This document shows positions 1 to 50,245 of a DNA stretch of 50,245 nt, in pieces; position 1 is the stretch's first letter; each line of letters opens with the position of its first letter. Below the pieces are notes generated by a model, which did no database searches, had not been told where the DNA came from, and saw nothing but the letters and a program-made list of their open reading frames with translations. Where the stretch lies: positions 1 to 50,245 of the forward strand of contig NZ_FMXA01000014.1 in assembly GCF_900103425.1 (NCBI RefSeq). The letters are read 5' to 3'. A program made the position numbers and the translations under genes. The DNA comes from Dialister histaminiformans (GTDB lineage Bacteria; Bacillota; Negativicutes; Veillonellales; Dialisteraceae).

Positions 1-147
1 AAATAGTTCAAAATCCTTCAGGTTACTTCTATTCTTACAAGAAAAAACGGTCTGGCAGTTTTCACAATGCCAACGCTGACTTCCTGCCTTTGTCTTCCCA
101 TATTTATGACAGGGAAACCCACAATAGGGACATCTTATTTTTCTCAT
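1..147 (-). CDS. Transposase, N-terminal zinc-ribbon fragment (runs off window)
   Basis: The minus-strand frame opens with ATG at 147 behind a strong ribosome binding site (AGGAGGAG at 151-158) and stays open for 49 codons to the window edge. The product begins MRKIRCPYCGF and contains two CxxC pairs (CPYC and CENC) around KTKAGSQRWHC. This is the zinc ribbon seen at the N-terminus of several transposase families, most like the IS1249 group of IS256-type elements; IS1/IS1595 or ISL3 relatives are alternatives. The catalytic part lies outside the window, so intactness cannot be judged. The AT-rich stretch 170-265 upstream may contain the element end, but no terminal repeat can be paired from here. 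Confidence 0.6.
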   Translation of the reverse strand, partial: MRKIRCPYCGFPCHKYGKTKAGSQRWHCENCQTVFSCKNRSNLKDFELF

Positions 148-277
148 AAACTCCTCCTAAAACACATTTAAGTCCTGATAAAAAAATAAAAGCCTATTTC
201 TCCAGTATTGGCAAGGGTTTTGAGACTTTTTACCAACACGTTTTGTCCACCCTTATAAATCTTTTCAAAAAAAATAA

Positions 278-315
278 ATGCCAATGAAGCCCGATAAACA
301 CTGGCTCCATCGGCA
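278..315 (-). terminator. Possible Rho-independent terminator
   Basis: A 14-bp imperfect stem (ATGCCAATGAAGCC at 278-291 with GGCTCCATCGGCAT at 302-315, two wobble pairs) is followed on the minus strand by a T-rich tract (complement of 266-277). It lies between the flavodoxin terminator and the transposase start, so it may shield the insertion element from read-through or belong to the element's end. Confidence 0.4.
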
Positions 316-383
316 TTAAAACCAACACGAAATGTCCTATATCCCAAAATTCATCTTCATAATATAACGATAGTTTTCAAATA

Positions 384-426
384 AAAAATGCGGACCTTTT
401 CGGTCATCCCGTCAGGTCCGCATTTT
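384..426 (-). terminator. Rho-independent terminator after flavodoxin
   Basis: The stem AAATGCGGACCT / AGGTCCGCATTT is 12 bp and followed by a T-run on the minus strand. It begins about 18 bases past the flavodoxin stop codon. Confidence 0.85.
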
Positions 427-443
427 CATTATTTATGTCTTAA

Positions 444-872
444 TCAGGCTTCTGCAATGGTCTTGCCGAGTTCTCTGCAAGCTTCCAGTGCATCGTCATC
501 CGGATAGCTGTAAGCCTTTACCGGTTCTGCAGCCAGGGTTACGCCGGCTTCTTCCAGACGGGCTTTCCAGTTCATAATCCAGTCCCCTTCATTCCATGCG
601 TAGGAACCGAAAATACCTACCTTCTTGCCAGCCAGATCCGGGAGCAGTTCTTCGAAAAATGGTTCGAAATCGTATTCTTCCAGGCTTTCATCACCCATAG
701 CCGGGCAGCCAAGGATAATCTTATCAAAAGTTGCAACTTCAGCAGCGCTGGTGTCGCCTACAAAATTCAGTACAGTTTCCGCACCAGCATTCTTTGCGCC
801 TTCTTCTACAGCCTGTGCCATAGCTTCTGTATTGCCAGATCCAGTCCAGAAAACAATTGCCACTTTATCCAT
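444..872 (-). CDS. Flavodoxin
   Basis: This 142-residue protein is a short-chain flavodoxin, a soluble FMN-binding electron carrier that can replace ferredoxin. The N-terminal phosphate-binding loop WTGSGNTE (about residues 9-16) matches the flavodoxin signature. The FMN-contact segments CPAMGDE (about 56-62) and GSYAW (about 90-94) are in place. The sequence closely resembles the well-studied Megasphaera elsdenii flavodoxin in length and motifs, which helps place the organism. It is monocistronic: a strong promoter lies upstream, an AGGAGG ribosome site precedes the ATG, and a terminator follows. Redox partners are not visible here; ferredoxin or hydrogenase-linked metabolism is the usual setting. 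Confidence 0.95.
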   Translation of the reverse strand: MDKVAIVFWTGSGNTEAMAQAVEEGAKNAGAETVLNFVGDTSAAEVATFDKIILGCPAMGDESLEEYDFEPFFEELLPDLAGKKVGIFGSYAWNEGDWIMNWKARLEEAGVTLAAEPVKAYSYPDDDALEACRELGKTIAEA

Positions 873-927
873 GTTGAATTCCTCCTACATATCGTAAATC
901 AGGCATTTACTACCTGTATCTTTTGTT

Positions 928-956
928 ATATTACTGATAAACCATATACTTGTCAA
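928..956 (-). promoter_or_regulatory. Sigma-A type promoter of flavodoxin
   Basis: On the minus strand a perfect -35 TTGACA (951-956) is separated by 17 bases from -10 TAATAT (928-933), with the start of transcription expected near 921, about 50 bases before the flavodoxin ATG. Confidence 0.85.
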
Positions 957-965
957 ACAGGAAAT

Positions 966-1661
966 TCAGGAATCTGTTTCCGACTGTACGGACCGGCTTA
1001 CCCGGGGAACCAGACGGATTTCCTTTGGCTGTTTACGCCTGGAAATCATCCCTTGCAGCGCCTTTCCGAGTTCCGGTCGGCTACCATCGGAGCAGACTAT
1101 GCCCAGCCAGATTTTCGCGTTATTTATCTGAAGAACCACATTCCAGGTTTCCTTATAGGTGATGCCCTTTTCGTTTTCCGTAAGGGTGACCTGTCCTTCC
1201 CAGCGGTGACTCTTACCTGCTTTCACCTGTTTAAGAGGTGTACTTTCTGAAAATACCGCTTTCTGATTTTTGAAATACGTATTCATCCAGGAAGCAATGG
1301 AGTCCATCTGTTCCACCTGGCTCAGATTGGAATCCGTAAAAATTCCTGCTTCCAGCATAAATGGATATCCTACTTCCCCGGACAATGCCCAGCCGTAAGA
1401 ATAATCCGGCGGTGCCTCATAGGTCAGAGAGTAGAAATTCCCATTTCTGAGCCCTTTATGATTCCAGTAATCAGATGTACTGCGGCCTTCATTTACTGCA
1501 TTCAAGGTGGCCTGCGCCCCTTCGGCCACAGTGACTCCTGCAGGCAGCTTCATAGAGCCTATCCCCGGAAGTTCAAAAAGGTTATCTGCCATACCTGCCG
1601 TTGGGATCATGCATATCATTCCCAACGCCGCCAGTGTGACTGCCCATTTTCTACTGTTCAT
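966..1661 (-). CDS. Exported protein of unknown function, coupled to glnS
   Basis: I do not recognise a family for this 231-residue protein. It begins with a clear signal peptide (basic MNSRK, hydrophobic stretch to about residue 22, likely cleavage after GMA near 25), so it should be secreted or periplasmic. The mature part is soluble and mixed alpha/beta, with no cysteine pair or catalytic motif I can name. Its ATG overlaps the glnS stop codon (TAATG), which implies translational coupling to glutaminyl-tRNA synthetase although no functional link is evident. The C-terminus is basic (RRKQPKEIR). No clear terminator follows before the flavodoxin promoter. Confidence 0.75.
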   Translation of the reverse strand: MNSRKWAVTLAALGMICMIPTAGMADNLFELPGIGSMKLPAGVTVAEGAQATLNAVNEGRSTSDYWNHKGLRNGNFYSLTYEAPPDYSYGWALSGEVGYPFMLEAGIFTDSNLSQVEQMDSIASWMNTYFKNQKAVFSESTPLKQVKAGKSHRWEGQVTLTENEKGITYKETWNVVLQINNAKIWLGIVCSDGSRPELGKALQGMISRRKQPKEIRLVPRVSRSVQSETDS

Positions 1662-3343
1662 TATTTACCAGCCTTCTGTCTTGCCTTTGCCCAGCTATCG
1701 CGAAGTCCTACAATGAGGTTTGCAACCGGCTTACCTTCTGTGGTATCCGGATCCAGAATGAAATATCCCTTGCGCAGGAACTGGAATCTATCTCCTGCCT
1801 TGTAATTAAGAATAGCCGGTTCAGACTTACCATGCTTAACTACCAGTGAATTCTTATTAATCTTTTCCATGAAATCCCGGCCATCATCCACATCGTCCTT
1901 TGGAATCAGGTAATCGTACAGACGGCATTCTACATCAACCGCTGTCTTTTCAGCGACCCAGTGAAGAGTGCCCTTAACCTTCCGGTCTGCCCCCGGTGTA
2001 CCGCTGCGGGAAGAGAAGTCTACTGTACAATGAATTTCCTTGATTTCTCCCTGTTCATCCTTAATGACTTCATCGCACTTAACAATATATGCACCTTTGA
2101 GACGGACTTCCTTGCCCGGAGTCATGCGGAAGAACTTCTTTACCGGATGTTCCATGAAATCTTCGCGTTCAATGAAAAGATTTCTTCCAAATGGTACTTC
2201 TCTGGTCCCTGCTGCCGGATCGGATGGATTGTTTTCCAGAGTCATATATTCGGTCTTATCTTCCGGATAGTTAGTAAGAACCACTTTGATTGGGTCAACC
2301 ACCGTCATAATTCTTGGTGCCTTATCCTTCAAATCTTCTCTGATGCAGTATTCCAGCATACCTACATCGACCGTACTGTTGGCTTTAGCTACACCGATCA
2401 TATCGCAGAAGTTACGGAGAGATTCCGGGGTATAGCCGCGTCTTCTCAGTCCGGAGATGGTTGGCATACGTGGATCATCCCAGCCGGAAACCACGTGTTC
2501 TTCTACCATGCGGCGGAGTTTTCGCTTGCTGGTGATCATGGTTGTAACATTCAGGCGGGCAAATTCAATCTGTCTTGGCTTTTCTTTGCCATCAAAAGCA
2601 TTGTCCAGGCACCAGTTATACAGTGGACGTCTTTCCTCAAATTCCACAGTGCAGATAGAATGAGTAATGCCTTCCAGTGCATCAGACAGCGGATGAGCAA
2701 AGTCATACAGCGGATAAATGCACCAGGTGTCGCCTGTTCTGTGATGGGTCGCCCGAAGGATACGATAAATAACCGGATCGCGCATTACGATATTCGGGGA
2801 TTTCATATCAATCTTCGCACGAAGTACCTTGGATCCATCCGGATATTTTCCTGCCTTCATTTCTTCGAACAGCTTCATATTTTCTTCTACCGAACGGTTT
2901 CTGTACGGGCTGTCAATTCCCGGGTGTTCCAGATCGCCGCGGTTCTTTCGAATTTCTTCACTGGTCTGATCATCTACATAGGCAAGTCCTTTGCGGATGA
3001 GTTTGCATGCGAATTCATAAAGCTGAGGGAAATAATCAGATGCATAATGAACCGGTTCCTTCCACTGGAATCCCAGCCACTTTACATCATTGAGTATGGA
3101 ATTGACGTATTCCACATTTTCCTTCGATGGATTGGTATCATCAAAACGGATATTGGTTGCGCCATGGTATTTAAGACCAATGCCAAAGTTAAGGCAGATA
3201 CTCTTAACATGACCAATATGCAGATAGCCATTTGGTTCCGGCGGGAAACGAGTCAGTACTCTGCCATTGGCGTACACATTATTTTCAATATCCTTATTGA
3301 TTTCTGCCTCTATAAAATTAGAAGCTTCAATTTTTGTATCCAT
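1661..3343 (-). CDS. glnS: Glutaminyl-tRNA synthetase
   Basis: This 560-residue enzyme charges tRNA-Gln with glutamine, a class I aminoacyl-tRNA synthetase. The HIGH motif is in PPEPNGYLHIGHVKS near residues 35-49, and the KMSKS-type loop is ITSKRKL near 270-276. The FARLNVT segment and the C-terminal beta-barrel anticodon-binding region (about 340-550) follow the E. coli GlnRS plan, and the length (554 in E. coli) agrees. Many Firmicutes lack GlnRS and make Gln-tRNA through GatCAB, so this copy is worth noting. An AGGAAC ribosome site precedes the ATG, a plausible promoter lies upstream, and the next gene overlaps its stop codon. Confidence 0.97.
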   Translation of the reverse strand: MDTKIEASNFIEAEINKDIENNVYANGRVLTRFPPEPNGYLHIGHVKSICLNFGIGLKYHGATNIRFDDTNPSKENVEYVNSILNDVKWLGFQWKEPVHYASDYFPQLYEFACKLIRKGLAYVDDQTSEEIRKNRGDLEHPGIDSPYRNRSVEENMKLFEEMKAGKYPDGSKVLRAKIDMKSPNIVMRDPVIYRILRATHHRTGDTWCIYPLYDFAHPLSDALEGITHSICTVEFEERRPLYNWCLDNAFDGKEKPRQIEFARLNVTTMITSKRKLRRMVEEHVVSGWDDPRMPTISGLRRRGYTPESLRNFCDMIGVAKANSTVDVGMLEYCIREDLKDKAPRIMTVVDPIKVVLTNYPEDKTEYMTLENNPSDPAAGTREVPFGRNLFIEREDFMEHPVKKFFRMTPGKEVRLKGAYIVKCDEVIKDEQGEIKEIHCTVDFSSRSGTPGADRKVKGTLHWVAEKTAVDVECRLYDYLIPKDDVDDGRDFMEKINKNSLVVKHGKSEPAILNYKAGDRFQFLRKGYFILDPDTTEGKPVANLIVGLRDSWAKARQKAGK

Positions 3344-3374
3344 TTCTGTTCCTCCAATATGAATAGCTTTTTTT

Positions 3375-3403
3375 ATATTCTATCACATGAAGCCGTATGT
3401 AAA
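3375..3403 (-). promoter_or_regulatory. Probable promoter of glnS
   Basis: TTTACA (3398-3403) and GAATAT (3375-3380) are 17 bases apart on the minus strand, about 30 bases before the glnS start. The -10 match is weak. The leader is too short for a T-box. Confidence 0.4.
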
Positions 3404-3443
3404 CAAAATACAGCCCTGACTCCTGCTGACAAACATTAATGCG

Positions 3444-3490
3444 AAAAAAGCTGGCTGTGTTTTCAGAAAAAAAGCGAAACACGGCCAGTC
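3444..3490 (-). terminator. Rho-independent terminator after the FAH-family gene
   Basis: CTGGCCGTGTTT pairs with AAACACAGCCAG on the minus strand (3451-3488) and is followed by CTTTTTTCGC. It ends the 3520-4410 gene before the glnS promoter. Confidence 0.75.
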
Positions 3491-3519
3491 TCTTTTCATG
3501 CATTCTGCTGTAGGAATGC

Positions 3520-4410
3520 TTATTTAACCTTATTTCTCAGTGTGCCAATAGGATCGATGGTGATTTCCACTTCATCCCCCTTGCGGAGAAACTGCGGTGG
3601 ATTCATTCCCATGCCTACGCCCTGAGGTGTACCCGTAGCAATGACATCGCCAGGAAGCAATGTCATGCCAGAAGAGAGTACTTCAATAAGCTTCGGAATA
3701 GAAAAAATCAGATCCGCTGTGGAACCTTCCTGGCGAAGATGTCCATTCACCTTGGTATAAATGGTAAACGGCACTGGCCAGGATCCCACCATGACGGTCG
3801 GTCCCATGGGGCAGAAGGTATCAAGGCTCTTGCCACGGAACCACTGTGCATGTTTCTTCTGCAGGTCCCTGGCAGTTACATCGTTGATAATGGTGTATCC
3901 ATATACATATTTCATCGCGTCTTCTGCCGCAATATTGCTGCCTCTCTTGCCAATGATGACAGCCAGTTCCCCTTCATAATCCACGGAGCTGGTAATATCC
4001 GGGTAACTGTTAATAGTGTCATCCGGCCCGATGACCGAGGTAGTTGCCTTGGTGAAGAACACCGGATTTTCCGGTACTTCTGCCTTGGGATTCTTTTCAA
4101 ATTCTTTCACATGCGCCGGATAATTCTTTCCCACACAGAAAATGTTCCGCTGTGGATAAAAAGGAACTTCTATGCGGACTTCACTTACCGGAATGGCTTC
4201 CACAGCCTTATCCTTTTTGTTCATTTCCAGCATCTGAGCCAGATTCAGAAGTCCTTCTTCGCCCATGGCAATAAATTCTTCCATGGTTTCTGCCAGCGGT
4301 ATGAAATACGTTTCTTCCAATTCCACGGCAGGAATAATCGCGGTGCCATCGGTAGTCATAACGCCCCACTGCCGAAGGCCTTTATAGTTGAATGATACTA
4401 ATCTCTGCAT
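3520..4410 (-). CDS. Fumarylacetoacetate hydrolase (FAH) family protein
   Basis: The product (296 residues from the chosen start) belongs to the FAH superfamily: hydrolases, isomerases and decarboxylases that act on beta-diketo acids with a divalent metal. The N-terminal YxxxxxxWGV domain is followed by the catalytic fold. Metal-binding acids are visible in DYEGELAVIIG (two Glu) and in INDVTARD; the C-terminal GDVIATGTPQGVG loop is a family hallmark. Substrate cannot be assigned; 2-hydroxyhepta-2,4-diene-1,7-dioate isomerase-like or acylpyruvase activity are usual annotations. I chose ATG 4410 because GAGGGAAG sits just upstream and the extended -10 at 4455-4463 would place the upstream in-frame ATG (4443) only a few bases from the transcript start. 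Confidence 0.88.
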   Translation of the reverse strand: MQRLVSFNYKGLRQWGVMTTDGTAIIPAVELEETYFIPLAETMEEFIAMGEEGLLNLAQMLEMNKKDKAVEAIPVSEVRIEVPFYPQRNIFCVGKNYPAHVKEFEKNPKAEVPENPVFFTKATTSVIGPDDTINSYPDITSSVDYEGELAVIIGKRGSNIAAEDAMKYVYGYTIINDVTARDLQKKHAQWFRGKSLDTFCPMGPTVMVGSWPVPFTIYTKVNGHLRQEGSTADLIFSIPKLIEVLSSGMTLLPGDVIATGTPQGVGMGMNPPQFLRKGDEVEITIDPIGTLRNKVK

Positions 4411-4454
4411 AACTTCCCTCTTTTCTTTATGCATCCTATGCATTGCGTAAAAGA

Positions 4455-4463
4455 ATTATAACA
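4455..4463 (-). promoter_or_regulatory. Extended -10 promoter of the FAH-family gene
   Basis: TGTTATAAT on the minus strand is a perfect extended -10 element; no good -35 is seen at the right distance. Confidence 0.55.
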
Positions 4464-4489
4464 TAATTTCAATACCCGGGGTACCTGAT

Positions 4490-5677
4490 TCAGAGGCTTA
4501 CGGAATGTAAATGCGCCTGGTACATTCTCCATGCCAGGTACAGCAGGACTATCCCCGCCAGTATATAGACCATATATATGGGCATAAATTCCGTTATACC
4601 CGCTGAAAGAAGCGGTCCTATCATACTGCCCATCTGCTGAGCCGTATTGGACAGTCCAAAGGCCCTGCCCCGGAATGATTCCGGTGTGCATTTGACCAGT
4701 GCCGCATTCAATGATGGATTAGCCCCTACAATAAAGCAGCTGACCATAGCCTGACAGACGCCAAACCAGAAGATGGAGTCCGGGATGGACTGTATCAGCA
4801 TGCCAAGCCCCGCGCCGGATATGGTCATGCAGATGGCACGGTAATATCCCTTCTTCTGACCCAGCCTTCCCCAGAACGTAGTTGTCAGCGCTCCTGCAAT
4901 GCCGCCGCAGCTCATAATCGTACCGGCAGTAACTGCCACATTACTCATGGAATGCTGCAGTTCGCCGATATACAGTGTCACTACCGGCTGAATCATCATT
5001 ATGGTCCCCTGAAGGACAAAGTACGCCATGAGGAATTCAAACATAAGCCGGTTGGATCTGGCATATCGTAAGTCATCGACAATGGAACCTTCCTGCGATG
5101 TTTTCCAAGGTGCATGGGCAGGTTCTCTTACAAAAATAACAATCGCTGCCGTTACGAGCCAGAGAAACAGGGCCGCCACGAAGAATGAATCCCTCATTCC
5201 GATAAGGTGTGAAAGTACCCCTCCCATAAACGGTCCGCAAATGCCCCCCAGGATAATGGATGTCTGCGCAAATCCCAGATAGGTTCCCAGTGCTTTCTCC
5301 TCCACCGTGGAAGAGATAATCGCCATGGATGCGGCTACCAGGCCATTGGCAAATCCCTGGAATATACGCATCCCCAGCAGCTGCCATTCATTATGTACAA
5401 TTCCTCCGAGGAAATAAGAACATCCTATAAGAAAGGCCGCCCGGACAGCCATTCTCTTCTTCCCCCGGGTATCCGCCATTTTACCCCATACAGGCCCCAT
5501 GATTCCCGCCACAAAAAAAGCGGAAGAAAAAACGAGTCCCGTCCATAAGTGGACACGGGCCTGACTTACCCCCAGTTCCAGAAGATAAAGCGGTAAAAAG
5601 GGGATGAGCATAGTATAGGCGGAGGCCATAAAGAACATACTGATTATAAGTACCCAGACACTTCTGTATTTTTTCAT
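4490..5677 (-). CDS. MFS transporter, drug:H+ antiporter type
   Basis: This 395-residue integral inner-membrane protein has about 12 hydrophobic segments in two halves, the size of DHA1-type multidrug exporters such as MdtG. The loop 2-3 signature appears as GPVWGKMADTRGKKR (about residues 61-75), and the motif C-like GICGPFMGGVL follows in segment 5. That pattern is typical of proton-driven drug efflux, but sugar and siderophore exporters share it, so substrate is unknown. The start is ATG 5677 with AAAGGAAAG upstream. It stands alone: the terminator of the upstream gene lies at 5992-6041, and no strong terminator follows before the FAH promoter. Confidence 0.88.
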   Translation of the reverse strand: MKKYRSVWVLIISMFFMASAYTMLIPFLPLYLLELGVSQARVHLWTGLVFSSAFFVAGIMGPVWGKMADTRGKKRMAVRAAFLIGCSYFLGGIVHNEWQLLGMRIFQGFANGLVAASMAIISSTVEEKALGTYLGFAQTSIILGGICGPFMGGVLSHLIGMRDSFFVAALFLWLVTAAIVIFVREPAHAPWKTSQEGSIVDDLRYARSNRLMFEFLMAYFVLQGTIMMIQPVVTLYIGELQHSMSNVAVTAGTIMSCGGIAGALTTTFWGRLGQKKGYYRAICMTISGAGLGMLIQSIPDSIFWFGVCQAMVSCFIVGANPSLNAALVKCTPESFRGRAFGLSNTAQQMGSMIGPLLSAGITEFMPIYMVYILAGIVLLYLAWRMYQAHLHSVSL

Positions 5678-6090
5678 AACTTTCCTTTACTTATTACAAC
5701 GGTATGCCTACGGTGCAGAATACACGAAATGCGGTGAGAAACACAGCATTTCCTGCCGGGCCGGACGTTTATACCCGAGAAAAAACTTAAATGAAAAACG
5801 GATTTCTACACTGAAATTCTCTTGTTTTCTGTATATCATTAAACCCGATATCTGTTTCAGCGTCAAGGGAAATCCCCCTGTTTTCTTCGACGACATCAGC
5901 ATCTTTACCGGAAAACATTTTTGTTTCATCCCGCAGGGCCCTCTCCATAGATATATGCTGACAGAATTCCGGCAGGCACCAACGCATATTCCACAACACA
6001 AAAACACCCTCCTTACCTCGGCATGATAAGGAGGATGTTTTATCTGTAAGGTCATCAGATACCGACAGGTCTAATTCTTTCCTGTCCTGT
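5678..6090. other. Intergenic region, no convincing gene
   Basis: The 413-bp gap holds a terminator (5992-6041) and the leader of the MFS gene. A short minus-strand frame inside it (5787-5999, best start near 5945, about 53 codons, hydrophilic product) has no ribosome binding site and no family I recognise. No clear promoter is seen before the MFS start. Confidence 0.5.
5992..6041 (-). terminator. Rho-independent terminator after the alpha/beta hydrolase
   Basis: AAAACACCCTCCTTA (6001-6015) pairs with TAAGGAGGATGTTTT (6027-6041) with one wobble; a T-run follows on the minus strand, and the stem could act in both directions. Confidence 0.85.
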
Positions 6091-6840
6091 TTACCGCATG
6101 GAAATCCGGTTTAGCCATTGCAGCGCGTCATCCATCATATTTATGGTCACAAAATGTCCAAGCCCGGGATAGGTTCGGTATTCTGCCCTGGTATTCGTCT
6201 GATGGAGCACATTATAAAAGTGCTGCTGAGCCTGCATAGCCACGGATGCATCCGCTTCTCCGCTTAAAAGCAGACAGGGAATATCTTTCATTTCCCCGGT
6301 ATGAGCCAGCGGAGTATTTTCCTCAACCTGATTACGCAGCGTCCAGTGACTGGCGAGATTCATATGGAATCGCTGTTCAAAAAAATGATGGCTTTCCATC
6401 CAGTCTCCTGATCCGTTCATAGAGATAATTCCGTTCAGGCGGTCCGCATACCGGCTCCCAATCCCCAGAGCAATAAATCCGCCCATTGAATGCCCCATAA
6501 CCACGGGATAACATCCCATGTCAGCGGCAATAAACGAACTGAGCTCCTCATATTCTTCTGTGGTCGCCAGAACCGTATGCCAGAACCGGTCATAGTCCTG
6601 CACACAATAGTAATCAGGCAGAGTCCCTCTCTGCCCATGATTAATCAGTTCAGGGATAAACACCGTATACCCGTATGCTGCCATGAGCAAAGCCTTTGAC
6701 AGCTGTTTCTCGCTGTCTGTACTCCAGCCATGATAAAAAACGACCGGACGGTTATCGGAGGGAACCCCTGGAGATACTTTAAGTACAGGAACAGGCCCTG
6801 CCTTTTCCCATACCGCCCGGGGACCATACAGCTTCAGCAT
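6091..6840 (-). CDS. Alpha/beta hydrolase (lysophospholipase/esterase-like)
   Basis: The 249-residue product has the alpha/beta hydrolase fold. The segment VVFYHGWS early in the sequence carries the oxyanion-type HGW; GHSMGG near residues 117-122 is the nucleophile elbow with the catalytic serine; the acid is probably the Asp in SGEADASV and the base the His of GLGHFV near the C-terminus. No signal peptide, so it should be cytoplasmic. The start ATG at 6840 overlaps the last seven bases of the acyltransferase gene and has AAGGGA just upstream, which fixes this start over the longer frame from 6885. Overlap with an LpxL-like gene suggests a role with lipid or acyl substrates, but this is inference. 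Confidence 0.83.
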   Translation of the reverse strand: MLKLYGPRAVWEKAGPVPVLKVSPGVPSDNRPVVFYHGWSTDSEKQLSKALLMAAYGYTVFIPELINHGQRGTLPDYYCVQDYDRFWHTVLATTEEYEELSSFIAADMGCYPVVMGHSMGGFIALGIGSRYADRLNGIISMNGSGDWMESHHFFEQRFHMNLASHWTLRNQVEENTPLAHTGEMKDIPCLLLSGEADASVAMQAQQHFYNVLHQTNTRAEYRTYPGLGHFVTINMMDDALQWLNRISMR

Positions 6841-7733
6841 GATTTTCCCTTCCACTCCGGATGAAAGCGATCTGTCCACTTCCATCGATTATGAAGCCAG
6901 AACCATTCTTCCGGATACTGACGAATCCAGTTTTCCAGGCGCTGATTAATTTTCCATGTAACGTTCCGTATGGCTTCCTTCTTATTCAGTCCTTCATCCG
7001 GTTCGATAGGATCACCGATAATGATTTCATACCGGCCCGGCATTGTCTCATGAATCAACGCGGTCATTACCGGAAGTTTGCAGAGTAATGAAAAATGTGC
7101 CGGTCCGGTAGGTGTAAGTGTCATCTGCCCAAAAAACGGAACGCCTATCCCTGTATCCCCTGGATCCTGGTCACAGAGAAGTCCTACAAAATAGCCCTGC
7201 TTAATGCGTCTGAGCATGTCCCGGACTCCGGTTTTGTACTCTATGGTCTGTCCTGGCATGGAGCGATATTCTGTCAGAAACCGGTCAAATTCCCTGTTTT
7301 TCTGCTGCATGGCCACTGACAGCATAGGATAGCCATAAAGGGCCAGAGCCGCGCCTTCAATCTCCCAGTTACCACAATGAGTTGCCGCCAGAATACAGCC
7401 TTTCCCTTCCGCTTTGAGACGGTCCAGCTTTTCCGCGCCCTTTATGGTCACAATATCCCGGATATTATCCTTATTGAGCAGCGGAAAGCGGCACATGGAA
7501 ACAGCCAGCGGACCAAAGCGAACTGCGGATTCTTTAGCTATGCGGTGCGCCTCCTGGCTGTCCTCGGTTATGCCTGCGCGGAGTATGTTCTGTACCGCCA
7601 GCTGTTTACGCCGCTTAGGTACGGCAAACCAGAAGAAATTTCCAAGATGTCTGCCGATTTTGCTGGCTGTGTCATCTGAAACATGGCAGCAAAGCCAGCT
7701 CAGACTTTTGAGTAAAAAATAATTTCCAATCAT
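6834..7733 (-). CDS. Lipid A biosynthesis acyltransferase, LpxL/HtrB family
   Basis: This 299-residue membrane-associated enzyme would transfer an acyl chain to the lipid A precursor (late acylation). The HxxxxE/D acyltransferase motif is visible as THCGNWE (about residues 118-124), and LLCDQDPGDTGIGVPFFG is the conserved substrate-binding block of the family. The N-terminus has a hydrophobic segment (NYFLLKSLSWLCCHV). I chose ATG 7733 because CGAGG lies eight bases upstream; longer in-frame starts at 7748 and 7787 fall within or before the lpxD terminator. It lies directly after lpxD, which supports a lipid A role, and overlaps the hydrolase gene. LpxL, LpxM or a phosphatidylinositol mannoside-type relative cannot be separated by eye. 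Confidence 0.88.
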   Translation of the reverse strand: MIGNYFLLKSLSWLCCHVSDDTASKIGRHLGNFFWFAVPKRRKQLAVQNILRAGITEDSQEAHRIAKESAVRFGPLAVSMCRFPLLNKDNIRDIVTIKGAEKLDRLKAEGKGCILAATHCGNWEIEGAALALYGYPMLSVAMQQKNREFDRFLTEYRSMPGQTIEYKTGVRDMLRRIKQGYFVGLLCDQDPGDTGIGVPFFGQMTLTPTGPAHFSLLCKLPVMTALIHETMPGRYEIIIGDPIEPDEGLNKKEAIRNVTWKINQRLENWIRQYPEEWFWLHNRWKWTDRFHPEWKGKSC

Positions 7734-7752
7734 ATAAAACCTCGGCATGATA

Positions 7753-7782
7753 ACAAAAAAAGATGCATAACCGCATCTTTTT
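7753..7782 (-). terminator. Rho-independent terminator after lpxD
   Basis: AAAGATGC / GCATCTTT (8 bp, loop GGTTAT on the minus strand) followed by a T-run. It marks the end of the long outer-membrane operon; some read-through into the acyltransferase gene is likely because no separate promoter is obvious. Confidence 0.75.
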
Positions 7783-7794
7783 GTCAAAATCTGC

Positions 7795-8820
7795 TTATTG
7801 TTCCTCTTTCAGCTGCTGTATGGTCTTTTCCAGCTGACGCAGTTTCTTTCGCATTTCCGAAAGATGACCTACCAGTACCTGGGATCGGCTCCATTCTTTA
7901 TGCGGTCTTGCAGGATATCCCACATATTCACCTGGTTTAGTGATATTCCCTATAACCCCTGTCTTGCCGCCAAGGATAACATTATCCACAATGTGGATAT
8001 GTCCGGTAATACCTGCCTGTCCGGCCAGTATGCAGTGGTTTCCTATCTTTGTGCTGCCTGCCACCCCTACCTGGGCGCAGAGGAAACAATCTTCCCCTAC
8101 TTCCACATTATGTCCCAGATGAACCAGGTTATCTATCTTTGTCCCACGGCCTACTACGGTGCTGTTCATAGCACTGTTATCCACGGTACTGCAGGCTCCG
8201 ATTTCCACGTCATCATGAAGAACTACATTGCCCAGCTGCCGGATGTGGTTGTGGTGTCCCTGGGCATCGGTAGCAAAGCCAAACCCCTGTCCACCGATCA
8301 CGGCATGTGCGCGAAGCACTACCCTGTCACCAAGCACTGTATTTTCATGGATAACTGCGCCCGGATAAATTTCGCAACCCTGCCCGACAACAGCATTCCG
8401 CCCTATGTACACATAAGGATACAGAACTGTGTCATCTCCAACAATCGCACCGTCATCAATAACACAATACGGCATTACGGCCGCTTTAGGAGATACTTTG
8501 GCTGTAGGACTGACAACAGCGGTTGGATGAATGCCCGGCTTTACATGGGTTTCGGGATGGAATAATTCCACCAGCTGACTGAATCCACGTTTTGCGTCAT
8601 CGCATACTATAAGATTCTTTGTGGTCTTTTCCGGCAGCTTGTCTACCAGGATAAGTCCTGCGCGAAATTCTTCCAGGTGTTCTGCATATACGCCCTGTGC
8701 GAAGGTTACATGCTCTGGACCAGCATCCATTGCGCCACGAACATCCACAATTTCCTGCTCCGCATTACCATATAATTTGCCGCCTACTATTGTAGCCAAC
8801 TCCGCTGCTGTCTTTTTCAT
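7795..8820 (-). CDS. lpxD: UDP-3-O-acylglucosamine N-acyltransferase
   Basis: LpxD catalyses the third step of lipid A synthesis, N-acylating UDP-3-O-acylglucosamine with an acyl-ACP in the cytoplasm. The 341-residue length fits the family. An N-terminal uridine-binding domain (about 1-95) is followed by a left-handed beta-helix of hexapeptide repeats (about 97-290, for example VSPTAKVSPKAAV) and a C-terminal helix rich in Lys and Gln. The catalytic histidine lies in NLVHLGHNVEVG. It is the last gene of the mlaE-to-lpxD series, eight bases behind the lipoprotein gene, and ends at a terminator. lpxA, lpxB and lpxC are not in the window. Confidence 0.96.
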   Translation of the reverse strand: MKKTAAELATIVGGKLYGNAEQEIVDVRGAMDAGPEHVTFAQGVYAEHLEEFRAGLILVDKLPEKTTKNLIVCDDAKRGFSQLVELFHPETHVKPGIHPTAVVSPTAKVSPKAAVMPYCVIDDGAIVGDDTVLYPYVYIGRNAVVGQGCEIYPGAVIHENTVLGDRVVLRAHAVIGGQGFGFATDAQGHHNHIRQLGNVVLHDDVEIGACSTVDNSAMNSTVVGRGTKIDNLVHLGHNVEVGEDCFLCAQVGVAGSTKIGNHCILAGQAGITGHIHIVDNVILGGKTGVIGNITKPGEYVGYPARPHKEWSRSQVLVGHLSEMRKKLRQLEKTIQQLKEEQ

Positions 8821-8828
8821 ACATTACC

Positions 8829-9278
8829 TCACTTTGTCTCAGATGAAGAACTTCCCTGATTCAGTCCTGCAATAACTTCATCAGTTATATCAGTTGCGCC
8901 ATATGGAACCATACCATTACGCAAAACAATAGTATAGCCCTTATCCTTGGCTATCTTCTGGCACTGCGCTGAAACCATGGATTCTACCTGATTCTGCTTG
9001 CTCTGCATAAAAATAGCCTGTTCCTGCTGTGCTTCTGCAAATTTACTCTGCAGTTCATCCTGCGAAAGTCCCTGCTTCTGTGCTGCTTCCAGTCTTGAAG
9101 CGATTTCATTATTTTTCGTCTCTATCTGCGCTTCAATTGCCTTGACTTTAGGAGACTTCATGGCAATCGTCTGATAATTAACAACAGCTACCTTTTCCCC
9201 AGATCCACATCCGGATACTATAGCCGCCGTAACAATCAGCCCCATACAGGCCAATTTTTTCCACATTGGCTGTTTCAT
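8829..9278 (-). CDS. OmpH/Skp-like lipoprotein
   Basis: A 149-residue member of the OmpH (Skp) periplasmic chaperone family, with a lipoprotein signal peptide: hydrophobic ACMGLIVTAAIV then lipobox VSGC, giving a lipidated cysteine near residue 24. The mature part begins VAVVNYQTI, the family's first beta strand, then a long helical, Gln- and Ala-rich hairpin (about 45-110), then the closing strand GYTIVLRNGMVPYGATDITDEV. Skp grips unfolded outer-membrane proteins on their way to BamA. Classical Skp is soluble, so membrane anchoring is a variation. It lies 14 bases after another ompH-like gene and 8 before lpxD. Confidence 0.85.
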   Translation of the reverse strand: MKQPMWKKLACMGLIVTAAIVSGCGSGEKVAVVNYQTIAMKSPKVKAIEAQIETKNNEIASRLEAAQKQGLSQDELQSKFAEAQQEQAIFMQSKQNQVESMVSAQCQKIAKDKGYTIVLRNGMVPYGATDITDEVIAGLNQGSSSSETK

Positions 9279-9292
9279 TTATAACTAACCTC

Positions 9293-10252
9293 CTAGTAAC
9301 TATCACTAATCAATGTGTTAACCAGATCTCCAGTTACATCTTCTCCAGATACATTGGCTACACATCTGGTAAAAATCATCTTCAATCCTTTTTTCTGAGC
9401 CACTTTGGCAGCATCTTTGCGGATATCATTCATCATGTCACTCTTCAGCGCAGCCATCTGAGCCTGTTTAGCCTTAATTTTCTTCTCCCATGCAGCATTC
9501 CATTTATCTGCATCCGGAAGGCCGGTTACTCCTGCCTGTGTATTAACTTTTGAAGGTGTCTTTCGATTCTTGATTTCCTCAGCCACACTCTTCGCGTAAG
9601 TATCCAGTTCTGTCATAGCTTTGGCTTTTGCGGAAGTCATCTGCTCAATTTCTTCCTTGCTCCACCCCTGCATGGATTCTTTATCCCCAGATGCATACCG
9701 GCTGTTCAGGAGCTGTCCAATTCGCTGCATGGTCTCTGCCTTTTCCTTAGAAGACAGATCGAGCACAGTCAGACGGAGCTGAAGATTGGCCAGTTCATTG
9801 CTGTCCGCTTCGCTGAGGCCTGTAAGAGTCCCAGTGGACACCTGCTGCGTCTTATGGCTGTCAGAAATCTTTTTGTACAGGTTCTGCAGATTGCGGTTCA
9901 GTTCATCTTCCTTCACTTTGACGCGGGACATATATTCATCCTTATCTGCCTGTGCCACCGCTTCTGACTGTATAGCCCTGTTTATCTTTTCCTGATTGGT
10001 TGCAATCGAAATAAAGTGCTGCTGTTCCGATTTATAGGAATCCAGCATGTGATTATATTCGGTTTCCAGCTGAAAATATTCGCTATAACGGGGATGAGCC
10101 TTAACCACCGTTTCCATATCCACGAATCCATAGACCGGTTTTGCGGTCTGTACCGATTCTGGTTCCGGTTGCCTGTTATGCACAGCAAATAAGATACCTG
10201 CTGCCGCGCACAGACAAAGAATCATGGCCCCTGCCTTAACTGGAATCTTCAT
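9293..10252 (-). CDS. Large OmpH/Skp-like protein, membrane-anchored or secreted
   Basis: At 319 residues this is twice the usual Skp length. The N-terminus (MKIPVKAGAMILCLCAAAGILFAV) is an uncleaved anchor or signal peptide. The OmpH fold is recognisable at both ends: VYGFVDMETVVKAHPRYSEY near residues 40-59 and GLKMIFTRCVANVSGEDVTGDLVN at the C-terminus, while about 200 residues of helical, charged sequence between them form an elongated coiled-coil region that may represent two merged hairpins. A role as a periplasmic chaperone or spacer for outer-membrane proteins follows from family and position (between two other ompH genes). The precise function is unknown. Confidence 0.75.
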   Translation of the reverse strand: MKIPVKAGAMILCLCAAAGILFAVHNRQPEPESVQTAKPVYGFVDMETVVKAHPRYSEYFQLETEYNHMLDSYKSEQQHFISIATNQEKINRAIQSEAVAQADKDEYMSRVKVKEDELNRNLQNLYKKISDSHKTQQVSTGTLTGLSEADSNELANLQLRLTVLDLSSKEKAETMQRIGQLLNSRYASGDKESMQGWSKEEIEQMTSAKAKAMTELDTYAKSVAEEIKNRKTPSKVNTQAGVTGLPDADKWNAAWEKKIKAKQAQMAALKSDMMNDIRKDAAKVAQKKGLKMIFTRCVANVSGEDVTGDLVNTLISDSY

Positions 10253-10261
10253 AATTTATCC

Positions 10262-10765
10262 TTACTTCTTTGCAGAGCTTGCCTTAGCCGCCTGCTGAGT
10301 CATTGCATCAGAAACGTCCTTGGTAATATCTACGCCACCATAAACCACTGCACTCTTTTCTACTACCAGAGAGAGGCCCTTCTTGGATGCAACTGCCTTA
10401 GCTGCCGATTCAATCTGGCCCTGCATATCCTTTTCGATAGCCGCACGCTTTTCAGCAAACTGCTGGCTCATATCATTATAGAGTTTCTGCTTTTCTGCGT
10501 CAGTCATTTTAGCGGACTTGGTGTCAAAGTCCTTTTTCATGGAATCTGCAGTCTGCTGAAGTTTCTGCTGGTACTGAAGCGCAACCGCCTGGTTATTCTG
10601 CAATACTTCCTGCTGATCCACTACACCAATATCAGAATTCGGAGCGGCGTTGGCCACATCTCCCATGGACATCAGCGCCATACCACCGATGGAAAGAATA
10701 AATACACCTGCCAGTCCAAGTGAAAAGATTTTAATATTTCTCTTACTTCCTAATGATGACATCAT
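10262..10765 (-). CDS. OmpH/Skp family periplasmic chaperone
   Basis: This 167-residue protein has the standard Skp size. An N-terminal hydrophobic segment (IKIFSLGLAGVFILSIGGMALMSMG) is followed by DIGVVDQQEVLQNN, the family's first strand, then a charged helical hairpin (about 55-130) and the closing strand SLVVEKSAVVYGGVDITKDVSDAM. Skp prevents aggregation of outer-membrane proteins in the periplasm before BamA inserts them. The AGGAGAG ribosome site supports ATG 10765. It is the first of three tandem ompH-like genes between the POTRA-like protein and lpxD, an expanded version of the bamA-skp-lpxD order known in Proteobacteria. Confidence 0.88.
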   Translation of the reverse strand: MMSSLGSKRNIKIFSLGLAGVFILSIGGMALMSMGDVANAAPNSDIGVVDQQEVLQNNQAVALQYQQKLQQTADSMKKDFDTKSAKMTDAEKQKLYNDMSQQFAEKRAAIEKDMQGQIESAAKAVASKKGLSLVVEKSAVVYGGVDITKDVSDAMTQQAAKASSAKK

Positions 10766-10782
10766 AATAAATAACTCTCCTT

Positions 10783-12084
10783 CTATAAATTAGCAATCAG
10801 CCGCAGCCAACTACCGTCTTCACTATTATACACATATTCCAGCGTCATGTAATTATGCAACTTATAGGAAATGCCTATTTCATCTTCATGGGCATCCACA
10901 TTTCTGTCATATCTGGCTTCCCATAACCTGCCAAACCCCTGGTGCAGCAGCCAATGTGATTCTCTGTCAGTAAAATCATATTTATATCCTATATAGGTGG
11001 ATTTGCCAAAATAATGCAGCCATCCGCCATAGAGGTTACCATCTACCGGCCCGGGGTAAAAACGTGCTTCTCCAAATACAACATCATGTTTCTTCACATA
11101 ATGCCCCAGAAGTCCTTCGATAGCTGTATTTTTTTCTCCGCTCCGTCCCGCATCCAGCCAGGCCTGTCCCTGAATTATCCAGTGATCAGTAAGCGCATCC
11201 ACCAGAAGTTCTGTTTCACTTCCACAATGCAGATCAGTATCAATTTCCAGATCATACCTTCTGATGAAGGAGTCTTCCTCCAACTGATTCTGCATATATT
11301 CCCGGATTTCCTCCTTATGCCGATCCACAAAAGCAACCGGAAGGCCTTCAAGACTCCTCATCGAACCTTCCGCCCTGTTAGCGGCATTATACATGAATAA
11401 TCTGGGCACTGTAGTTTTCCGGAACGTCAATACGCCCCGACGGACGATTGTCCCCTGTGGAAGCAGCGAAACGTGCACCACTGTATTTTCGCCGGACTCT
11501 ACATGCAACCGGGCATCAAATTCCGGGAGCGCATTTTTTACAATAGTCTGCCCGGCAGACTGAGATACACTGTCGGCCCATCCGATGGAATCCACCGGAA
11601 GTCCTGTCAGAAGCGCATTCATCTCTCCCGGCAGCCCTGCCAGATCTTCTTTAACCAGTGTCTGGGCCAGAGGCGTCAGATTACCGTAATCCACCTCGGT
11701 GCGAACGGATTTAATCGTCTGCCCTACCGGCATAAGCACCACATTCATGGTTGTTTCCTGTCCATAGTTCAGAGACATATCGGAAACCACATAGCCAACC
11801 ACTACCCGGTTCACTATATCCGCCAGTACCTTATCATACTGGTACCGGTTATTCTGGAAGATTTCCGCCTCTTTTCCAACCAGGACCCGATTTCCAATCG
11901 AAGCCAGGCTGGCCTCGATTCTCTGTCTGACAGAAGGAGGCATCTCCCCATCTGTCGATGTGAGATTCACATGGACGGACAGAATAGATGCCGCTTCTGA
12001 AATCCCCGGCGCCATGGAGAAAACAGCGCTGAGAATCCCTGCATATAGAGCTATCTTCCTGACATAACGCAAAGAAGAAAGCAT
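10783..12084 (-). CDS. Exported protein with POTRA-like modules, unknown family
   Basis: I do not recognise this 433-residue protein. It has a signal peptide (cleavage near residue 32, SEAAS). The mature part appears to be three similar modules of about 90 residues: roughly 34-121, 122-211 and 212-302. Modules end in beta strands of the form VVLMPVG or VSLLPQG and are followed by QTI or GTI, and they carry helices with LPGEM/LPVAF patterns; this recalls POTRA domains. The last 130 residues are rich in alternating aromatic and polar residues (YGGWLHYFGKSTYIGYKYDF) and end WLRLIANL, compatible with a short outer-membrane beta segment. It sits between bamA (17 bases) and the ompH genes, so a role in outer-membrane assembly is likely by context only. 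Confidence 0.7.
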   Translation of the reverse strand: MLSSLRYVRKIALYAGILSAVFSMAPGISEAASILSVHVNLTSTDGEMPPSVRQRIEASLASIGNRVLVGKEAEIFQNNRYQYDKVLADIVNRVVVGYVVSDMSLNYGQETTMNVVLMPVGQTIKSVRTEVDYGNLTPLAQTLVKEDLAGLPGEMNALLTGLPVDSIGWADSVSQSAGQTIVKNALPEFDARLHVESGENTVVHVSLLPQGTIVRRGVLTFRKTTVPRLFMYNAANRAEGSMRSLEGLPVAFVDRHKEEIREYMQNQLEEDSFIRRYDLEIDTDLHCGSETELLVDALTDHWIIQGQAWLDAGRSGEKNTAIEGLLGHYVKKHDVVFGEARFYPGPVDGNLYGGWLHYFGKSTYIGYKYDFTDRESHWLLHQGFGRLWEARYDRNVDAHEDEIGISYKLHNYMTLEYVYNSEDGSWLRLIANL

Positions 12085-12101
12085 AAATTAACTCCTTAAC
12101 A

Positions 12102-14123
12102 TCAGAACTGTGTTCCGAAACTGAAGTGGAACTTGTTTTGATCCCCATGACCGTAATCCAGTCTGATTGGTCCAAGAGGTGTCTGTACACGCAATCCCAC
12201 ACCAACTGCTGCATGGATGGAATCATCATCCTGATACCATGGCATCTTGCCTTCCTGAACATCCCAGGCACTGCCCACATCGGTAAACAGAACGGCTTCT
12301 ACCTTCTTAGCAACCGGGATTCGGTATTCAAGGGTTGCTTCATACATCTTGCGGCCCTTGAACTGATCATCTTCGTAGCCGCGGAGAGAATCTGCGCCAC
12401 CGAGATCAAACAGGTTGTTGTAGGAAATATCCCCATCAATATAGCCGCCCATCAGACGAAGTGCCAGAACATGACCGTTGCCTAAAGCTTTATAGAAACG
12501 GCCTTCTGCTGTGAACTTGTAGTAATCATAGTCACCGCCAAGTCCATGTCCGCCCCATTCGGTAGTGAAGGAGAGGCGACGGCCCTTGGTCGCATTGAAA
12601 TAATTATCACGGTTATCAAATACATGGGTAAAGGTGAAGCTGTTGGTACGTCCGAAGTTATCCATAATCTTCTTGTACCAATCACTATCACGGTAATCGG
12701 TTATACCGTTCTTTCTCATGTATTTTTCCATTACGCTGCCCGGATCAAACCCGTCTTCATCATCATAGGATTCCTTGGTTGTGGAAAGATAAAATTTGTT
12801 GGTCCGGTATTCACCATTCACATGAGCCCAGGAAACGCCAAAGCCTTTCTTTCTCTTATCATATTCTGCAATGGTGTCACCATTGGAATCATAGTCATCA
12901 TACTTATAACGACGATCAAATACGGTAAAGCCCAGTGCATCTCCGTTGTCATTGATGTATGGATGGGTATAGGAGATTTCATAGTTCTTGCCATGAGAAG
13001 AACCACCAAATTCCCAGCGGAAGTTGACCTTGTCACCGGTTCCACGGAAATTGTTTTCAGTCAGGCCAAGAATACCTACCATGCCGTCGGATTCAGAGTA
13101 CCCGGCACCTACAGTAACTACGCCTGTCTTCTGTTCTACTACATCAATTTCAATGATAACGTCATGATTTTTGTTTCCCGGAAGAAGCTTCATATTGACA
13201 TCTTCAAAAATTCCGAGGTTGTAAAGTCGTTCCATACTGCGGCTTGCCAGGAACTTATTAAACGGTTCCCCCTTCTTGAAGCGCAGTTCACGAAGAATAA
13301 CCTTATCCTTGGTCTTTTCATTTCCGGCAATCTGAATATCTTCTATCTTTCCTTCTGCAATATTCACCTTAAGGGTTCCGTTTTCAGTTACGGTTACATC
13401 CGGAATAGATGCCAGAATATATCCCTGCTGTACATATAGATCATCAATAGCTTTGATGTTTCTGGATACCTGAACGAAATTCAGTACACTGTCCTTGGGA
13501 ACAGCCAGAATCTGTCTCAGTTCATCATCAGAGAAAACCGTATTTCCTTCAAAAGTGACTTTATGGATAACCGGGTTGGAAACCATACGGAATGTGAGGG
13601 TTACCCCTTCCTTAACCGCTCCAAACTGTGGAGAAATCTGGGAGAATACCCCGGTTCCGCCCAATGCGGCCACATCATTGCGTACGCCTTCTACAGAGAC
13701 CTTGTCACCGGTCTTTTCCGTAAGAAGGGGAACCAGCTTGGCCTTAACTTCTTCCGGAATTCCATCAAAGTCAATGGAAGTGATAGTCTTACCTGCTGCC
13801 TTCGCAATGGCCTTGTCATCATCCGGAGCCAGATACATGGATGCTGTATCTGCCAGGGAAGCCTGTGCCGTATTTCTGATATCTACCCCAGACTGATCAT
13901 TATCACCGGAAGCCTGCAGAGTCGTTGTCTTGCTGCTGTCAGATGTCGCAGCAGACACATCAATATCATCTGCCTGATCCTCTGTTTTTCCCTGGGTAAC
14001 ATTGTACATTTCACTCTGAGACATATTGCTATTCGCAATATCCGGGGCTGCATAGACGTTAAACCCAGAAACAGCCATAACAACAGCTGTTGTGAGCAGA
14101 GCTTTCTTGTAACCTGTAATCAT
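12102..14123 (-). CDS. bamA: Outer membrane protein assembly factor BamA
   Basis: BamA inserts beta-barrel proteins into the outer membrane. The 673 residues comprise a signal peptide (cleavage near VYAA, 26), an acidic Ser/Asp-rich stretch (about 30-105), three recognisable POTRA domains (about 112-182, 185-257, 258-333) and a 16-strand-type barrel (about 336-673). The SLRGYED segment near 579-585 is the conserved RG(F/Y) loop 6 motif, and the protein ends in Phe as expected of the beta-signal. Only three POTRAs are visible against five in E. coli. Genes for BamB-E are not in the window. It is co-directional with tamB and the ompH genes. Confidence 0.96.
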   Translation of the reverse strand: MITGYKKALLTTAVVMAVSGFNVYAAPDIANSNMSQSEMYNVTQGKTEDQADDIDVSAATSDSSKTTTLQASGDNDQSGVDIRNTAQASLADTASMYLAPDDDKAIAKAAGKTITSIDFDGIPEEVKAKLVPLLTEKTGDKVSVEGVRNDVAALGGTGVFSQISPQFGAVKEGVTLTFRMVSNPVIHKVTFEGNTVFSDDELRQILAVPKDSVLNFVQVSRNIKAIDDLYVQQGYILASIPDVTVTENGTLKVNIAEGKIEDIQIAGNEKTKDKVILRELRFKKGEPFNKFLASRSMERLYNLGIFEDVNMKLLPGNKNHDVIIEIDVVEQKTGVVTVGAGYSESDGMVGILGLTENNFRGTGDKVNFRWEFGGSSHGKNYEISYTHPYINDNGDALGFTVFDRRYKYDDYDSNGDTIAEYDKRKKGFGVSWAHVNGEYRTNKFYLSTTKESYDDEDGFDPGSVMEKYMRKNGITDYRDSDWYKKIMDNFGRTNSFTFTHVFDNRDNYFNATKGRRLSFTTEWGGHGLGGDYDYYKFTAEGRFYKALGNGHVLALRLMGGYIDGDISYNNLFDLGGADSLRGYEDDQFKGRKMYEATLEYRIPVAKKVEAVLFTDVGSAWDVQEGKMPWYQDDDSIHAAVGVGLRVQTPLGPIRLDYGHGDQNKFHFSFGTQF

Positions 14124-14161
14124 TAAGAATCCTCCTAAAATCAGATTTTTACATTTAGAAC

Positions 14162-14752
14162 TTACTGACCACGCAATGCGCGGCCGGCTTCACCAACTAC
14201 ACTCTGTATTTCTTTCTCTGACATGACCGGAGCCGGACGTACCGGTTTTTCCACGGGTTGTTCCGCCGCCTTCTTCCGGTTTTCCTGCTTCTGTACAGTC
14301 TTTGAGCTGACAGTCGTCTTCACCTTTTCTGCACGTTTCCGTGGAGGTTCTGACACTTCTGTCTGAGGCGGCTGCGCATCGGCTGCCGCCCTGGTTACTT
14401 CTTTTTCAGATATTAAATTTTCATTTGGATTCGATACGGCAGCTTCTGGTACCGTTGTCGACATCTGACCTCCACTGGCTGGTGGGGCTGACGAACCCGA
14501 TTCTGCCTGCATCCTGTCATACATAAAGGAACTGCCTGCAAAGACAATGACCGCCATAACCATAGCTGCACATCGGATAATCCATTTTTTCTTTCTTGTC
14601 CAATCATGCACTTCGTCCAGCCGGTTCATTTCTGCACGGGCCATTATCAGATTCAGTTCTCCTGATAATTCTTTATGGGAGGAATACGATTTTTCCGCTT
14701 TTTCCAGCCATTTCCGTATGGATTTGACACGGTTGACTTTATCACCTGGCAT
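14162..14752 (-). CDS. Single-pass membrane protein with Lys/Pro-rich extracytoplasmic part; possible anti-sigma factor
   Basis: No family is recognised in this 196-residue protein. Residues 1-57 are hydrophilic and helical (RKWLEKAEKSYSSHKEL), 58-77 form one transmembrane segment behind KKK, and the remaining ~118 residues are Ser/Pro/Lys-rich with a short C-terminal helix (MSEKEIQSVVGEAGRALRG). The Arg/Lys-rich flank puts the N-terminus in the cytoplasm and the tail in the periplasm, the layout of membrane-bound anti-sigma factors, and the gene lies immediately downstream of a sigma-factor gene. The Lys/Pro tail would also suit a periplasm-spanning linker of TonB type. AGGAGGG precedes the ATG. 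Both roles are inference. Confidence 0.65.
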   Translation of the reverse strand: MPGDKVNRVKSIRKWLEKAEKSYSSHKELSGELNLIMARAEMNRLDEVHDWTRKKKWIIRCAAMVMAVIVFAGSSFMYDRMQAESGSSAPPASGGQMSTTVPEAAVSNPNENLISEKEVTRAAADAQPPQTEVSEPPRKRAEKVKTTVSSKTVQKQENRKKAAEQPVEKPVRPAPVMSEKEIQSVVGEAGRALRGQ

Positions 14753-14833
14753 GGCACACCCCTCCTTTTTATATATAATCGGAGGTATAACCGAAAAAAC
14801 AAACTGTCATAACCGGTAAAAATATACAATATT

Positions 14834-14847
14834 TCCGGGAAAACCCG
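14834..14847 (-). terminator. Short hairpin between sigma gene and TM-protein gene
   Basis: CCGGG/CCCGG with a four-base loop lies about 35 bases after the sigma-factor stop; the following minus-strand sequence is AT-rich but not a clean T-run. It could lower read-through rather than stop it. Confidence 0.25.
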
Positions 14848-14878
14848 GTAATTACTCGGAAATTCGCCTCAATTCCGG

Positions 14879-15502
14879 CTATTTTCTATCATGCATCAAT
14901 CTGGACAGCATTCCACGCATGCGACGGATACCTTTCTTCTCCAGCTTATATACATAAGCGGTACTGACATCCATAGCATCCGCTGTTTCGGCTGCCGTCT
15001 TTTCCTTATAGTATACATTCCGAAGAACATCCTGCTCCCTCCCGGGAAGCCGGGAAAAAGCGCTGTTTACCGCATGATTCAGCGAATCAAAATCCGCCGA
15101 TTCAAACGCCGTATCCCCGGTAGCCGACTGCAGATAAGGCTGTGCCTGTATTTCATCCTGCATATCCACCAGCACTTCCTGCCGGTTCTGGCGCAGAAAA
15201 TCTATCATCCTGCCACGTACACGGTGCAGGGCATAAAGCGAAAAAGCCACTCCGTTATCCGGATTGAATTTTTCCGCTGCTTCCATAAGGCCGACCATCC
15301 CCTCCTGAATCAGGTCCAGTACAACGGTTTCCTGCAGAGGATATTTTATTGCCTCCTTAAATACAAGCAGCTGGTAATGCTCTATGATTTCCTGTCTGGC
15401 CTCGATATCTTCATCTTCCTTATACCGTTTCCAAAGGGCCATTTCTTCTTCCCATGTCAGTTTCCTGACATGGCTCAGGCTGCTCACATACTCACTTAAC
15501 AT
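14879..15502 (-). CDS. Sigma-70 family RNA polymerase sigma factor
   Basis: This 207-residue protein has sigma region 1.2/2.1 (LTWEEEMALWKRYKED, about 15-30), region 2.2-2.4 (DLIQEGMVGLMEAAEKFNPDNGVAFSLYA, core-binding and -10 recognition, about 63-91; then RGRMIDFLR) and region 4 with a helix-turn-helix (LPGREQDVLRNVYYKEKTAAETADAMDVS, about 153-181). Region 3 is short or absent, so it is a compact alternative sigma of group 3/4 type. It begins nine bases after tamB and precedes a single-TM protein and bamA. Its placement inside an outer-membrane operon suggests envelope-linked regulation; its target promoters are unknown. Confidence 0.88.
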   Translation of the reverse strand: MLSEYVSSLSHVRKLTWEEEMALWKRYKEDEDIEARQEIIEHYQLLVFKEAIKYPLQETVVLDLIQEGMVGLMEAAEKFNPDNGVAFSLYALHRVRGRMIDFLRQNRQEVLVDMQDEIQAQPYLQSATGDTAFESADFDSLNHAVNSAFSRLPGREQDVLRNVYYKEKTAAETADAMDVSTAYVYKLEKKGIRRMRGMLSRLMHDRK

Positions 15503-15511
15503 AGTGTACTC

Positions 15512-18500
15512 CTAGAAATTAAAGCTCCAGTCCGCTCCTACATACTTATCATGTTCACTATTATACCACGCGGAAACCCCCAGGCGGTTTTTCAGATTAT
15601 AGTAAAAACCAAGACTGTTCTGTTCGTTATTAATTCCTGTAGTAACCGTAAGCATAAAATCATTAAACAGATATTTACCAATCTTTATATAGTAATAGCT
15701 GTCATTCTGCTTTAAATCACTTTCATACCCTTCATTCAGGCTGGAGGTCACACTGATATAATCCAATCCTATGGTCTGTTTGAGGTAATCCTGTACCCCG
15801 CTGTTAAATACCATCTGCAGTCCTGCATTAAACAGCGCCCCCTGTACCGCATCATTATCCGGACTGGATGGATCAGAATGTACCGTAAGCAATGTAACAA
15901 TCTGAGAATCATTCAATGCTGGCTCACTGTTCAGTTCAAATCGGAAAGCCCCTGGAGGTCCGGAAAGCTTCATATCTACAGTGTAATGGCCCACCTTGGT
16001 TCCCGCCGCCAGATTTATCACTGGCAGGATGGAATCAGGCACTCCGCCCCAGATAGCGTATCCATCAGTCACATTAAATTCATTGGAAAGATAATGGATC
16101 GTACCATTCAGTACATTGACGCGTCCAGATGATATCGGTGCAGACAGCGGTCCTATAATCTTAATATTTCCTTTGATTGCCAGATCATAAAGCATACTGT
16201 TATAGAGCTTCACATTGTCTCCAATCTGTATATCCAGATTGGTATTTACAGGCAATGAACCATCACCGGATTCAAAGGATAATGGAATATCCACTGTGGC
16301 GTCATGAATCGATACAGTTCCTTTAATTCCCGGTTTGCCAAACATCTCAGCAATAGTCAGATCGGTATCCAGTGCCCCATTATAATAGGTAGACTGAATG
16401 GCAGGTGCATGCACCTGAACGGTTCCTTCATAGCTGGTCAGGCTACCCTTATCCCAGCTCGTTTTCCCGGTAATCGCTGCCGTGCCGCCCCCAAGGACCG
16501 ACTGCAGATTCAAATCTGCTGATTTGCCATTTAACTGAATCTGCCCTGAAATACCGGTAACGGCTTCCTTCATGCTTTCTATCATCATGGAACCATCGGA
16601 GATGGCAATACCCCCGTTAAGCTCAGGATCAGTCCAGGGCCCGGTTACCTTAACATGTCCCTTTATGGGTCCTTCCGCTGAGGTAACCGCATTGGTAAGC
16701 ATAGCCAGAATGTTAAGATCTGCATTATCCAGATTAATATCCAGATTCATGGGAGCCGCATTTGCCGTATTTACCCTGGTGAATGCATTAATTGGCATGG
16801 TACCGTACATAGTGGCCTTATAGGGGCCCTTTACAACCAGACCATGCTGGATAAATACCTTCCCCTGGGTAATCAGCCCCATAACTGACATGGAATCAAA
16901 TCCAGTGCCGTTATAGGAAGGATTATCAACACCAATGGAAATTTCCGCATTGGGTTTATCCTTTGTTCCTGACAGTTTTATCCCTGCCGTCAGGCTGCCA
17001 TCCAGCTGAACATCTTTCCGCCCCAGAACCTGTGGTACCCAGGACAGATTCATATCCTTTGCTGCCATTTGAATATCCAGGCCCCCCTGAGGCGTAGTAG
17101 CCCCCTCAGCAGCCAGAAGTCCCGTCCCTACAGGTATGCGTAACTGACGAATAGTCAACGCTCCATTTCTATAGGACAGATCTATCTTTCCATCCGCAAT
17201 CGGCTGATTTCCCAGATTCCCTTTACTGATAGTGGCGGCAATATCTCCATTTGGATGTTCTATAGAGCCGGTAATATTCATAGCACCACTCATAATCCCT
17301 GATACGTTCTGAACAGGAACCTGAAGTATTTTGGCCGCCTCTGCCATATCCCAGTCAGTAAACTGCAAGTGACCGTCTATGCCCATATTGGTCAAATTGA
17401 TACTGCCTTTCCAGGTAAAATCACCGCTTCCCTGTTTAAACATGCCATTAGTAACAGAAATGACATGATTTGCATAGTCAATATCCGCATTAACCAGTCC
17501 CATATAAGCTTCCCCTATGCGGATAGACCGGCTTTCCACATGTCCGCCAAATATGGGATTACTGAGACTGCCAGTGACCTGCCCACGAAGAGTAATCTTA
17601 CCATCCACTTGATTGTTTAACAGAATACGACCAGCATCGACATCTACCAGTTCCACATGCATGTCAATGGCCTTTTCTGAAGCTGTCCCCTGAACTGAGG
17701 CCGTTCCTCCATAAGCGTTTCCCAGGCCATTGGATATGCTGAGTACCCCATCTTTAAAGGAATAATCGGCGCCAATGCTCTGATACAGCTGACCCATAAC
17801 CGAGCCATTCCAGGCCAGAATTTCCCCTGTAACCACCGGATTCTTCAATGTTCCCGTAATGGTCATATTGTTGTTTACGTATCCGGTAATCGGATAGGAC
17901 ATCCCTGCCAACATCAGAACCTGTTCTGCCCGGATATTCTGAGACTTAACCTTCAGATTTAATGAAGACTGAGCGTTGAATCCCAGCATACCGGAAATTT
18001 CATGACTCCCTTCACGGGTATTCCAGCGCAGATTGTCTATACGCGCACCGTTCCGGTCCAGTGTAAGACTGCCGGATATATCAGTAAACTCCATACCCTT
18101 TATGGATCCATCAGACGCATATATGCTGCCCTGATATACCGGAGATTTCATGGTACCGGTAATCCGGCCATGGAGAGATGCCACCCCGGACATAGCTACC
18201 CCGGCCACATGGGATACTCCCTTTAACGATATACGTTCCGCATCCACCAGAAGATTCATCTGGCGGTCAGATGCCATTCCGGAAATATGGAATGCCCCCT
18301 GTCCGGAAAGACCATCTGCAGAAATAATATTCCATATATTTCCCGCCTTGGTCACATTAGCTGATATCCTGTCTGCCTGCATTCCCTGATAGGTAAATCG
18401 GCTGGCATTTATCACTGCATTAAGATTATTTCCGAATAAAGTAACGGATCCGGTCACGGCTCCGACGGAAGCCCCATGCCCTTTAATCTGTGTACCGCTA

Positions 18501-19888
18501 AAGCGGCCATATGCAGAATCCAGGTGCGGAGTACCTCCGGAAAGTGTACCTTCTGCCTGAATCTGTCCGGACAGTATACCACTGACACCATAAGAGCGTG
18601 CCAGGGTTCCTATATCCGCATTATGGGCAATGACATTGACTGAGAATTTTCCGCTATGCATAGCATAGCTTCCTGTCCCATCCAGAGAGCCATTTCCAAG
18701 CTGACCATGGAAATCAGAAAGAGTCAGTTTTTCTCCATCCCATAAGAAAGCTCCCTGCCCTTTTTTCAGATGTACTCCCTGAACACTGATGTCTGAGCCG
18801 GAAACTCGGCCGCTGGCAGACAGTTTATCTGTGGTTCCATATACGTGTACAGTCCCATTTACCCTGCCGCTGGCAGACTGACCTGGAAGAAGTGCTGCCA
18901 GGTCTATATCCTGTCCACGGAAACTGCCATCTACAGATGTTGACTTTCCCCAGTCTGCGGAGAGTCTGCCCTTAATGGCCTGTCCGTTAACCTGCATTGA
19001 CAGCGTATGGATTCCCGCGTGACCGTTGAATACATCAAAGTCCGCATAGCCGCCGGAGAAACGATAATTCTTATACCGCCCGCCTGCATCATTAATCTGT
19101 GCGGAAGCATGAAGGGAAATGGTTCCATTTCTGTTCCAGAGATGGCCTTTCTGTACAAAAAGCTTTCCCTGTTCTATGTGAAGATCGTTCATGGCTTCCG
19201 GATAGGATATGCCCAGCTGATAAATCAAAGTCAGTGGAAGACCATCCGCTGTCACTTCTCCATCATAGTGACTGGAATCTTTATAATTGAAATCCATACG
19301 GGTCAGCGCCTTTTCTACCTGTCCGGTAAAGGCTCCGTGGATAATCTGCGCATCATCCCAGCGCAGCTGGCCATTCAGGGAAGAAACATGTACAGCTGAA
19401 CCGGCTGCCGGTACAGCAAGCACACTTCCGTCATGAATGAGGACCCGGCCATAAAATCTGGAAGCCGGTGTACTGTTATCCACAATAATCAGATGAGAGA
19501 CGTTCCAGCCCTGTTCTCCATCTTTATATACCTGAACTGCCGGTTTGTCAGCCACAATGCTGGTAATGGCAGCCAGGGTATCTCTGTCATCAAAAAAAGA
19601 GCGCATTAAAGCACACACAGACCAGTTGACTGTTAATTGAGGCGACTTTAAGACATCCCTCCCTTTTTTATCCTTTACATCCAGCTCATTAATTCGGATA
19701 TCAAGGCCAGGGGTCAATTCCATAGACTGCCATGTAAGCTGTCCATTAATTTTTTTCTTTGCTGTCGATGCCACCGCCTCATTAATTGCAGGAACTGCAT
19801 AATAATGAGCCAGTACACCGGTCAACAGTGCCAGTACTACAAGTATGGCACTCAAAATCCCCAATCGCTTAATCCATGTGTGCTTCAA
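15512..19888 (-). CDS. tamB: Translocation/assembly module TamB (DUF490 family)
   Basis: TamB is a very long periplasm-spanning protein that links inner and outer membranes; in other diderms it is implicated in outer-membrane protein insertion and phospholipid transport. The 1458 residues include an N-terminal signal anchor (about 8-28), an AsmA-like start (ELTPGLDIRINELDV), a long body of repeated beta strands with recurring ISGxM/GSIxG patterns, and the conserved C-terminal DUF490 block (about 1130-1458) ending in ADWSFNF. The dominant repetitive beta structure fits the known lipid-groove (taco) fold. The TolC gene lies upstream and the sigma gene follows nine bases after its stop. No TamA gene is present; BamA would be the likely outer-membrane partner. 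Confidence 0.95.
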   Translation of the reverse strand: MKHTWIKRLGILSAILVVLALLTGVLAHYYAVPAINEAVASTAKKKINGQLTWQSMELTPGLDIRINELDVKDKKGRDVLKSPQLTVNWSVCALMRSFFDDRDTLAAITSIVADKPAVQVYKDGEQGWNVSHLIIVDNSTPASRFYGRVLIHDGSVLAVPAAGSAVHVSSLNGQLRWDDAQIIHGAFTGQVEKALTRMDFNYKDSSHYDGEVTADGLPLTLIYQLGISYPEAMNDLHIEQGKLFVQKGHLWNRNGTISLHASAQINDAGGRYKNYRFSGGYADFDVFNGHAGIHTLSMQVNGQAIKGRLSADWGKSTSVDGSFRGQDIDLAALLPGQSASGRVNGTVHVYGTTDKLSASGRVSGSDISVQGVHLKKGQGAFLWDGEKLTLSDFHGQLGNGSLDGTGSYAMHSGKFSVNVIAHNADIGTLARSYGVSGILSGQIQAEGTLSGGTPHLDSAYGRFSGTQIKGHGASVGAVTGSVTLFGNNLNAVINASRFTYQGMQADRISANVTKAGNIWNIISADGLSGQGAFHISGMASDRQMNLLVDAERISLKGVSHVAGVAMSGVASLHGRITGTMKSPVYQGSIYASDGSIKGMEFTDISGSLTLDRNGARIDNLRWNTREGSHEISGMLGFNAQSSLNLKVKSQNIRAEQVLMLAGMSYPITGYVNNNMTITGTLKNPVVTGEILAWNGSVMGQLYQSIGADYSFKDGVLSISNGLGNAYGGTASVQGTASEKAIDMHVELVDVDAGRILLNNQVDGKITLRGQVTGSLSNPIFGGHVESRSIRIGEAYMGLVNADIDYANHVISVTNGMFKQGSGDFTWKGSINLTNMGIDGHLQFTDWDMAEAAKILQVPVQNVSGIMSGAMNITGSIEHPNGDIAATISKGNLGNQPIADGKIDLSYRNGALTIRQLRIPVGTGLLAAEGATTPQGGLDIQMAAKDMNLSWVPQVLGRKDVQLDGSLTAGIKLSGTKDKPNAEISIGVDNPSYNGTGFDSMSVMGLITQGKVFIQHGLVVKGPYKATMYGTMPINAFTRVNTANAAPMNLDINLDNADLNILAMLTNAVTSAEGPIKGHVKVTGPWTDPELNGGIAISDGSMMIESMKEAVTGISGQIQLNGKSADLNLQSVLGGGTAAITGKTSWDKGSLTSYEGTVQVHAPAIQSTYYNGALDTDLTIAEMFGKPGIKGTVSIHDATVDIPLSFESGDGSLPVNTNLDIQIGDNVKLYNSMLYDLAIKGNIKIIGPLSAPISSGRVNVLNGTIHYLSNEFNVTDGYAIWGGVPDSILPVINLAAGTKVGHYTVDMKLSGPPGAFRFELNSEPALNDSQIVTLLTVHSDPSSPDNDAVQGALFNAGLQMVFNSGVQDYLKQTIGLDYISVTSSLNEGYESDLKQNDSYYYIKIGKYLFNDFMLTVTTGINNEQNSLGFYYNLKNRLGVSAWYNSEHDKYVGADWSFNF

Positions 19889-19934
19889 CAGTAGGCGCTC
19901 CCCACTCGTATATTAAATTTGACTATCAGCGGAA

Positions 19935-21401
19935 TTACTTAACAGTTGTTTCCGTATGAATAACTGCAGGAATCCCCATAGCATTTTCAAGAGTTGCCAG
20001 TCCGATATTGTAATCGTACAGGGCGGTAATATAATTGGTTCTCGCCTGGTTCAGCTGCAGCTGAGCATCCAGTACGTCCAGGTTGATACCTACACCTGAT
20101 GCATAGCGAACTGTAGCAATCTTATAAGCTTCTTCTGCTTCTGCCACTGCTGCTTCGGTGGCACGGATCTTTTCCTTAGCAGAGAAAACATTCAGATAAT
20201 CCTGGCGAACTTCCAGTTCAATACTTTCTCTGGACTTAAGAAGTGTTTCTTCCGCTGTCTTTAGATCAGCCTTTGCTTCCCGGATTTTGGCATCAGTTGC
20301 CCCGCCGTCAAAAATTGACCAGCTTAAGCCACCACCGACACTCCAGCCTTCATGCTTGAATCCCGGGAAATCGTCATCATTCCAGCTGTATCCACCGGTA
20401 AGTGCTACTGTCGGCATATATCCGGCTCTGGCAATACGGACAGCTTCTTCCGCCATCTTTACGTTATAATCTGCCTGTACAAGTTCCCAGCGGTACTTTT
20501 CCGCCATAGCAATTGCCTGTTCCATGGTAATGGTGATGTCAGGCTGTGGAAAGTGCTTATCCGTTGGGGTCAGTTTGGTATTCATGGGAATACGCATAAC
20601 ATTATTCAGATTAGCTTCCGCTACATCCCGTGTATTCTTTGCAGAAATATCAGCTTCCTTGGCATTAGCCAGAGACACATTAGATGACAGCACATCCAAC
20701 TTGGCTACAATACCTGCATTAAACTGCTGTTTTACGTTGGACAGATGTCCAGCCAGATTAGACACAGATTCATCCGCTACATCGGCCAGGTTGATAGCTT
20801 CCAGCCACTGATAGTATGCCTTTGTCGCAGACAGCTTGGTTGCTGCTTCCTGCTGGTATACAGCTACATTAGCCGCATCTTCTGCATAGCGTGCTGAATC
20901 AATGGCACCTTCTACAGCACCACCGGTCCAGATTGGCCAGGTTACATTGATTCCATTGCTGTAAGAATTGGAAATAACTTTGACTGTCTGATTTGTCTTG
21001 GCTCTGCCGCCCTTCCAGTCATAGGAAACCTGCGGATTCTTGCCTGCAGCCGCTTCACTGACCTGAGCTTTAGCCTTTTCCAGTGCGTATTCAGAAAGTC
21101 GGATATCTCTGTTGTTATTAAGAGCTGTAGTAACTGCACCCTTCAGATCGATGTTGAGTGCCTTTGCAGCCGGAGCCTTTACTGCGGTTACATCTTCTGT
21201 TCCCAGATTCTTGGCGAGCAGACGATTGGTAAAGTCCACTTTACGGGCAGCTTCTTTTTCTGCAGCATCATTCTTCAATGCTCTGCTGGTAATAGCCGGA
21301 TCTGTAGTTGTGCGTACAGAATCTGCGGCCATAACGTTAAATCCGGCCCCTAAGGACAATATCACTGCTGATGCAAGTACTGCATATCTTTTCTTATTCA
21401 T
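19935..21401 (-). CDS. tolC: TolC-family outer membrane protein
   Basis: This 488-residue protein has a signal peptide (cleavage near VMAA, about 25) and two outer-membrane-efflux repeats (about 85-280 and 285-480), each with long Ala/Glu-rich helices and short barrel strands, the TolC plan. The repeated signature is seen as ALNNNRDIRLSEYALEKAK in the first half and AIAMAEKYRWELVQADYNVK in the second. Trimeric TolC forms an outer-membrane exit duct for efflux pumps or type I secretion. No inner-membrane pump or HlyD-type adaptor gene adjoins it. It is 28 bases after mlaD and 46 before tamB, so is part of the same transcription unit. Confidence 0.92.
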   Translation of the reverse strand: MNKKRYAVLASAVILSLGAGFNVMAADSVRTTTDPAITSRALKNDAAEKEAARKVDFTNRLLAKNLGTEDVTAVKAPAAKALNIDLKGAVTTALNNNRDIRLSEYALEKAKAQVSEAAAGKNPQVSYDWKGGRAKTNQTVKVISNSYSNGINVTWPIWTGGAVEGAIDSARYAEDAANVAVYQQEAATKLSATKAYYQWLEAINLADVADESVSNLAGHLSNVKQQFNAGIVAKLDVLSSNVSLANAKEADISAKNTRDVAEANLNNVMRIPMNTKLTPTDKHFPQPDITITMEQAIAMAEKYRWELVQADYNVKMAEEAVRIARAGYMPTVALTGGYSWNDDDFPGFKHEGWSVGGGLSWSIFDGGATDAKIREAKADLKTAEETLLKSRESIELEVRQDYLNVFSAKEKIRATEAAVAEAEEAYKIATVRYASGVGINLDVLDAQLQLNQARTNYITALYDYNIGLATLENAMGIPAVIHTETTVK

Positions 21402-21429
21402 TCTTTATTTCCATCCCTTCTTCAGAGTC

Positions 21430-22578
21430 TCAATATGTATAACCCAAACCAATATATTCCCCGCCACCTTCACGGCTATGCGGCAGAATGGACTGCCCCA
21501 CCACTGAAATATTCGGTGAGAATTCATATCCACCGCGGAGACGGATTGTTAAATCATTGGGATCATATAAATCTGTGTTAAATTTCCATCTTCCGTTTCT
21601 GTAGGCTGCACCACCGCCGATTTTATCGCGGATAATGCCTCCATAGAAATCAAAACTTCCTCGTTTCTGTCCTAATGAAGCATCCAGAAGAGAACCGTTT
21701 CCCAGAGACTCTATTCCCAGCTGGAAAAACCTGTCTCCACCAAATTTCACACTGAAATCCGGTGAAAATTCATTGTCTTTAACATTATATAACATGGAAG
21801 CGTCAGCCGACAAATTATCTCCACTCATGAAATTGTTTAATTTTCCGGACATCTGTGCCGCTTGAGAAGATAGCGACCTCGCGTTTGCCGATGTAGCTGC
21901 CAGGTTGTCCAGAATCGTCCTTGCATCGCTGACCGCCTTACCATCTCCATTAAACTGACGAAGCATGGCATTCATCTGCTGTGTCATCCCATCCACCTGA
22001 TGAGCTATGGCAATTCCCTGTGCAGTAATGTTGGCCAGATTCTGTGTCATCGTGTCCACATTAGCCAGAGTACTCTTGACTGACCCCTGTGCTTTTGGAT
22101 CCGCCACAATGGTATTCAAGCCATCCATCATGGTCTGCGCCGAATCCATCAGCTTGTTCATCTTCCCCATAGCAGCATTCATCGACCCGCCGGAATCCCC
22201 CTGTATAGCCATTCCCGGGCCCAGGTACCCTTCACTCAATGTACCTCCGGTAACTCTGACAATTTTTCCACCCATAATACTGCTGTCCTGAATGGAAAAT
22301 TCCGCATCTTTAGGAATCTGTGTACCCTCATACAGCCGGAGGGATAAAACAGCCTGTCCATCTTTCACCGCAATGCTGTCAACCCGGCCTACTTCAACTC
22401 CGGCATACTGAATGGAGCTGCCCGGCTCTATGCCTTCTGCGTCTTCAAAATACCCGGTGACATCAAATCCCTTGTTCCCAAAAAGAACTACATTACCAAG
22501 CTCAACCATCATCCCGGAGAACAGAGCAATGCCGGCCAATGCAAACGCGCCTACTTTGGCTTCTGTAGACCATTTCAT
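21430..22578 (-). CDS. mlaD: MCE-family lipid transport protein MlaD
   Basis: MlaD binds phospholipid in the periplasm as part of the MlaFED ABC transporter that moves lipids between the membranes. The 382-residue protein has an N-terminal transmembrane helix (about 8-28) then one MCE domain (about 37-115, GYFEDAEGIEPGSSIQYAGVEVGRV). It extends well past the short E. coli MlaD: a helical, Gln-rich region (about 130-240) and a C-terminal beta-rich part (about 255-382) ending in ..GEYIGLGYTY, which looks like strands of an outer-membrane or barrel-like domain. The ATG overlaps the mlaF stop by four bases. Confidence 0.9.
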   Translation of the reverse strand: MKWSTEAKVGAFALAGIALFSGMMVELGNVVLFGNKGFDVTGYFEDAEGIEPGSSIQYAGVEVGRVDSIAVKDGQAVLSLRLYEGTQIPKDAEFSIQDSSIMGGKIVRVTGGTLSEGYLGPGMAIQGDSGGSMNAAMGKMNKLMDSAQTMMDGLNTIVADPKAQGSVKSTLANVDTMTQNLANITAQGIAIAHQVDGMTQQMNAMLRQFNGDGKAVSDARTILDNLAATSANARSLSSQAAQMSGKLNNFMSGDNLSADASMLYNVKDNEFSPDFSVKFGGDRFFQLGIESLGNGSLLDASLGQKRGSFDFYGGIIRDKIGGGAAYRNGRWKFNTDLYDPNDLTIRLRGGYEFSPNISVVGQSILPHSREGGGEYIGLGYTY

Positions 22579-23339
22579 CCTCTGTCACCTCCTGTATGGG
22601 AATCTTCTGTCAGAGATCCCCGTCCCTGAATAAACTGCTGAACTGTCGGATCGTCTGAATTCCTGATTTCCTCAGGCTTTCCTATAAATCGGAACTGCCC
22701 CTTATACAGAAATGCAATCCGGTCTGCCACATAATACGCAGACTTCAAATCATGGGTTACTACCACACTGGTTACGTGCATAGTTTCCTGCATACGCTTA
22801 ATCAGCGCGCTGATGTCCGTCGACCGAATCGGATCGAGCCCGGCAGTCGGTTCATCATACAGGATAATTTCCGGATTCAGCGCGATGGCCCTGGCCAGAC
22901 TTACCCTTTTTTTCATGCCGCCTGACAAACTGGCCGGCATAAGGGATTCTGTACCATCCAATCCTACCAGGTGAAGTTTTTCCCTGACTATGGAATCAAT
23001 TTCCGCTTCAGAAAAATGTCCATGATGGCGAAGTCCAAAAGCTACGTTTTCCCTGACCGACATGGAATCAAACAATGCGGAGTACTGGAATACCATGCCC
23101 ATGTGTATCCGCTCTCTGTTTAATTCGTCTTCATTCATCCGGGTAATATCCTGTCCATTGACCATCACACGTCCACTGTCGGGGCGAAGTAAGCCGATAA
23201 TCATCTTAAGGAGTGTGGATTTCCCGGAGCCGGAAGCTCCCAGGATAACCATCGTTTCTCCTTTTCCCACGGATAGACTTACATCCCGGAGTATTTGTCT
23301 TGTGCCGAAGGACTTACTTACATGTTCAACACTAATCAA
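22575..23339 (-). CDS. mlaF: Phospholipid transport ABC ATPase MlaF
   Basis: The 254-residue cytoplasmic ATPase drives MlaFED. Walker A is GASGSGKST (residues 34-42), the ABC signature LSGGMKKRV (138-146), Walker B IILYDEPTAGLDP (158-170), followed by a switch histidine in VVTHDL. The C-terminal extension with LTEDSHTGG is short. Sequence style matches MlaF/MkI-type import or lipid-transport ATPases. The gene overlaps mlaD by four bases and follows mlaE by 14 bases, so all three are translated together. Confidence 0.94.
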   Translation of the reverse strand: MISVEHVSKSFGTRQILRDVSLSVGKGETMVILGASGSGKSTLLKMIIGLLRPDSGRVMVNGQDITRMNEDELNRERIHMGMVFQYSALFDSMSVRENVAFGLRHHGHFSEAEIDSIVREKLHLVGLDGTESLMPASLSGGMKKRVSLARAIALNPEIILYDEPTAGLDPIRSTDISALIKRMQETMHVTSVVVTHDLKSAYYVADRIAFLYKGQFRFIGKPEEIRNSDDPTVQQFIQGRGSLTEDSHTGGDRG

Positions 23340-23353
23340 GATAACTCCTATTC

Positions 23354-24118
23354 TCAGAACAATACGGATGACAGCAGATAATTAGCTGCAAATAACATAA
23401 CGATAGAATATACTACCGACTGTGTGGTTGCCTTGCCAACCCCTTCTGCCCCTGCGTCACAGGTCATCCCACGGTCACACCCCACCAGAGCCACAATCAT
23501 GCCAAATATCACCGATTTAATGATACCGGCCGATATATCTTCCGTTCCACAGAAAACCTGAATGGAATGGAAAAAGGTGTAGGCGGAAACCCCATCTTTT
23601 AACGCGGCAACCAGCATGGCTCCTACAATACCGATTGCCACCCCAAATACATTAAGTACGGGAAGCATGGTCATACAGGCCACCATTCTGGGCACCACCA
23701 GATAGGCCACAGGATTGACTGCCATACAGCGAAGGGCATCAATCTGTTCCGTAACCCGCATGGTCCCCAGTTCAGCCGTAATGGCCGCGCCGCATCGGCC
23801 GGCCAGCACTACGCCGCAGAGAACCGGTCCTAACTCTCTTCCCATGGCTATGGTTACAATCCCGCCGATGGAAAAAGCGGCTCCATATTTAGTAAGTACA
23901 CCGGCCATCTGTACGGAAAGTACCATCCCTGTGAAAAGGAGAGTCAACGCGACAATGGAAAAAGATTTTACCCCCAGGTCAAGACTCTGTTTTGCGGTCT
24001 CATGAAAACTGATTTTCGGCAGTTGTTTCACTGCGGCAACAAAAAGAAGGATAATCGCACCCAGCTGATCGAATATCCCCAGCGTCTTTCTGCCAAGCCA
24101 TTCCAGCATTTCCATCAT
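23354..24118 (-). CDS. mlaE: Phospholipid transport permease MlaE
   Basis: MlaE is the integral inner-membrane permease of the MCE-type lipid transporter. The 254 residues have the typical five to six hydrophobic segments, the family's GRCGAAITAELGTMRVTEQIDALRCM block (about residues 128-153) and PRMVACMTMLPVLN. GGGAGGG lies ten bases before the first of two adjacent ATGs. It opens the run of outer-membrane genes, behind an extended -10 promoter. The MlaC shuttle and MlaA lipoprotein genes are not in the window, so the extended MlaD may bridge the gap. Confidence 0.94.
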   Translation of the reverse strand: MMEMLEWLGRKTLGIFDQLGAIILLFVAAVKQLPKISFHETAKQSLDLGVKSFSIVALTLLFTGMVLSVQMAGVLTKYGAAFSIGGIVTIAMGRELGPVLCGVVLAGRCGAAITAELGTMRVTEQIDALRCMAVNPVAYLVVPRMVACMTMLPVLNVFGVAIGIVGAMLVAALKDGVSAYTFFHSIQVFCGTEDISAGIIKSVIFGMIVALVGCDRGMTCDAGAEGVGKATTQSVVYSIVMLFAANYLLSSVLF

Positions 24119-24152
24119 GCGCTTTTTCCCTCCCTTTTATTGCTTATAGACC

Positions 24153-24161
24153 AGTATAACA
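24153..24161 (-). promoter_or_regulatory. Extended -10 promoter of mlaE operon
   Basis: TGTTATACT on the minus strand lies 35 bases before the mlaE start, with no convincing -35. It is the best candidate for the start of the outer-membrane operon. Confidence 0.5.
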
Positions 24162-24190
24162 AATATCATAAAAAATAGATAGCAGACTAT

Positions 24191-26086
24191 TTATTTTTTT
24201 TCTTCACTTCCTGAATCTGCATCCTGAGCTTCATTTTCGTTATCGGCATGCATCTCTGCCACCGCTTTCTTCCGGCTGTTTATCATCTTTTTCAGCGCTG
24301 CATCTCTTTTAGCTTCAGGCAATACAGTAAATGTAAACTGACCATCTCCGTAAATCACATAGTCGGTATCCGCACGGCTTCTTGGCCTTTCCGCATTATC
24401 ACTGTCTTTGTTGGACTTATTATCCTCTTTATGAAGGTAGTCCGGAGTATCCTGCACCTTTTTCCCCTGAATCTCCGCTGATGCCCTGCCATCATCTTCT
24501 TTAGATATCATGCTGACATTCGGATCCAGAATTTCTATAACCACCTGATTATTCTGATCCTCATCCATAATATTTTTCTGCAGATCGTCAAAATTCTTGT
24601 ATGTACGCAGGCGATCCAGTACTTCATCCGACAAATTATATTTCTGCTGTTCCAACAGATAAGGAAGCGGTATTACACCACCACCGCGCACTTCCAGCAT
24701 CATTTTTCCATATGGCTGGTCTTTCGGTACGGTAAATGTCATATCCTTATAAAATACATCACCTCTGTATGCCTGCAGGCGGACACGCAGATAAATGGTA
24801 TCCCCAGGGCTTACAATCATCGGTGTTGCTGTTGCATCCAGTATTCTCGCTGTCTTTCTGTCCTTTGTCACCGACATGTTAACGTCGATATTCCGCAGGT
24901 CATAATCCTTAAATCGATTATCAGCCAGAATCTTCAGTACATCATAAATCTCATCTACGCTGCGGGACGCAATGTCCGATGAAGACCAGTACATATTGGT
25001 CCGTGTAAACGGTTTCTGCGCATTATCCGCCGGATAGAAAGTGTATGTGAACTTTACTGTTCCTTCACCGCTTCTGTCCATGGTACTGCTGATAGCGTTA
25101 TATACAGAGGTCGCGGAAAGAGTAGGAAGCAGTTTCTGACTCTTAATCATCCGTACGTCCAGATTTCGTGTAAAACGAAGGTCTTCATCTGTTACCCGGG
25201 CATGCAACGGAACAAAAGATGGACTTTCGCCGCTGACACCACTGATTCCTGTACCTCTGTCCTGATTGATTTCTCCGATTTCCGCTCCCACTGACCCCAG
25301 TTTAAACGGTGTATTCGTGCTGGGTATAACCGTGAAAATGTAGGAATTATGCATAAAATACCCAGTATTTCCCGCATTCATAAACGGATGGCCAAAAGCC
25401 AGGATATGGTCACCATCCACATAGGTTACCGTCCCTATGGCTCCCAGTTTTAAATCGCCTGTAATCATGGTGGCGGCTACGGAGCTTCCCGGATACAATG
25501 GCAGTTTCCGGTCATCCTCTCCGGAAGAGGCTGCCGAATAGGGTGTCATATGGAATCCCTTCATTTTTTCCGAAAGGAAATTCATCCCATCGGCGGTGTA
25601 TCCCGATGCCATCAGTGGTGTCTCCAGCGGAATCAGATGGTTAACATCCGGTTCCATAGTGCTGGATTCGTTATCATCAATAGCCCAGAGCTTCAGCATG
25701 TCCTCAATAGGCGTAACCATGCCGATACGGCCGCCGGACTGTGGAAAGCCATAAGCCACCGCCCCCAGAAGCTTCCCATTGATATATACCGGACTTCCGC
25801 TCATCCCCTGGGCAATGCCATTAGTCTTATCAATAAGTGGTCCGGATACTTTTACGAGGACAAGATCTCCCCCATTGGCCCCCTTATTTTTCAGCACACC
25901 AAGTACATCCACATTGAATGTATCTATGGTCGTGCCATGAACAACGGTTTTAGCCAATCCATGCATACCTTCCCGTACGGAAGAAACCGGCATGAAGGGA
26001 TCGGCCCATGCCGAAGCTCCGCTGAAAAGCAGTGCACATCCCACCATAACTGCCAGTTTATATTTCCTGATCCACTTAGATTTCAT
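24191..26086 (-). CDS. SpoIVB-type S55 peptidase domain protein
   Basis: The 631-residue exported protein begins with a signal peptide (cleavage near AWAD, about 29) followed by a SpoIVB peptidase S55 domain (about 30-250). The catalytic serine lies in QGMSGSPVY, and GHP in DHILAFGHPFMN is also conserved in the family. S55 peptidases cleave signalling proteins in spore formers, but this protein lacks the SpoIVB PDZ order and has a large C-terminal region of unknown role (about 260-631) ending in a charged tail. The organism is not known to sporulate, so this is probably an envelope protease. I chose ATG 26086 since GGGGGA lies six bases upstream. It overlaps no gene but follows the lipoyl-like gene by 18 bases. 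Confidence 0.85.
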   Translation of the reverse strand: MKSKWIRKYKLAVMVGCALLFSGASAWADPFMPVSSVREGMHGLAKTVVHGTTIDTFNVDVLGVLKNKGANGGDLVLVKVSGPLIDKTNGIAQGMSGSPVYINGKLLGAVAYGFPQSGGRIGMVTPIEDMLKLWAIDDNESSTMEPDVNHLIPLETPLMASGYTADGMNFLSEKMKGFHMTPYSAASSGEDDRKLPLYPGSSVAATMITGDLKLGAIGTVTYVDGDHILAFGHPFMNAGNTGYFMHNSYIFTVIPSTNTPFKLGSVGAEIGEINQDRGTGISGVSGESPSFVPLHARVTDEDLRFTRNLDVRMIKSQKLLPTLSATSVYNAISSTMDRSGEGTVKFTYTFYPADNAQKPFTRTNMYWSSSDIASRSVDEIYDVLKILADNRFKDYDLRNIDVNMSVTKDRKTARILDATATPMIVSPGDTIYLRVRLQAYRGDVFYKDMTFTVPKDQPYGKMMLEVRGGGVIPLPYLLEQQKYNLSDEVLDRLRTYKNFDDLQKNIMDEDQNNQVVIEILDPNVSMISKEDDGRASAEIQGKKVQDTPDYLHKEDNKSNKDSDNAERPRSRADTDYVIYGDGQFTFTVLPEAKRDAALKKMINSRKKAVAEMHADNENEAQDADSGSEEKK

Positions 26087-26104
26087 TACCATTCCCCCAG
26101 CCAA

Positions 26105-26395
26105 TTAATCAGCAATGACTGCCACCTGCTGATTCTGTACAATTTTCTGTCCCTTGGTCACATTAACTTCTTTTACTGTTCCATCCGCTGTAGCGCGGGC
26201 TGCCGGTACTGGTCCCACCAGGGAATCCACCATAACCAGCACATCCCCTTCTTTAACCTTTGTTCCAGGTGCCACTACACTGACGGTAGTACCGCTGAGC
26301 ATCGAGGTCTGTACAACTGGACCGGACGCGTATGCAAAAGAAATTGCTCCCGCCAGCAGAGCAGCTGCTGCCATAATCTTATATCTGGTTTTCAT
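26105..26395 (-). CDS. Exported biotin/lipoyl-like domain protein
   Basis: A 96-residue protein with a signal peptide (cleavage near ASG, about 24) and a single biotinyl/lipoyl-type fold: TVSVVAPGTKVKEGDVLVMVDSL (about 36-58) followed by TADGTVKEVNVTKGQKIVQNQQVAVI. The lysine that would carry biotin or lipoate (in EAMKM or DKA) is replaced: the turn reads VDSLVGPVPAARA, so it is probably not modified. Such hybrid-motif domains often mediate assembly in HlyD-type adaptors, but here the domain stands alone in the periplasm. The start is ATG 26395 behind AAGGGAG. It is transcribed ahead of the S55 protein from the extended -10 promoter at 26441-26449. Confidence 0.75.
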   Translation of the reverse strand: MKTRYKIMAAAALLAGAISFAYASGPVVQTSMLSGTTVSVVAPGTKVKEGDVLVMVDSLVGPVPAARATADGTVKEVNVTKGQKIVQNQQVAVIAD

Positions 26396-26440
26396 AGATA
26401 CTCTACTCCCTTTCATTTACCGATAGTTATTCTTTTGTTC

Positions 26441-26449
26441 ATTGTACCA
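26441..26449 (-). promoter_or_regulatory. Extended -10 promoter for the lipoyl-like and S55 genes
   Basis: TGGTACAAT on the minus strand, about 46 bases before the start codon; no clear -35. Confidence 0.5.
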
Positions 26450-26494
26450 TTTCTGCACAAAATTTGGGTAATCTGCCCTTATCTTCCCTGTAAC

Positions 26495-26545
26495 ACAAAA
26501 ACTGCAGGCCATACCTTCCGCTACGCAGAAGATACGGCCTGCAAT
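26495..26545 (-). terminator. Rho-independent terminator after the MreB-like gene
   Basis: GCAGGCC-TA-CTTC arms (26504-26519 and 26528-26543) pair through two G-U pairs on the minus strand only, followed by TTTTTGTG. It ends murA-mreB transcription. Confidence 0.8.
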
Positions 26546-26573
26546 CTTTCAGTTTGAATTTTTTATCTTAAAA

Positions 26574-27665
26574 TTATCGCAAATCCTGCATGGAATCCCT
26601 GAGATCATTCATATATCCCAGTGCTGTGCCAGCGCCAATAGCATTGACATACAGAGGATGTTCCACTACATAGGCAGGGATTCCAGTCAGATTCGTAATC
26701 ATCTGATCCAGACCTTTCAGCTGCCCTGCCCCGCCGGTAATCATGATGCCATGATCCCGGATATCAGCCAGAAGTGCAGGAGGTGTTTTCTGAAGGACAC
26801 TCCTTACCTTCCGGAAAATATGCTCAAGAACTGGTGTCAGTGCTTCGGCTGCCACCTTTCCTGTTACTTCAATTTTCACCGGAAGCCCGGTAACCAGGGA
26901 TGTACCGCACACCGAGGTGCTTCGTTTCCTGTTATCAATATGCCAGCGGGCTCCCAATGCAATCTTGACAAGCTCCGCAGCCTTTCTTCCAATTTCCACC
27001 TTATATACTTCCCGGACACGGGCTATAATTGCCTGGTCCATAGCCATGCCGGCCATACGGGAATAGTCGCTCACCACGATACCATGGACAGAGGCTACCG
27101 ATACCGAAGTGGTACCTCCGCCAACATCGACTATCATGGCCCCTTCCATATGGGATGCATCCAGTCCAATCCCCATAAGGGAAGCTATAGGCTGTTCGAT
27201 GAGGACGGTCTTTCTTGCCCCCATGGTAAAAGCGGCTTCAAGCAGTGCCCTGCGCTGTACCCCGGTAATTCCTACCGGAACACAGATAATCAGGCGGGGA
27301 TGGAAAAACATCCGCTTAAGGTATGACTGGTTAATGATGGAATTGAGAAGATGTGCCGTTGCCCGATAATCCACAATGGCACTTTCTTTTATAGGACGTA
27401 TCGTATAAATACCTTTAGGTGTACGTCCTTCCATTTCTTCTGCCCTGGTACCGGAAGCCACGAATTCGCCGTTCTTTTCACGCACAGCCACTACGGAAGA
27501 TTCCGGAAATACCAGTCCCTGATTCTTTATGTAGATAACTACATTAGAGCTCCCCAGATCCACTCCGATATCTTCAGCCCCCAGTCCACCAAGCCAGTCT
27601 ACCAGAGACCCTCCGGGCATGGACAGTTGTAAATTATTTTTAACGCCTTTAATCTTTGTCGACAC
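26574..27665 (-). CDS. MreB/Mbl-family rod-shape actin homologue
   Basis: The product (363 residues from the longest start) is a bacterial actin that organises cell-wall elongation in the cytoplasm. The ATP-binding motifs are GVDLGSSNVVIYI (phosphate 1, about 34-46), VDVGGGTTSVSVASV (phosphate 2, about 176-190) and GIMITGGAGQLKGLD (adenosine, about 309-323). It has an N-terminal extension of about 30 residues over MreB. Longest start is GTG 27665, overlapping murA by 17 bases; ATG 27620 is possible, and neither has a strong ribosome site. Linked to murA, as Mbl and MreB genes often are. MreB, MreBH and Mbl cannot be separated by eye. Confidence 0.9.
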   Translation of the reverse strand: MSTKIKGVKNNLQLSMPGGSLVDWLGGLGAEDIGVDLGSSNVVIYIKNQGLVFPESSVVAVREKNGEFVASGTRAEEMEGRTPKGIYTIRPIKESAIVDYRATAHLLNSIINQSYLKRMFFHPRLIICVPVGITGVQRRALLEAAFTMGARKTVLIEQPIASLMGIGLDASHMEGAMIVDVGGGTTSVSVASVHGIVVSDYSRMAGMAMDQAIIARVREVYKVEIGRKAAELVKIALGARWHIDNRKRSTSVCGTSLVTGLPVKIEVTGKVAAEALTPVLEHIFRKVRSVLQKTPPALLADIRDHGIMITGGAGQLKGLDQMITNLTGIPAYVVEHPLYVNAIGAGTALGYMNDLRDSMQDLR

Positions 27666-28908
27666 GGATAATGTCAGCTCCCAAGCCTCTCAGCTTCTCA
27701 ACCAAATGGTCATATCCACGATCGATATGACGAAGATCTCCGACTTCAGTTACACCATGGGCCGCCAGTCCTGCCAGTACCAATGCGGCACCTGCACGCA
27801 AATCAGTGGCTCTGACAAAGGCCCCCTGAAGGAACGGAACCCCATGAACAATAGCCTTACGGCCTTCTACCTCAATATTGGCACCCATCCTACGCAGTTC
27901 GCCAACATGCATAAACCGGTTTTCAAATACAGTTTCCGTTACCGTACTTGTTCCATCCCCTATGGTCATCATGGCCATGAACTGTGCCTGCAGATCCGTC
28001 GGGAATCCAGGGTATGGCAGCGTCTTAATATCGGTAGAATGGATATGTCCGTCACTGATAACCCGTACACTGTCAATATCCTTAATAACCTTGACTCCAG
28101 CTTCACCAAGCTTGGCCAGAAGCGGTTTCAGATGTTCAGAAAGCACATTATCCACCACTACATCGCCGCCGGCCATAGCCGCTGCAATAATAAATGTTCC
28201 CGCTTCAATACGGTCCGGAATAACGGTGTGGGATGCGCCGTAGAGATGTTTAACCCCTTCTACACGGATGACATTGGTACCCGCGCCCTTGATATTGGCT
28301 CCCATGCTGTTAAGGAAGGTGACCAGATCCACAATTTCCGGTTCTTCCGCAGCATTTTCAATAATAGTCTTTCCATCAGCCACTGCCGCTGCCATCAGAA
28401 TGTTTTCTGTAGCTCCGACACTCGGGAAATCCAGATAAATGGTAGCTCCCTTAAGTCCTTCCGGTACAGAAGCTTCCACATATCCATTACCTACCGTAAC
28501 TTTAGCTCCCATGGCCTCAAAGGCCTTAAGGTGCAGGTCAATTGGACGACTGCCAATCATGCAGCCGCCTGGAAGTGCAATTTTTGCGTGACGTTTTTTA
28601 GCCAGAAGCGGTCCCATAATCAGGAAGGATGCCCGCATGCGGCTCATCAGTTCATATGATGCTTCTGTCTTATCTACCGTTGTCGTATCAAAAATCATAG
28701 CGTTATCTCTCAGCAGGATATTTCCGCCCAGAGATTCAATAACACTGCAGATAGTCTTTACATCTTCCAGATGCGGCGCATCAATGATAGTGGATGGGCT
28801 ATCCGGAAGCAATGTAGCAACGATAATAGGCAAAACTGCATTTTTAGCGCTGGACACACGCACATGTCCATGCAGAGGGCGGCCGCCCCTGATGATTAAT
28901 TTTTCCAA
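27649..28908 (-). CDS. murA: UDP-N-acetylglucosamine 1-carboxyvinyltransferase
   Basis: MurA transfers enolpyruvate from PEP to UDP-GlcNAc, the first committed step of peptidoglycan synthesis in the cytoplasm. The 419-residue length, the KNAVLP N-terminal motif (residues 22-27) and the PGGCMIGSRPIDLH active-site loop with catalytic Cys 116 all fit; that Cys is the fosfomycin target, so the enzyme should be sensitive. RxR/ED-type residues DRIEAGTFI and DLRAGAALV complete the active site. The start is TTG at 28908, with AGGAG nine bases upstream. Its promoter (29019-29047) is strong and overlaps an inverted repeat. Confidence 0.96.
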   Translation of the reverse strand: MEKLIIRGGRPLHGHVRVSSAKNAVLPIIVATLLPDSPSTIIDAPHLEDVKTICSVIESLGGNILLRDNAMIFDTTTVDKTEASYELMSRMRASFLIMGPLLAKKRHAKIALPGGCMIGSRPIDLHLKAFEAMGAKVTVGNGYVEASVPEGLKGATIYLDFPSVGATENILMAAAVADGKTIIENAAEEPEIVDLVTFLNSMGANIKGAGTNVIRVEGVKHLYGASHTVIPDRIEAGTFIIAAAMAGGDVVVDNVLSEHLKPLLAKLGEAGVKVIKDIDSVRVISDGHIHSTDIKTLPYPGFPTDLQAQFMAMMTIGDGTSTVTETVFENRFMHVGELRRMGANIEVEGRKAIVHGVPFLQGAFVRATDLRAGAALVLAGLAAHGVTEVGDLRHIDRGYDHLVEKLRGLGADIIRVDKD

Positions 28909-29018
28909 AAGGAATCACTCCTGTACTTAAAATCTGTTGTATTTAAACAGAACCCGACACATCGTTTTTATTACAAAAAGAATATTACTTTGTGTATATC
29001 GAACAAAAATTCATAGAT

Positions 29019-29047
29019 ATCATAGCAAAGATTAGTGTCCATTTCAA
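29019..29047 (-). promoter_or_regulatory. Promoter of murA
   Basis: -35 TTGAAA (29042-29047), 17-base spacer, -10 TATGAT (29019-29024) on the minus strand. The leader to the TTG start is about 105 bases. Confidence 0.8.
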
Positions 29048-29054
29048 GGACACT
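29034..29054. repeat. Inverted repeat over the murA -35 box
   Basis: AGTGTCC (29034-29040) and GGACACT (29048-29054) are perfect seven-base arms around a seven-base centre that holds the -35 box. It lies 11 bases after the ktrA stop and lacks a T-run, so it may be an operator rather than a terminator. Confidence 0.5.
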
Positions 29055-29065
29055 GATTCCGGTTA

Positions 29066-29731
29066 TCAGCTGTTCCCGATTGTTTCTGTTGCCTTCTTTA
29101 CACTTTCATTATCCCCAAGAATAATCATCATATCATCCACCTGCAGCTTAAGTTCAGGATTCGGATTAACCATGGTCTTCTCTCCCCGGCGGATGGCAAC
29201 TACTGTGATATTGTACTTATTTCTGACATTCAGATGTTTCAGATCCTTCCCCACCCACCCGGAAGGCACCCTGATACTGAACACCGACAGATCATTATCC
29301 ATTTCGATATAATCTACCAGTCCCGGGTTCACCAGATTGTGAGCTACCCGAATTCCCATTTCATGTTCAGAATAAATGATTTTGTCTGCCCCGATTTTAG
29401 TAAGCATCTTACCGTGCATTTTGCTTAATGCCTTGACGACAATTTTCTTTACGCCCATTTCCTTAAGGATAAGTGTACTCAGAAGGCTGGCTGACATATC
29501 CCCCAGTGCCACTACCGCCACATCGGCATTCCCTGCCCCTATAGCCTGCAGGTTTTTTTCTTCTGAAGCATCGGCACATACAACATAGCCCAGTGTTGAG
29601 GAAAGATTCTGAACAACATCCTCATCCAGGTCCATGGCCATAACTTCATATCCCATGTTTTCCAAAGTGGTGGCTACACTTTCTCCAAAACGACCCAGCC
29701 CAGCTACAAAAAATATCAGTTTTTTATTCAT
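29066..29731 (-). CDS. ktrA: Potassium uptake regulatory subunit KtrA/TrkA
   Basis: The 221-residue cytoplasmic protein gates the K+ channel-like transporter through nucleotide binding. The RCK_N (Rossmann) domain spans about 1-130, with GLGRFG (residues 11-16) and the acidic MDLDED that ends strand 2; the RCK_C domain covers about 138-221. Single RCK pair (about 220 residues) fits KtrA rather than the 450-residue TrkA of E. coli. The gene follows ktrB by 8 bases. Confidence 0.93.
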   Translation of the reverse strand: MNKKLIFFVAGLGRFGESVATTLENMGYEVMAMDLDEDVVQNLSSTLGYVVCADASEEKNLQAIGAGNADVAVVALGDMSASLLSTLILKEMGVKKIVVKALSKMHGKMLTKIGADKIIYSEHEMGIRVAHNLVNPGLVDYIEMDNDLSVFSIRVPSGWVGKDLKHLNVRNKYNITVVAIRRGEKTMVNPNPELKLQVDDMMIILGDNESVKKATETIGNS

Positions 29732-29739
29732 TTATACCC

Positions 29740-31086
29740 TCAGCCAATCGAAATATTTTCTTCCGGGAACTGGAGATTTCTCTTTCTTCTATCCCCAAAA
29801 ACAATAGACAGCGTCATAATTCCCACACGGCCTATGAACATGGCAATCATAAGAATGATCTTGCACGATGTATTTAACTGTGCGGTCACACCTGCCGTAA
29901 GCCCTACGGTGCTGAACGCGGAAACCGATTCAAATAAAATCTGACCGAAAGAAAAACCTCCGGTATTACATACAAGCATGGCAAATGTGGTTAAAAACAC
30001 AAAGCCGCTGTAAATAAAAAATATATTCAGTGCCTTATAGAGCACCTGCATGGGTATCCTCTTATGATAGACTACCACCTGATGTCTGCCCCGCAGCCAG
30101 GAGGCTGTGGACAGATAAAGCACAGCCAGCGTAGTAGTACGGATTCCGCCCCCGGTAGATACCGGCCCGGTTCCCACACTCATCAGGGCTATCATCAGAA
30201 GCAGTGTCGCCGGTTTCAACGCGGTCATATCCACCATGGAGAACCCGGACATACGGGATGATGATGCCATAAAGAGAGCATTTACCACCTTATCCGGCCA
30301 TGACAGAGCCGCCATAGACGCCGGGTTTTCACCTTCCAGGCAGAGAAAGGCCACGGTGCTTACCACCGTAAGAAACAATCCGGTGGTGATGACAATCTTC
30401 GTATTCAGCTGGAATTTCCGCCAGGACCTCTTATCAATGACATCATTGATAACCAGGAAACCTACTCCACCCAGCAATGAGGTCAGATAAATAATTATAA
30501 GCGGATACGGATGGGACATGAGTCCGGCCACTCCGCCTTCTGCCCCAAGAATATCAAATCCGGTATTGCAGAATGAGGCCACCGAGTACCAGCATCCCAG
30601 ATAAATTCCTTTCCATCCATACTGTGGAACAAAGTAAATAGAAAGGAGAATGCTGGAAATACATTCAATCCACAGGGTGGTAGTTACAATCCGTTTTACC
30701 AGCCAGACTACACCGGAAGGGGTCTGCAGATTAAAAGAATCCTTTATCAGAAGCCGTTCCCTGAGCTGAATCCGCTTCCCTGTACTGATTCCCCATACCG
30801 CCATAGCTGTCATAATGCCCAGCCCACCGATTTCGCTCATTATCATGATGAATATCTGGCCGAACAGAGAAAATTCCTTTTCAATATCGATATAGGACAA
30901 CCCAGTCACGCTGATTACGCTGACCGCGGTAAAAAGTACATCCAGAAAGCTCAGATGCACCCCGCCATTCTGTGAGACAGGAAGCATCAGAACACAGGCA
31001 CAGAACAGCATGCACAGGGCAAAACCGGCCATAATCAGAAAGCCCCGGTGAAAGAATCCAAGTGCTGAAATAATGGATTTTATCAT
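29740..31086 (-). CDS. ktrB: Potassium uptake transmembrane subunit KtrB/TrkH family
   Basis: The 448-residue inner-membrane protein has four M1-pore-M2 repeats. Each pore-loop filter glycine can be seen: SVTGLSYID (about 59-67), SFCNTGFDI, SSRMSGFSM and SAFSTVGLTAG. KtrB dimers associate with a KtrA ring to take up potassium coupled to sodium; TrkH is the proton-coupled relative. GGAGAAAGG lies before ATG 31086. Paired with ktrA, so likely a constitutive Ktr system; regulation is not visible. Confidence 0.93.
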   Translation of the reverse strand: MIKSIISALGFFHRGFLIMAGFALCMLFCACVLMLPVSQNGGVHLSFLDVLFTAVSVISVTGLSYIDIEKEFSLFGQIFIMIMSEIGGLGIMTAMAVWGISTGKRIQLRERLLIKDSFNLQTPSGVVWLVKRIVTTTLWIECISSILLSIYFVPQYGWKGIYLGCWYSVASFCNTGFDILGAEGGVAGLMSHPYPLIIIYLTSLLGGVGFLVINDVIDKRSWRKFQLNTKIVITTGLFLTVVSTVAFLCLEGENPASMAALSWPDKVVNALFMASSSRMSGFSMVDMTALKPATLLLMIALMSVGTGPVSTGGGIRTTTLAVLYLSTASWLRGRHQVVVYHKRIPMQVLYKALNIFFIYSGFVFLTTFAMLVCNTGGFSFGQILFESVSAFSTVGLTAGVTAQLNTSCKIILMIAMFIGRVGIMTLSIVFGDRRKRNLQFPEENISIG

Positions 31087-31167
31087 GAGTCCTTTCTCCT
31101 TTCCTTTTCATCATATGACCCGTTCATTTCCTGTATAGTCTGTCCTGCTGAATCACTGCTGCCTGCG

Positions 31168-32223
31168 TCAGTTCTCCAGTGGAACATTCTCATCAATCAT
31201 TACGGTAACGTGTTTATCTCCATAGTAAATCCGTACCGTTCCCACAGCTATATCCGCGCTTTCTCTGCAGGTTATCGTTCCTTTTCCCTGCATAAGTTCT
31301 TCATAAAAAATCCAGGACTCCCTGCGCCGCCCCATAACTTTTGAACGGTCCCTGCGGGAGCATACGATTTCTACCGGTCCCGCTGCACGACGTATCCATG
31401 GCGTAATGACATGACGGGCGATGTACTGATCACACATCTCCCCCATTGCCGGATGGTAGGGCCCCGCCAGAAGGGAATGTCCTGTATCCAATTCATCCGT
31501 AGCCTGAAGGCCTACGCGTATAACTCCAATACCATGGTGATTATACCACCGTTTCATAAAGGCAGCCTTACATACTGCCTCTTCCAGCCGGATAGGGCGA
31601 TATGTTCCCGCCCTGTACATCTGTCCCAGTGCAGTGCCTTCCAGAACCAACACGGGGTATATGCGTATAAAATCAGGTTTTAACCTGACTCCCTTCCGCG
31701 CTGTGTAGCGCATGGATTTCCAGTCTTCTCCGGGAAGCCCTATCATAAACTGCAATCCCACGGAAAAATCATTTTGCCGCAGGAGCGCTGCGGCCTGCCT
31801 GGCGTCTTCTGCCGTATGTCCCCGTTCCGCCTTTTTCAGTACCTGGGGATCCAGACTCTGCACTCCCAGTTCTACGGTTTTAACCCCGTATCTCTTCAGG
31901 AGCCTGAGGATTTCCGGCGTAATACAATCCGGCCGGGTTGACAACCGTATGGCACGAATCCTTCCTTCATCCAGCGCCTGTTTCGCCGGCTTCAGCAGTT
32001 CTTCCATAACTTTAACAGGAAGCGCTGTAAAGGATCCGCCATAAAAAGCGGCCTCCCAGTACCGGCTATCATCGCGAACCGGCACATATTCTCTGATAAT
32101 CTTTTCTATATCCTGCGCCGTAACCGACGTACTCCGTCCGGTAATCCGTACCTGATTACAGAAGACGCACTGATGAGGACATCCCCAGTGGGGTATAAAT
32201 AAAGGAATAATTGCATGTTTCAT
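31168..32223 (-). CDS. Radical SAM protein, Elp3/YhcC-like
   Basis: The 351-residue enzyme has a radical SAM cluster CPHQCVFC (Cys 15, 19 and 22), binding a [4Fe-4S] cluster and S-adenosylmethionine. The following core covers about residues 10-240, with GGSF (about 62-65), RPD and a VELGVQSL block characteristic of Elp3-like B12-independent radical SAM proteins. The C-terminal portion (about 245-351) is less conserved and lacks the acetyltransferase domain of true Elp3. tRNA modification is a fair guess, but the substrate is unknown. Its ATG follows a terminator at 32252-32276 and no clear promoter is seen. Confidence 0.85.
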   Translation of the reverse strand: MKHAIIPLFIPHWGCPHQCVFCNQVRITGRSTSVTAQDIEKIIREYVPVRDDSRYWEAAFYGGSFTALPVKVMEELLKPAKQALDEGRIRAIRLSTRPDCITPEILRLLKRYGVKTVELGVQSLDPQVLKKAERGHTAEDARQAAALLRQNDFSVGLQFMIGLPGEDWKSMRYTARKGVRLKPDFIRIYPVLVLEGTALGQMYRAGTYRPIRLEEAVCKAAFMKRWYNHHGIGVIRVGLQATDELDTGHSLLAGPYHPAMGEMCDQYIARHVITPWIRRAAGPVEIVCSRRDRSKVMGRRRESWIFYEELMQGKGTITCRESADIAVGTVRIYYGDKHVTVMIDENVPLEN

Positions 32224-32251
32224 TTTATCTTATCATTATCCGGAGATAAAG

Positions 32252-32277
32252 AAAAAGCGAGACATGTCCCGCTTTTC
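32252..32277 (-). terminator. Rho-independent terminator after the CBS-domain gene
   Basis: AAAAGCGGGA pairs with TCTCGCTTTT on the minus strand followed by a T-rich tract, about 20 bases past the CBS-gene stop. Confidence 0.8.
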
Positions 32278-32297
32278 CTTATCTGCCGTCCTGCAGA

Positions 32298-32840
32298 CTA
32301 CTTTTCTTTGTTTGCTTTGGAATCCATAGCATTCTTTACGGATTCACCAACACCATCAATCAGATCTCTTGCATCCGTAGCGGCAATAACCCCCAAGATA
32401 TCATGGCGTGTCACAATGCCTGCCAGCCGGTTGTTCTTATCTACTACCGGCACCGTCTTGAGATGTTCATCAATCATAAGGGAAGTAATGGTGTCCATAT
32501 CCGTTTCCGGAGTTACACAACGTACATCCTTGGTCATGATTTCATCTGCTCTGGTTGCCAGTAATTTACGGAAAGACTTTTCATAACGGCCATATCCGCA
32601 ATAGTAAAGGCTGGCGCCCAGTACATCCACATACTGTGGAACATAAGGACGTACCTTCTTATACAGCAAATCCCCTTCAGAAACTATCCCCAGCAGCTTA
32701 TTGTCGCCATCAGTTACCGGAATCGCATCAATAGGATGGGATACAAACAAATGAATCAGTTCCTGTACTGTGCAATCTGCTGGTACAGACAGGACATACT
32801 TTGACATAAAATCTTTTGCCTTATACACTTTTGAAGTCAT
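32298..32840 (-). CDS. CBS-domain pair protein
   Basis: This 180-residue soluble protein is built almost entirely from two CBS domains (about 8-62 and 95-152), with characteristic IPVTDGDNKLLGIVSEGDLL and VPVVDKNNRLAGIVTRHDIL. Such Bateman modules bind adenine nucleotides or c-di-AMP and act as energy sensors, but no effector domain is attached, so partner and ligand are unknown. Between the repeats lies an unusual Tyr- and Cys-rich stretch (YYCGYGRYEKSF). ATG 32840 is preferred over the upstream GTG (32849) because AGGTGG sits five bases before it. It is monocistronic with its own promoter and terminator. Confidence 0.85.
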   Translation of the reverse strand: MTSKVYKAKDFMSKYVLSVPADCTVQELIHLFVSHPIDAIPVTDGDNKLLGIVSEGDLLYKKVRPYVPQYVDVLGASLYYCGYGRYEKSFRKLLATRADEIMTKDVRCVTPETDMDTITSLMIDEHLKTVPVVDKNNRLAGIVTRHDILGVIAATDARDLIDGVGESVKNAMDSKANKEK

Positions 32841-32887
32841 AATATCCACCTGAATTCTTAGTTATAACAGAATCATCTGATAATCAT

Positions 32888-32908
32888 ATTATATCATACA
32901 ATAGTCAA
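32888..32908 (-). promoter_or_regulatory. Promoter of the CBS-domain gene
   Basis: TGATATAAT (32888-32896) is a perfect extended -10, with TTGACT (32903-32908) upstream but too close to act as its -35; a second reading pairs TTGACT with GATTAT at 17 bases. Confidence 0.6.
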
Positions 32909-32910
32909 TA

Positions 32911-33390
32911 TCAGAGATGATATGGCTCATGTCTCATGATTTTCATCGCCCGGTAAATCTGTTCTGTCAGAATCAGCCTTGCCATCTGGTGTGTCAGTGT
33001 TATCTGGCCAAGACAGAACCTGAGCTGTGCCCTTTTCCTCAGCAAATCGCTGTTACCATAAGGACCTCCGATAAGGAAACAGAAATGGCTGCTTCCTGTT
33101 ACCATCTTTTTTTCCATCCAGTGGGAAAAATCTTCTGAACTCATTTCCTTTCCCTTTGTATCCAGAAGGATCACGCAGGCTCCTTCCGGAACATATTTCA
33201 ACAGTTTTTCCGCTTCCCGATCCAGTGCCTTAGTAATATCCGCGGGAGAAGGATTATCCGGAACCCGTTCTTCCCCCTGCTCAATAAATTCCACTCTGCC
33301 CATCCCGGACAGCCGTTTAGTGTATTCGGCTATTCCTGCCTTCATCCACTTTTCTTTGATTTTCCCAATGCCGATTACAGAAAATTTCAT
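32911..33390 (-). CDS. rlmH: 23S rRNA (pseudouridine1915-N3)-methyltransferase RlmH
   Basis: RlmH methylates pseudouridine 1915 in helix 69 of 23S rRNA, using S-adenosylmethionine in a SPOUT fold. The 159-residue length is exact for the family. The SAM-binding trefoil-knot segments FLIGGPYGNSD (about 105-115) and LTHQMARLILTEQIYRAMKIMRHEPYH (C-terminal) are diagnostic. It overlaps the htrA stop by four bases, the same htrA-rlmH order found at the B. subtilis walRK locus. Confidence 0.96.
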   Translation of the reverse strand: MKFSVIGIGKIKEKWMKAGIAEYTKRLSGMGRVEFIEQGEERVPDNPSPADITKALDREAEKLLKYVPEGACVILLDTKGKEMSSEDFSHWMEKKMVTGSSHFCFLIGGPYGNSDLLRKRAQLRFCLGQITLTHQMARLILTEQIYRAMKIMRHEPYHL

Positions 33391-34529
33391 TTCCCGTCAT
33401 CCTCTCCCAAAACTACCACGGCGGTTCTGGTGTGACCACTATGTTCATAGGTGATGGTTACCTTATCCCCTGGTTTATAGTTCATCATTACATTTCTCAG
33501 TTCAGACAGGGAATTGGTTGCCTTTCCATTAATCTGCATAATATAGTCTCCGCGTACAATATCGCTTCCATCCAGAGGACTGCCGTCAGCAATCTTGTAT
33601 ACATAGATTCCCCCGTTATGATCCCAGGAGATGCCGTTTCTAGCTGCCAGTGTCTTATCAATCCCATATAAGCCCAGATATGGACGGGTAACATGCCCAT
33701 TGCTGATGAGCTGAGAAACGATAGCCTTCACCTGGTTGATTGGAATGGCAAATCCCATCCCTTCTACCCCGGCTTTTGCAATCTTAGCACTGTTGATACC
33801 GATAACCTTTCCATCGGCCGTACAGAGGGCTCCTCCGGAATTGCCCGGATTAATTGCCGCATCTGTCTGAATAAGTTTAATCTGCTGTTCTACATCATCC
33901 AGTGTACGATTCAGCGCACTGATGACCCCAACCGTTACGGTACCTCTGAATTCAAGGCCCAGCGGATTACCAATGGCTACTGCGGTTTCCCCAGGCTGCA
34001 GGGAATCGGAATTACCAAATTCAGCTACCGGAAGTTTATCACTGCCCGGAATTTTTACCACCGCCAGATCGGTTACCGCATCCGTTCCGATAACCTTCCC
34101 TGTGACTACCTGACCATCAGAGAGTGCTACGTTGACCTGTCGATTATTACCTACTACATGGTTATTGGTAACAATATATCCTTTTTTATCAAAAATAACA
34201 CCGGACCCTACATTTTGCCCCACTTCCACATTCCGGTTAAAGATGTCGCGGTCATACACTTCAGATGTAATCCCGACAACTGCCGGGCCAACTCGTTTAG
34301 CAGTTTCCACTACCGCAGTATTTCTGGAAGCCGGCAGGGTACTTTCCACCGGCGCGCTGGAGTCATTGCTCCATGTATATGTGCCCTGTTCATCTCCTGC
34401 AGGATGCATATGTGTATTTAATTTATATCCGCTTACCCCGCCAATCAGGATAGCTGCAAGAAGGATAACGGCCAGTCTTTTATCAAATCGTCCTTTGCTG
34501 TTATTTATATATTTTCTGTTATTTTTCAA
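33387..34529 (-). CDS. HtrA/DegP-family serine protease
   Basis: The 380-residue envelope protease has an N-terminal transmembrane anchor (about 18-35), a trypsin-like domain with the catalytic triad His 124 (TNNHVV), Asp 154 (TDLAVV) and Ser 231 (GNSGGAL), and a single C-terminal PDZ domain (about 285-375). This is the membrane-anchored HtrA/DegS layout rather than the two-PDZ DegP. It degrades or refolds misfolded extracytoplasmic proteins. The start is TTG 34529 with GGGGG seven bases upstream. It is preceded by an extended -10 promoter and co-transcribed with rlmH. No regulator lies beside it. Confidence 0.93.
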   Translation of the reverse strand: MKNNRKYINNSKGRFDKRLAVILLAAILIGGVSGYKLNTHMHPAGDEQGTYTWSNDSSAPVESTLPASRNTAVVETAKRVGPAVVGITSEVYDRDIFNRNVEVGQNVGSGVIFDKKGYIVTNNHVVGNNRQVNVALSDGQVVTGKVIGTDAVTDLAVVKIPGSDKLPVAEFGNSDSLQPGETAVAIGNPLGLEFRGTVTVGVISALNRTLDDVEQQIKLIQTDAAINPGNSGGALCTADGKVIGINSAKIAKAGVEGMGFAIPINQVKAIVSQLISNGHVTRPYLGLYGIDKTLAARNGISWDHNGGIYVYKIADGSPLDGSDIVRGDYIMQINGKATNSLSELRNVMMNYKPGDKVTITYEHSGHTRTAVVVLGEDDGK

Positions 34530-34581
34530 AGTAAAGCCCCCACTTCGTATAAACGATTGAAAGGATTTTCAGCGTAAACCT

Positions 34582-34590
34582 ATTTTAACA
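34582..34590 (-). promoter_or_regulatory. Extended -10 promoter of htrA-rlmH
   Basis: TGTTAAAAT on the minus strand, about 50 bases before the TTG start; no clear -35. Confidence 0.5.
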
Positions 34591-34643
34591 CATCAGAGAA
34601 AGTTCCCGCCCTGGATGAATCAGGTCATATCCCGTAGCATCCA

Positions 34644-34684
34644 AATAAAAAATCCGTAAGCCGGAAAATCCAGCTTACGGATTT
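34644..34684 (-). terminator. Rho-independent terminator after rny
   Basis: AAATCCGTAAGC (34650-34661) pairs perfectly with GCTTACGGATTT (34673-34684); T-runs flank both sides, so it can work in either direction. Confidence 0.9.
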
Positions 34685-34693
34685 TTTGCTTAG

Positions 34694-36277
34694 CTACTTA
34701 GCATAATCTACTGCACGGGTTTCACGGATAACTATAACCTTGACCTGTCCAGGATACTGCAATTCACTTTCAATCTGCTGAGAAATCTTATGCGCCAGAA
34801 TGGTGGCCTGATCTTCAGAAATCTTTTCCGGTTTTACCAGAACCCGAAGTTCCCTGCCAGCCTGAATCGCGTAGCAGTTTTCAACTCCCGGATATGACTT
34901 GGCAATATCTTCCAGTTTTGTCAGTCTCTTGATATAGTTTTCCAGTGTTTCACGGCGTGCACCCGGTCTTGCTGCCGAGATGGCATCCGCTGCCGCTACC
35001 AAAACGGCTTCCACACACTGTGGTTCACAGTCCCCATGGTGAGATGCGATGGTATTAATAACCGCTTCCGGTTCATGATACCGCTTAGCCAGTTCTACGC
35101 CCAGCTCTACATGAGTACCTTCGCGTTCACGGTCTACCGCCTTGCCTATATCATGAAGAAGGCCGGCTCTCTTGGCCAGATCCACATTAGCTCCTACTTC
35201 AGCGGCAAGAACCCCTGCAAAGTAGGATACGTCAATGGAATGCTGAAGGACGTTCTGTCCATAGCTGGTGCGATAGCGCAGCTTACCCAGAGTTTTAACC
35301 AGTTCCGGATGAATACCGCGGATACCGCATTCCAGTACCGCTGCCTCACCGGCTTCGATGATGGCTCTATCCACTTCCCGTTTTGCCTTGGCCACTACTT
35401 CTTCAATACGGGCCGGATGGATTCGTCCATCCTTGACCAGTGCTTCCAGGGCTACGCGGGCAATTTCCCTGCGTACCGGGTTAAAGCAGGACAGAATAAC
35501 CGCTTCCGGTGTGTCATCAATAATGAGGTCAACCCCGGTAAGTGTTTCCAGAGCACGGATATTGCGCCCTTCGCGGCCAATAATGCGCCCCTTCATTTCT
35601 TCATTAGGCAAAGAAACAACCGAAACCGTGGTTTCAGAAACGGTATCCGCCGCATTACGCTGGATGGCGGTTGCCAGAATCTTTCTGGCAATCTGGTCCG
35701 CATCCGCCTTAATATCCGCTTCCGCTTCCCGGATTCTGACAGCCTTTTCATGGGTCAGATCAGAATCCACCTTATCCATAATCATAGTGCGGGCTTCACT
35801 CTGCGTCATCTGAGATATTTCTTCCAGACGGGCTCTCTGCTGTTCATATACGGCATCCACTTCCGTCTGTCTGGCTTTCAGCTGCTCTGTTTTCTTTGAT
35901 AAATCGTCTTCTCGTTCTTCTAATGTTGTACTTCTTCGATCCAGATGTTCTTCCTTCTGTACCAGTCTCTGCTCATATTTCTGAAGTTCATCCCTTCGTT
36001 CACGATTTTCCTTTTCTACGTCTTCACGAAGCTTATGAATTTCTTCACGAGTCTGCATCATCGCCTCTTTTTTCAGGTTCTGTGCTTCTCTGGATGTATT
36101 ATCTAATAAACGTTTGGCATCGTCTGCAATCTGCTGTGCTTTTGCTTCTGCAGAGCCAATTTTAGCTTCTGCCAGCCGTTTTCTCAGTATATATCCAATA
36201 CCGCAGCCAATGGCGGCGGCAATAATACCGGTAATACAGATAAAGAGCATTACTTTATCTAAACTCAAAGACTTCAC
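34694..36277 (-). CDS. rny: Ribonuclease Y
   Basis: RNase Y is the membrane-anchored endoribonuclease that starts mRNA decay in many Firmicutes. The 527 residues include an N-terminal TM segment (about 9-29), a long coiled coil (about 35-200), a KH domain with [15 protein letters not shown] (about 221-235) and an HD domain with [10 protein letters not shown] (about 368-377) carrying the metal ligands. Length and order match B. subtilis RNase Y. It has its own promoter and a perfect terminator. An AT-rich palindrome overlaps its -10 box. Confidence 0.96.
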
Positions 36278-36351
36278 CTCTCTTTCCTTGTAAAAATATG
36301 TATTTCAGTCTATCTAAGTGTAAATACATATATCCTGCAAAAATGCATGAT

Positions 36352-36372
36352 ATACTAAATTAATTTTAGTAT
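36352..36372. repeat. Palindrome overlapping the rny -10 box
   Basis: ATACTAAA (36352-36359) and TTTAGTAT (36365-36372) are perfect eight-base arms with a five-base centre; the -10 (36363-36368) lies within it. It may be an operator, or simply AT-rich promoter DNA. Confidence 0.45.
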
Positions 36373-36392
36373 TTTTATTAAAATATTGTCAA
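36363..36392 (-). promoter_or_regulatory. Promoter of rny
   Basis: -35 TTGACA (36387-36392), 18-base spacer, -10 TAAAAT (36363-36368) on the minus strand. Confidence 0.75.
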
Positions 36393-36600
36393 GATTATAT
36401 GTATTCATCTTCTATATTCCCTCATTCTATGCGATAAAGTAATCATTTTCCCTTCTCATGCCGTCCTTTTTTCTGGCTTTCCCTGTGTTTCTTCCTTTCT
36501 GATTACCGTTGGCTTTCTTTTTCCCTGACAGAGTCTGGTTCCCTTCGCCACTTCAGAAATATACTGTAAAAATGGCCATGGGCGACTAACTCCTTTCCAT

Positions 36601-36668
36601 ATAAAACAAAAAGAACCGGACACAGGCTTCAATGCACAACGCATTTTCTTACCTGTATCCGATTCTTT
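36601..36668 (-). terminator. Rho-independent terminator of the DUF445 operon
   Basis: AAGAACCGGACACAGG (36611-36626) pairs with CCTGTATCCGATTCTT (36652-36667) with wobbles; the minus-strand product ends in TTTTTGTTTT. Confidence 0.85.
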
Positions 36669-36765
36669 GTGTATCTGCCTTTCCTTCTCCGGAAGACCTG
36701 TTCCCGGACTCCTTAGAACGGATTATCCAGGTTTGCAGCTGTTACAGAAAAATTTCTTTACGCAG

Positions 36766-37959
36766 TCAGCCGGAAATTTTTTCTACCAGCCACAGTACAC
36801 TGAGAAAAATCGTACCGCCTATACATCCGACCACTGCACCATTGATACGGATCCACCCCAGTTCATCTGCCGTTTTCTCATAAAGAAACCGGTTGAATTT
36901 CACTTTCGAAAAACGCTTCAGAATATTTTCCGCCTCTGTCCCGGCGAAAGACTGTTCGTAACTCAGCACTTTCCTGAAAAGTGAAACTGAACTTTCCTCT
37001 ATCTTCTGCATGGTTTCCCTGTCATTTATCACCGTATAGAGCCCCTGCTCCATCGCGCCAGCCATATCCGTGGCAAGCACCTTTTCATCCGTATATCCGG
37101 GTAGACTGCACAGAATGGACTGTACCCTGTCTGTATGTGCCAGGCGGACTACGTTGGCTTTCAGCATATCCATCACCCGCCGGTCTGCTGCCAGTGCTCT
37201 CAGAGAGGTATTCCATTCTCCGTATACCTGTGCCCGGTCCAGATGCTGAAGCTCTTCCCGCGCTGCTCTGGAAATGGCTTTTGCCATATGCTCAAAATTA
37301 ACTGCTCCGGTCAGGAGGGCCAGCCCAATCATCATATTTCCCGGTGCCAGTTCCTCCATAACATAGGTCTTCAGTCTGGCCGCCAGAACTTCGTCCGTCT
37401 TTTCCTCTTCCAGTTTTTTCTCTGCCAGATCAAGAAGCCTGTCCAGCAGGATATCGGAGCGGCTGATTATACTGTCACAGATAAATCCGGCTATTTCTTC
37501 CTTTCTGGATACCACCATTTCTCTACCGGTCTCCAGAAGTACAGGTCTGGCATCCATGAATTTTTCCGCCAGCATTTCCGCCGTCTGGTGAATTAACCGG
37601 GTGCGGCGTTCTTCATTATTCATAAAAGAATAAATCAGATTTTCCACAGATAAATCGGCCACCATCATTTCCGCTGTTTCTCTGGTGAGCAGTTTCTTTT
37701 CAATGGCCTTACGAATTCCACCTATAATCTTATCCCTGTTCCGTGGAATAAGTTCCGTATGAAATGAAATGCCCAGAGGCTTTCTGAATAATGCCGTTAC
37801 CGCAAACCAGTCTGCCACACTGCCGATAAATACACACTGTACCAGAAAGAAAATGGCATCCAACACAGATGACGGGGTATGCAGCCGCAGAAAGAAAAGA
37901 GGTATCAGGAGCAGACCTGACAGTATGAGTATCACATTGGCTGTCTTTATATTTTTCAT
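36766..37959 (-). CDS. DUF445 family membrane protein (copy 1)
   Basis: The 397-residue protein belongs to DUF445 (YheB/YjiN family), whose biochemical role is unknown; in some bacteria members affect envelope integrity. It has two N-terminal hydrophobic segments (about 10-30 and 34-52), a long helical, Glu- and Leu-rich middle (about 70-340) and a C-terminal transmembrane segment (about 365-390). The conserved N-terminal motif FVQCVFIGSVADWFAVTALFRKPLG (about 37-60) is the family hallmark. ATG 37959 is chosen, with AGGAGGG lying inside the end of the upstream DUF445 gene, one base after its TAG stop. It is translationally coupled to copy 2. Confidence 0.88.
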   Translation of the reverse strand: MKNIKTANVILILSGLLLIPLFFLRLHTPSSVLDAIFFLVQCVFIGSVADWFAVTALFRKPLGISFHTELIPRNRDKIIGGIRKAIEKKLLTRETAEMMVADLSVENLIYSFMNNEERRTRLIHQTAEMLAEKFMDARPVLLETGREMVVSRKEEIAGFICDSIISRSDILLDRLLDLAEKKLEEEKTDEVLAARLKTYVMEELAPGNMMIGLALLTGAVNFEHMAKAISRAAREELQHLDRAQVYGEWNTSLRALAADRRVMDMLKANVVRLAHTDRVQSILCSLPGYTDEKVLATDMAGAMEQGLYTVINDRETMQKIEESSVSLFRKVLSYEQSFAGTEAENILKRFSKVKFNRFLYEKTADELGWIRINGAVVGCIGGTIFLSVLWLVEKISG

Positions 37960-37960
37960 A

Positions 37961-39106
37961 CTATATCCCTCCTGCCGCCATATAGGCCAGTTCAAACAGG
38001 AACCCCAGCACTGCGCCGATAAGCGTACCGTTTACCCGGATAATCTGCAGATCCCGGTACAGCGACTGTTCCATGAAATCTGAGATTTCCTGTCCGCTGT
38101 AACGCTCCATCCACTGCATTACCGTCCTGTCCATTAACTGGTGTATATCCGGAATCTTCCGGATAAGCCAGTACGAAAAACTGCGTTCCAGCATTCTTTC
38201 CCGGTTGCCTGAAAGTGCAAGAATCCAGTCGATTAATGCAGCAGCTATCTTCTGAGCTGCATCGTCCCTCTCCGTTTCTTCACGGACAGCATTCTGTACC
38301 CATTTCATAAACAGCTGATTCAACCGGTAATTCAGCTGCTGTCGTTTTTCTCCGGTCAATGACTGAAGCCAGACAGACCACGCCTGTTCAACCAGGGAAG
38401 CTATAATCTGCGACTGAAGGAACCTTTCCTCTCCCCGCTTCAGCAGTTCTTCCTTTTTACTCAGAAGAAGTTTTCCCGCCATCTTCCTTCCGGTACTTCC
38501 TTCTCCATAATAAGCAACAGCTTCTTCAAAGAGACGGTTAAGCATATTTTCCATCACCGGAAGATGATATAATCTTCTGGCTTCCCGGGTAACCGCGTCC
38601 CAGAACGGGTCCCCTTTTATGTCCTCCAGTGTCCCGGTAACCGCCGGTCCCGCGAACCCTATCAGATCCACATCCCCTTTTCCATGTATTGAGGCTTCCA
38701 GATCCATATGTTCCAGGACAACCTGAATACACCGGGCCAGCCATGCTGTACACAGCTCCTGATTTTCCTGTATCCACTGACGGCATACCATAAGCGGCGG
38801 ATGAAGTTTGCACAGCCGGTATAAGGCCGGTACTGTAAAAATCTGTTCCATCAGCATATTTCTTGCCGCTGCCATCATTTTTACCCGGCTGTTCTTGATT
38901 ATATCCGTATGGAAACCAATCCCCAGCGGCTTATGAAATAATGACCTTACCGCATACCAGTCAGCAAGCCCTGCAATCCCAGCCGCCAGTGCCATATGAA
39001 AAAGCAGTTTTCCACAGGATGTTTCCATGTACATATATGAAAAAAGGCACAGCGCCATGGAAAGCACCAGCAATCCATCCGCCATACCTACTTTTCCGTT
39101 TTTCAT
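37961..39106 (-). CDS. DUF445 family membrane protein (copy 2)
   Basis: A second DUF445 member, 381 residues, with the same plan as its downstream neighbour: N-terminal TM pair (about 12-30, 32-50), the family block GLADWYAVRSLFHKPLG (about 42-58), a long helical middle and a C-terminal TM segment (about 355-378). The two differ clearly, so this is a divergent pair, not a recent duplication. The ATG shares one base with the stop of the small membrane gene upstream. It may form hetero-oligomers with copy 1; this is inference. Confidence 0.88.
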   Translation of the reverse strand: MKNGKVGMADGLLVLSMALCLFSYMYMETSCGKLLFHMALAAGIAGLADWYAVRSLFHKPLGIGFHTDIIKNSRVKMMAAARNMLMEQIFTVPALYRLCKLHPPLMVCRQWIQENQELCTAWLARCIQVVLEHMDLEASIHGKGDVDLIGFAGPAVTGTLEDIKGDPFWDAVTREARRLYHLPVMENMLNRLFEEAVAYYGEGSTGRKMAGKLLLSKKEELLKRGEERFLQSQIIASLVEQAWSVWLQSLTGEKRQQLNYRLNQLFMKWVQNAVREETERDDAAQKIAAALIDWILALSGNRERMLERSFSYWLIRKIPDIHQLMDRTVMQWMERYSGQEISDFMEQSLYRDLQIIRVNGTLIGAVLGFLFELAYMAAGGI

Positions 39107-39408
39107 CAGCGTGACCTTCCTCCTCCCATCATAGACCAGATAAACAATGCCCCAAAAGCCACCCAGGATAACGTAGTAGACATCATCCCCAGCTCTGTCA
39201 TGATGTTAATCACAGTCAGTCCAATCATGAATAGCATATTTGCCCGCATATCAATAAATGGATCCCGCCTGAACGCAAAAAATGCCAGTGCCAGAATCAG
39301 CAGATTGATAATTACTACCGCTTCTACATAAAATCCCACAGGAGCCACATTCAGAAGGAAATTGCCCCCAATCATACCGATAAGAATGATAATCCAGGTT
39401 GAACTCAT
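39106..39408 (-). CDS. Small membrane protein of unknown function
   Basis: The 100-residue protein has three hydrophobic segments (about 4-22, 26-46, 56-96 split in two) and basic ends; no family is recognised. The gene overlaps MBL at its start by four bases (39405-39408) and DUF445 copy 2 by one, which strongly implies a coupled operon. Small size and context suggest an accessory subunit or adaptor of the DUF445 proteins. Confidence 0.65.
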   Translation of the reverse strand: MSSTWIIILIGMIGGNFLLNVAPVGFYVEAVVIINLLILALAFFAFRRDPFIDMRANMLFMIGLTVINIMTELGMMSTTLSWVAFGALFIWSMMGGGRSR

Positions 39409-40112
39409 ACCAACTCTCCCTTATATTTTTCACCATCATGCTGCGGAATCCATACCGGAACATTCGGAAATCTCCACCGAAATGCGTAGGAACGTTTCCA
39501 TGCCGGACCAAAGGCATGCATCGGCACCAGCAATTGTTTTACAGTAACCGTTTCCATAAACTGCCTGACCCCCCATTCCCGGGCTTCTCCCTGTCTTGCA
39601 TCTACAGGAAAAAACAGTATGTCTGTTTCCAGTCCTTTTAATCTTTTCAGCTCACGGAAATAGAAAGCACGTGCCGCCATATTATCCCGGTCACTTTCAC
39701 CAGACCAATGCCACCAATTCAAATCCCCGGCATGAAAAATATTCCTATTTTTATACTGTATCAGATAAGACCCTCCGATATCGGTAGAGCCATACATGCG
39801 CACAGAAAAGTGTTTGGCATGATAAGAGTCGCCTACGTTAAGGAAATGCACCTTATCCATATCCTCTATAGAAAACTCACAATCCCTGTGCAGAAAATAG
39901 GACTTTGCCTTATTCTGAAATTTTGCAATTTCCGGATTAAAGTGATCATAATGCCGATGGGATACAAAGAAATACACATCCTTTACTGTATCGGCCAGCA
40001 GAGAATCCAGGATTCCTTCCGGATCCTGATAATAATCAAAGACCAGAATACAGTCATCCAGCTCCAGGTAAAACCCACTGTGCTTTAAAAATCCAATTGT
40101 GTATGCACTCAT
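39405..40112 (-). CDS. MBL-fold metal-dependent hydrolase, UlaG-like
   Basis: The 235-residue cytoplasmic protein has the metallo-beta-lactamase fold with the metal motif HRHYDH (residues 52-57) and the later GDLNWW and HAFGP histidine/aspartate ligands. That combination resembles the UlaG (L-ascorbate-6-phosphate lactonase)-like and phosphodiesterase-like groups; no transmembrane region is present. Substrate is unknown. It is first in an overlapping operon with a small membrane protein and two DUF445 proteins, driven by an extended -10 promoter. Confidence 0.85.
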   Translation of the reverse strand: MSAYTIGFLKHSGFYLELDDCILVFDYYQDPEGILDSLLADTVKDVYFFVSHRHYDHFNPEIAKFQNKAKSYFLHRDCEFSIEDMDKVHFLNVGDSYHAKHFSVRMYGSTDIGGSYLIQYKNRNIFHAGDLNWWHWSGESDRDNMAARAFYFRELKRLKGLETDILFFPVDARQGEAREWGVRQFMETVTVKQLLVPMHAFGPAWKRSYAFRWRFPNVPVWIPQHDGEKYKGELV

Positions 40113-40193
40113 TTCTACCTCAACACCACTTTAAAGATAACTACCATATGTATATGCCACTTTCGCCGCACCATATGCCATACTATTTTTACT

Positions 40194-40202
40194 ATTATAA
40201 CA
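40194..40202 (-). promoter_or_regulatory. Extended -10 promoter of the MBL-DUF445 operon
   Basis: TGTTATAAT on the minus strand about 82 bases before the MBL start; no clear -35. Confidence 0.55.
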
Positions 40203-40509
40203 AATCACCATAAGGGAAACTACCAATACGTATTATGATTGCAAGCAAGAGCCCCAGTAGTGTTTTTTAGGATAGATTGTATATTTCAGTACGCTTTTTT
40301 ACTAAAATATCTGACTTAAGAAAAATCCTTACTATGCTCTGTCAGGTATTGAATACATTATCAAGGAGCTTCTTTTTCCCTGTCCCCATTTCAGCTGTCC
40401 AGGAAAAGTTTACTCTTCGCTCTCATACCAAAAAACTGTCTGCGAACATTCCTCCCCTTGGCTGGAAAGCCGAAAAAAATGATTTATACTCAATCCCGGT
40501 CAATGGATG

Positions 40510-40515
40510 TATAAT
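40510..40515 (+). promoter_or_regulatory. Possible -10 of the GNAT gene
   Basis: TATAAT on the plus strand, about 104 bases before the GNAT ATG; the -35 (TACTCA at 17 bases) is weak. Confidence 0.35.
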
Positions 40516-40618
40516 GTGATTAATCCCCCTGAAATACTCACAACACACTTCAGATGGATTTCTCTGCCATGCTGCAGGACAACATCCTCCGGGGTTCTGA
40601 TTTGAGAAAGGATTTTTT

Positions 40619-40873
40619 ATGAATATCATCCACCAGCCATCGCGTCATCGGTTTGAACTGGAGCATTTCCCTTCCTGTTATATTGAATATACGCTGGAAG
40701 AAGATGTACTAACTGTAGAACATACTATAGTGGAAGAAAGTATGCGTGGACAGGGGATTGCAGGAAAACTGGCAATCCCCACGTATCAATGGGCTAAGGC
40801 TCATCATTATAAAGTAGCTTCCCACTGCTCTTATATGGACATATGGATGAAGCGCCACAATTATAAGGATTAA
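40619..40873 (+). CDS. Small GNAT-family N-acetyltransferase
   Basis: The 84-residue protein is a single-domain YidJ/GCN5-like acetyltransferase (about 90 residues is usual). The acetyl-CoA-binding loop appears as RGQGIAGKL (about residues 43-51), followed by the helix containing AKAHHYK and the strand CSYMDIWMKRH. Small GNAT proteins of this type have unknown substrates. AAAGG precedes the ATG by 6 bases. It is co-directional with the glutaredoxin gene 27 bases downstream and followed by a shared terminator, so it forms a two-gene operon. Confidence 0.85.
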   Translation: MNIIHQPSRHRFELEHFPSCYIEYTLEEDVLTVEHTIVEESMRGQGIAGKLAIPTYQWAKAHHYKVASHCSYMDIWMKRHNYKD

Positions 40874-40900
40874 TACGATTATCGTTCAAAGGAGGTTCCT

Positions 40901-41173
40901 ATGAAAAATATTAAAATTTTTATTCTTCACGGTTGCCCATATTGCCACAATGCAATGAAAGCCTGGAAAGAACTTACTGCGCAGGAAGCTTATCAGGGAA
41001 TGACTGCAGAATGGATTTATGAAGATGAACACCCGGAATCTGCCAAAGGGTTTGATCATTACTACTGCCCATCCATTTTTGTGGATGAAACAAAAGTATA
41101 TGAGGCACATCCCGGGGACAGCTATGAGGTAACAGCAGAAAAAGTAAGAGAAGCTCTCAACCTGGCAAGATAA
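40901..41173 (+). CDS. Glutaredoxin-like protein
   Basis: The 90-residue protein has a thioredoxin fold with a CPYC dithiol (Cys 12 and Cys 15) and the cis-Pro segment CPSIFVDETKVYE, the layout of a small glutaredoxin. It would act as a cytosolic thiol-disulfide reductant. AAAGGAGGTTCCT gives a strong ribosome site. A perfect bidirectional terminator follows. The partner reductase is not visible. Confidence 0.85.
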   Translation: MKNIKIFILHGCPYCHNAMKAWKELTAQEAYQGMTAEWIYEDEHPESAKGFDHYYCPSIFVDETKVYEAHPGDSYEVTAEKVREALNLAR

Positions 41174-41203
41174 TTCACTATACCATCCTACTGGTTTTTA
41201 TAC

Positions 41204-41243
41204 AAAAACGCAGGAAGCATTCCATCAGACTTCCTGCGTTTTT
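41204..41243. terminator. Bidirectional terminator
   Basis: AAAAACGCAGGAAG (41204-41217) pairs perfectly with CTTCCTGCGTTTTT (41230-41243). It serves the GNAT-glutaredoxin operon on the plus strand and the GGDEF gene 41252-43036 on the minus strand. Confidence 0.9.
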
Positions 41244-41251
41244 GCAATTCA

Positions 41252-43036
41252 CTATTCAAACATAAGAATAAACATTATATCTCCATAGTGCTGATTATAG
41301 GCAATTCTTCCCAGTGTGCTGACCTTTCTCCGGCTTCCGTCGGCTTTTATCAGGTGGAAGTTAATGGGTTTTCGCGGTCCTGGGTAGTTCCCATTCATGT
41401 CTTTAGCTCCATGACGATTTCTATACCCTTTTATTTCCATCAGAACCCGGGGAAGCTCCTCCGGAGCAATCATATCCGCCCAACGCTTCCCCATCCATGA
41501 AGAGGAGTTATTTTCATATCCATAAAGTTGTTCTGCCTCCCGGTTAGCAAATAATATCCTCCCCTGATAGTTTGCTTCACAGATAACAAGGGCTGCCGGC
41601 ATTCCATATTCCAGATCTTTGACGCTGAACCCCATATTCAATCGGTGTTCCTTTTCAAGAACGCTATTGTAACAAAAACTATTTATTCCCTTTACTCGCT
41701 TAATGTGGTATGCCGCTTTATCCGCCTTATGGAGGAGATCCATGAGACCCACGCCATGATCAGGATAAAACGCATATCCAACACTCACTGCAAATTCAAA
41801 ACTTGTCCCCTTCTGCACAAAAAAATGTTTTTTGTCTGCCCATTTCGACAATAATTCAATATGTTTCTGCGAATTACCAGGAATAAGCATTGCAAATTCA
41901 TCCCCACCCATACGGCCCGTAAGCCCATGCATTTTTTTCATGAGTGCCGTTAGTTCTCTGGCCAGAGAAACCAGAGCTCTGTCACCGGCTTCGTGCCCAT
42001 AAATGTCGTTATATACCTTATAATCATTAATATCCAGAAATACCAGAATGGCCTTATCCTGTGACCGGAGAAGATGATTAGCCTCTATTTCAAACCCACG
42101 TCGGTTATAAATCTGTGTCAATGGATCAATCACTGATTCCTTCCTCAGCACTCTGGTTTCCATGTTTAATTCTTCATTCCGAGTTCTGAGTTTTACCCAT
42201 TCATATGCCGTATATAGAACAAATCCTCCCATAGCCATAACGGTTACCCCCAGAAGCAAGATTTCCGGAGTCATCCATCCATTATGAGGCATAACCTGTA
42301 ATTCCCATCGTTGTCCCTCATAATTTTCTGTCACCGTCAATGGATAAGACAGCGGTTTATCCAGATTGGTGGTAATAACCCGGACATTTCCCCCAACTAC
42401 CTGCAGCAACCGATAATCATATCCCTGACGAGCCAGCTCTGAAATAGTTTCTGTCCTGAGCAGTTTATTTATGCTTAATATGGTAGTGACAGTACCCACA
42501 TATTTTTCTGTTCCTGCATATACTGATTTACGAATGTATATCCCGGTGTCTGCGTCAGAAATCGGAGAAGGACCGAAAAACAGGGTATCTGCCGCATTCC
42601 TATGCCCACTCATTCCGGAAACTGGCACATCCTTCAGATATAAGTCAGGCGGAGTCACATAATTACCTGCCGGGCTTATTAACCGCTGCCCTGACGGCAG
42701 TTCGAAGGCAAATAGTTCTACTACCGGATTCTGCAGTTGCAATGCCCGGGCTCCCGTATAAAAACTATCAGTTTTTCCACCTGAGTCTTTTAATATTTCC
42801 CCCAGAGAATCTGTCGTTTTTATTCCCTGCCCCAACTCCCAGGTCACATCAGACAGATAAAGTTCGGCCAGATGACGAGCATGTGCCCGACTCCCGTAAA
42901 TCGCCCCCATAAGCAACCCTATCCCAAGGAGAAAAGAAAAAACAACCGATACCAGCAGATATTGCTGCTTTTTTCGAACTGCTGCCGAAGAACCTTTTTG
43001 CTTTCTATAATCCAAATGATTCACCCCTGTTACCAT
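41252..43036 (-). CDS. Diguanylate cyclase with sensor domain and C-terminal PAS
   Basis: The roughly 594-residue protein (from ATG 43036) has a membrane anchor (about 27-47), an extracytoplasmic sensor region (about 48-257), a second TM segment (about 258-280), a GGDEF domain with MGGDEF at 377-381 and a C-terminal PAS domain (about 455-590). It would synthesise cyclic di-GMP in response to an outside signal. The PAS domain behind rather than before GGDEF is unusual. No RxxD inhibitory site precedes GGDEF. Start choice is uncertain: TTG 43015 has a better ribosome site (AGGGG) than ATG 43036; the longer frame from 43063 begins only a few bases from the predicted transcript start. Confidence 0.82.
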   Translation of the reverse strand: MVTGVNHLDYRKQKGSSAAVRKKQQYLLVSVVFSFLLGIGLLMGAIYGSRAHARHLAELYLSDVTWELGQGIKTTDSLGEILKDSGGKTDSFYTGARALQLQNPVVELFAFELPSGQRLISPAGNYVTPPDLYLKDVPVSGMSGHRNAADTLFFGPSPISDADTGIYIRKSVYAGTEKYVGTVTTILSINKLLRTETISELARQGYDYRLLQVVGGNVRVITTNLDKPLSYPLTVTENYEGQRWELQVMPHNGWMTPEILLLGVTVMAMGGFVLYTAYEWVKLRTRNEELNMETRVLRKESVIDPLTQIYNRRGFEIEANHLLRSQDKAILVFLDINDYKVYNDIYGHEAGDRALVSLARELTALMKKMHGLTGRMGGDEFAMLIPGNSQKHIELLSKWADKKHFFVQKGTSFEFAVSVGYAFYPDHGVGLMDLLHKADKAAYHIKRVKGINSFCYNSVLEKEHRLNMGFSVKDLEYGMPAALVICEANYQGRILFANREAEQLYGYENNSSSWMGKRWADMIAPEELPRVLMEIKGYRNRHGAKDMNGNYPGPRKPINFHLIKADGSRRKVSTLGRIAYNQHYGDIMFILMFE

Positions 43037-43075
43037 ACCTGTAATTATAGACACCGGCCCCAAATCTTACCTTGT

Positions 43076-43084
43076 ATCATATCA
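43076..43084 (-). promoter_or_regulatory. Extended -10 promoter of the 41252-43036 gene
   Basis: TGATATGAT on the minus strand, about 40 bases before ATG 43036. Confidence 0.45.
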
Positions 43085-43229
43085 AATCTTATCCATGCGG
43101 TCGTTCCCCGCTCTGATTAACAGACTTATCAATAAAATATGCAATCTCACTGCCCATTATTCTCCTTTTAGCACAGATTGTCAACTCCATGTAACAGAAG
43201 GAGATTCACAGCATACGCAGCTGCTTCCA

Positions 43230-43259
43230 TTGAATAAATAACTGCTCTCGTGTTATAGT
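43230..43259 (+). promoter_or_regulatory. Promoter of the 43336-44520 gene
   Basis: -35 TTGAAT (43230-43235), 18-base spacer, -10 TATAGT (43254-43259) on the plus strand. Confidence 0.65.
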
Positions 43260-43335
43260 GTGAGCAACCGATCTATGTTTTATCAGCTTATTTATATTCA
43301 TAATAATTAATATATTTGAAAGGTCTGCTTTATTT

Positions 43336-44520
43336 ATGGTCCACATTTTATATGATATTGGCGAATACAACGTTGGCTATGATATCAGCGCCTTTCTCAT
43401 GCTTTCCGTAATCCTTATTTTCCGCCTGCTTCAAATCAAAAGGAAAAGTCACTCTATGCATCTGTTAATTGCCACTACCATTCTTCTGGCTATTACCAGC
43501 CTGCTGGAAGCTTTTTCCTGTGTAATGCGAAACAATCCGCTTCTTTTTTCACCGGAGACTGGAAATCTGGTGAATTTCTCCGGATATGTACTGAACACCA
43601 CGTTAATTTACCTGGTTGTTCTGTACATTTTAAGTCTTACCGGTGTAAACAAAACACTCTCTGTTTGGCAAAAAGTGGTTTGTGCACTCCCCTATCTGTT
43701 TCTTACTACTATTTTCCTGCTTCCATGGACCAGACACTGGATTTTTTACATGACTCCTGACGGGCAATTCCATCATGGCCCATTGGTATGGTTTGCTGAT
43801 AATTATCTGTATATCTATATGGCATTCAGTTTCCTTGTTGTCCTGTTTCATCGCAAGCATTTCTCCCTCCTTTCCTGGATTTTCCTGCTGCTTATGTGCT
43901 TTATCTATGGAACGTGTAACTTACTGGACATCTACTATCCTTATCTTAAAATTTCCAACTTTTTGTGGGCCCTTATTCTTATCATTGCTTCTCTCCAACT
44001 GGATCATGATTCCGCAGAAAAAACCATCAGGCAATGGCAGCTGACCAGCTGGACTGACAATCTATCCGGGCTAAAAAATAGAGATGGGCTGGATGCAGAT
44101 ACAGCGCAACTTATTCATCATCCGCTGTTTGTGGCTATGCTGGATATTGATTTCTTTAAAGAATTTAATGATGAAGCAGGCCATGCTGCCGGAGATCTGG
44201 TTATAAAACAGGCTGCCAGTCATATGAAACATGTCTTTGGCAATTCTGCCTATCGTATTGGCGGTGATGAATTCCTTGTCATTTTTAAGGGAAATTTAAC
44301 TATATTCAATGCCAAATTGACCCAGCTCGAACAGCTGACTCAGTCTATTTCCATTGAAAACATAACCAGAAAGGTTAATTTCAGCATTGGACAATGCTAT
44401 GGAACCCCTCGAACCACGGAAGCGCTGTATAAAATGATTCGCCTGGCAGATATTTCTCTCTACGATGCCAAACAATCCGGTCGTGGACGCATGGGTAAGC
44501 TAATGGTTTTAAAAACATAA
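43336..44520 (+). CDS. Diguanylate cyclase with seven-TM-type N-terminal membrane domain
   Basis: The 394-residue protein has about six to seven TM segments (residues 15-220), resembling the histidine-kinase 7TM or MASE sensor modules, followed by a GGDEF domain with IGGDEF at 308-313. The DLDxF-type metal motif reads LDIDFFKEFND (about 269-279), so the cyclase should be active. There is no RxxD inhibitory site. The ribosome site AAAGG is unusually far (about 12 bases) from the ATG. It is convergent with the MoaF-related gene across a perfect terminator. Confidence 0.85.
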   Translation: MVHILYDIGEYNVGYDISAFLMLSVILIFRLLQIKRKSHSMHLLIATTILLAITSLLEAFSCVMRNNPLLFSPETGNLVNFSGYVLNTTLIYLVVLYILSLTGVNKTLSVWQKVVCALPYLFLTTIFLLPWTRHWIFYMTPDGQFHHGPLVWFADNYLYIYMAFSFLVVLFHRKHFSLLSWIFLLLMCFIYGTCNLLDIYYPYLKISNFLWALILIIASLQLDHDSAEKTIRQWQLTSWTDNLSGLKNRDGLDADTAQLIHHPLFVAMLDIDFFKEFNDEAGHAAGDLVIKQAASHMKHVFGNSAYRIGGDEFLVIFKGNLTIFNAKLTQLEQLTQSISIENITRKVNFSIGQCYGTPRTTEALYKMIRLADISLYDAKQSGRGRMGKLMVLKT

Positions 44521-44561
44521 GCCCTGTGGGATTTTATTTTCCTGGGCATGAAGTTACATAA

Positions 44562-44602
44562 AACTCCTGATATACCGAAAAACTAATGGTATATCAGGAG
44601 TT
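44562..44602. terminator. Bidirectional terminator
   Basis: AACTCCTGATATACC (44562-44576) pairs perfectly with GGTATATCAGGAGTT (44588-44602), between convergent genes; T-rich tracts follow on both strands. Confidence 0.85.
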
Positions 44603-44650
44603 CTTGATTTTATATTTTATCCTGCTGTATCGACAGGTACATTTCTGCCT

Positions 44651-44980
44651 TTATCTGATTTCAAAGGTTCCTTTATGAAAAATGGATGCTCTGCCACCGC
44701 GTCCCTTTTCATCATTCCAGGTCATGAATGCGAGCACTTTATTAGAATTGAAATTCAGAATCTGCGATACTACGACACCTGTTTCTTCCACCCAATTGAC
44801 ATAAAAAATCTTATCGCTTACTTCTTCTACTTCATAGTGTTCTCTCCCAGATGGAGCGAGGCTTTTATCACTGGTTGGAATCCACTGCAGTACATCCTTT
44901 TCCGGGTATACAATATCAAAAGCAAAGCCGGATTCATAATGCACAGAAACTTTCTTATTTTTTACATAATCAAAAAACAT
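44651..44980 (-). CDS. MoaF-related protein
   Basis: The 109-residue protein resembles the MoaF-related (calycin-like) family: a small beta-barrel with the EEVSDKIFYVNWVEETGVVVSQI block (about 51-73), followed by FNSNKVLAFMTW. MoaF is associated with monoamine and aromatic-compound metabolism but its activity is uncertain. AAAGGAG lies upstream of the ATG. The gene follows the MBL-like gene by 46 bases, and both diverge from a LysR regulator, so they are probably its targets. Confidence 0.6.
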   Translation of the reverse strand: MFFDYVKNKKVSVHYESGFAFDIVYPEKDVLQWIPTSDKSLAPSGREHYEVEEVSDKIFYVNWVEETGVVVSQILNFNSNKVLAFMTWNDEKGRGGRASIFHKGTFEIR

Positions 44981-45026
44981 AATATATTGCTCCTTTCTAA
45001 TCCAATCATTTTACTTTATGTGACAA

Positions 45027-45836
45027 TCAGCCCCACTGCAATTCTCCCATAAGTACTTTAGCCCCCAGTTCTACTACCCCTTTATTTTCTCTGTCCGGAT
45101 AATCCGCAAGCAGAAAATCTGTCAATTCTCTGCTGTTTTCTGCCCTGGAAATTCCATCTATTGCATTCTTCAGATATTCCCGGGTATGTTTAAGTGCTTC
45201 CGTATCAAAGGTACCATTTTCGACAGCATGTGATGGAATCAGAATTTCAGGATGTAATGCGTCCAATACATCCAGGCGCTTAATCCATGCCTCCAGCTTC
45301 TCTCTGGACCCTGTATCAGCCAGGAATACATGAATTTCATTAAAAGTATCTATGCCTCCCAGCAGTACCCGATTCTTTTCATCCCAGAGATTTATCCGTC
45401 CATTCTCTCCGCTAAATATAAAGGGAACTCCAAGAAAATCTATCGGCCCCTTCTCCATAGCCTTAGGAATTACAGGATTAACTGGTGCATCTTCTTTAAG
45501 AACATTTTTCCATGCGTCCAGTTTGCCAGACAATGAGGTACAAATCTTATCCACTGTTTCCTGCGAAGCATAGGCTATGACCTCTGGAAATTCCCTTATC
45601 ACCGTTTCAAGTCCAAAATAATAATCCGGATCGAAGTGGGTAATAAAGATCTTATCCAGAATCAGTCCTTTTTCCTTAATCCAATAGGAAACCTTCTTGG
45701 CTGCCGATTGGGTAAAGCCAGTATTAACCAGTACCGCATGTCCATCTTTTTCAAGGACTGCCATAGTTACAAAAAAACTTACTGCATCGTTAAAAAACAC
45801 ATGCAATGTATAATCATTTAACTGGAATGTTTTCAT
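45027..45836 (-). CDS. MBL-fold hydrolase-like protein with altered metal motif
   Basis: The 269-residue protein has the metallo-beta-lactamase fold (VNTGFTQ near 38-44 in place of DTG; LLGGID in place of GD; IPSHA near the C-terminus). The metal-binding HxHxDH motif is changed to HFDPDY at about residues 67-72 (counting from ATG 45836), with Asp in place of the second His and Tyr for the last His, so zinc binding is doubtful. Substrate is unknown. ATG 45836 is preferred because GGGGGG lies eight bases upstream; ATG 45842 is directly against it. The gene is divergent from the LysR gene across a clear inverted-repeat operator. Confidence 0.78.
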   Translation of the reverse strand: MKTFQLNDYTLHVFFNDAVSFFVTMAVLEKDGHAVLVNTGFTQSAAKKVSYWIKEKGLILDKIFITHFDPDYYFGLETVIREFPEVIAYASQETVDKICTSLSGKLDAWKNVLKEDAPVNPVIPKAMEKGPIDFLGVPFIFSGENGRINLWDEKNRVLLGGIDTFNEIHVFLADTGSREKLEAWIKRLDVLDALHPEILIPSHAVENGTFDTEALKHTREYLKNAIDGISRAENSRELTDFLLADYPDRENKGVVELGAKVLMGELQWG

Positions 45837-45857
45837 ATTCATCCCCCCTTTGGCTCT

Positions 45858-45863
45858 ATTATA
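45858..45863 (-). promoter_or_regulatory. Possible -10 of the MBL-like/MoaF operon
   Basis: TATAAT on the minus strand, about 25 bases before the start codon, next to the operator; -35 is poor, as expected of an activator-dependent promoter. Confidence 0.4.
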
Positions 45864-45872
45864 AAATGAACT

Positions 45873-45898
45873 AAATTTATGCGGAATTTCATAAATTT
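45873..45898. promoter_or_regulatory. Probable LysR operator
   Basis: AAATTTATG (45873-45881) and CATAAATTT (45890-45898) are perfect nine-base arms with an eight-base centre; it contains the T-N11-A pattern typical of LysR regulators and lies in the divergent region, at about -35 for the MBL-like gene. Confidence 0.65.
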
Positions 45899-45919
45899 AA
45901 ATCCGTATTAAGTAAAAGC

Positions 45920-45947
45920 TTTACGCCAGCTTATATACTGGTATAAT
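45920..45947 (+). promoter_or_regulatory. Promoter of the lysR gene
   Basis: TTTACG (45920-45925), 16-base spacer, TATAAT (45942-45947) with TGG in front (extended -10). A GTAAA-AGC-TTTAC inverted repeat (45912-45924) overlaps the -35. Confidence 0.65.
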
Positions 45948-45968
45948 AAAAACAGGAGTACAGAATTG

Positions 45969-45991
45969 TCTGACCCCATATATTGGTCAGA
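45969..45991 (+). other. Hairpin in the lysR leader
   Basis: TCTGACC (45969-45975) pairs with GGTCAGA (45985-45991), downstream of the promoter and about 70 bases before the start. It could slow transcription or affect message stability; no T-run follows. Confidence 0.35.
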
Positions 45992-46058
45992 TTCTTCCAG
46001 GATGAATATGGCAACAATCCGGATAGAGATATCATTTTTCTTCAAACAAGGAGACATT

Positions 46059-46916
46059 ATGAACGATCGCCAGTTATCTTCTTTTATTGAAACGGCCAAA
46101 CTAGGAAGTTTTTCAAAAGCCGCTTCTGTATTATTCATCTCCCCGGCGGCACTTATTCAGCAAATTAATCTTCTGGAACGTGATTTGGGTTTTCCCCTGT
46201 TTAACAGGACCAATCACGGAGTAACGCTTACGGAAAACGGAGTCCATTTTCTAACCAGTGCTAAAAAAATAATTTCTCTGTATGAAGAGGCCAGATACTA
46301 TGGCTTAAATAATGATAAGAATCAACACTACCATATACGGGTTGCACTACCAGAGGAAGGGTTGCCTACCCGTTTCCTGTGCGCTTTCCGGAAATTTCGC
46401 CAGGAATACCCCCAGAGTGAAATCATGTTTCCTTTCTTCCCTTTTTCCACCCATCTGAAAGCGATTGCCAATGGAGATGTAGATTTAAGTATCGCAGCAG
46501 AATATCGTCCGGAATACATAAAGAACCTCACATTTATTCCACTTATGAGAGATACCTATTCGTTTCTGATGAGGGAAGAGAATCCTTTGTCCCGCTTACC
46601 TATTATCCATAAAGAAGACCTTCGGAATCAACATATCATCACCGGCCATTACGATGGCATTGCTCAGCCTTTCAAGGATGCATTGCCATCTTATGCTGAA
46701 ATTGAGGAACTGGATAATGCTTATAATACAGAAACCCGGTTCCAAAGCTATTACCGAGATGTCCTGACCATCATCCATTCCTCATGGGCCAATAATTTTA
46801 AGCCATATTTTCATGTAGTCCCTTCTGACATTGATGCAGGAAATATTGGTATTTACTGTGCTAAATCTCCAAGCAAAGGTGTTAAGGCACTGGTGAAGCT
46901 TCTGGCTGACATTTAA
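46059..46916 (+). CDS. LysR-family transcriptional regulator
   Basis: This 285-residue regulator has an N-terminal winged helix-turn-helix (about 1-60; FIETAKLGSFSKAASVLFIS then ALIQQINLLERDLGFPLFNR) and a LysR-type effector-binding domain (about 88-285). AAGGAGA precedes ATG 46059 and excludes the longer frame from 45966. LysR proteins typically control the divergent neighbour with a small-molecule co-inducer; here that is the MBL-like/MoaF-related pair. The inducer is unknown. Confidence 0.9.
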   Translation: MNDRQLSSFIETAKLGSFSKAASVLFISPAALIQQINLLERDLGFPLFNRTNHGVTLTENGVHFLTSAKKIISLYEEARYYGLNNDKNQHYHIRVALPEEGLPTRFLCAFRKFRQEYPQSEIMFPFFPFSTHLKAIANGDVDLSIAAEYRPEYIKNLTFIPLMRDTYSFLMREENPLSRLPIIHKEDLRNQHIITGHYDGIAQPFKDALPSYAEIEELDNAYNTETRFQSYYRDVLTIIHSSWANNFKPYFHVVPSDIDAGNIGIYCAKSPSKGVKALVKLLADI

Positions 46917-46994
46917 TCGATTGGCAGGTATTTTTACCTATACCGAAATCTTCGCCCCATTTCGGATGATCTGCTGGCCCTGCTTTTACATATT

Positions 46995-47043
46995 AAAACG
47001 CAGACTGAATTCTTTATGAACCATCCATTTCAGTCTGCGTTTT
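46995..47043. terminator. Bidirectional terminator
   Basis: AAAACGCAGACTGAA (46995-47009) pairs perfectly with TTCAGTCTGCGTTTT (47029-47043), between the convergent lysR gene and the GGDEF gene. Confidence 0.9.
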
Positions 47044-47095
47044 TGCTGCTTTTATACAGCCCCAATACTACATACCCGCTTCTACAACAGCACGA

Positions 47096-49195
47096 TTATT
47101 TTTTCTCTTCTGCTGAGCGATAATAATTTAACTTATCCTGATACATTCGATTATCAGCAATGCGTACCAACTCATTGGATGAACTGTCTGGGAATTCACT
47201 GCGGCTGGAAACTCCAACAGATACGGATATGCGGGGATTGAATGCGCCTTTCCAGTTATTCATCTGATCCAGTAAAGACTGGTGTAAAAGCAGGCGTTGC
47301 CTATCGTCTACCTGCATCAACGCGACAAACTCGTCTCCCCCTACACGATACCCCTGAAAAAATGGAAGTTTCTCTTTGGATTCATCCTTTAAATTCATCA
47401 GAAATTTTGCCATGGTTTTAATTAATTCATCTCCTGCTGCATGGCCCAGGGTATCATTAGCCTTTTTTAATCCATTAATATCAAATACAGCGACCGCAAA
47501 TTGCTCACTATGCACATGCTCTTCCTCCAACAACTTTTCTTCATAGGCTCTGCGATTTGGCAGACCTGTCAGAAAATCTATGGAAGCCATGCGTTCTGCT
47601 GCTTCTTTTTGCCGATTTCTGAAGATAATAGTTCCAACCAGAGCGGTAAGCACACCGGTCCCAATAATCGCTATCACTATAACTTTCCCATAATTATGCT
47701 GTACATAATATGCAAATCCAGGCGTAAATGCTTCATCCGTATGCTTCAAAAGTGAATCTGCAATATTACTGTCTCCCCATAATTCCCCCATTCGACTCAT
47801 CGTCAAAAACAGAGGATGATTATCCGGATTTACCGCAATGGTTAAATCTTCAGAATCCTCCAGACTGGTAACCTGAAGATCATTATTCTGGATATACAGA
47901 GAAATAAAGTACGGATCTACCACAGCAGCCCCGGCATCTCCATTTTCCACAGCTTCTATCAAAGCTTCTGGCGATTCAAAATATTTAATCTTATGCCCGG
48001 GGAAAAATTGCCTGATATACTTTTCCTGCGGAGGCAATGATTTTACCACAGCAAAAAGGGTATCCTGATTTAAAGGCTCTCCATTACGACTAAGAACATA
48101 CATCTTCATCCGTACTACATTAGGGGTAAGTAATATATGTTTATTTTCCGCTTCCCACGGAGTATCGTAAATGGGAATCGCAGCATCAAGTTTATGTTCC
48201 TGTAAATCCTTGATCAGCTGTTGCATATCCTGATAAGGAATATAAGTTACAGGCACATTTAAATTAAATTTTCTAAACCCGTAATTGATTAAATCTTTGA
48301 ACATCCCCCGAGCCTGTCCATCAGGACCGGTAGAAATAAAAGGAACCATCGTATCTATATATCCAATTCGAATTGTTCCATGTCTTTTAAACCAGGCTTT
48401 CTGCTCAGTCGTCAGGACAATACTTTCTGAGTTTTTCAGGATATACTTTTCTTTCAAATGCGCTTTAAAATCAGGGATATATGTGCTAATCATGGACAGC
48501 CCCTCATTAGTCTCTTTAAGAAGATCCGGTCGTTTCTTAGATACGGCGACATAGGAATTATCTGTACCAAAGCGCAACACAGGAATCACATTTCCCTTAA
48601 CGGTATCCAGCCTGGCAGTAAAGTCTGCCAATGCATCCACTTCTCCACGCCTTAATGCCACAATACGAGATTCATAATCACTATATTCAACAATCTTAAG
48701 ATTCAGTCCATGCTCTTTATTCCATTGACGGAGCTGGCTGGCCACAGTGGTATCTTTACCAACTCCAATACGTTTTCCACGAAAATCCTCCATGCGCTGA
48801 TATCGGTCTTCCTGGCCGTTTGGCACAAACAGGTAATAGGCCAAACTCCGTAGAGGAAAAACAGAAAAATCATACAATTTAGCCCTTTCTGGCGTATAGG
48901 AAACATTATCCATTATATCAATTCTTCCTGCTGCCAGATCCCCCAGCAATTCAGACCAGGTTCGGTATACATAAACATATCTCCAGTTATTGAAAGAAGC
49001 AAGCATCCTCATATATTCATATGTATATCCCGACTTATGAATCCTGGCGGGATTGCCCTTATAATTTTTAGGTATAGCATAGCCAATGCGAACAATTTTT
49101 GGGGCAGGTTCTGCTGCATGTGATAGGTCAACAATAAAAGACACATTCAGAACCAATGCTAAAAGGACAAATAAACGCAGGGGGAATGCAGGCAT
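47096..49195 (-). CDS. Diguanylate cyclase with tandem periplasmic solute-binding domains
   Basis: The 699-residue protein carries a signal peptide (cleavage near HAAE, about 28), two SBP_bac_3-type solute-binding domains (about 33-255 and 275-500), one TM segment (about 517-538) and a cytoplasmic GGDEF domain with VGGDEF at 618-623. The metal motif reads FDINGLKKANDTLGH. No RxxD site precedes the GGDEF motif. The solute-binding part is like that of amino-acid or polar-ligand sensors (e.g. BvgS-type Venus flytrap pairs), so a ligand-regulated c-di-GMP synthase is likely. RBS is AGAGGG before ATG 49195. Confidence 0.9.
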   Translation of the reverse strand: MPAFPLRLFVLLALVLNVSFIVDLSHAAEPAPKIVRIGYAIPKNYKGNPARIHKSGYTYEYMRMLASFNNWRYVYVYRTWSELLGDLAAGRIDIMDNVSYTPERAKLYDFSVFPLRSLAYYLFVPNGQEDRYQRMEDFRGKRIGVGKDTTVASQLRQWNKEHGLNLKIVEYSDYESRIVALRRGEVDALADFTARLDTVKGNVIPVLRFGTDNSYVAVSKKRPDLLKETNEGLSMISTYIPDFKAHLKEKYILKNSESIVLTTEQKAWFKRHGTIRIGYIDTMVPFISTGPDGQARGMFKDLINYGFRKFNLNVPVTYIPYQDMQQLIKDLQEHKLDAAIPIYDTPWEAENKHILLTPNVVRMKMYVLSRNGEPLNQDTLFAVVKSLPPQEKYIRQFFPGHKIKYFESPEALIEAVENGDAGAAVVDPYFISLYIQNNDLQVTSLEDSEDLTIAVNPDNHPLFLTMSRMGELWGDSNIADSLLKHTDEAFTPGFAYYVQHNYGKVIVIAIIGTGVLTALVGTIIFRNRQKEAAERMASIDFLTGLPNRRAYEEKLLEEEHVHSEQFAVAVFDINGLKKANDTLGHAAGDELIKTMAKFLMNLKDESKEKLPFFQGYRVGGDEFVALMQVDDRQRLLLHQSLLDQMNNWKGAFNPRISVSVGVSSRSEFPDSSSNELVRIADNRMYQDKLNYYRSAEEKK

Positions 49196-49239
49196 AAATA
49201 TCCCTCTTTCAATAAAACCTACATGTAAATATATCTACA

Positions 49240-49252
49240 ACTTAAATTAAGT
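49240..49252. repeat. Palindrome at the -10 of the SBP-GGDEF gene
   Basis: ACTTAA-A-TTAAGT is a perfect six-base palindrome with one centre base that overlaps the edge of the -10 box; possible operator. Confidence 0.4.
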
Positions 49253-49278
49253 GTAACATGCTTATTGTTGCTTGTAAA
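49250..49278 (-). promoter_or_regulatory. Promoter of the SBP-GGDEF gene
   Basis: -35 TTTACA (49273-49278), 17-base spacer, -10 TACACT (49250-49255) on the minus strand; leader about 48 bases. Confidence 0.6.
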
Positions 49279-49411
49279 TTTATAAGACTCTTTAAAAAAC
49301 ATATGATAACAATACTTTGTCTTCGCGCCTCACCAGGCCTTCGCATTTTCCCTTTGTATCCTTTTACTATTTTACCTACATAGGCACCTGGCCTGGGAGT
49401 TACCAAGATTG

Positions 49412-49444
49412 CCAAATAAAAAAGACACCGTTTCAGGTGTCTCT
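49412..49444 (-). terminator. Rho-independent terminator ending the structured-RNA region
   Basis: AGACACC (49423-49429) pairs with GGTGTCT (49436-49442) and is followed on the minus strand by TTTTTTATTT. No protein gene lies upstream on that strand within the window, so it would end a transcript from the repeat-rich region. Confidence 0.75.
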
Positions 49445-49495
49445 TTTGTGATGCATAGAATATGGAGTTTTATCTGCCGGCCGCAATATCCTTTG

Positions 49496-49514
49496 GGAAA
49501 TCCTCCGGATTTCC
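49496..49514. repeat. Short perfect inverted repeat
   Basis: GGAAATCC (49496-49503) and GGATTTCC (49507-49514) with a three-base loop; part of the hairpin-rich region. Confidence 0.6.
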
Positions 49515-49535
49515 TGTTTTACGGTCTGAAAACAT

Positions 49536-49569
49536 ACAGCTTCCAGAGAATGAATCCTCTGGAAGCTGT
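49536..49569. repeat. Perfect 13-bp inverted repeat
   Basis: ACAGCTTCCAGAG (49536-49548) pairs with CTCTGGAAGCTGT (49557-49569) with an eight-base loop and no T-run. It abuts the 5S-like 3' part. Confidence 0.75.
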
Positions 49570-49605
49570 CCCCTCCCAGGACTTCCCAGCAAGTACTTTC
49601 GGCCC
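49565..49605 (-). pseudogene. 5S rRNA 3'-half-like segment
   Basis: The minus strand reads GGGCCGAAAGTACTTGCTGG then GAAGTCCTGGGAGGGGACAGC, resembling the helix IV/V and 3' part of Firmicutes 5S rRNA (CCGAAAGTACTTGGTGGGAG, then CCTGGGAGGATAG). The matching 5' part is not adjacent. Confidence 0.5.
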
Positions 49606-49752
49606 CATTTGGGAAATCGGAGACGATTTCAGCCTGCCTGCTGCTTCACTGCTGGTAAATCCGATGCCAGGCGTAACCTTTTACAGCCCGTCACCGAATT
49701 TACCAGCATTCAGCGCATACAGACTAAACTCACTCCGATTTTCTCAAATGGG
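49604..49752. repeat. Large nested inverted repeat
   Basis: Outer arms CCCATTTGGGAAATCGGAG (49604-49622) and CTCCGATT/TTCTCAAATGGG (49733-49752) pair imperfectly; inner arms TGCTGGTAAATCCG (49650-49663) and CGAATTTACCAGCA (49695-49708) pair with one wobble. Confidence 0.7.
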
Positions 49753-49902
49753 TGTGTTTTACATTTCTCTAATATTTCACGGTCGCCAGCCGTAGCTGCC
49801 TACAGGCTGACACCGGAGTTATCCGGCTTCAGCCATATCTGAGACAAACTAGCCTCAATTTCCTCAAATGGGTGTGTTTTACGTTTTTCTAACAACTCAC
49901 GG
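49716..49902. repeat. Pair of direct repeats 120 bases apart
   Basis: Copies centred on CTCAAATGGGTGTGTTTTAC at 49743-49762 and 49863-49882 are alike over about 60-80 bases, including TTTCTCTAA / TTTTTCTAA and TCACGGT, exactly one 120-base period, close to the 5S rRNA length. Confidence 0.7.
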
Positions 49903-49905
49903 TTA

Positions 49906-49968
49906 GAAGTTAAGCTTGTATTTTCTCACATAGCATGCTCCCCAGAAGCGATCTGGGAGGATAGAAGC
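49906..49968 (+). pseudogene. 5S rRNA 3'-half-like segment, plus strand
   Basis: GAAGTTAAGC (49906-49915) and CTGGGAGGATAGAAGC (49953-49968) occur in the order and spacing (47 against about 44 bases) expected of 5S rRNA. It is inverted relative to the other two segments. Confidence 0.45.
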
Positions 49969-50016
49969 AAATACAACGGTAAAAGTGCATGACTCCCCAG
50001 CGTAAGAACAGAGATG

Positions 50017-50146
50017 CAAATACATACAAGGTTAATGCAGATTCAAGGAACGGAGACAAATTCGGACTCAGACTGTAGTCTGCTACGTCCGAGTTCGGAT
50101 TTGTCTCCAGTGACGCAGAAGATGCGTTAAGATCGCTATGTATTTG
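50017..50146. repeat. 130-base palindromic element
   Basis: CAAATACATA (50017-50026) pairs with TATGTATTTG (50137-50146), TTAATGCA with TGCGTTAA, and GGAGACAAAT (50052-50061) with ATTTGTCTCC (50099-50108) with the stem continuing through wobble pairs to about 50071/50090. Confidence 0.8.
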
Positions 50147-50153
50147 TTTACAA

Positions 50154-50190
50154 GCTTAACTTCCGTGTTGGCATGGAAACGGGTGTATCC
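50154..50190 (-). pseudogene. 5S rRNA 5'-half-like segment
   Basis: The minus strand reads GGATACACCCGTTTCCATGC then CAACACGGAAGTTAAGC, nearly identical to the loop B-helix III-loop C part of Firmicutes 5S rRNA. Helix II is kept by TTTACGAG (complement of 50190-50197) and CTTGTAAA (complement of 50147-50154). Beyond that the sequence departs from 5S. Confidence 0.6.
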
Positions 50191-50245
50191 TCGTAAATTC
50201 GATGCACTCTTCCGCCCTGGACGGCGTCATCCGGTACAGACTCAG

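Follow-up and report, generated by a model that had tools for sequence, protein, structure and literature searches.

Sigma factor and membrane protein genes within an outer-membrane gene cluster

The outer-membrane gene cluster of Dialister histaminiformans encloses a gene for a sigma factor and a gene for a protein with a single transmembrane (TM) segment, and the question raised by this locus is whether the two products form a switch that controls the building of the outer membrane. We analyzed a window of 50,245 nucleotides (the whole stretch of DNA under study, NZ_FMXA01000014.1), in which an operon on the minus strand encodes, in this order, an S55 (SpoIVB-like) protease (24191-26104), MlaE, MlaF, MlaD, TolC, TamB, the sigma factor (14879..15502, 207 aa), the TM protein (14162..14752, 196 aa), BamA, a 433-aa protein, three OmpH-like proteins, and LpxD. 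The mlaF and lpxD genes were named by sequence reading and synteny labels, and the remaining genes of the operon were checked with Pfam. The location of the pair between tamB and bamA, proposed in a previous sequence-only reading of the window, was confirmed by the Pfam identification of both neighbors: tamB (15512..19888, minus strand; TamB, E = 6e-28) lies directly upstream of the sigma gene with a gap of 9 nt, and bamA (12102..14123, minus strand; Omp85 and POTRA, E = 5e-53) directly downstream of the TM gene with a gap of 38 nt. The mlaEFD-tolC-tamB ... bamA-ompH-lpx cluster of diderm Firmicutes is already known (PMC5007114, PMC10665443); the main texts of the principal papers on this cluster, these two included, make no mention of a sigma factor in it.

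Several other genes of the window are worth recording. The 433-aa protein encoded right behind bamA (10783-12084, minus strand) has no Pfam match and is conserved at this position in almost every locus; the same holds for most loci from outside the class Negativicutes. The three OmpH/Skp-like proteins are encoded in tandem (8829-10765, minus strand), and the middle one (9293-10252) is long, at 319 aa, and lacks a Pfam match. An HtrA-type protease (33387-34529, minus strand) combines an N-terminal hydrophobic segment with one PDZ domain and is a possible site-1 protease.

A compact sigma factor with features of different sigma groups

The gene at 14879-15502 had been read as encoding a compact sigma-70 factor, and this assignment is supported by Pfam, NCBIfam, PDB relatives, alignment, and AF2 modeling. 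Sigma70_r2 (E = 1e-15) and Sigma70_r4 (E = 2e-10) both match above the Pfam cut-offs, and the score against the NCBIfam sigma70-ECF superfamily is 103 bits (cut-off 43). No Pfam match to Sigma70_r3 was found, leaving only sigma2 and sigma4, a feature shared with ECF (group 4) sigma factors. Members of that group are expected to match Sigma70_r4_2 above the cut-off and to lack region 1.2; the protein described here differs from them on both counts, scoring 17.4 bits with Sigma70_r4_2 (cut-off 25.7) and 40.7 bits, above the cut-off, with Sigma70_r4, and having an N-terminus that aligns with region 1.2 of larger sigma factors (RpoH, RpoS, and SigK types). Among relatives from named genera, matches were obtained in, among others, Dialister (closest), Negativicoccus, Selenomonas, Mitsuokella, Pelosinus, Sporomusa, Phascolarctobacterium, and Megasphaera.

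Sigma70_r2 was detected in three proteins of the D. histaminiformans genome and, because the other two are RpoD-like, the operon-encoded sigma is the only alternative sigma of the Sigma70_r2 kind in this organism. The two RpoD-like primary sigma factors are distinct proteins (L001, 988-2187, and L002, 1021-2190); the gene of one follows an apparent dnaG, and the other is a paralog.

AF2 modeling of the sigma alone and of a read-through fusion with the TM protein produced the same layout of sigma2 and sigma4 relative to known structures, with the pTM rising from 0.60 to 0.66 when a deeper alignment was used. In Foldseek comparisons, the models deviated by 12-15 Å from WhiG and FliA complexes and by 24-26 Å from RNAP-bound sigma factors. 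The fusion had been considered as a sign of docking between the two proteins, an idea that we dropped: the sigma alone yields the same Foldseek pattern, so that the fusion model is no evidence of docking.

A membrane protein conserved at both ends

The TM protein is a candidate membrane anti-sigma factor by virtue of its topology and of class-wide orthologs adjoining the sigma gene. Its best-conserved part is a predicted N-terminal cytoplasmic helical hairpin (aa 1-57; 14582..14752, minus strand), the helices of which span positions 253-274 and 278-334 of the read-through AF2 model, with a pLDDT of about 95. The hairpin is followed by the TM segment (aa 58-76; 14525..14581, minus strand; hydropathy maximum 2.04), a variable linker, and a conserved C-terminal periplasmic helix (MSEKEIQSVVGEAGRALRGQ; 14165..14227, minus strand). 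The 117 homologs compared each contain exactly one hydrophobic segment, starting from near residue 63, and no second one. The 15 residues preceding this segment have a mean net charge of about +3.5, vs -0.4 after it, so that the N-terminus is predicted to face the cytoplasm; the cytoplasmic N-terminus, single TM segment, and periplasmic tail described in the sequence-only reading are thus borne out by hydropathy and charge. Beyond the membrane, the tail typically comprises 84-139 residues and is rich in Pro, Ala, Ser, and Thr.

The N-terminal 50 columns have an information content of 2.43 bits per column and the last 22 columns one of 2.27 bits, compared with 1.08 bits for the linker, which identifies the cytoplasmic head and the periplasmic tip as the conserved parts of the protein. 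The tip motif, roughly LSxxEMQKLVRSAGKSLRG, is also recognizable outside the class. No relatives of the TM protein, including known anti-sigma families, were found in Pfam (E <= 1), NCBIfam, or the PDB.

Co-inheritance of the sigma factor and the TM protein

Conservation of the pair beside bamA across Negativicutes, a check suggested in the sequence-only reading, was assessed in 200 genomes of the class, with presence called from sigma matches at E < 1e-15 and TM profile matches at the same level. Both genes are present in 162 genomes and both absent from 37, a tally compiled manually from the sigma and TM tables, with seven unlisted genomes entered by subtraction. Thus, no sigma without a TM protein and no TM protein without a sigma was found in 199 of the 200 genomes; the discordant one (G026) is 74% complete and carries a sigma fragment truncated where a contig stops. 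In 93 longer loci, the genes almost always follow the order tolC-tamB-sigma-TM-bamA, and 11 genomes from other classes of the phylum carry tamB, sigma, TM, and bamA in the same order. Because it is conserved across the class, the pair is not a chance arrangement.

The pair is absent from at least six lineages, counted from family and genus labels rather than from a tree: one Dialisteraceae genome, Veillonella sensu stricto together with a neighboring genus, one or two lineages in family f18, two or three in f14, and one in f11. Among 26 genomes (25 of those lacking the sigma, plus G026), 23 encode BamA and 21 encode TamB, mostly with tamB directly before bamA and the pair gone. Veillonella sensu stricto includes the usual model V. 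parvula, and the pair is not universal in diderm Firmicutes; the genus was assigned by inference from its size, its kinship, and the named records of V. magna, V. ratti, and the VA142 type, which retain the pair.

Occurrence of homologs apart from the sigma gene had been named as a sign against a functional pair. Such separation exists in one Veillonella lineage (Veillonella sp. VA137, VA142, and 3891), where the sigma gene lies between tamB and thrS and the TM gene precedes bamA elsewhere, and in one genome from outside Negativicutes (L154), where an HD-GYP gene (9387-10652, minus strand) lies between the two; both genes are nevertheless kept in each case. Co-inheritance of the sigma factor and the TM protein is an observed fact. 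Since a single deletion can remove neighboring genes together, co-loss by itself is no proof of interaction. Mean-field coevolution analysis of 116 pairs, an alignment too shallow for interpretation (Neff 93), with unreliable intra-protein contacts and uncontrolled phylogeny, gave top inter-protein scores above those of locally permuted pairings but no independent evidence of docking.

A promoter-like element upstream of the TM gene

The spacer between the sigma and TM genes is usually 120-190 nt long and, in the window, contains a promoter-like element with a GATTATATA core located 28 nt before the TM start (14772..14804, minus strand), the best matrix site in the window. With a window-free matrix, the top site of the whole 50 kb is 14780 (minus strand), with a score of 20.1, the next one scoring 14.0. 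The consensus, about GNYCA...GA[CT]TATAT, lies about 28-45 nt upstream of the TM gene and consists of the GA[CT]TATA core, a weak GNYCA-like block some 20-24 nt upstream of it, and phased A/T tracts; its distance from the start codon is compatible with a -10 element and a leader of about 20 nt. Of 117 loci, 61 have GA[CT]T[AT]TA within the 75 nt that precede the TM start. The strict form GA[CT]TATA precedes the TM gene in 46% of the 117 sigma-containing loci, compared with 1.2% in shuffled sequences (maximum 3.4%), about half of these loci having no exact match, and it was found upstream of bamA in none of 19 genomes lacking the sigma. Given that the element is absent where the sigma is absent, we infer that it is used by this sigma.

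A position matrix built from non-redundant sites was scanned against 2.27 Mb of strand sequence from the cluster loci. Among the 20 sites scoring >= 17.8, 18 stand before the TM gene, including that of L159, a locus outside the training set in which the sigma and TM genes are unlinked and the TM gene retains the element. The 31-nt extended form, searched in 18 genomes, was found before the TM gene in 17, the remaining matches being about as frequent as in the reversed-pattern control; in 10 Dialisteraceae genomes, the TM gene is the only recurring gene behind the short form TYCGATTATAT. The search for promoter motifs before envelope genes proposed in the sequence-only reading thus yielded an element before TM-bamA but no other recurring target in either genome set. 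A stronger sigma-A promoter before bamA in genomes lacking the sigma was considered and rejected, as there was no difference (Mann-Whitney p = 0.28). In Sporomusa-type loci, such as L112 (about 6734-6770), the element holds an almost invariant CCAGAATCTGG inverted repeat, possibly the site of a separate regulator.

A possible but unlikely alternative is that the GATTATAT element serves the housekeeping sigma or another regulator and that the operon's sigma controls genes elsewhere. The clade-specific inverted repeat CCAGAATCTGG, which might bind a repressor or an activator, and the lack of further targets of the element in the genomes searched are consistent with this explanation; the absence of the element from the 19 genomes lacking the sigma argues against it, as does the window itself, the minus strand of which yielded no sigma-A-type promoter upstream of the TM gene.

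A proposed control circuit for the outer membrane

Because the two genes are retained or lost together throughout the class, they probably constitute a control circuit for outer-membrane building. In the reading that we favor and consider fairly probable, the pair consists of a sigma factor and a membrane anti-sigma factor (or obligate regulator), with the sigma driving expression of the TM-bamA operon; binding, inhibition, promoter use, and the signal are all predicted parts of this scheme. The cytoplasmic hairpin of the TM protein would keep the sigma at the inner membrane, and the Pro/Ala-rich tail would extend into the periplasm, where the conserved C-terminal helix may report on the state of the envelope or of outer-membrane assembly; this conserved tip is the obvious candidate for the sensor. 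Engagement or freeing of the tip helix, or cleavage of the TM protein, would release the sigma. Transcription would then start at the GA[CT]TATAT-type promoter that immediately precedes the TM gene and would increase the levels of the TM protein itself (negative feedback), of BamA, and of the products of the genes behind, so that factors for outer-membrane assembly are supplied.

It seems improbable that the TM protein is instead a positive partner of the sigma, that is, a membrane-bound activator or delivery factor, the loss of which would silence the sigma. Co-inheritance fits such a role equally well, and most genomes show a promoter-like site specific to the TM gene instead of translational coupling to the sigma gene, but most of the known single-TM proteins encoded behind sigma genes (RseA, RsiW, and others) are inhibitors. 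We give little credence to a structural role, with the TM protein helping BamA or TamB in outer-membrane assembly and the sigma merely controlling its operon. The periplasmic end is conserved, as expected of an assembly helper, and the TM gene remains beside bamA when parted from the sigma gene (in L159, and in L154 with the HD-GYP gene in between); however, conservation is highest at the cytoplasmic end, and the TM protein is missing, always together with the sigma, from 37 genomes, nearly all of which retain bamA and tamB. Finally, the S55 protease, encoded in the same cluster and related to SpoIVB-type proteases that are part of a sigma-activation cascade in Bacillus, was rejected as a dedicated protease cleaving the TM protein to free the sigma, a very unlikely role given that it is present in every genome tested, including those lacking the pair, is not always linked to it, and has a nearby competitor in the HtrA protease with its TM segment and PDZ domain.

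Relationship to known sigma/anti-sigma systems

The combination of a sigma factor and a single-TM, N-in regulator with a periplasmic tail is shared with RpoE-RseA of Proteobacteria, as is the tie to outer-membrane assembly, here through gene position beside tamB and bamA. RpoE also raises the expression of bamA and chaperone genes. In that system, the regulator binds and inhibits the sigma, and DegS/RseP-type proteolysis upon misfolding of outer-membrane proteins sets it free; the window encodes an HtrA-type protease (33387-34529) with an N-terminal hydrophobic segment and one PDZ domain as a possible site-1 protease. The differences are substantial. As the sequence-only reading had held, the TM protein lacks sequence similarity to RseA: neither the protein encoded in the window (E <= 1) nor any of 37 homologs (E <= 0.01) matches RseA_N or RseA_C in Pfam. 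The sigma has a region 1.2-like N-terminus and Sigma70_r4 instead of Sigma70_r4_2, the pair sits inside the tamB-bamA operon, and no RseB-like gene was found among the neighboring genes scanned with Pfam. We did not assign the pair to RpoE-RseA because it lacks the defining feature, an RseA-type regulator.

Like ECF sigma factors with zinc-binding anti-sigmas of the RsiW and RsrA type, the sigma has sigma2 and sigma4 only and an adjoining membrane protein gene; unlike those anti-sigma factors, none of the 117 TM proteins contains the HxxxCxxC zinc motif. WhiG of the Streptomyces WhiG-RsiG system is among the closest solved sigma structures by both sequence and fold, but it has sigma3, which the sigma described here does not. 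RsiG forms a helical hairpin, as predicted for the head of the TM protein, and is soluble and c-di-GMP-dependent, whereas the TM protein is membrane anchored; PDB chains of the RsiG kind showed no sequence match to it.

We found no description of the pair in the open-access papers searched. Provisionally, then, the pair appears to be an undescribed system that works like RpoE-RseA without belonging to the RseA-type systems. The loss of the pair from Veillonella sensu stricto would also explain how it escaped work on V. parvula. We tentatively suggest, as a possibility well short of probable, that the circuit is ancient and RseA-independent, predating the split between Negativicutes and other diderm lineages of the phylum, and that a two-headed inner-membrane protein that spans the periplasm reads outer-membrane assembly by means of its C-terminal helix and controls bamA itself via the sigma.

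The regulation of outer-membrane making in diderm Firmicutes is apparently unexplored in the searchable literature. If the proposed circuit holds, most of the class, and some genomes outside it, would possess a defined switch acting on a known target, the TM-bamA operon. The circuit would then represent a second solution, unrelated to RpoE-RseA, of the same problem.
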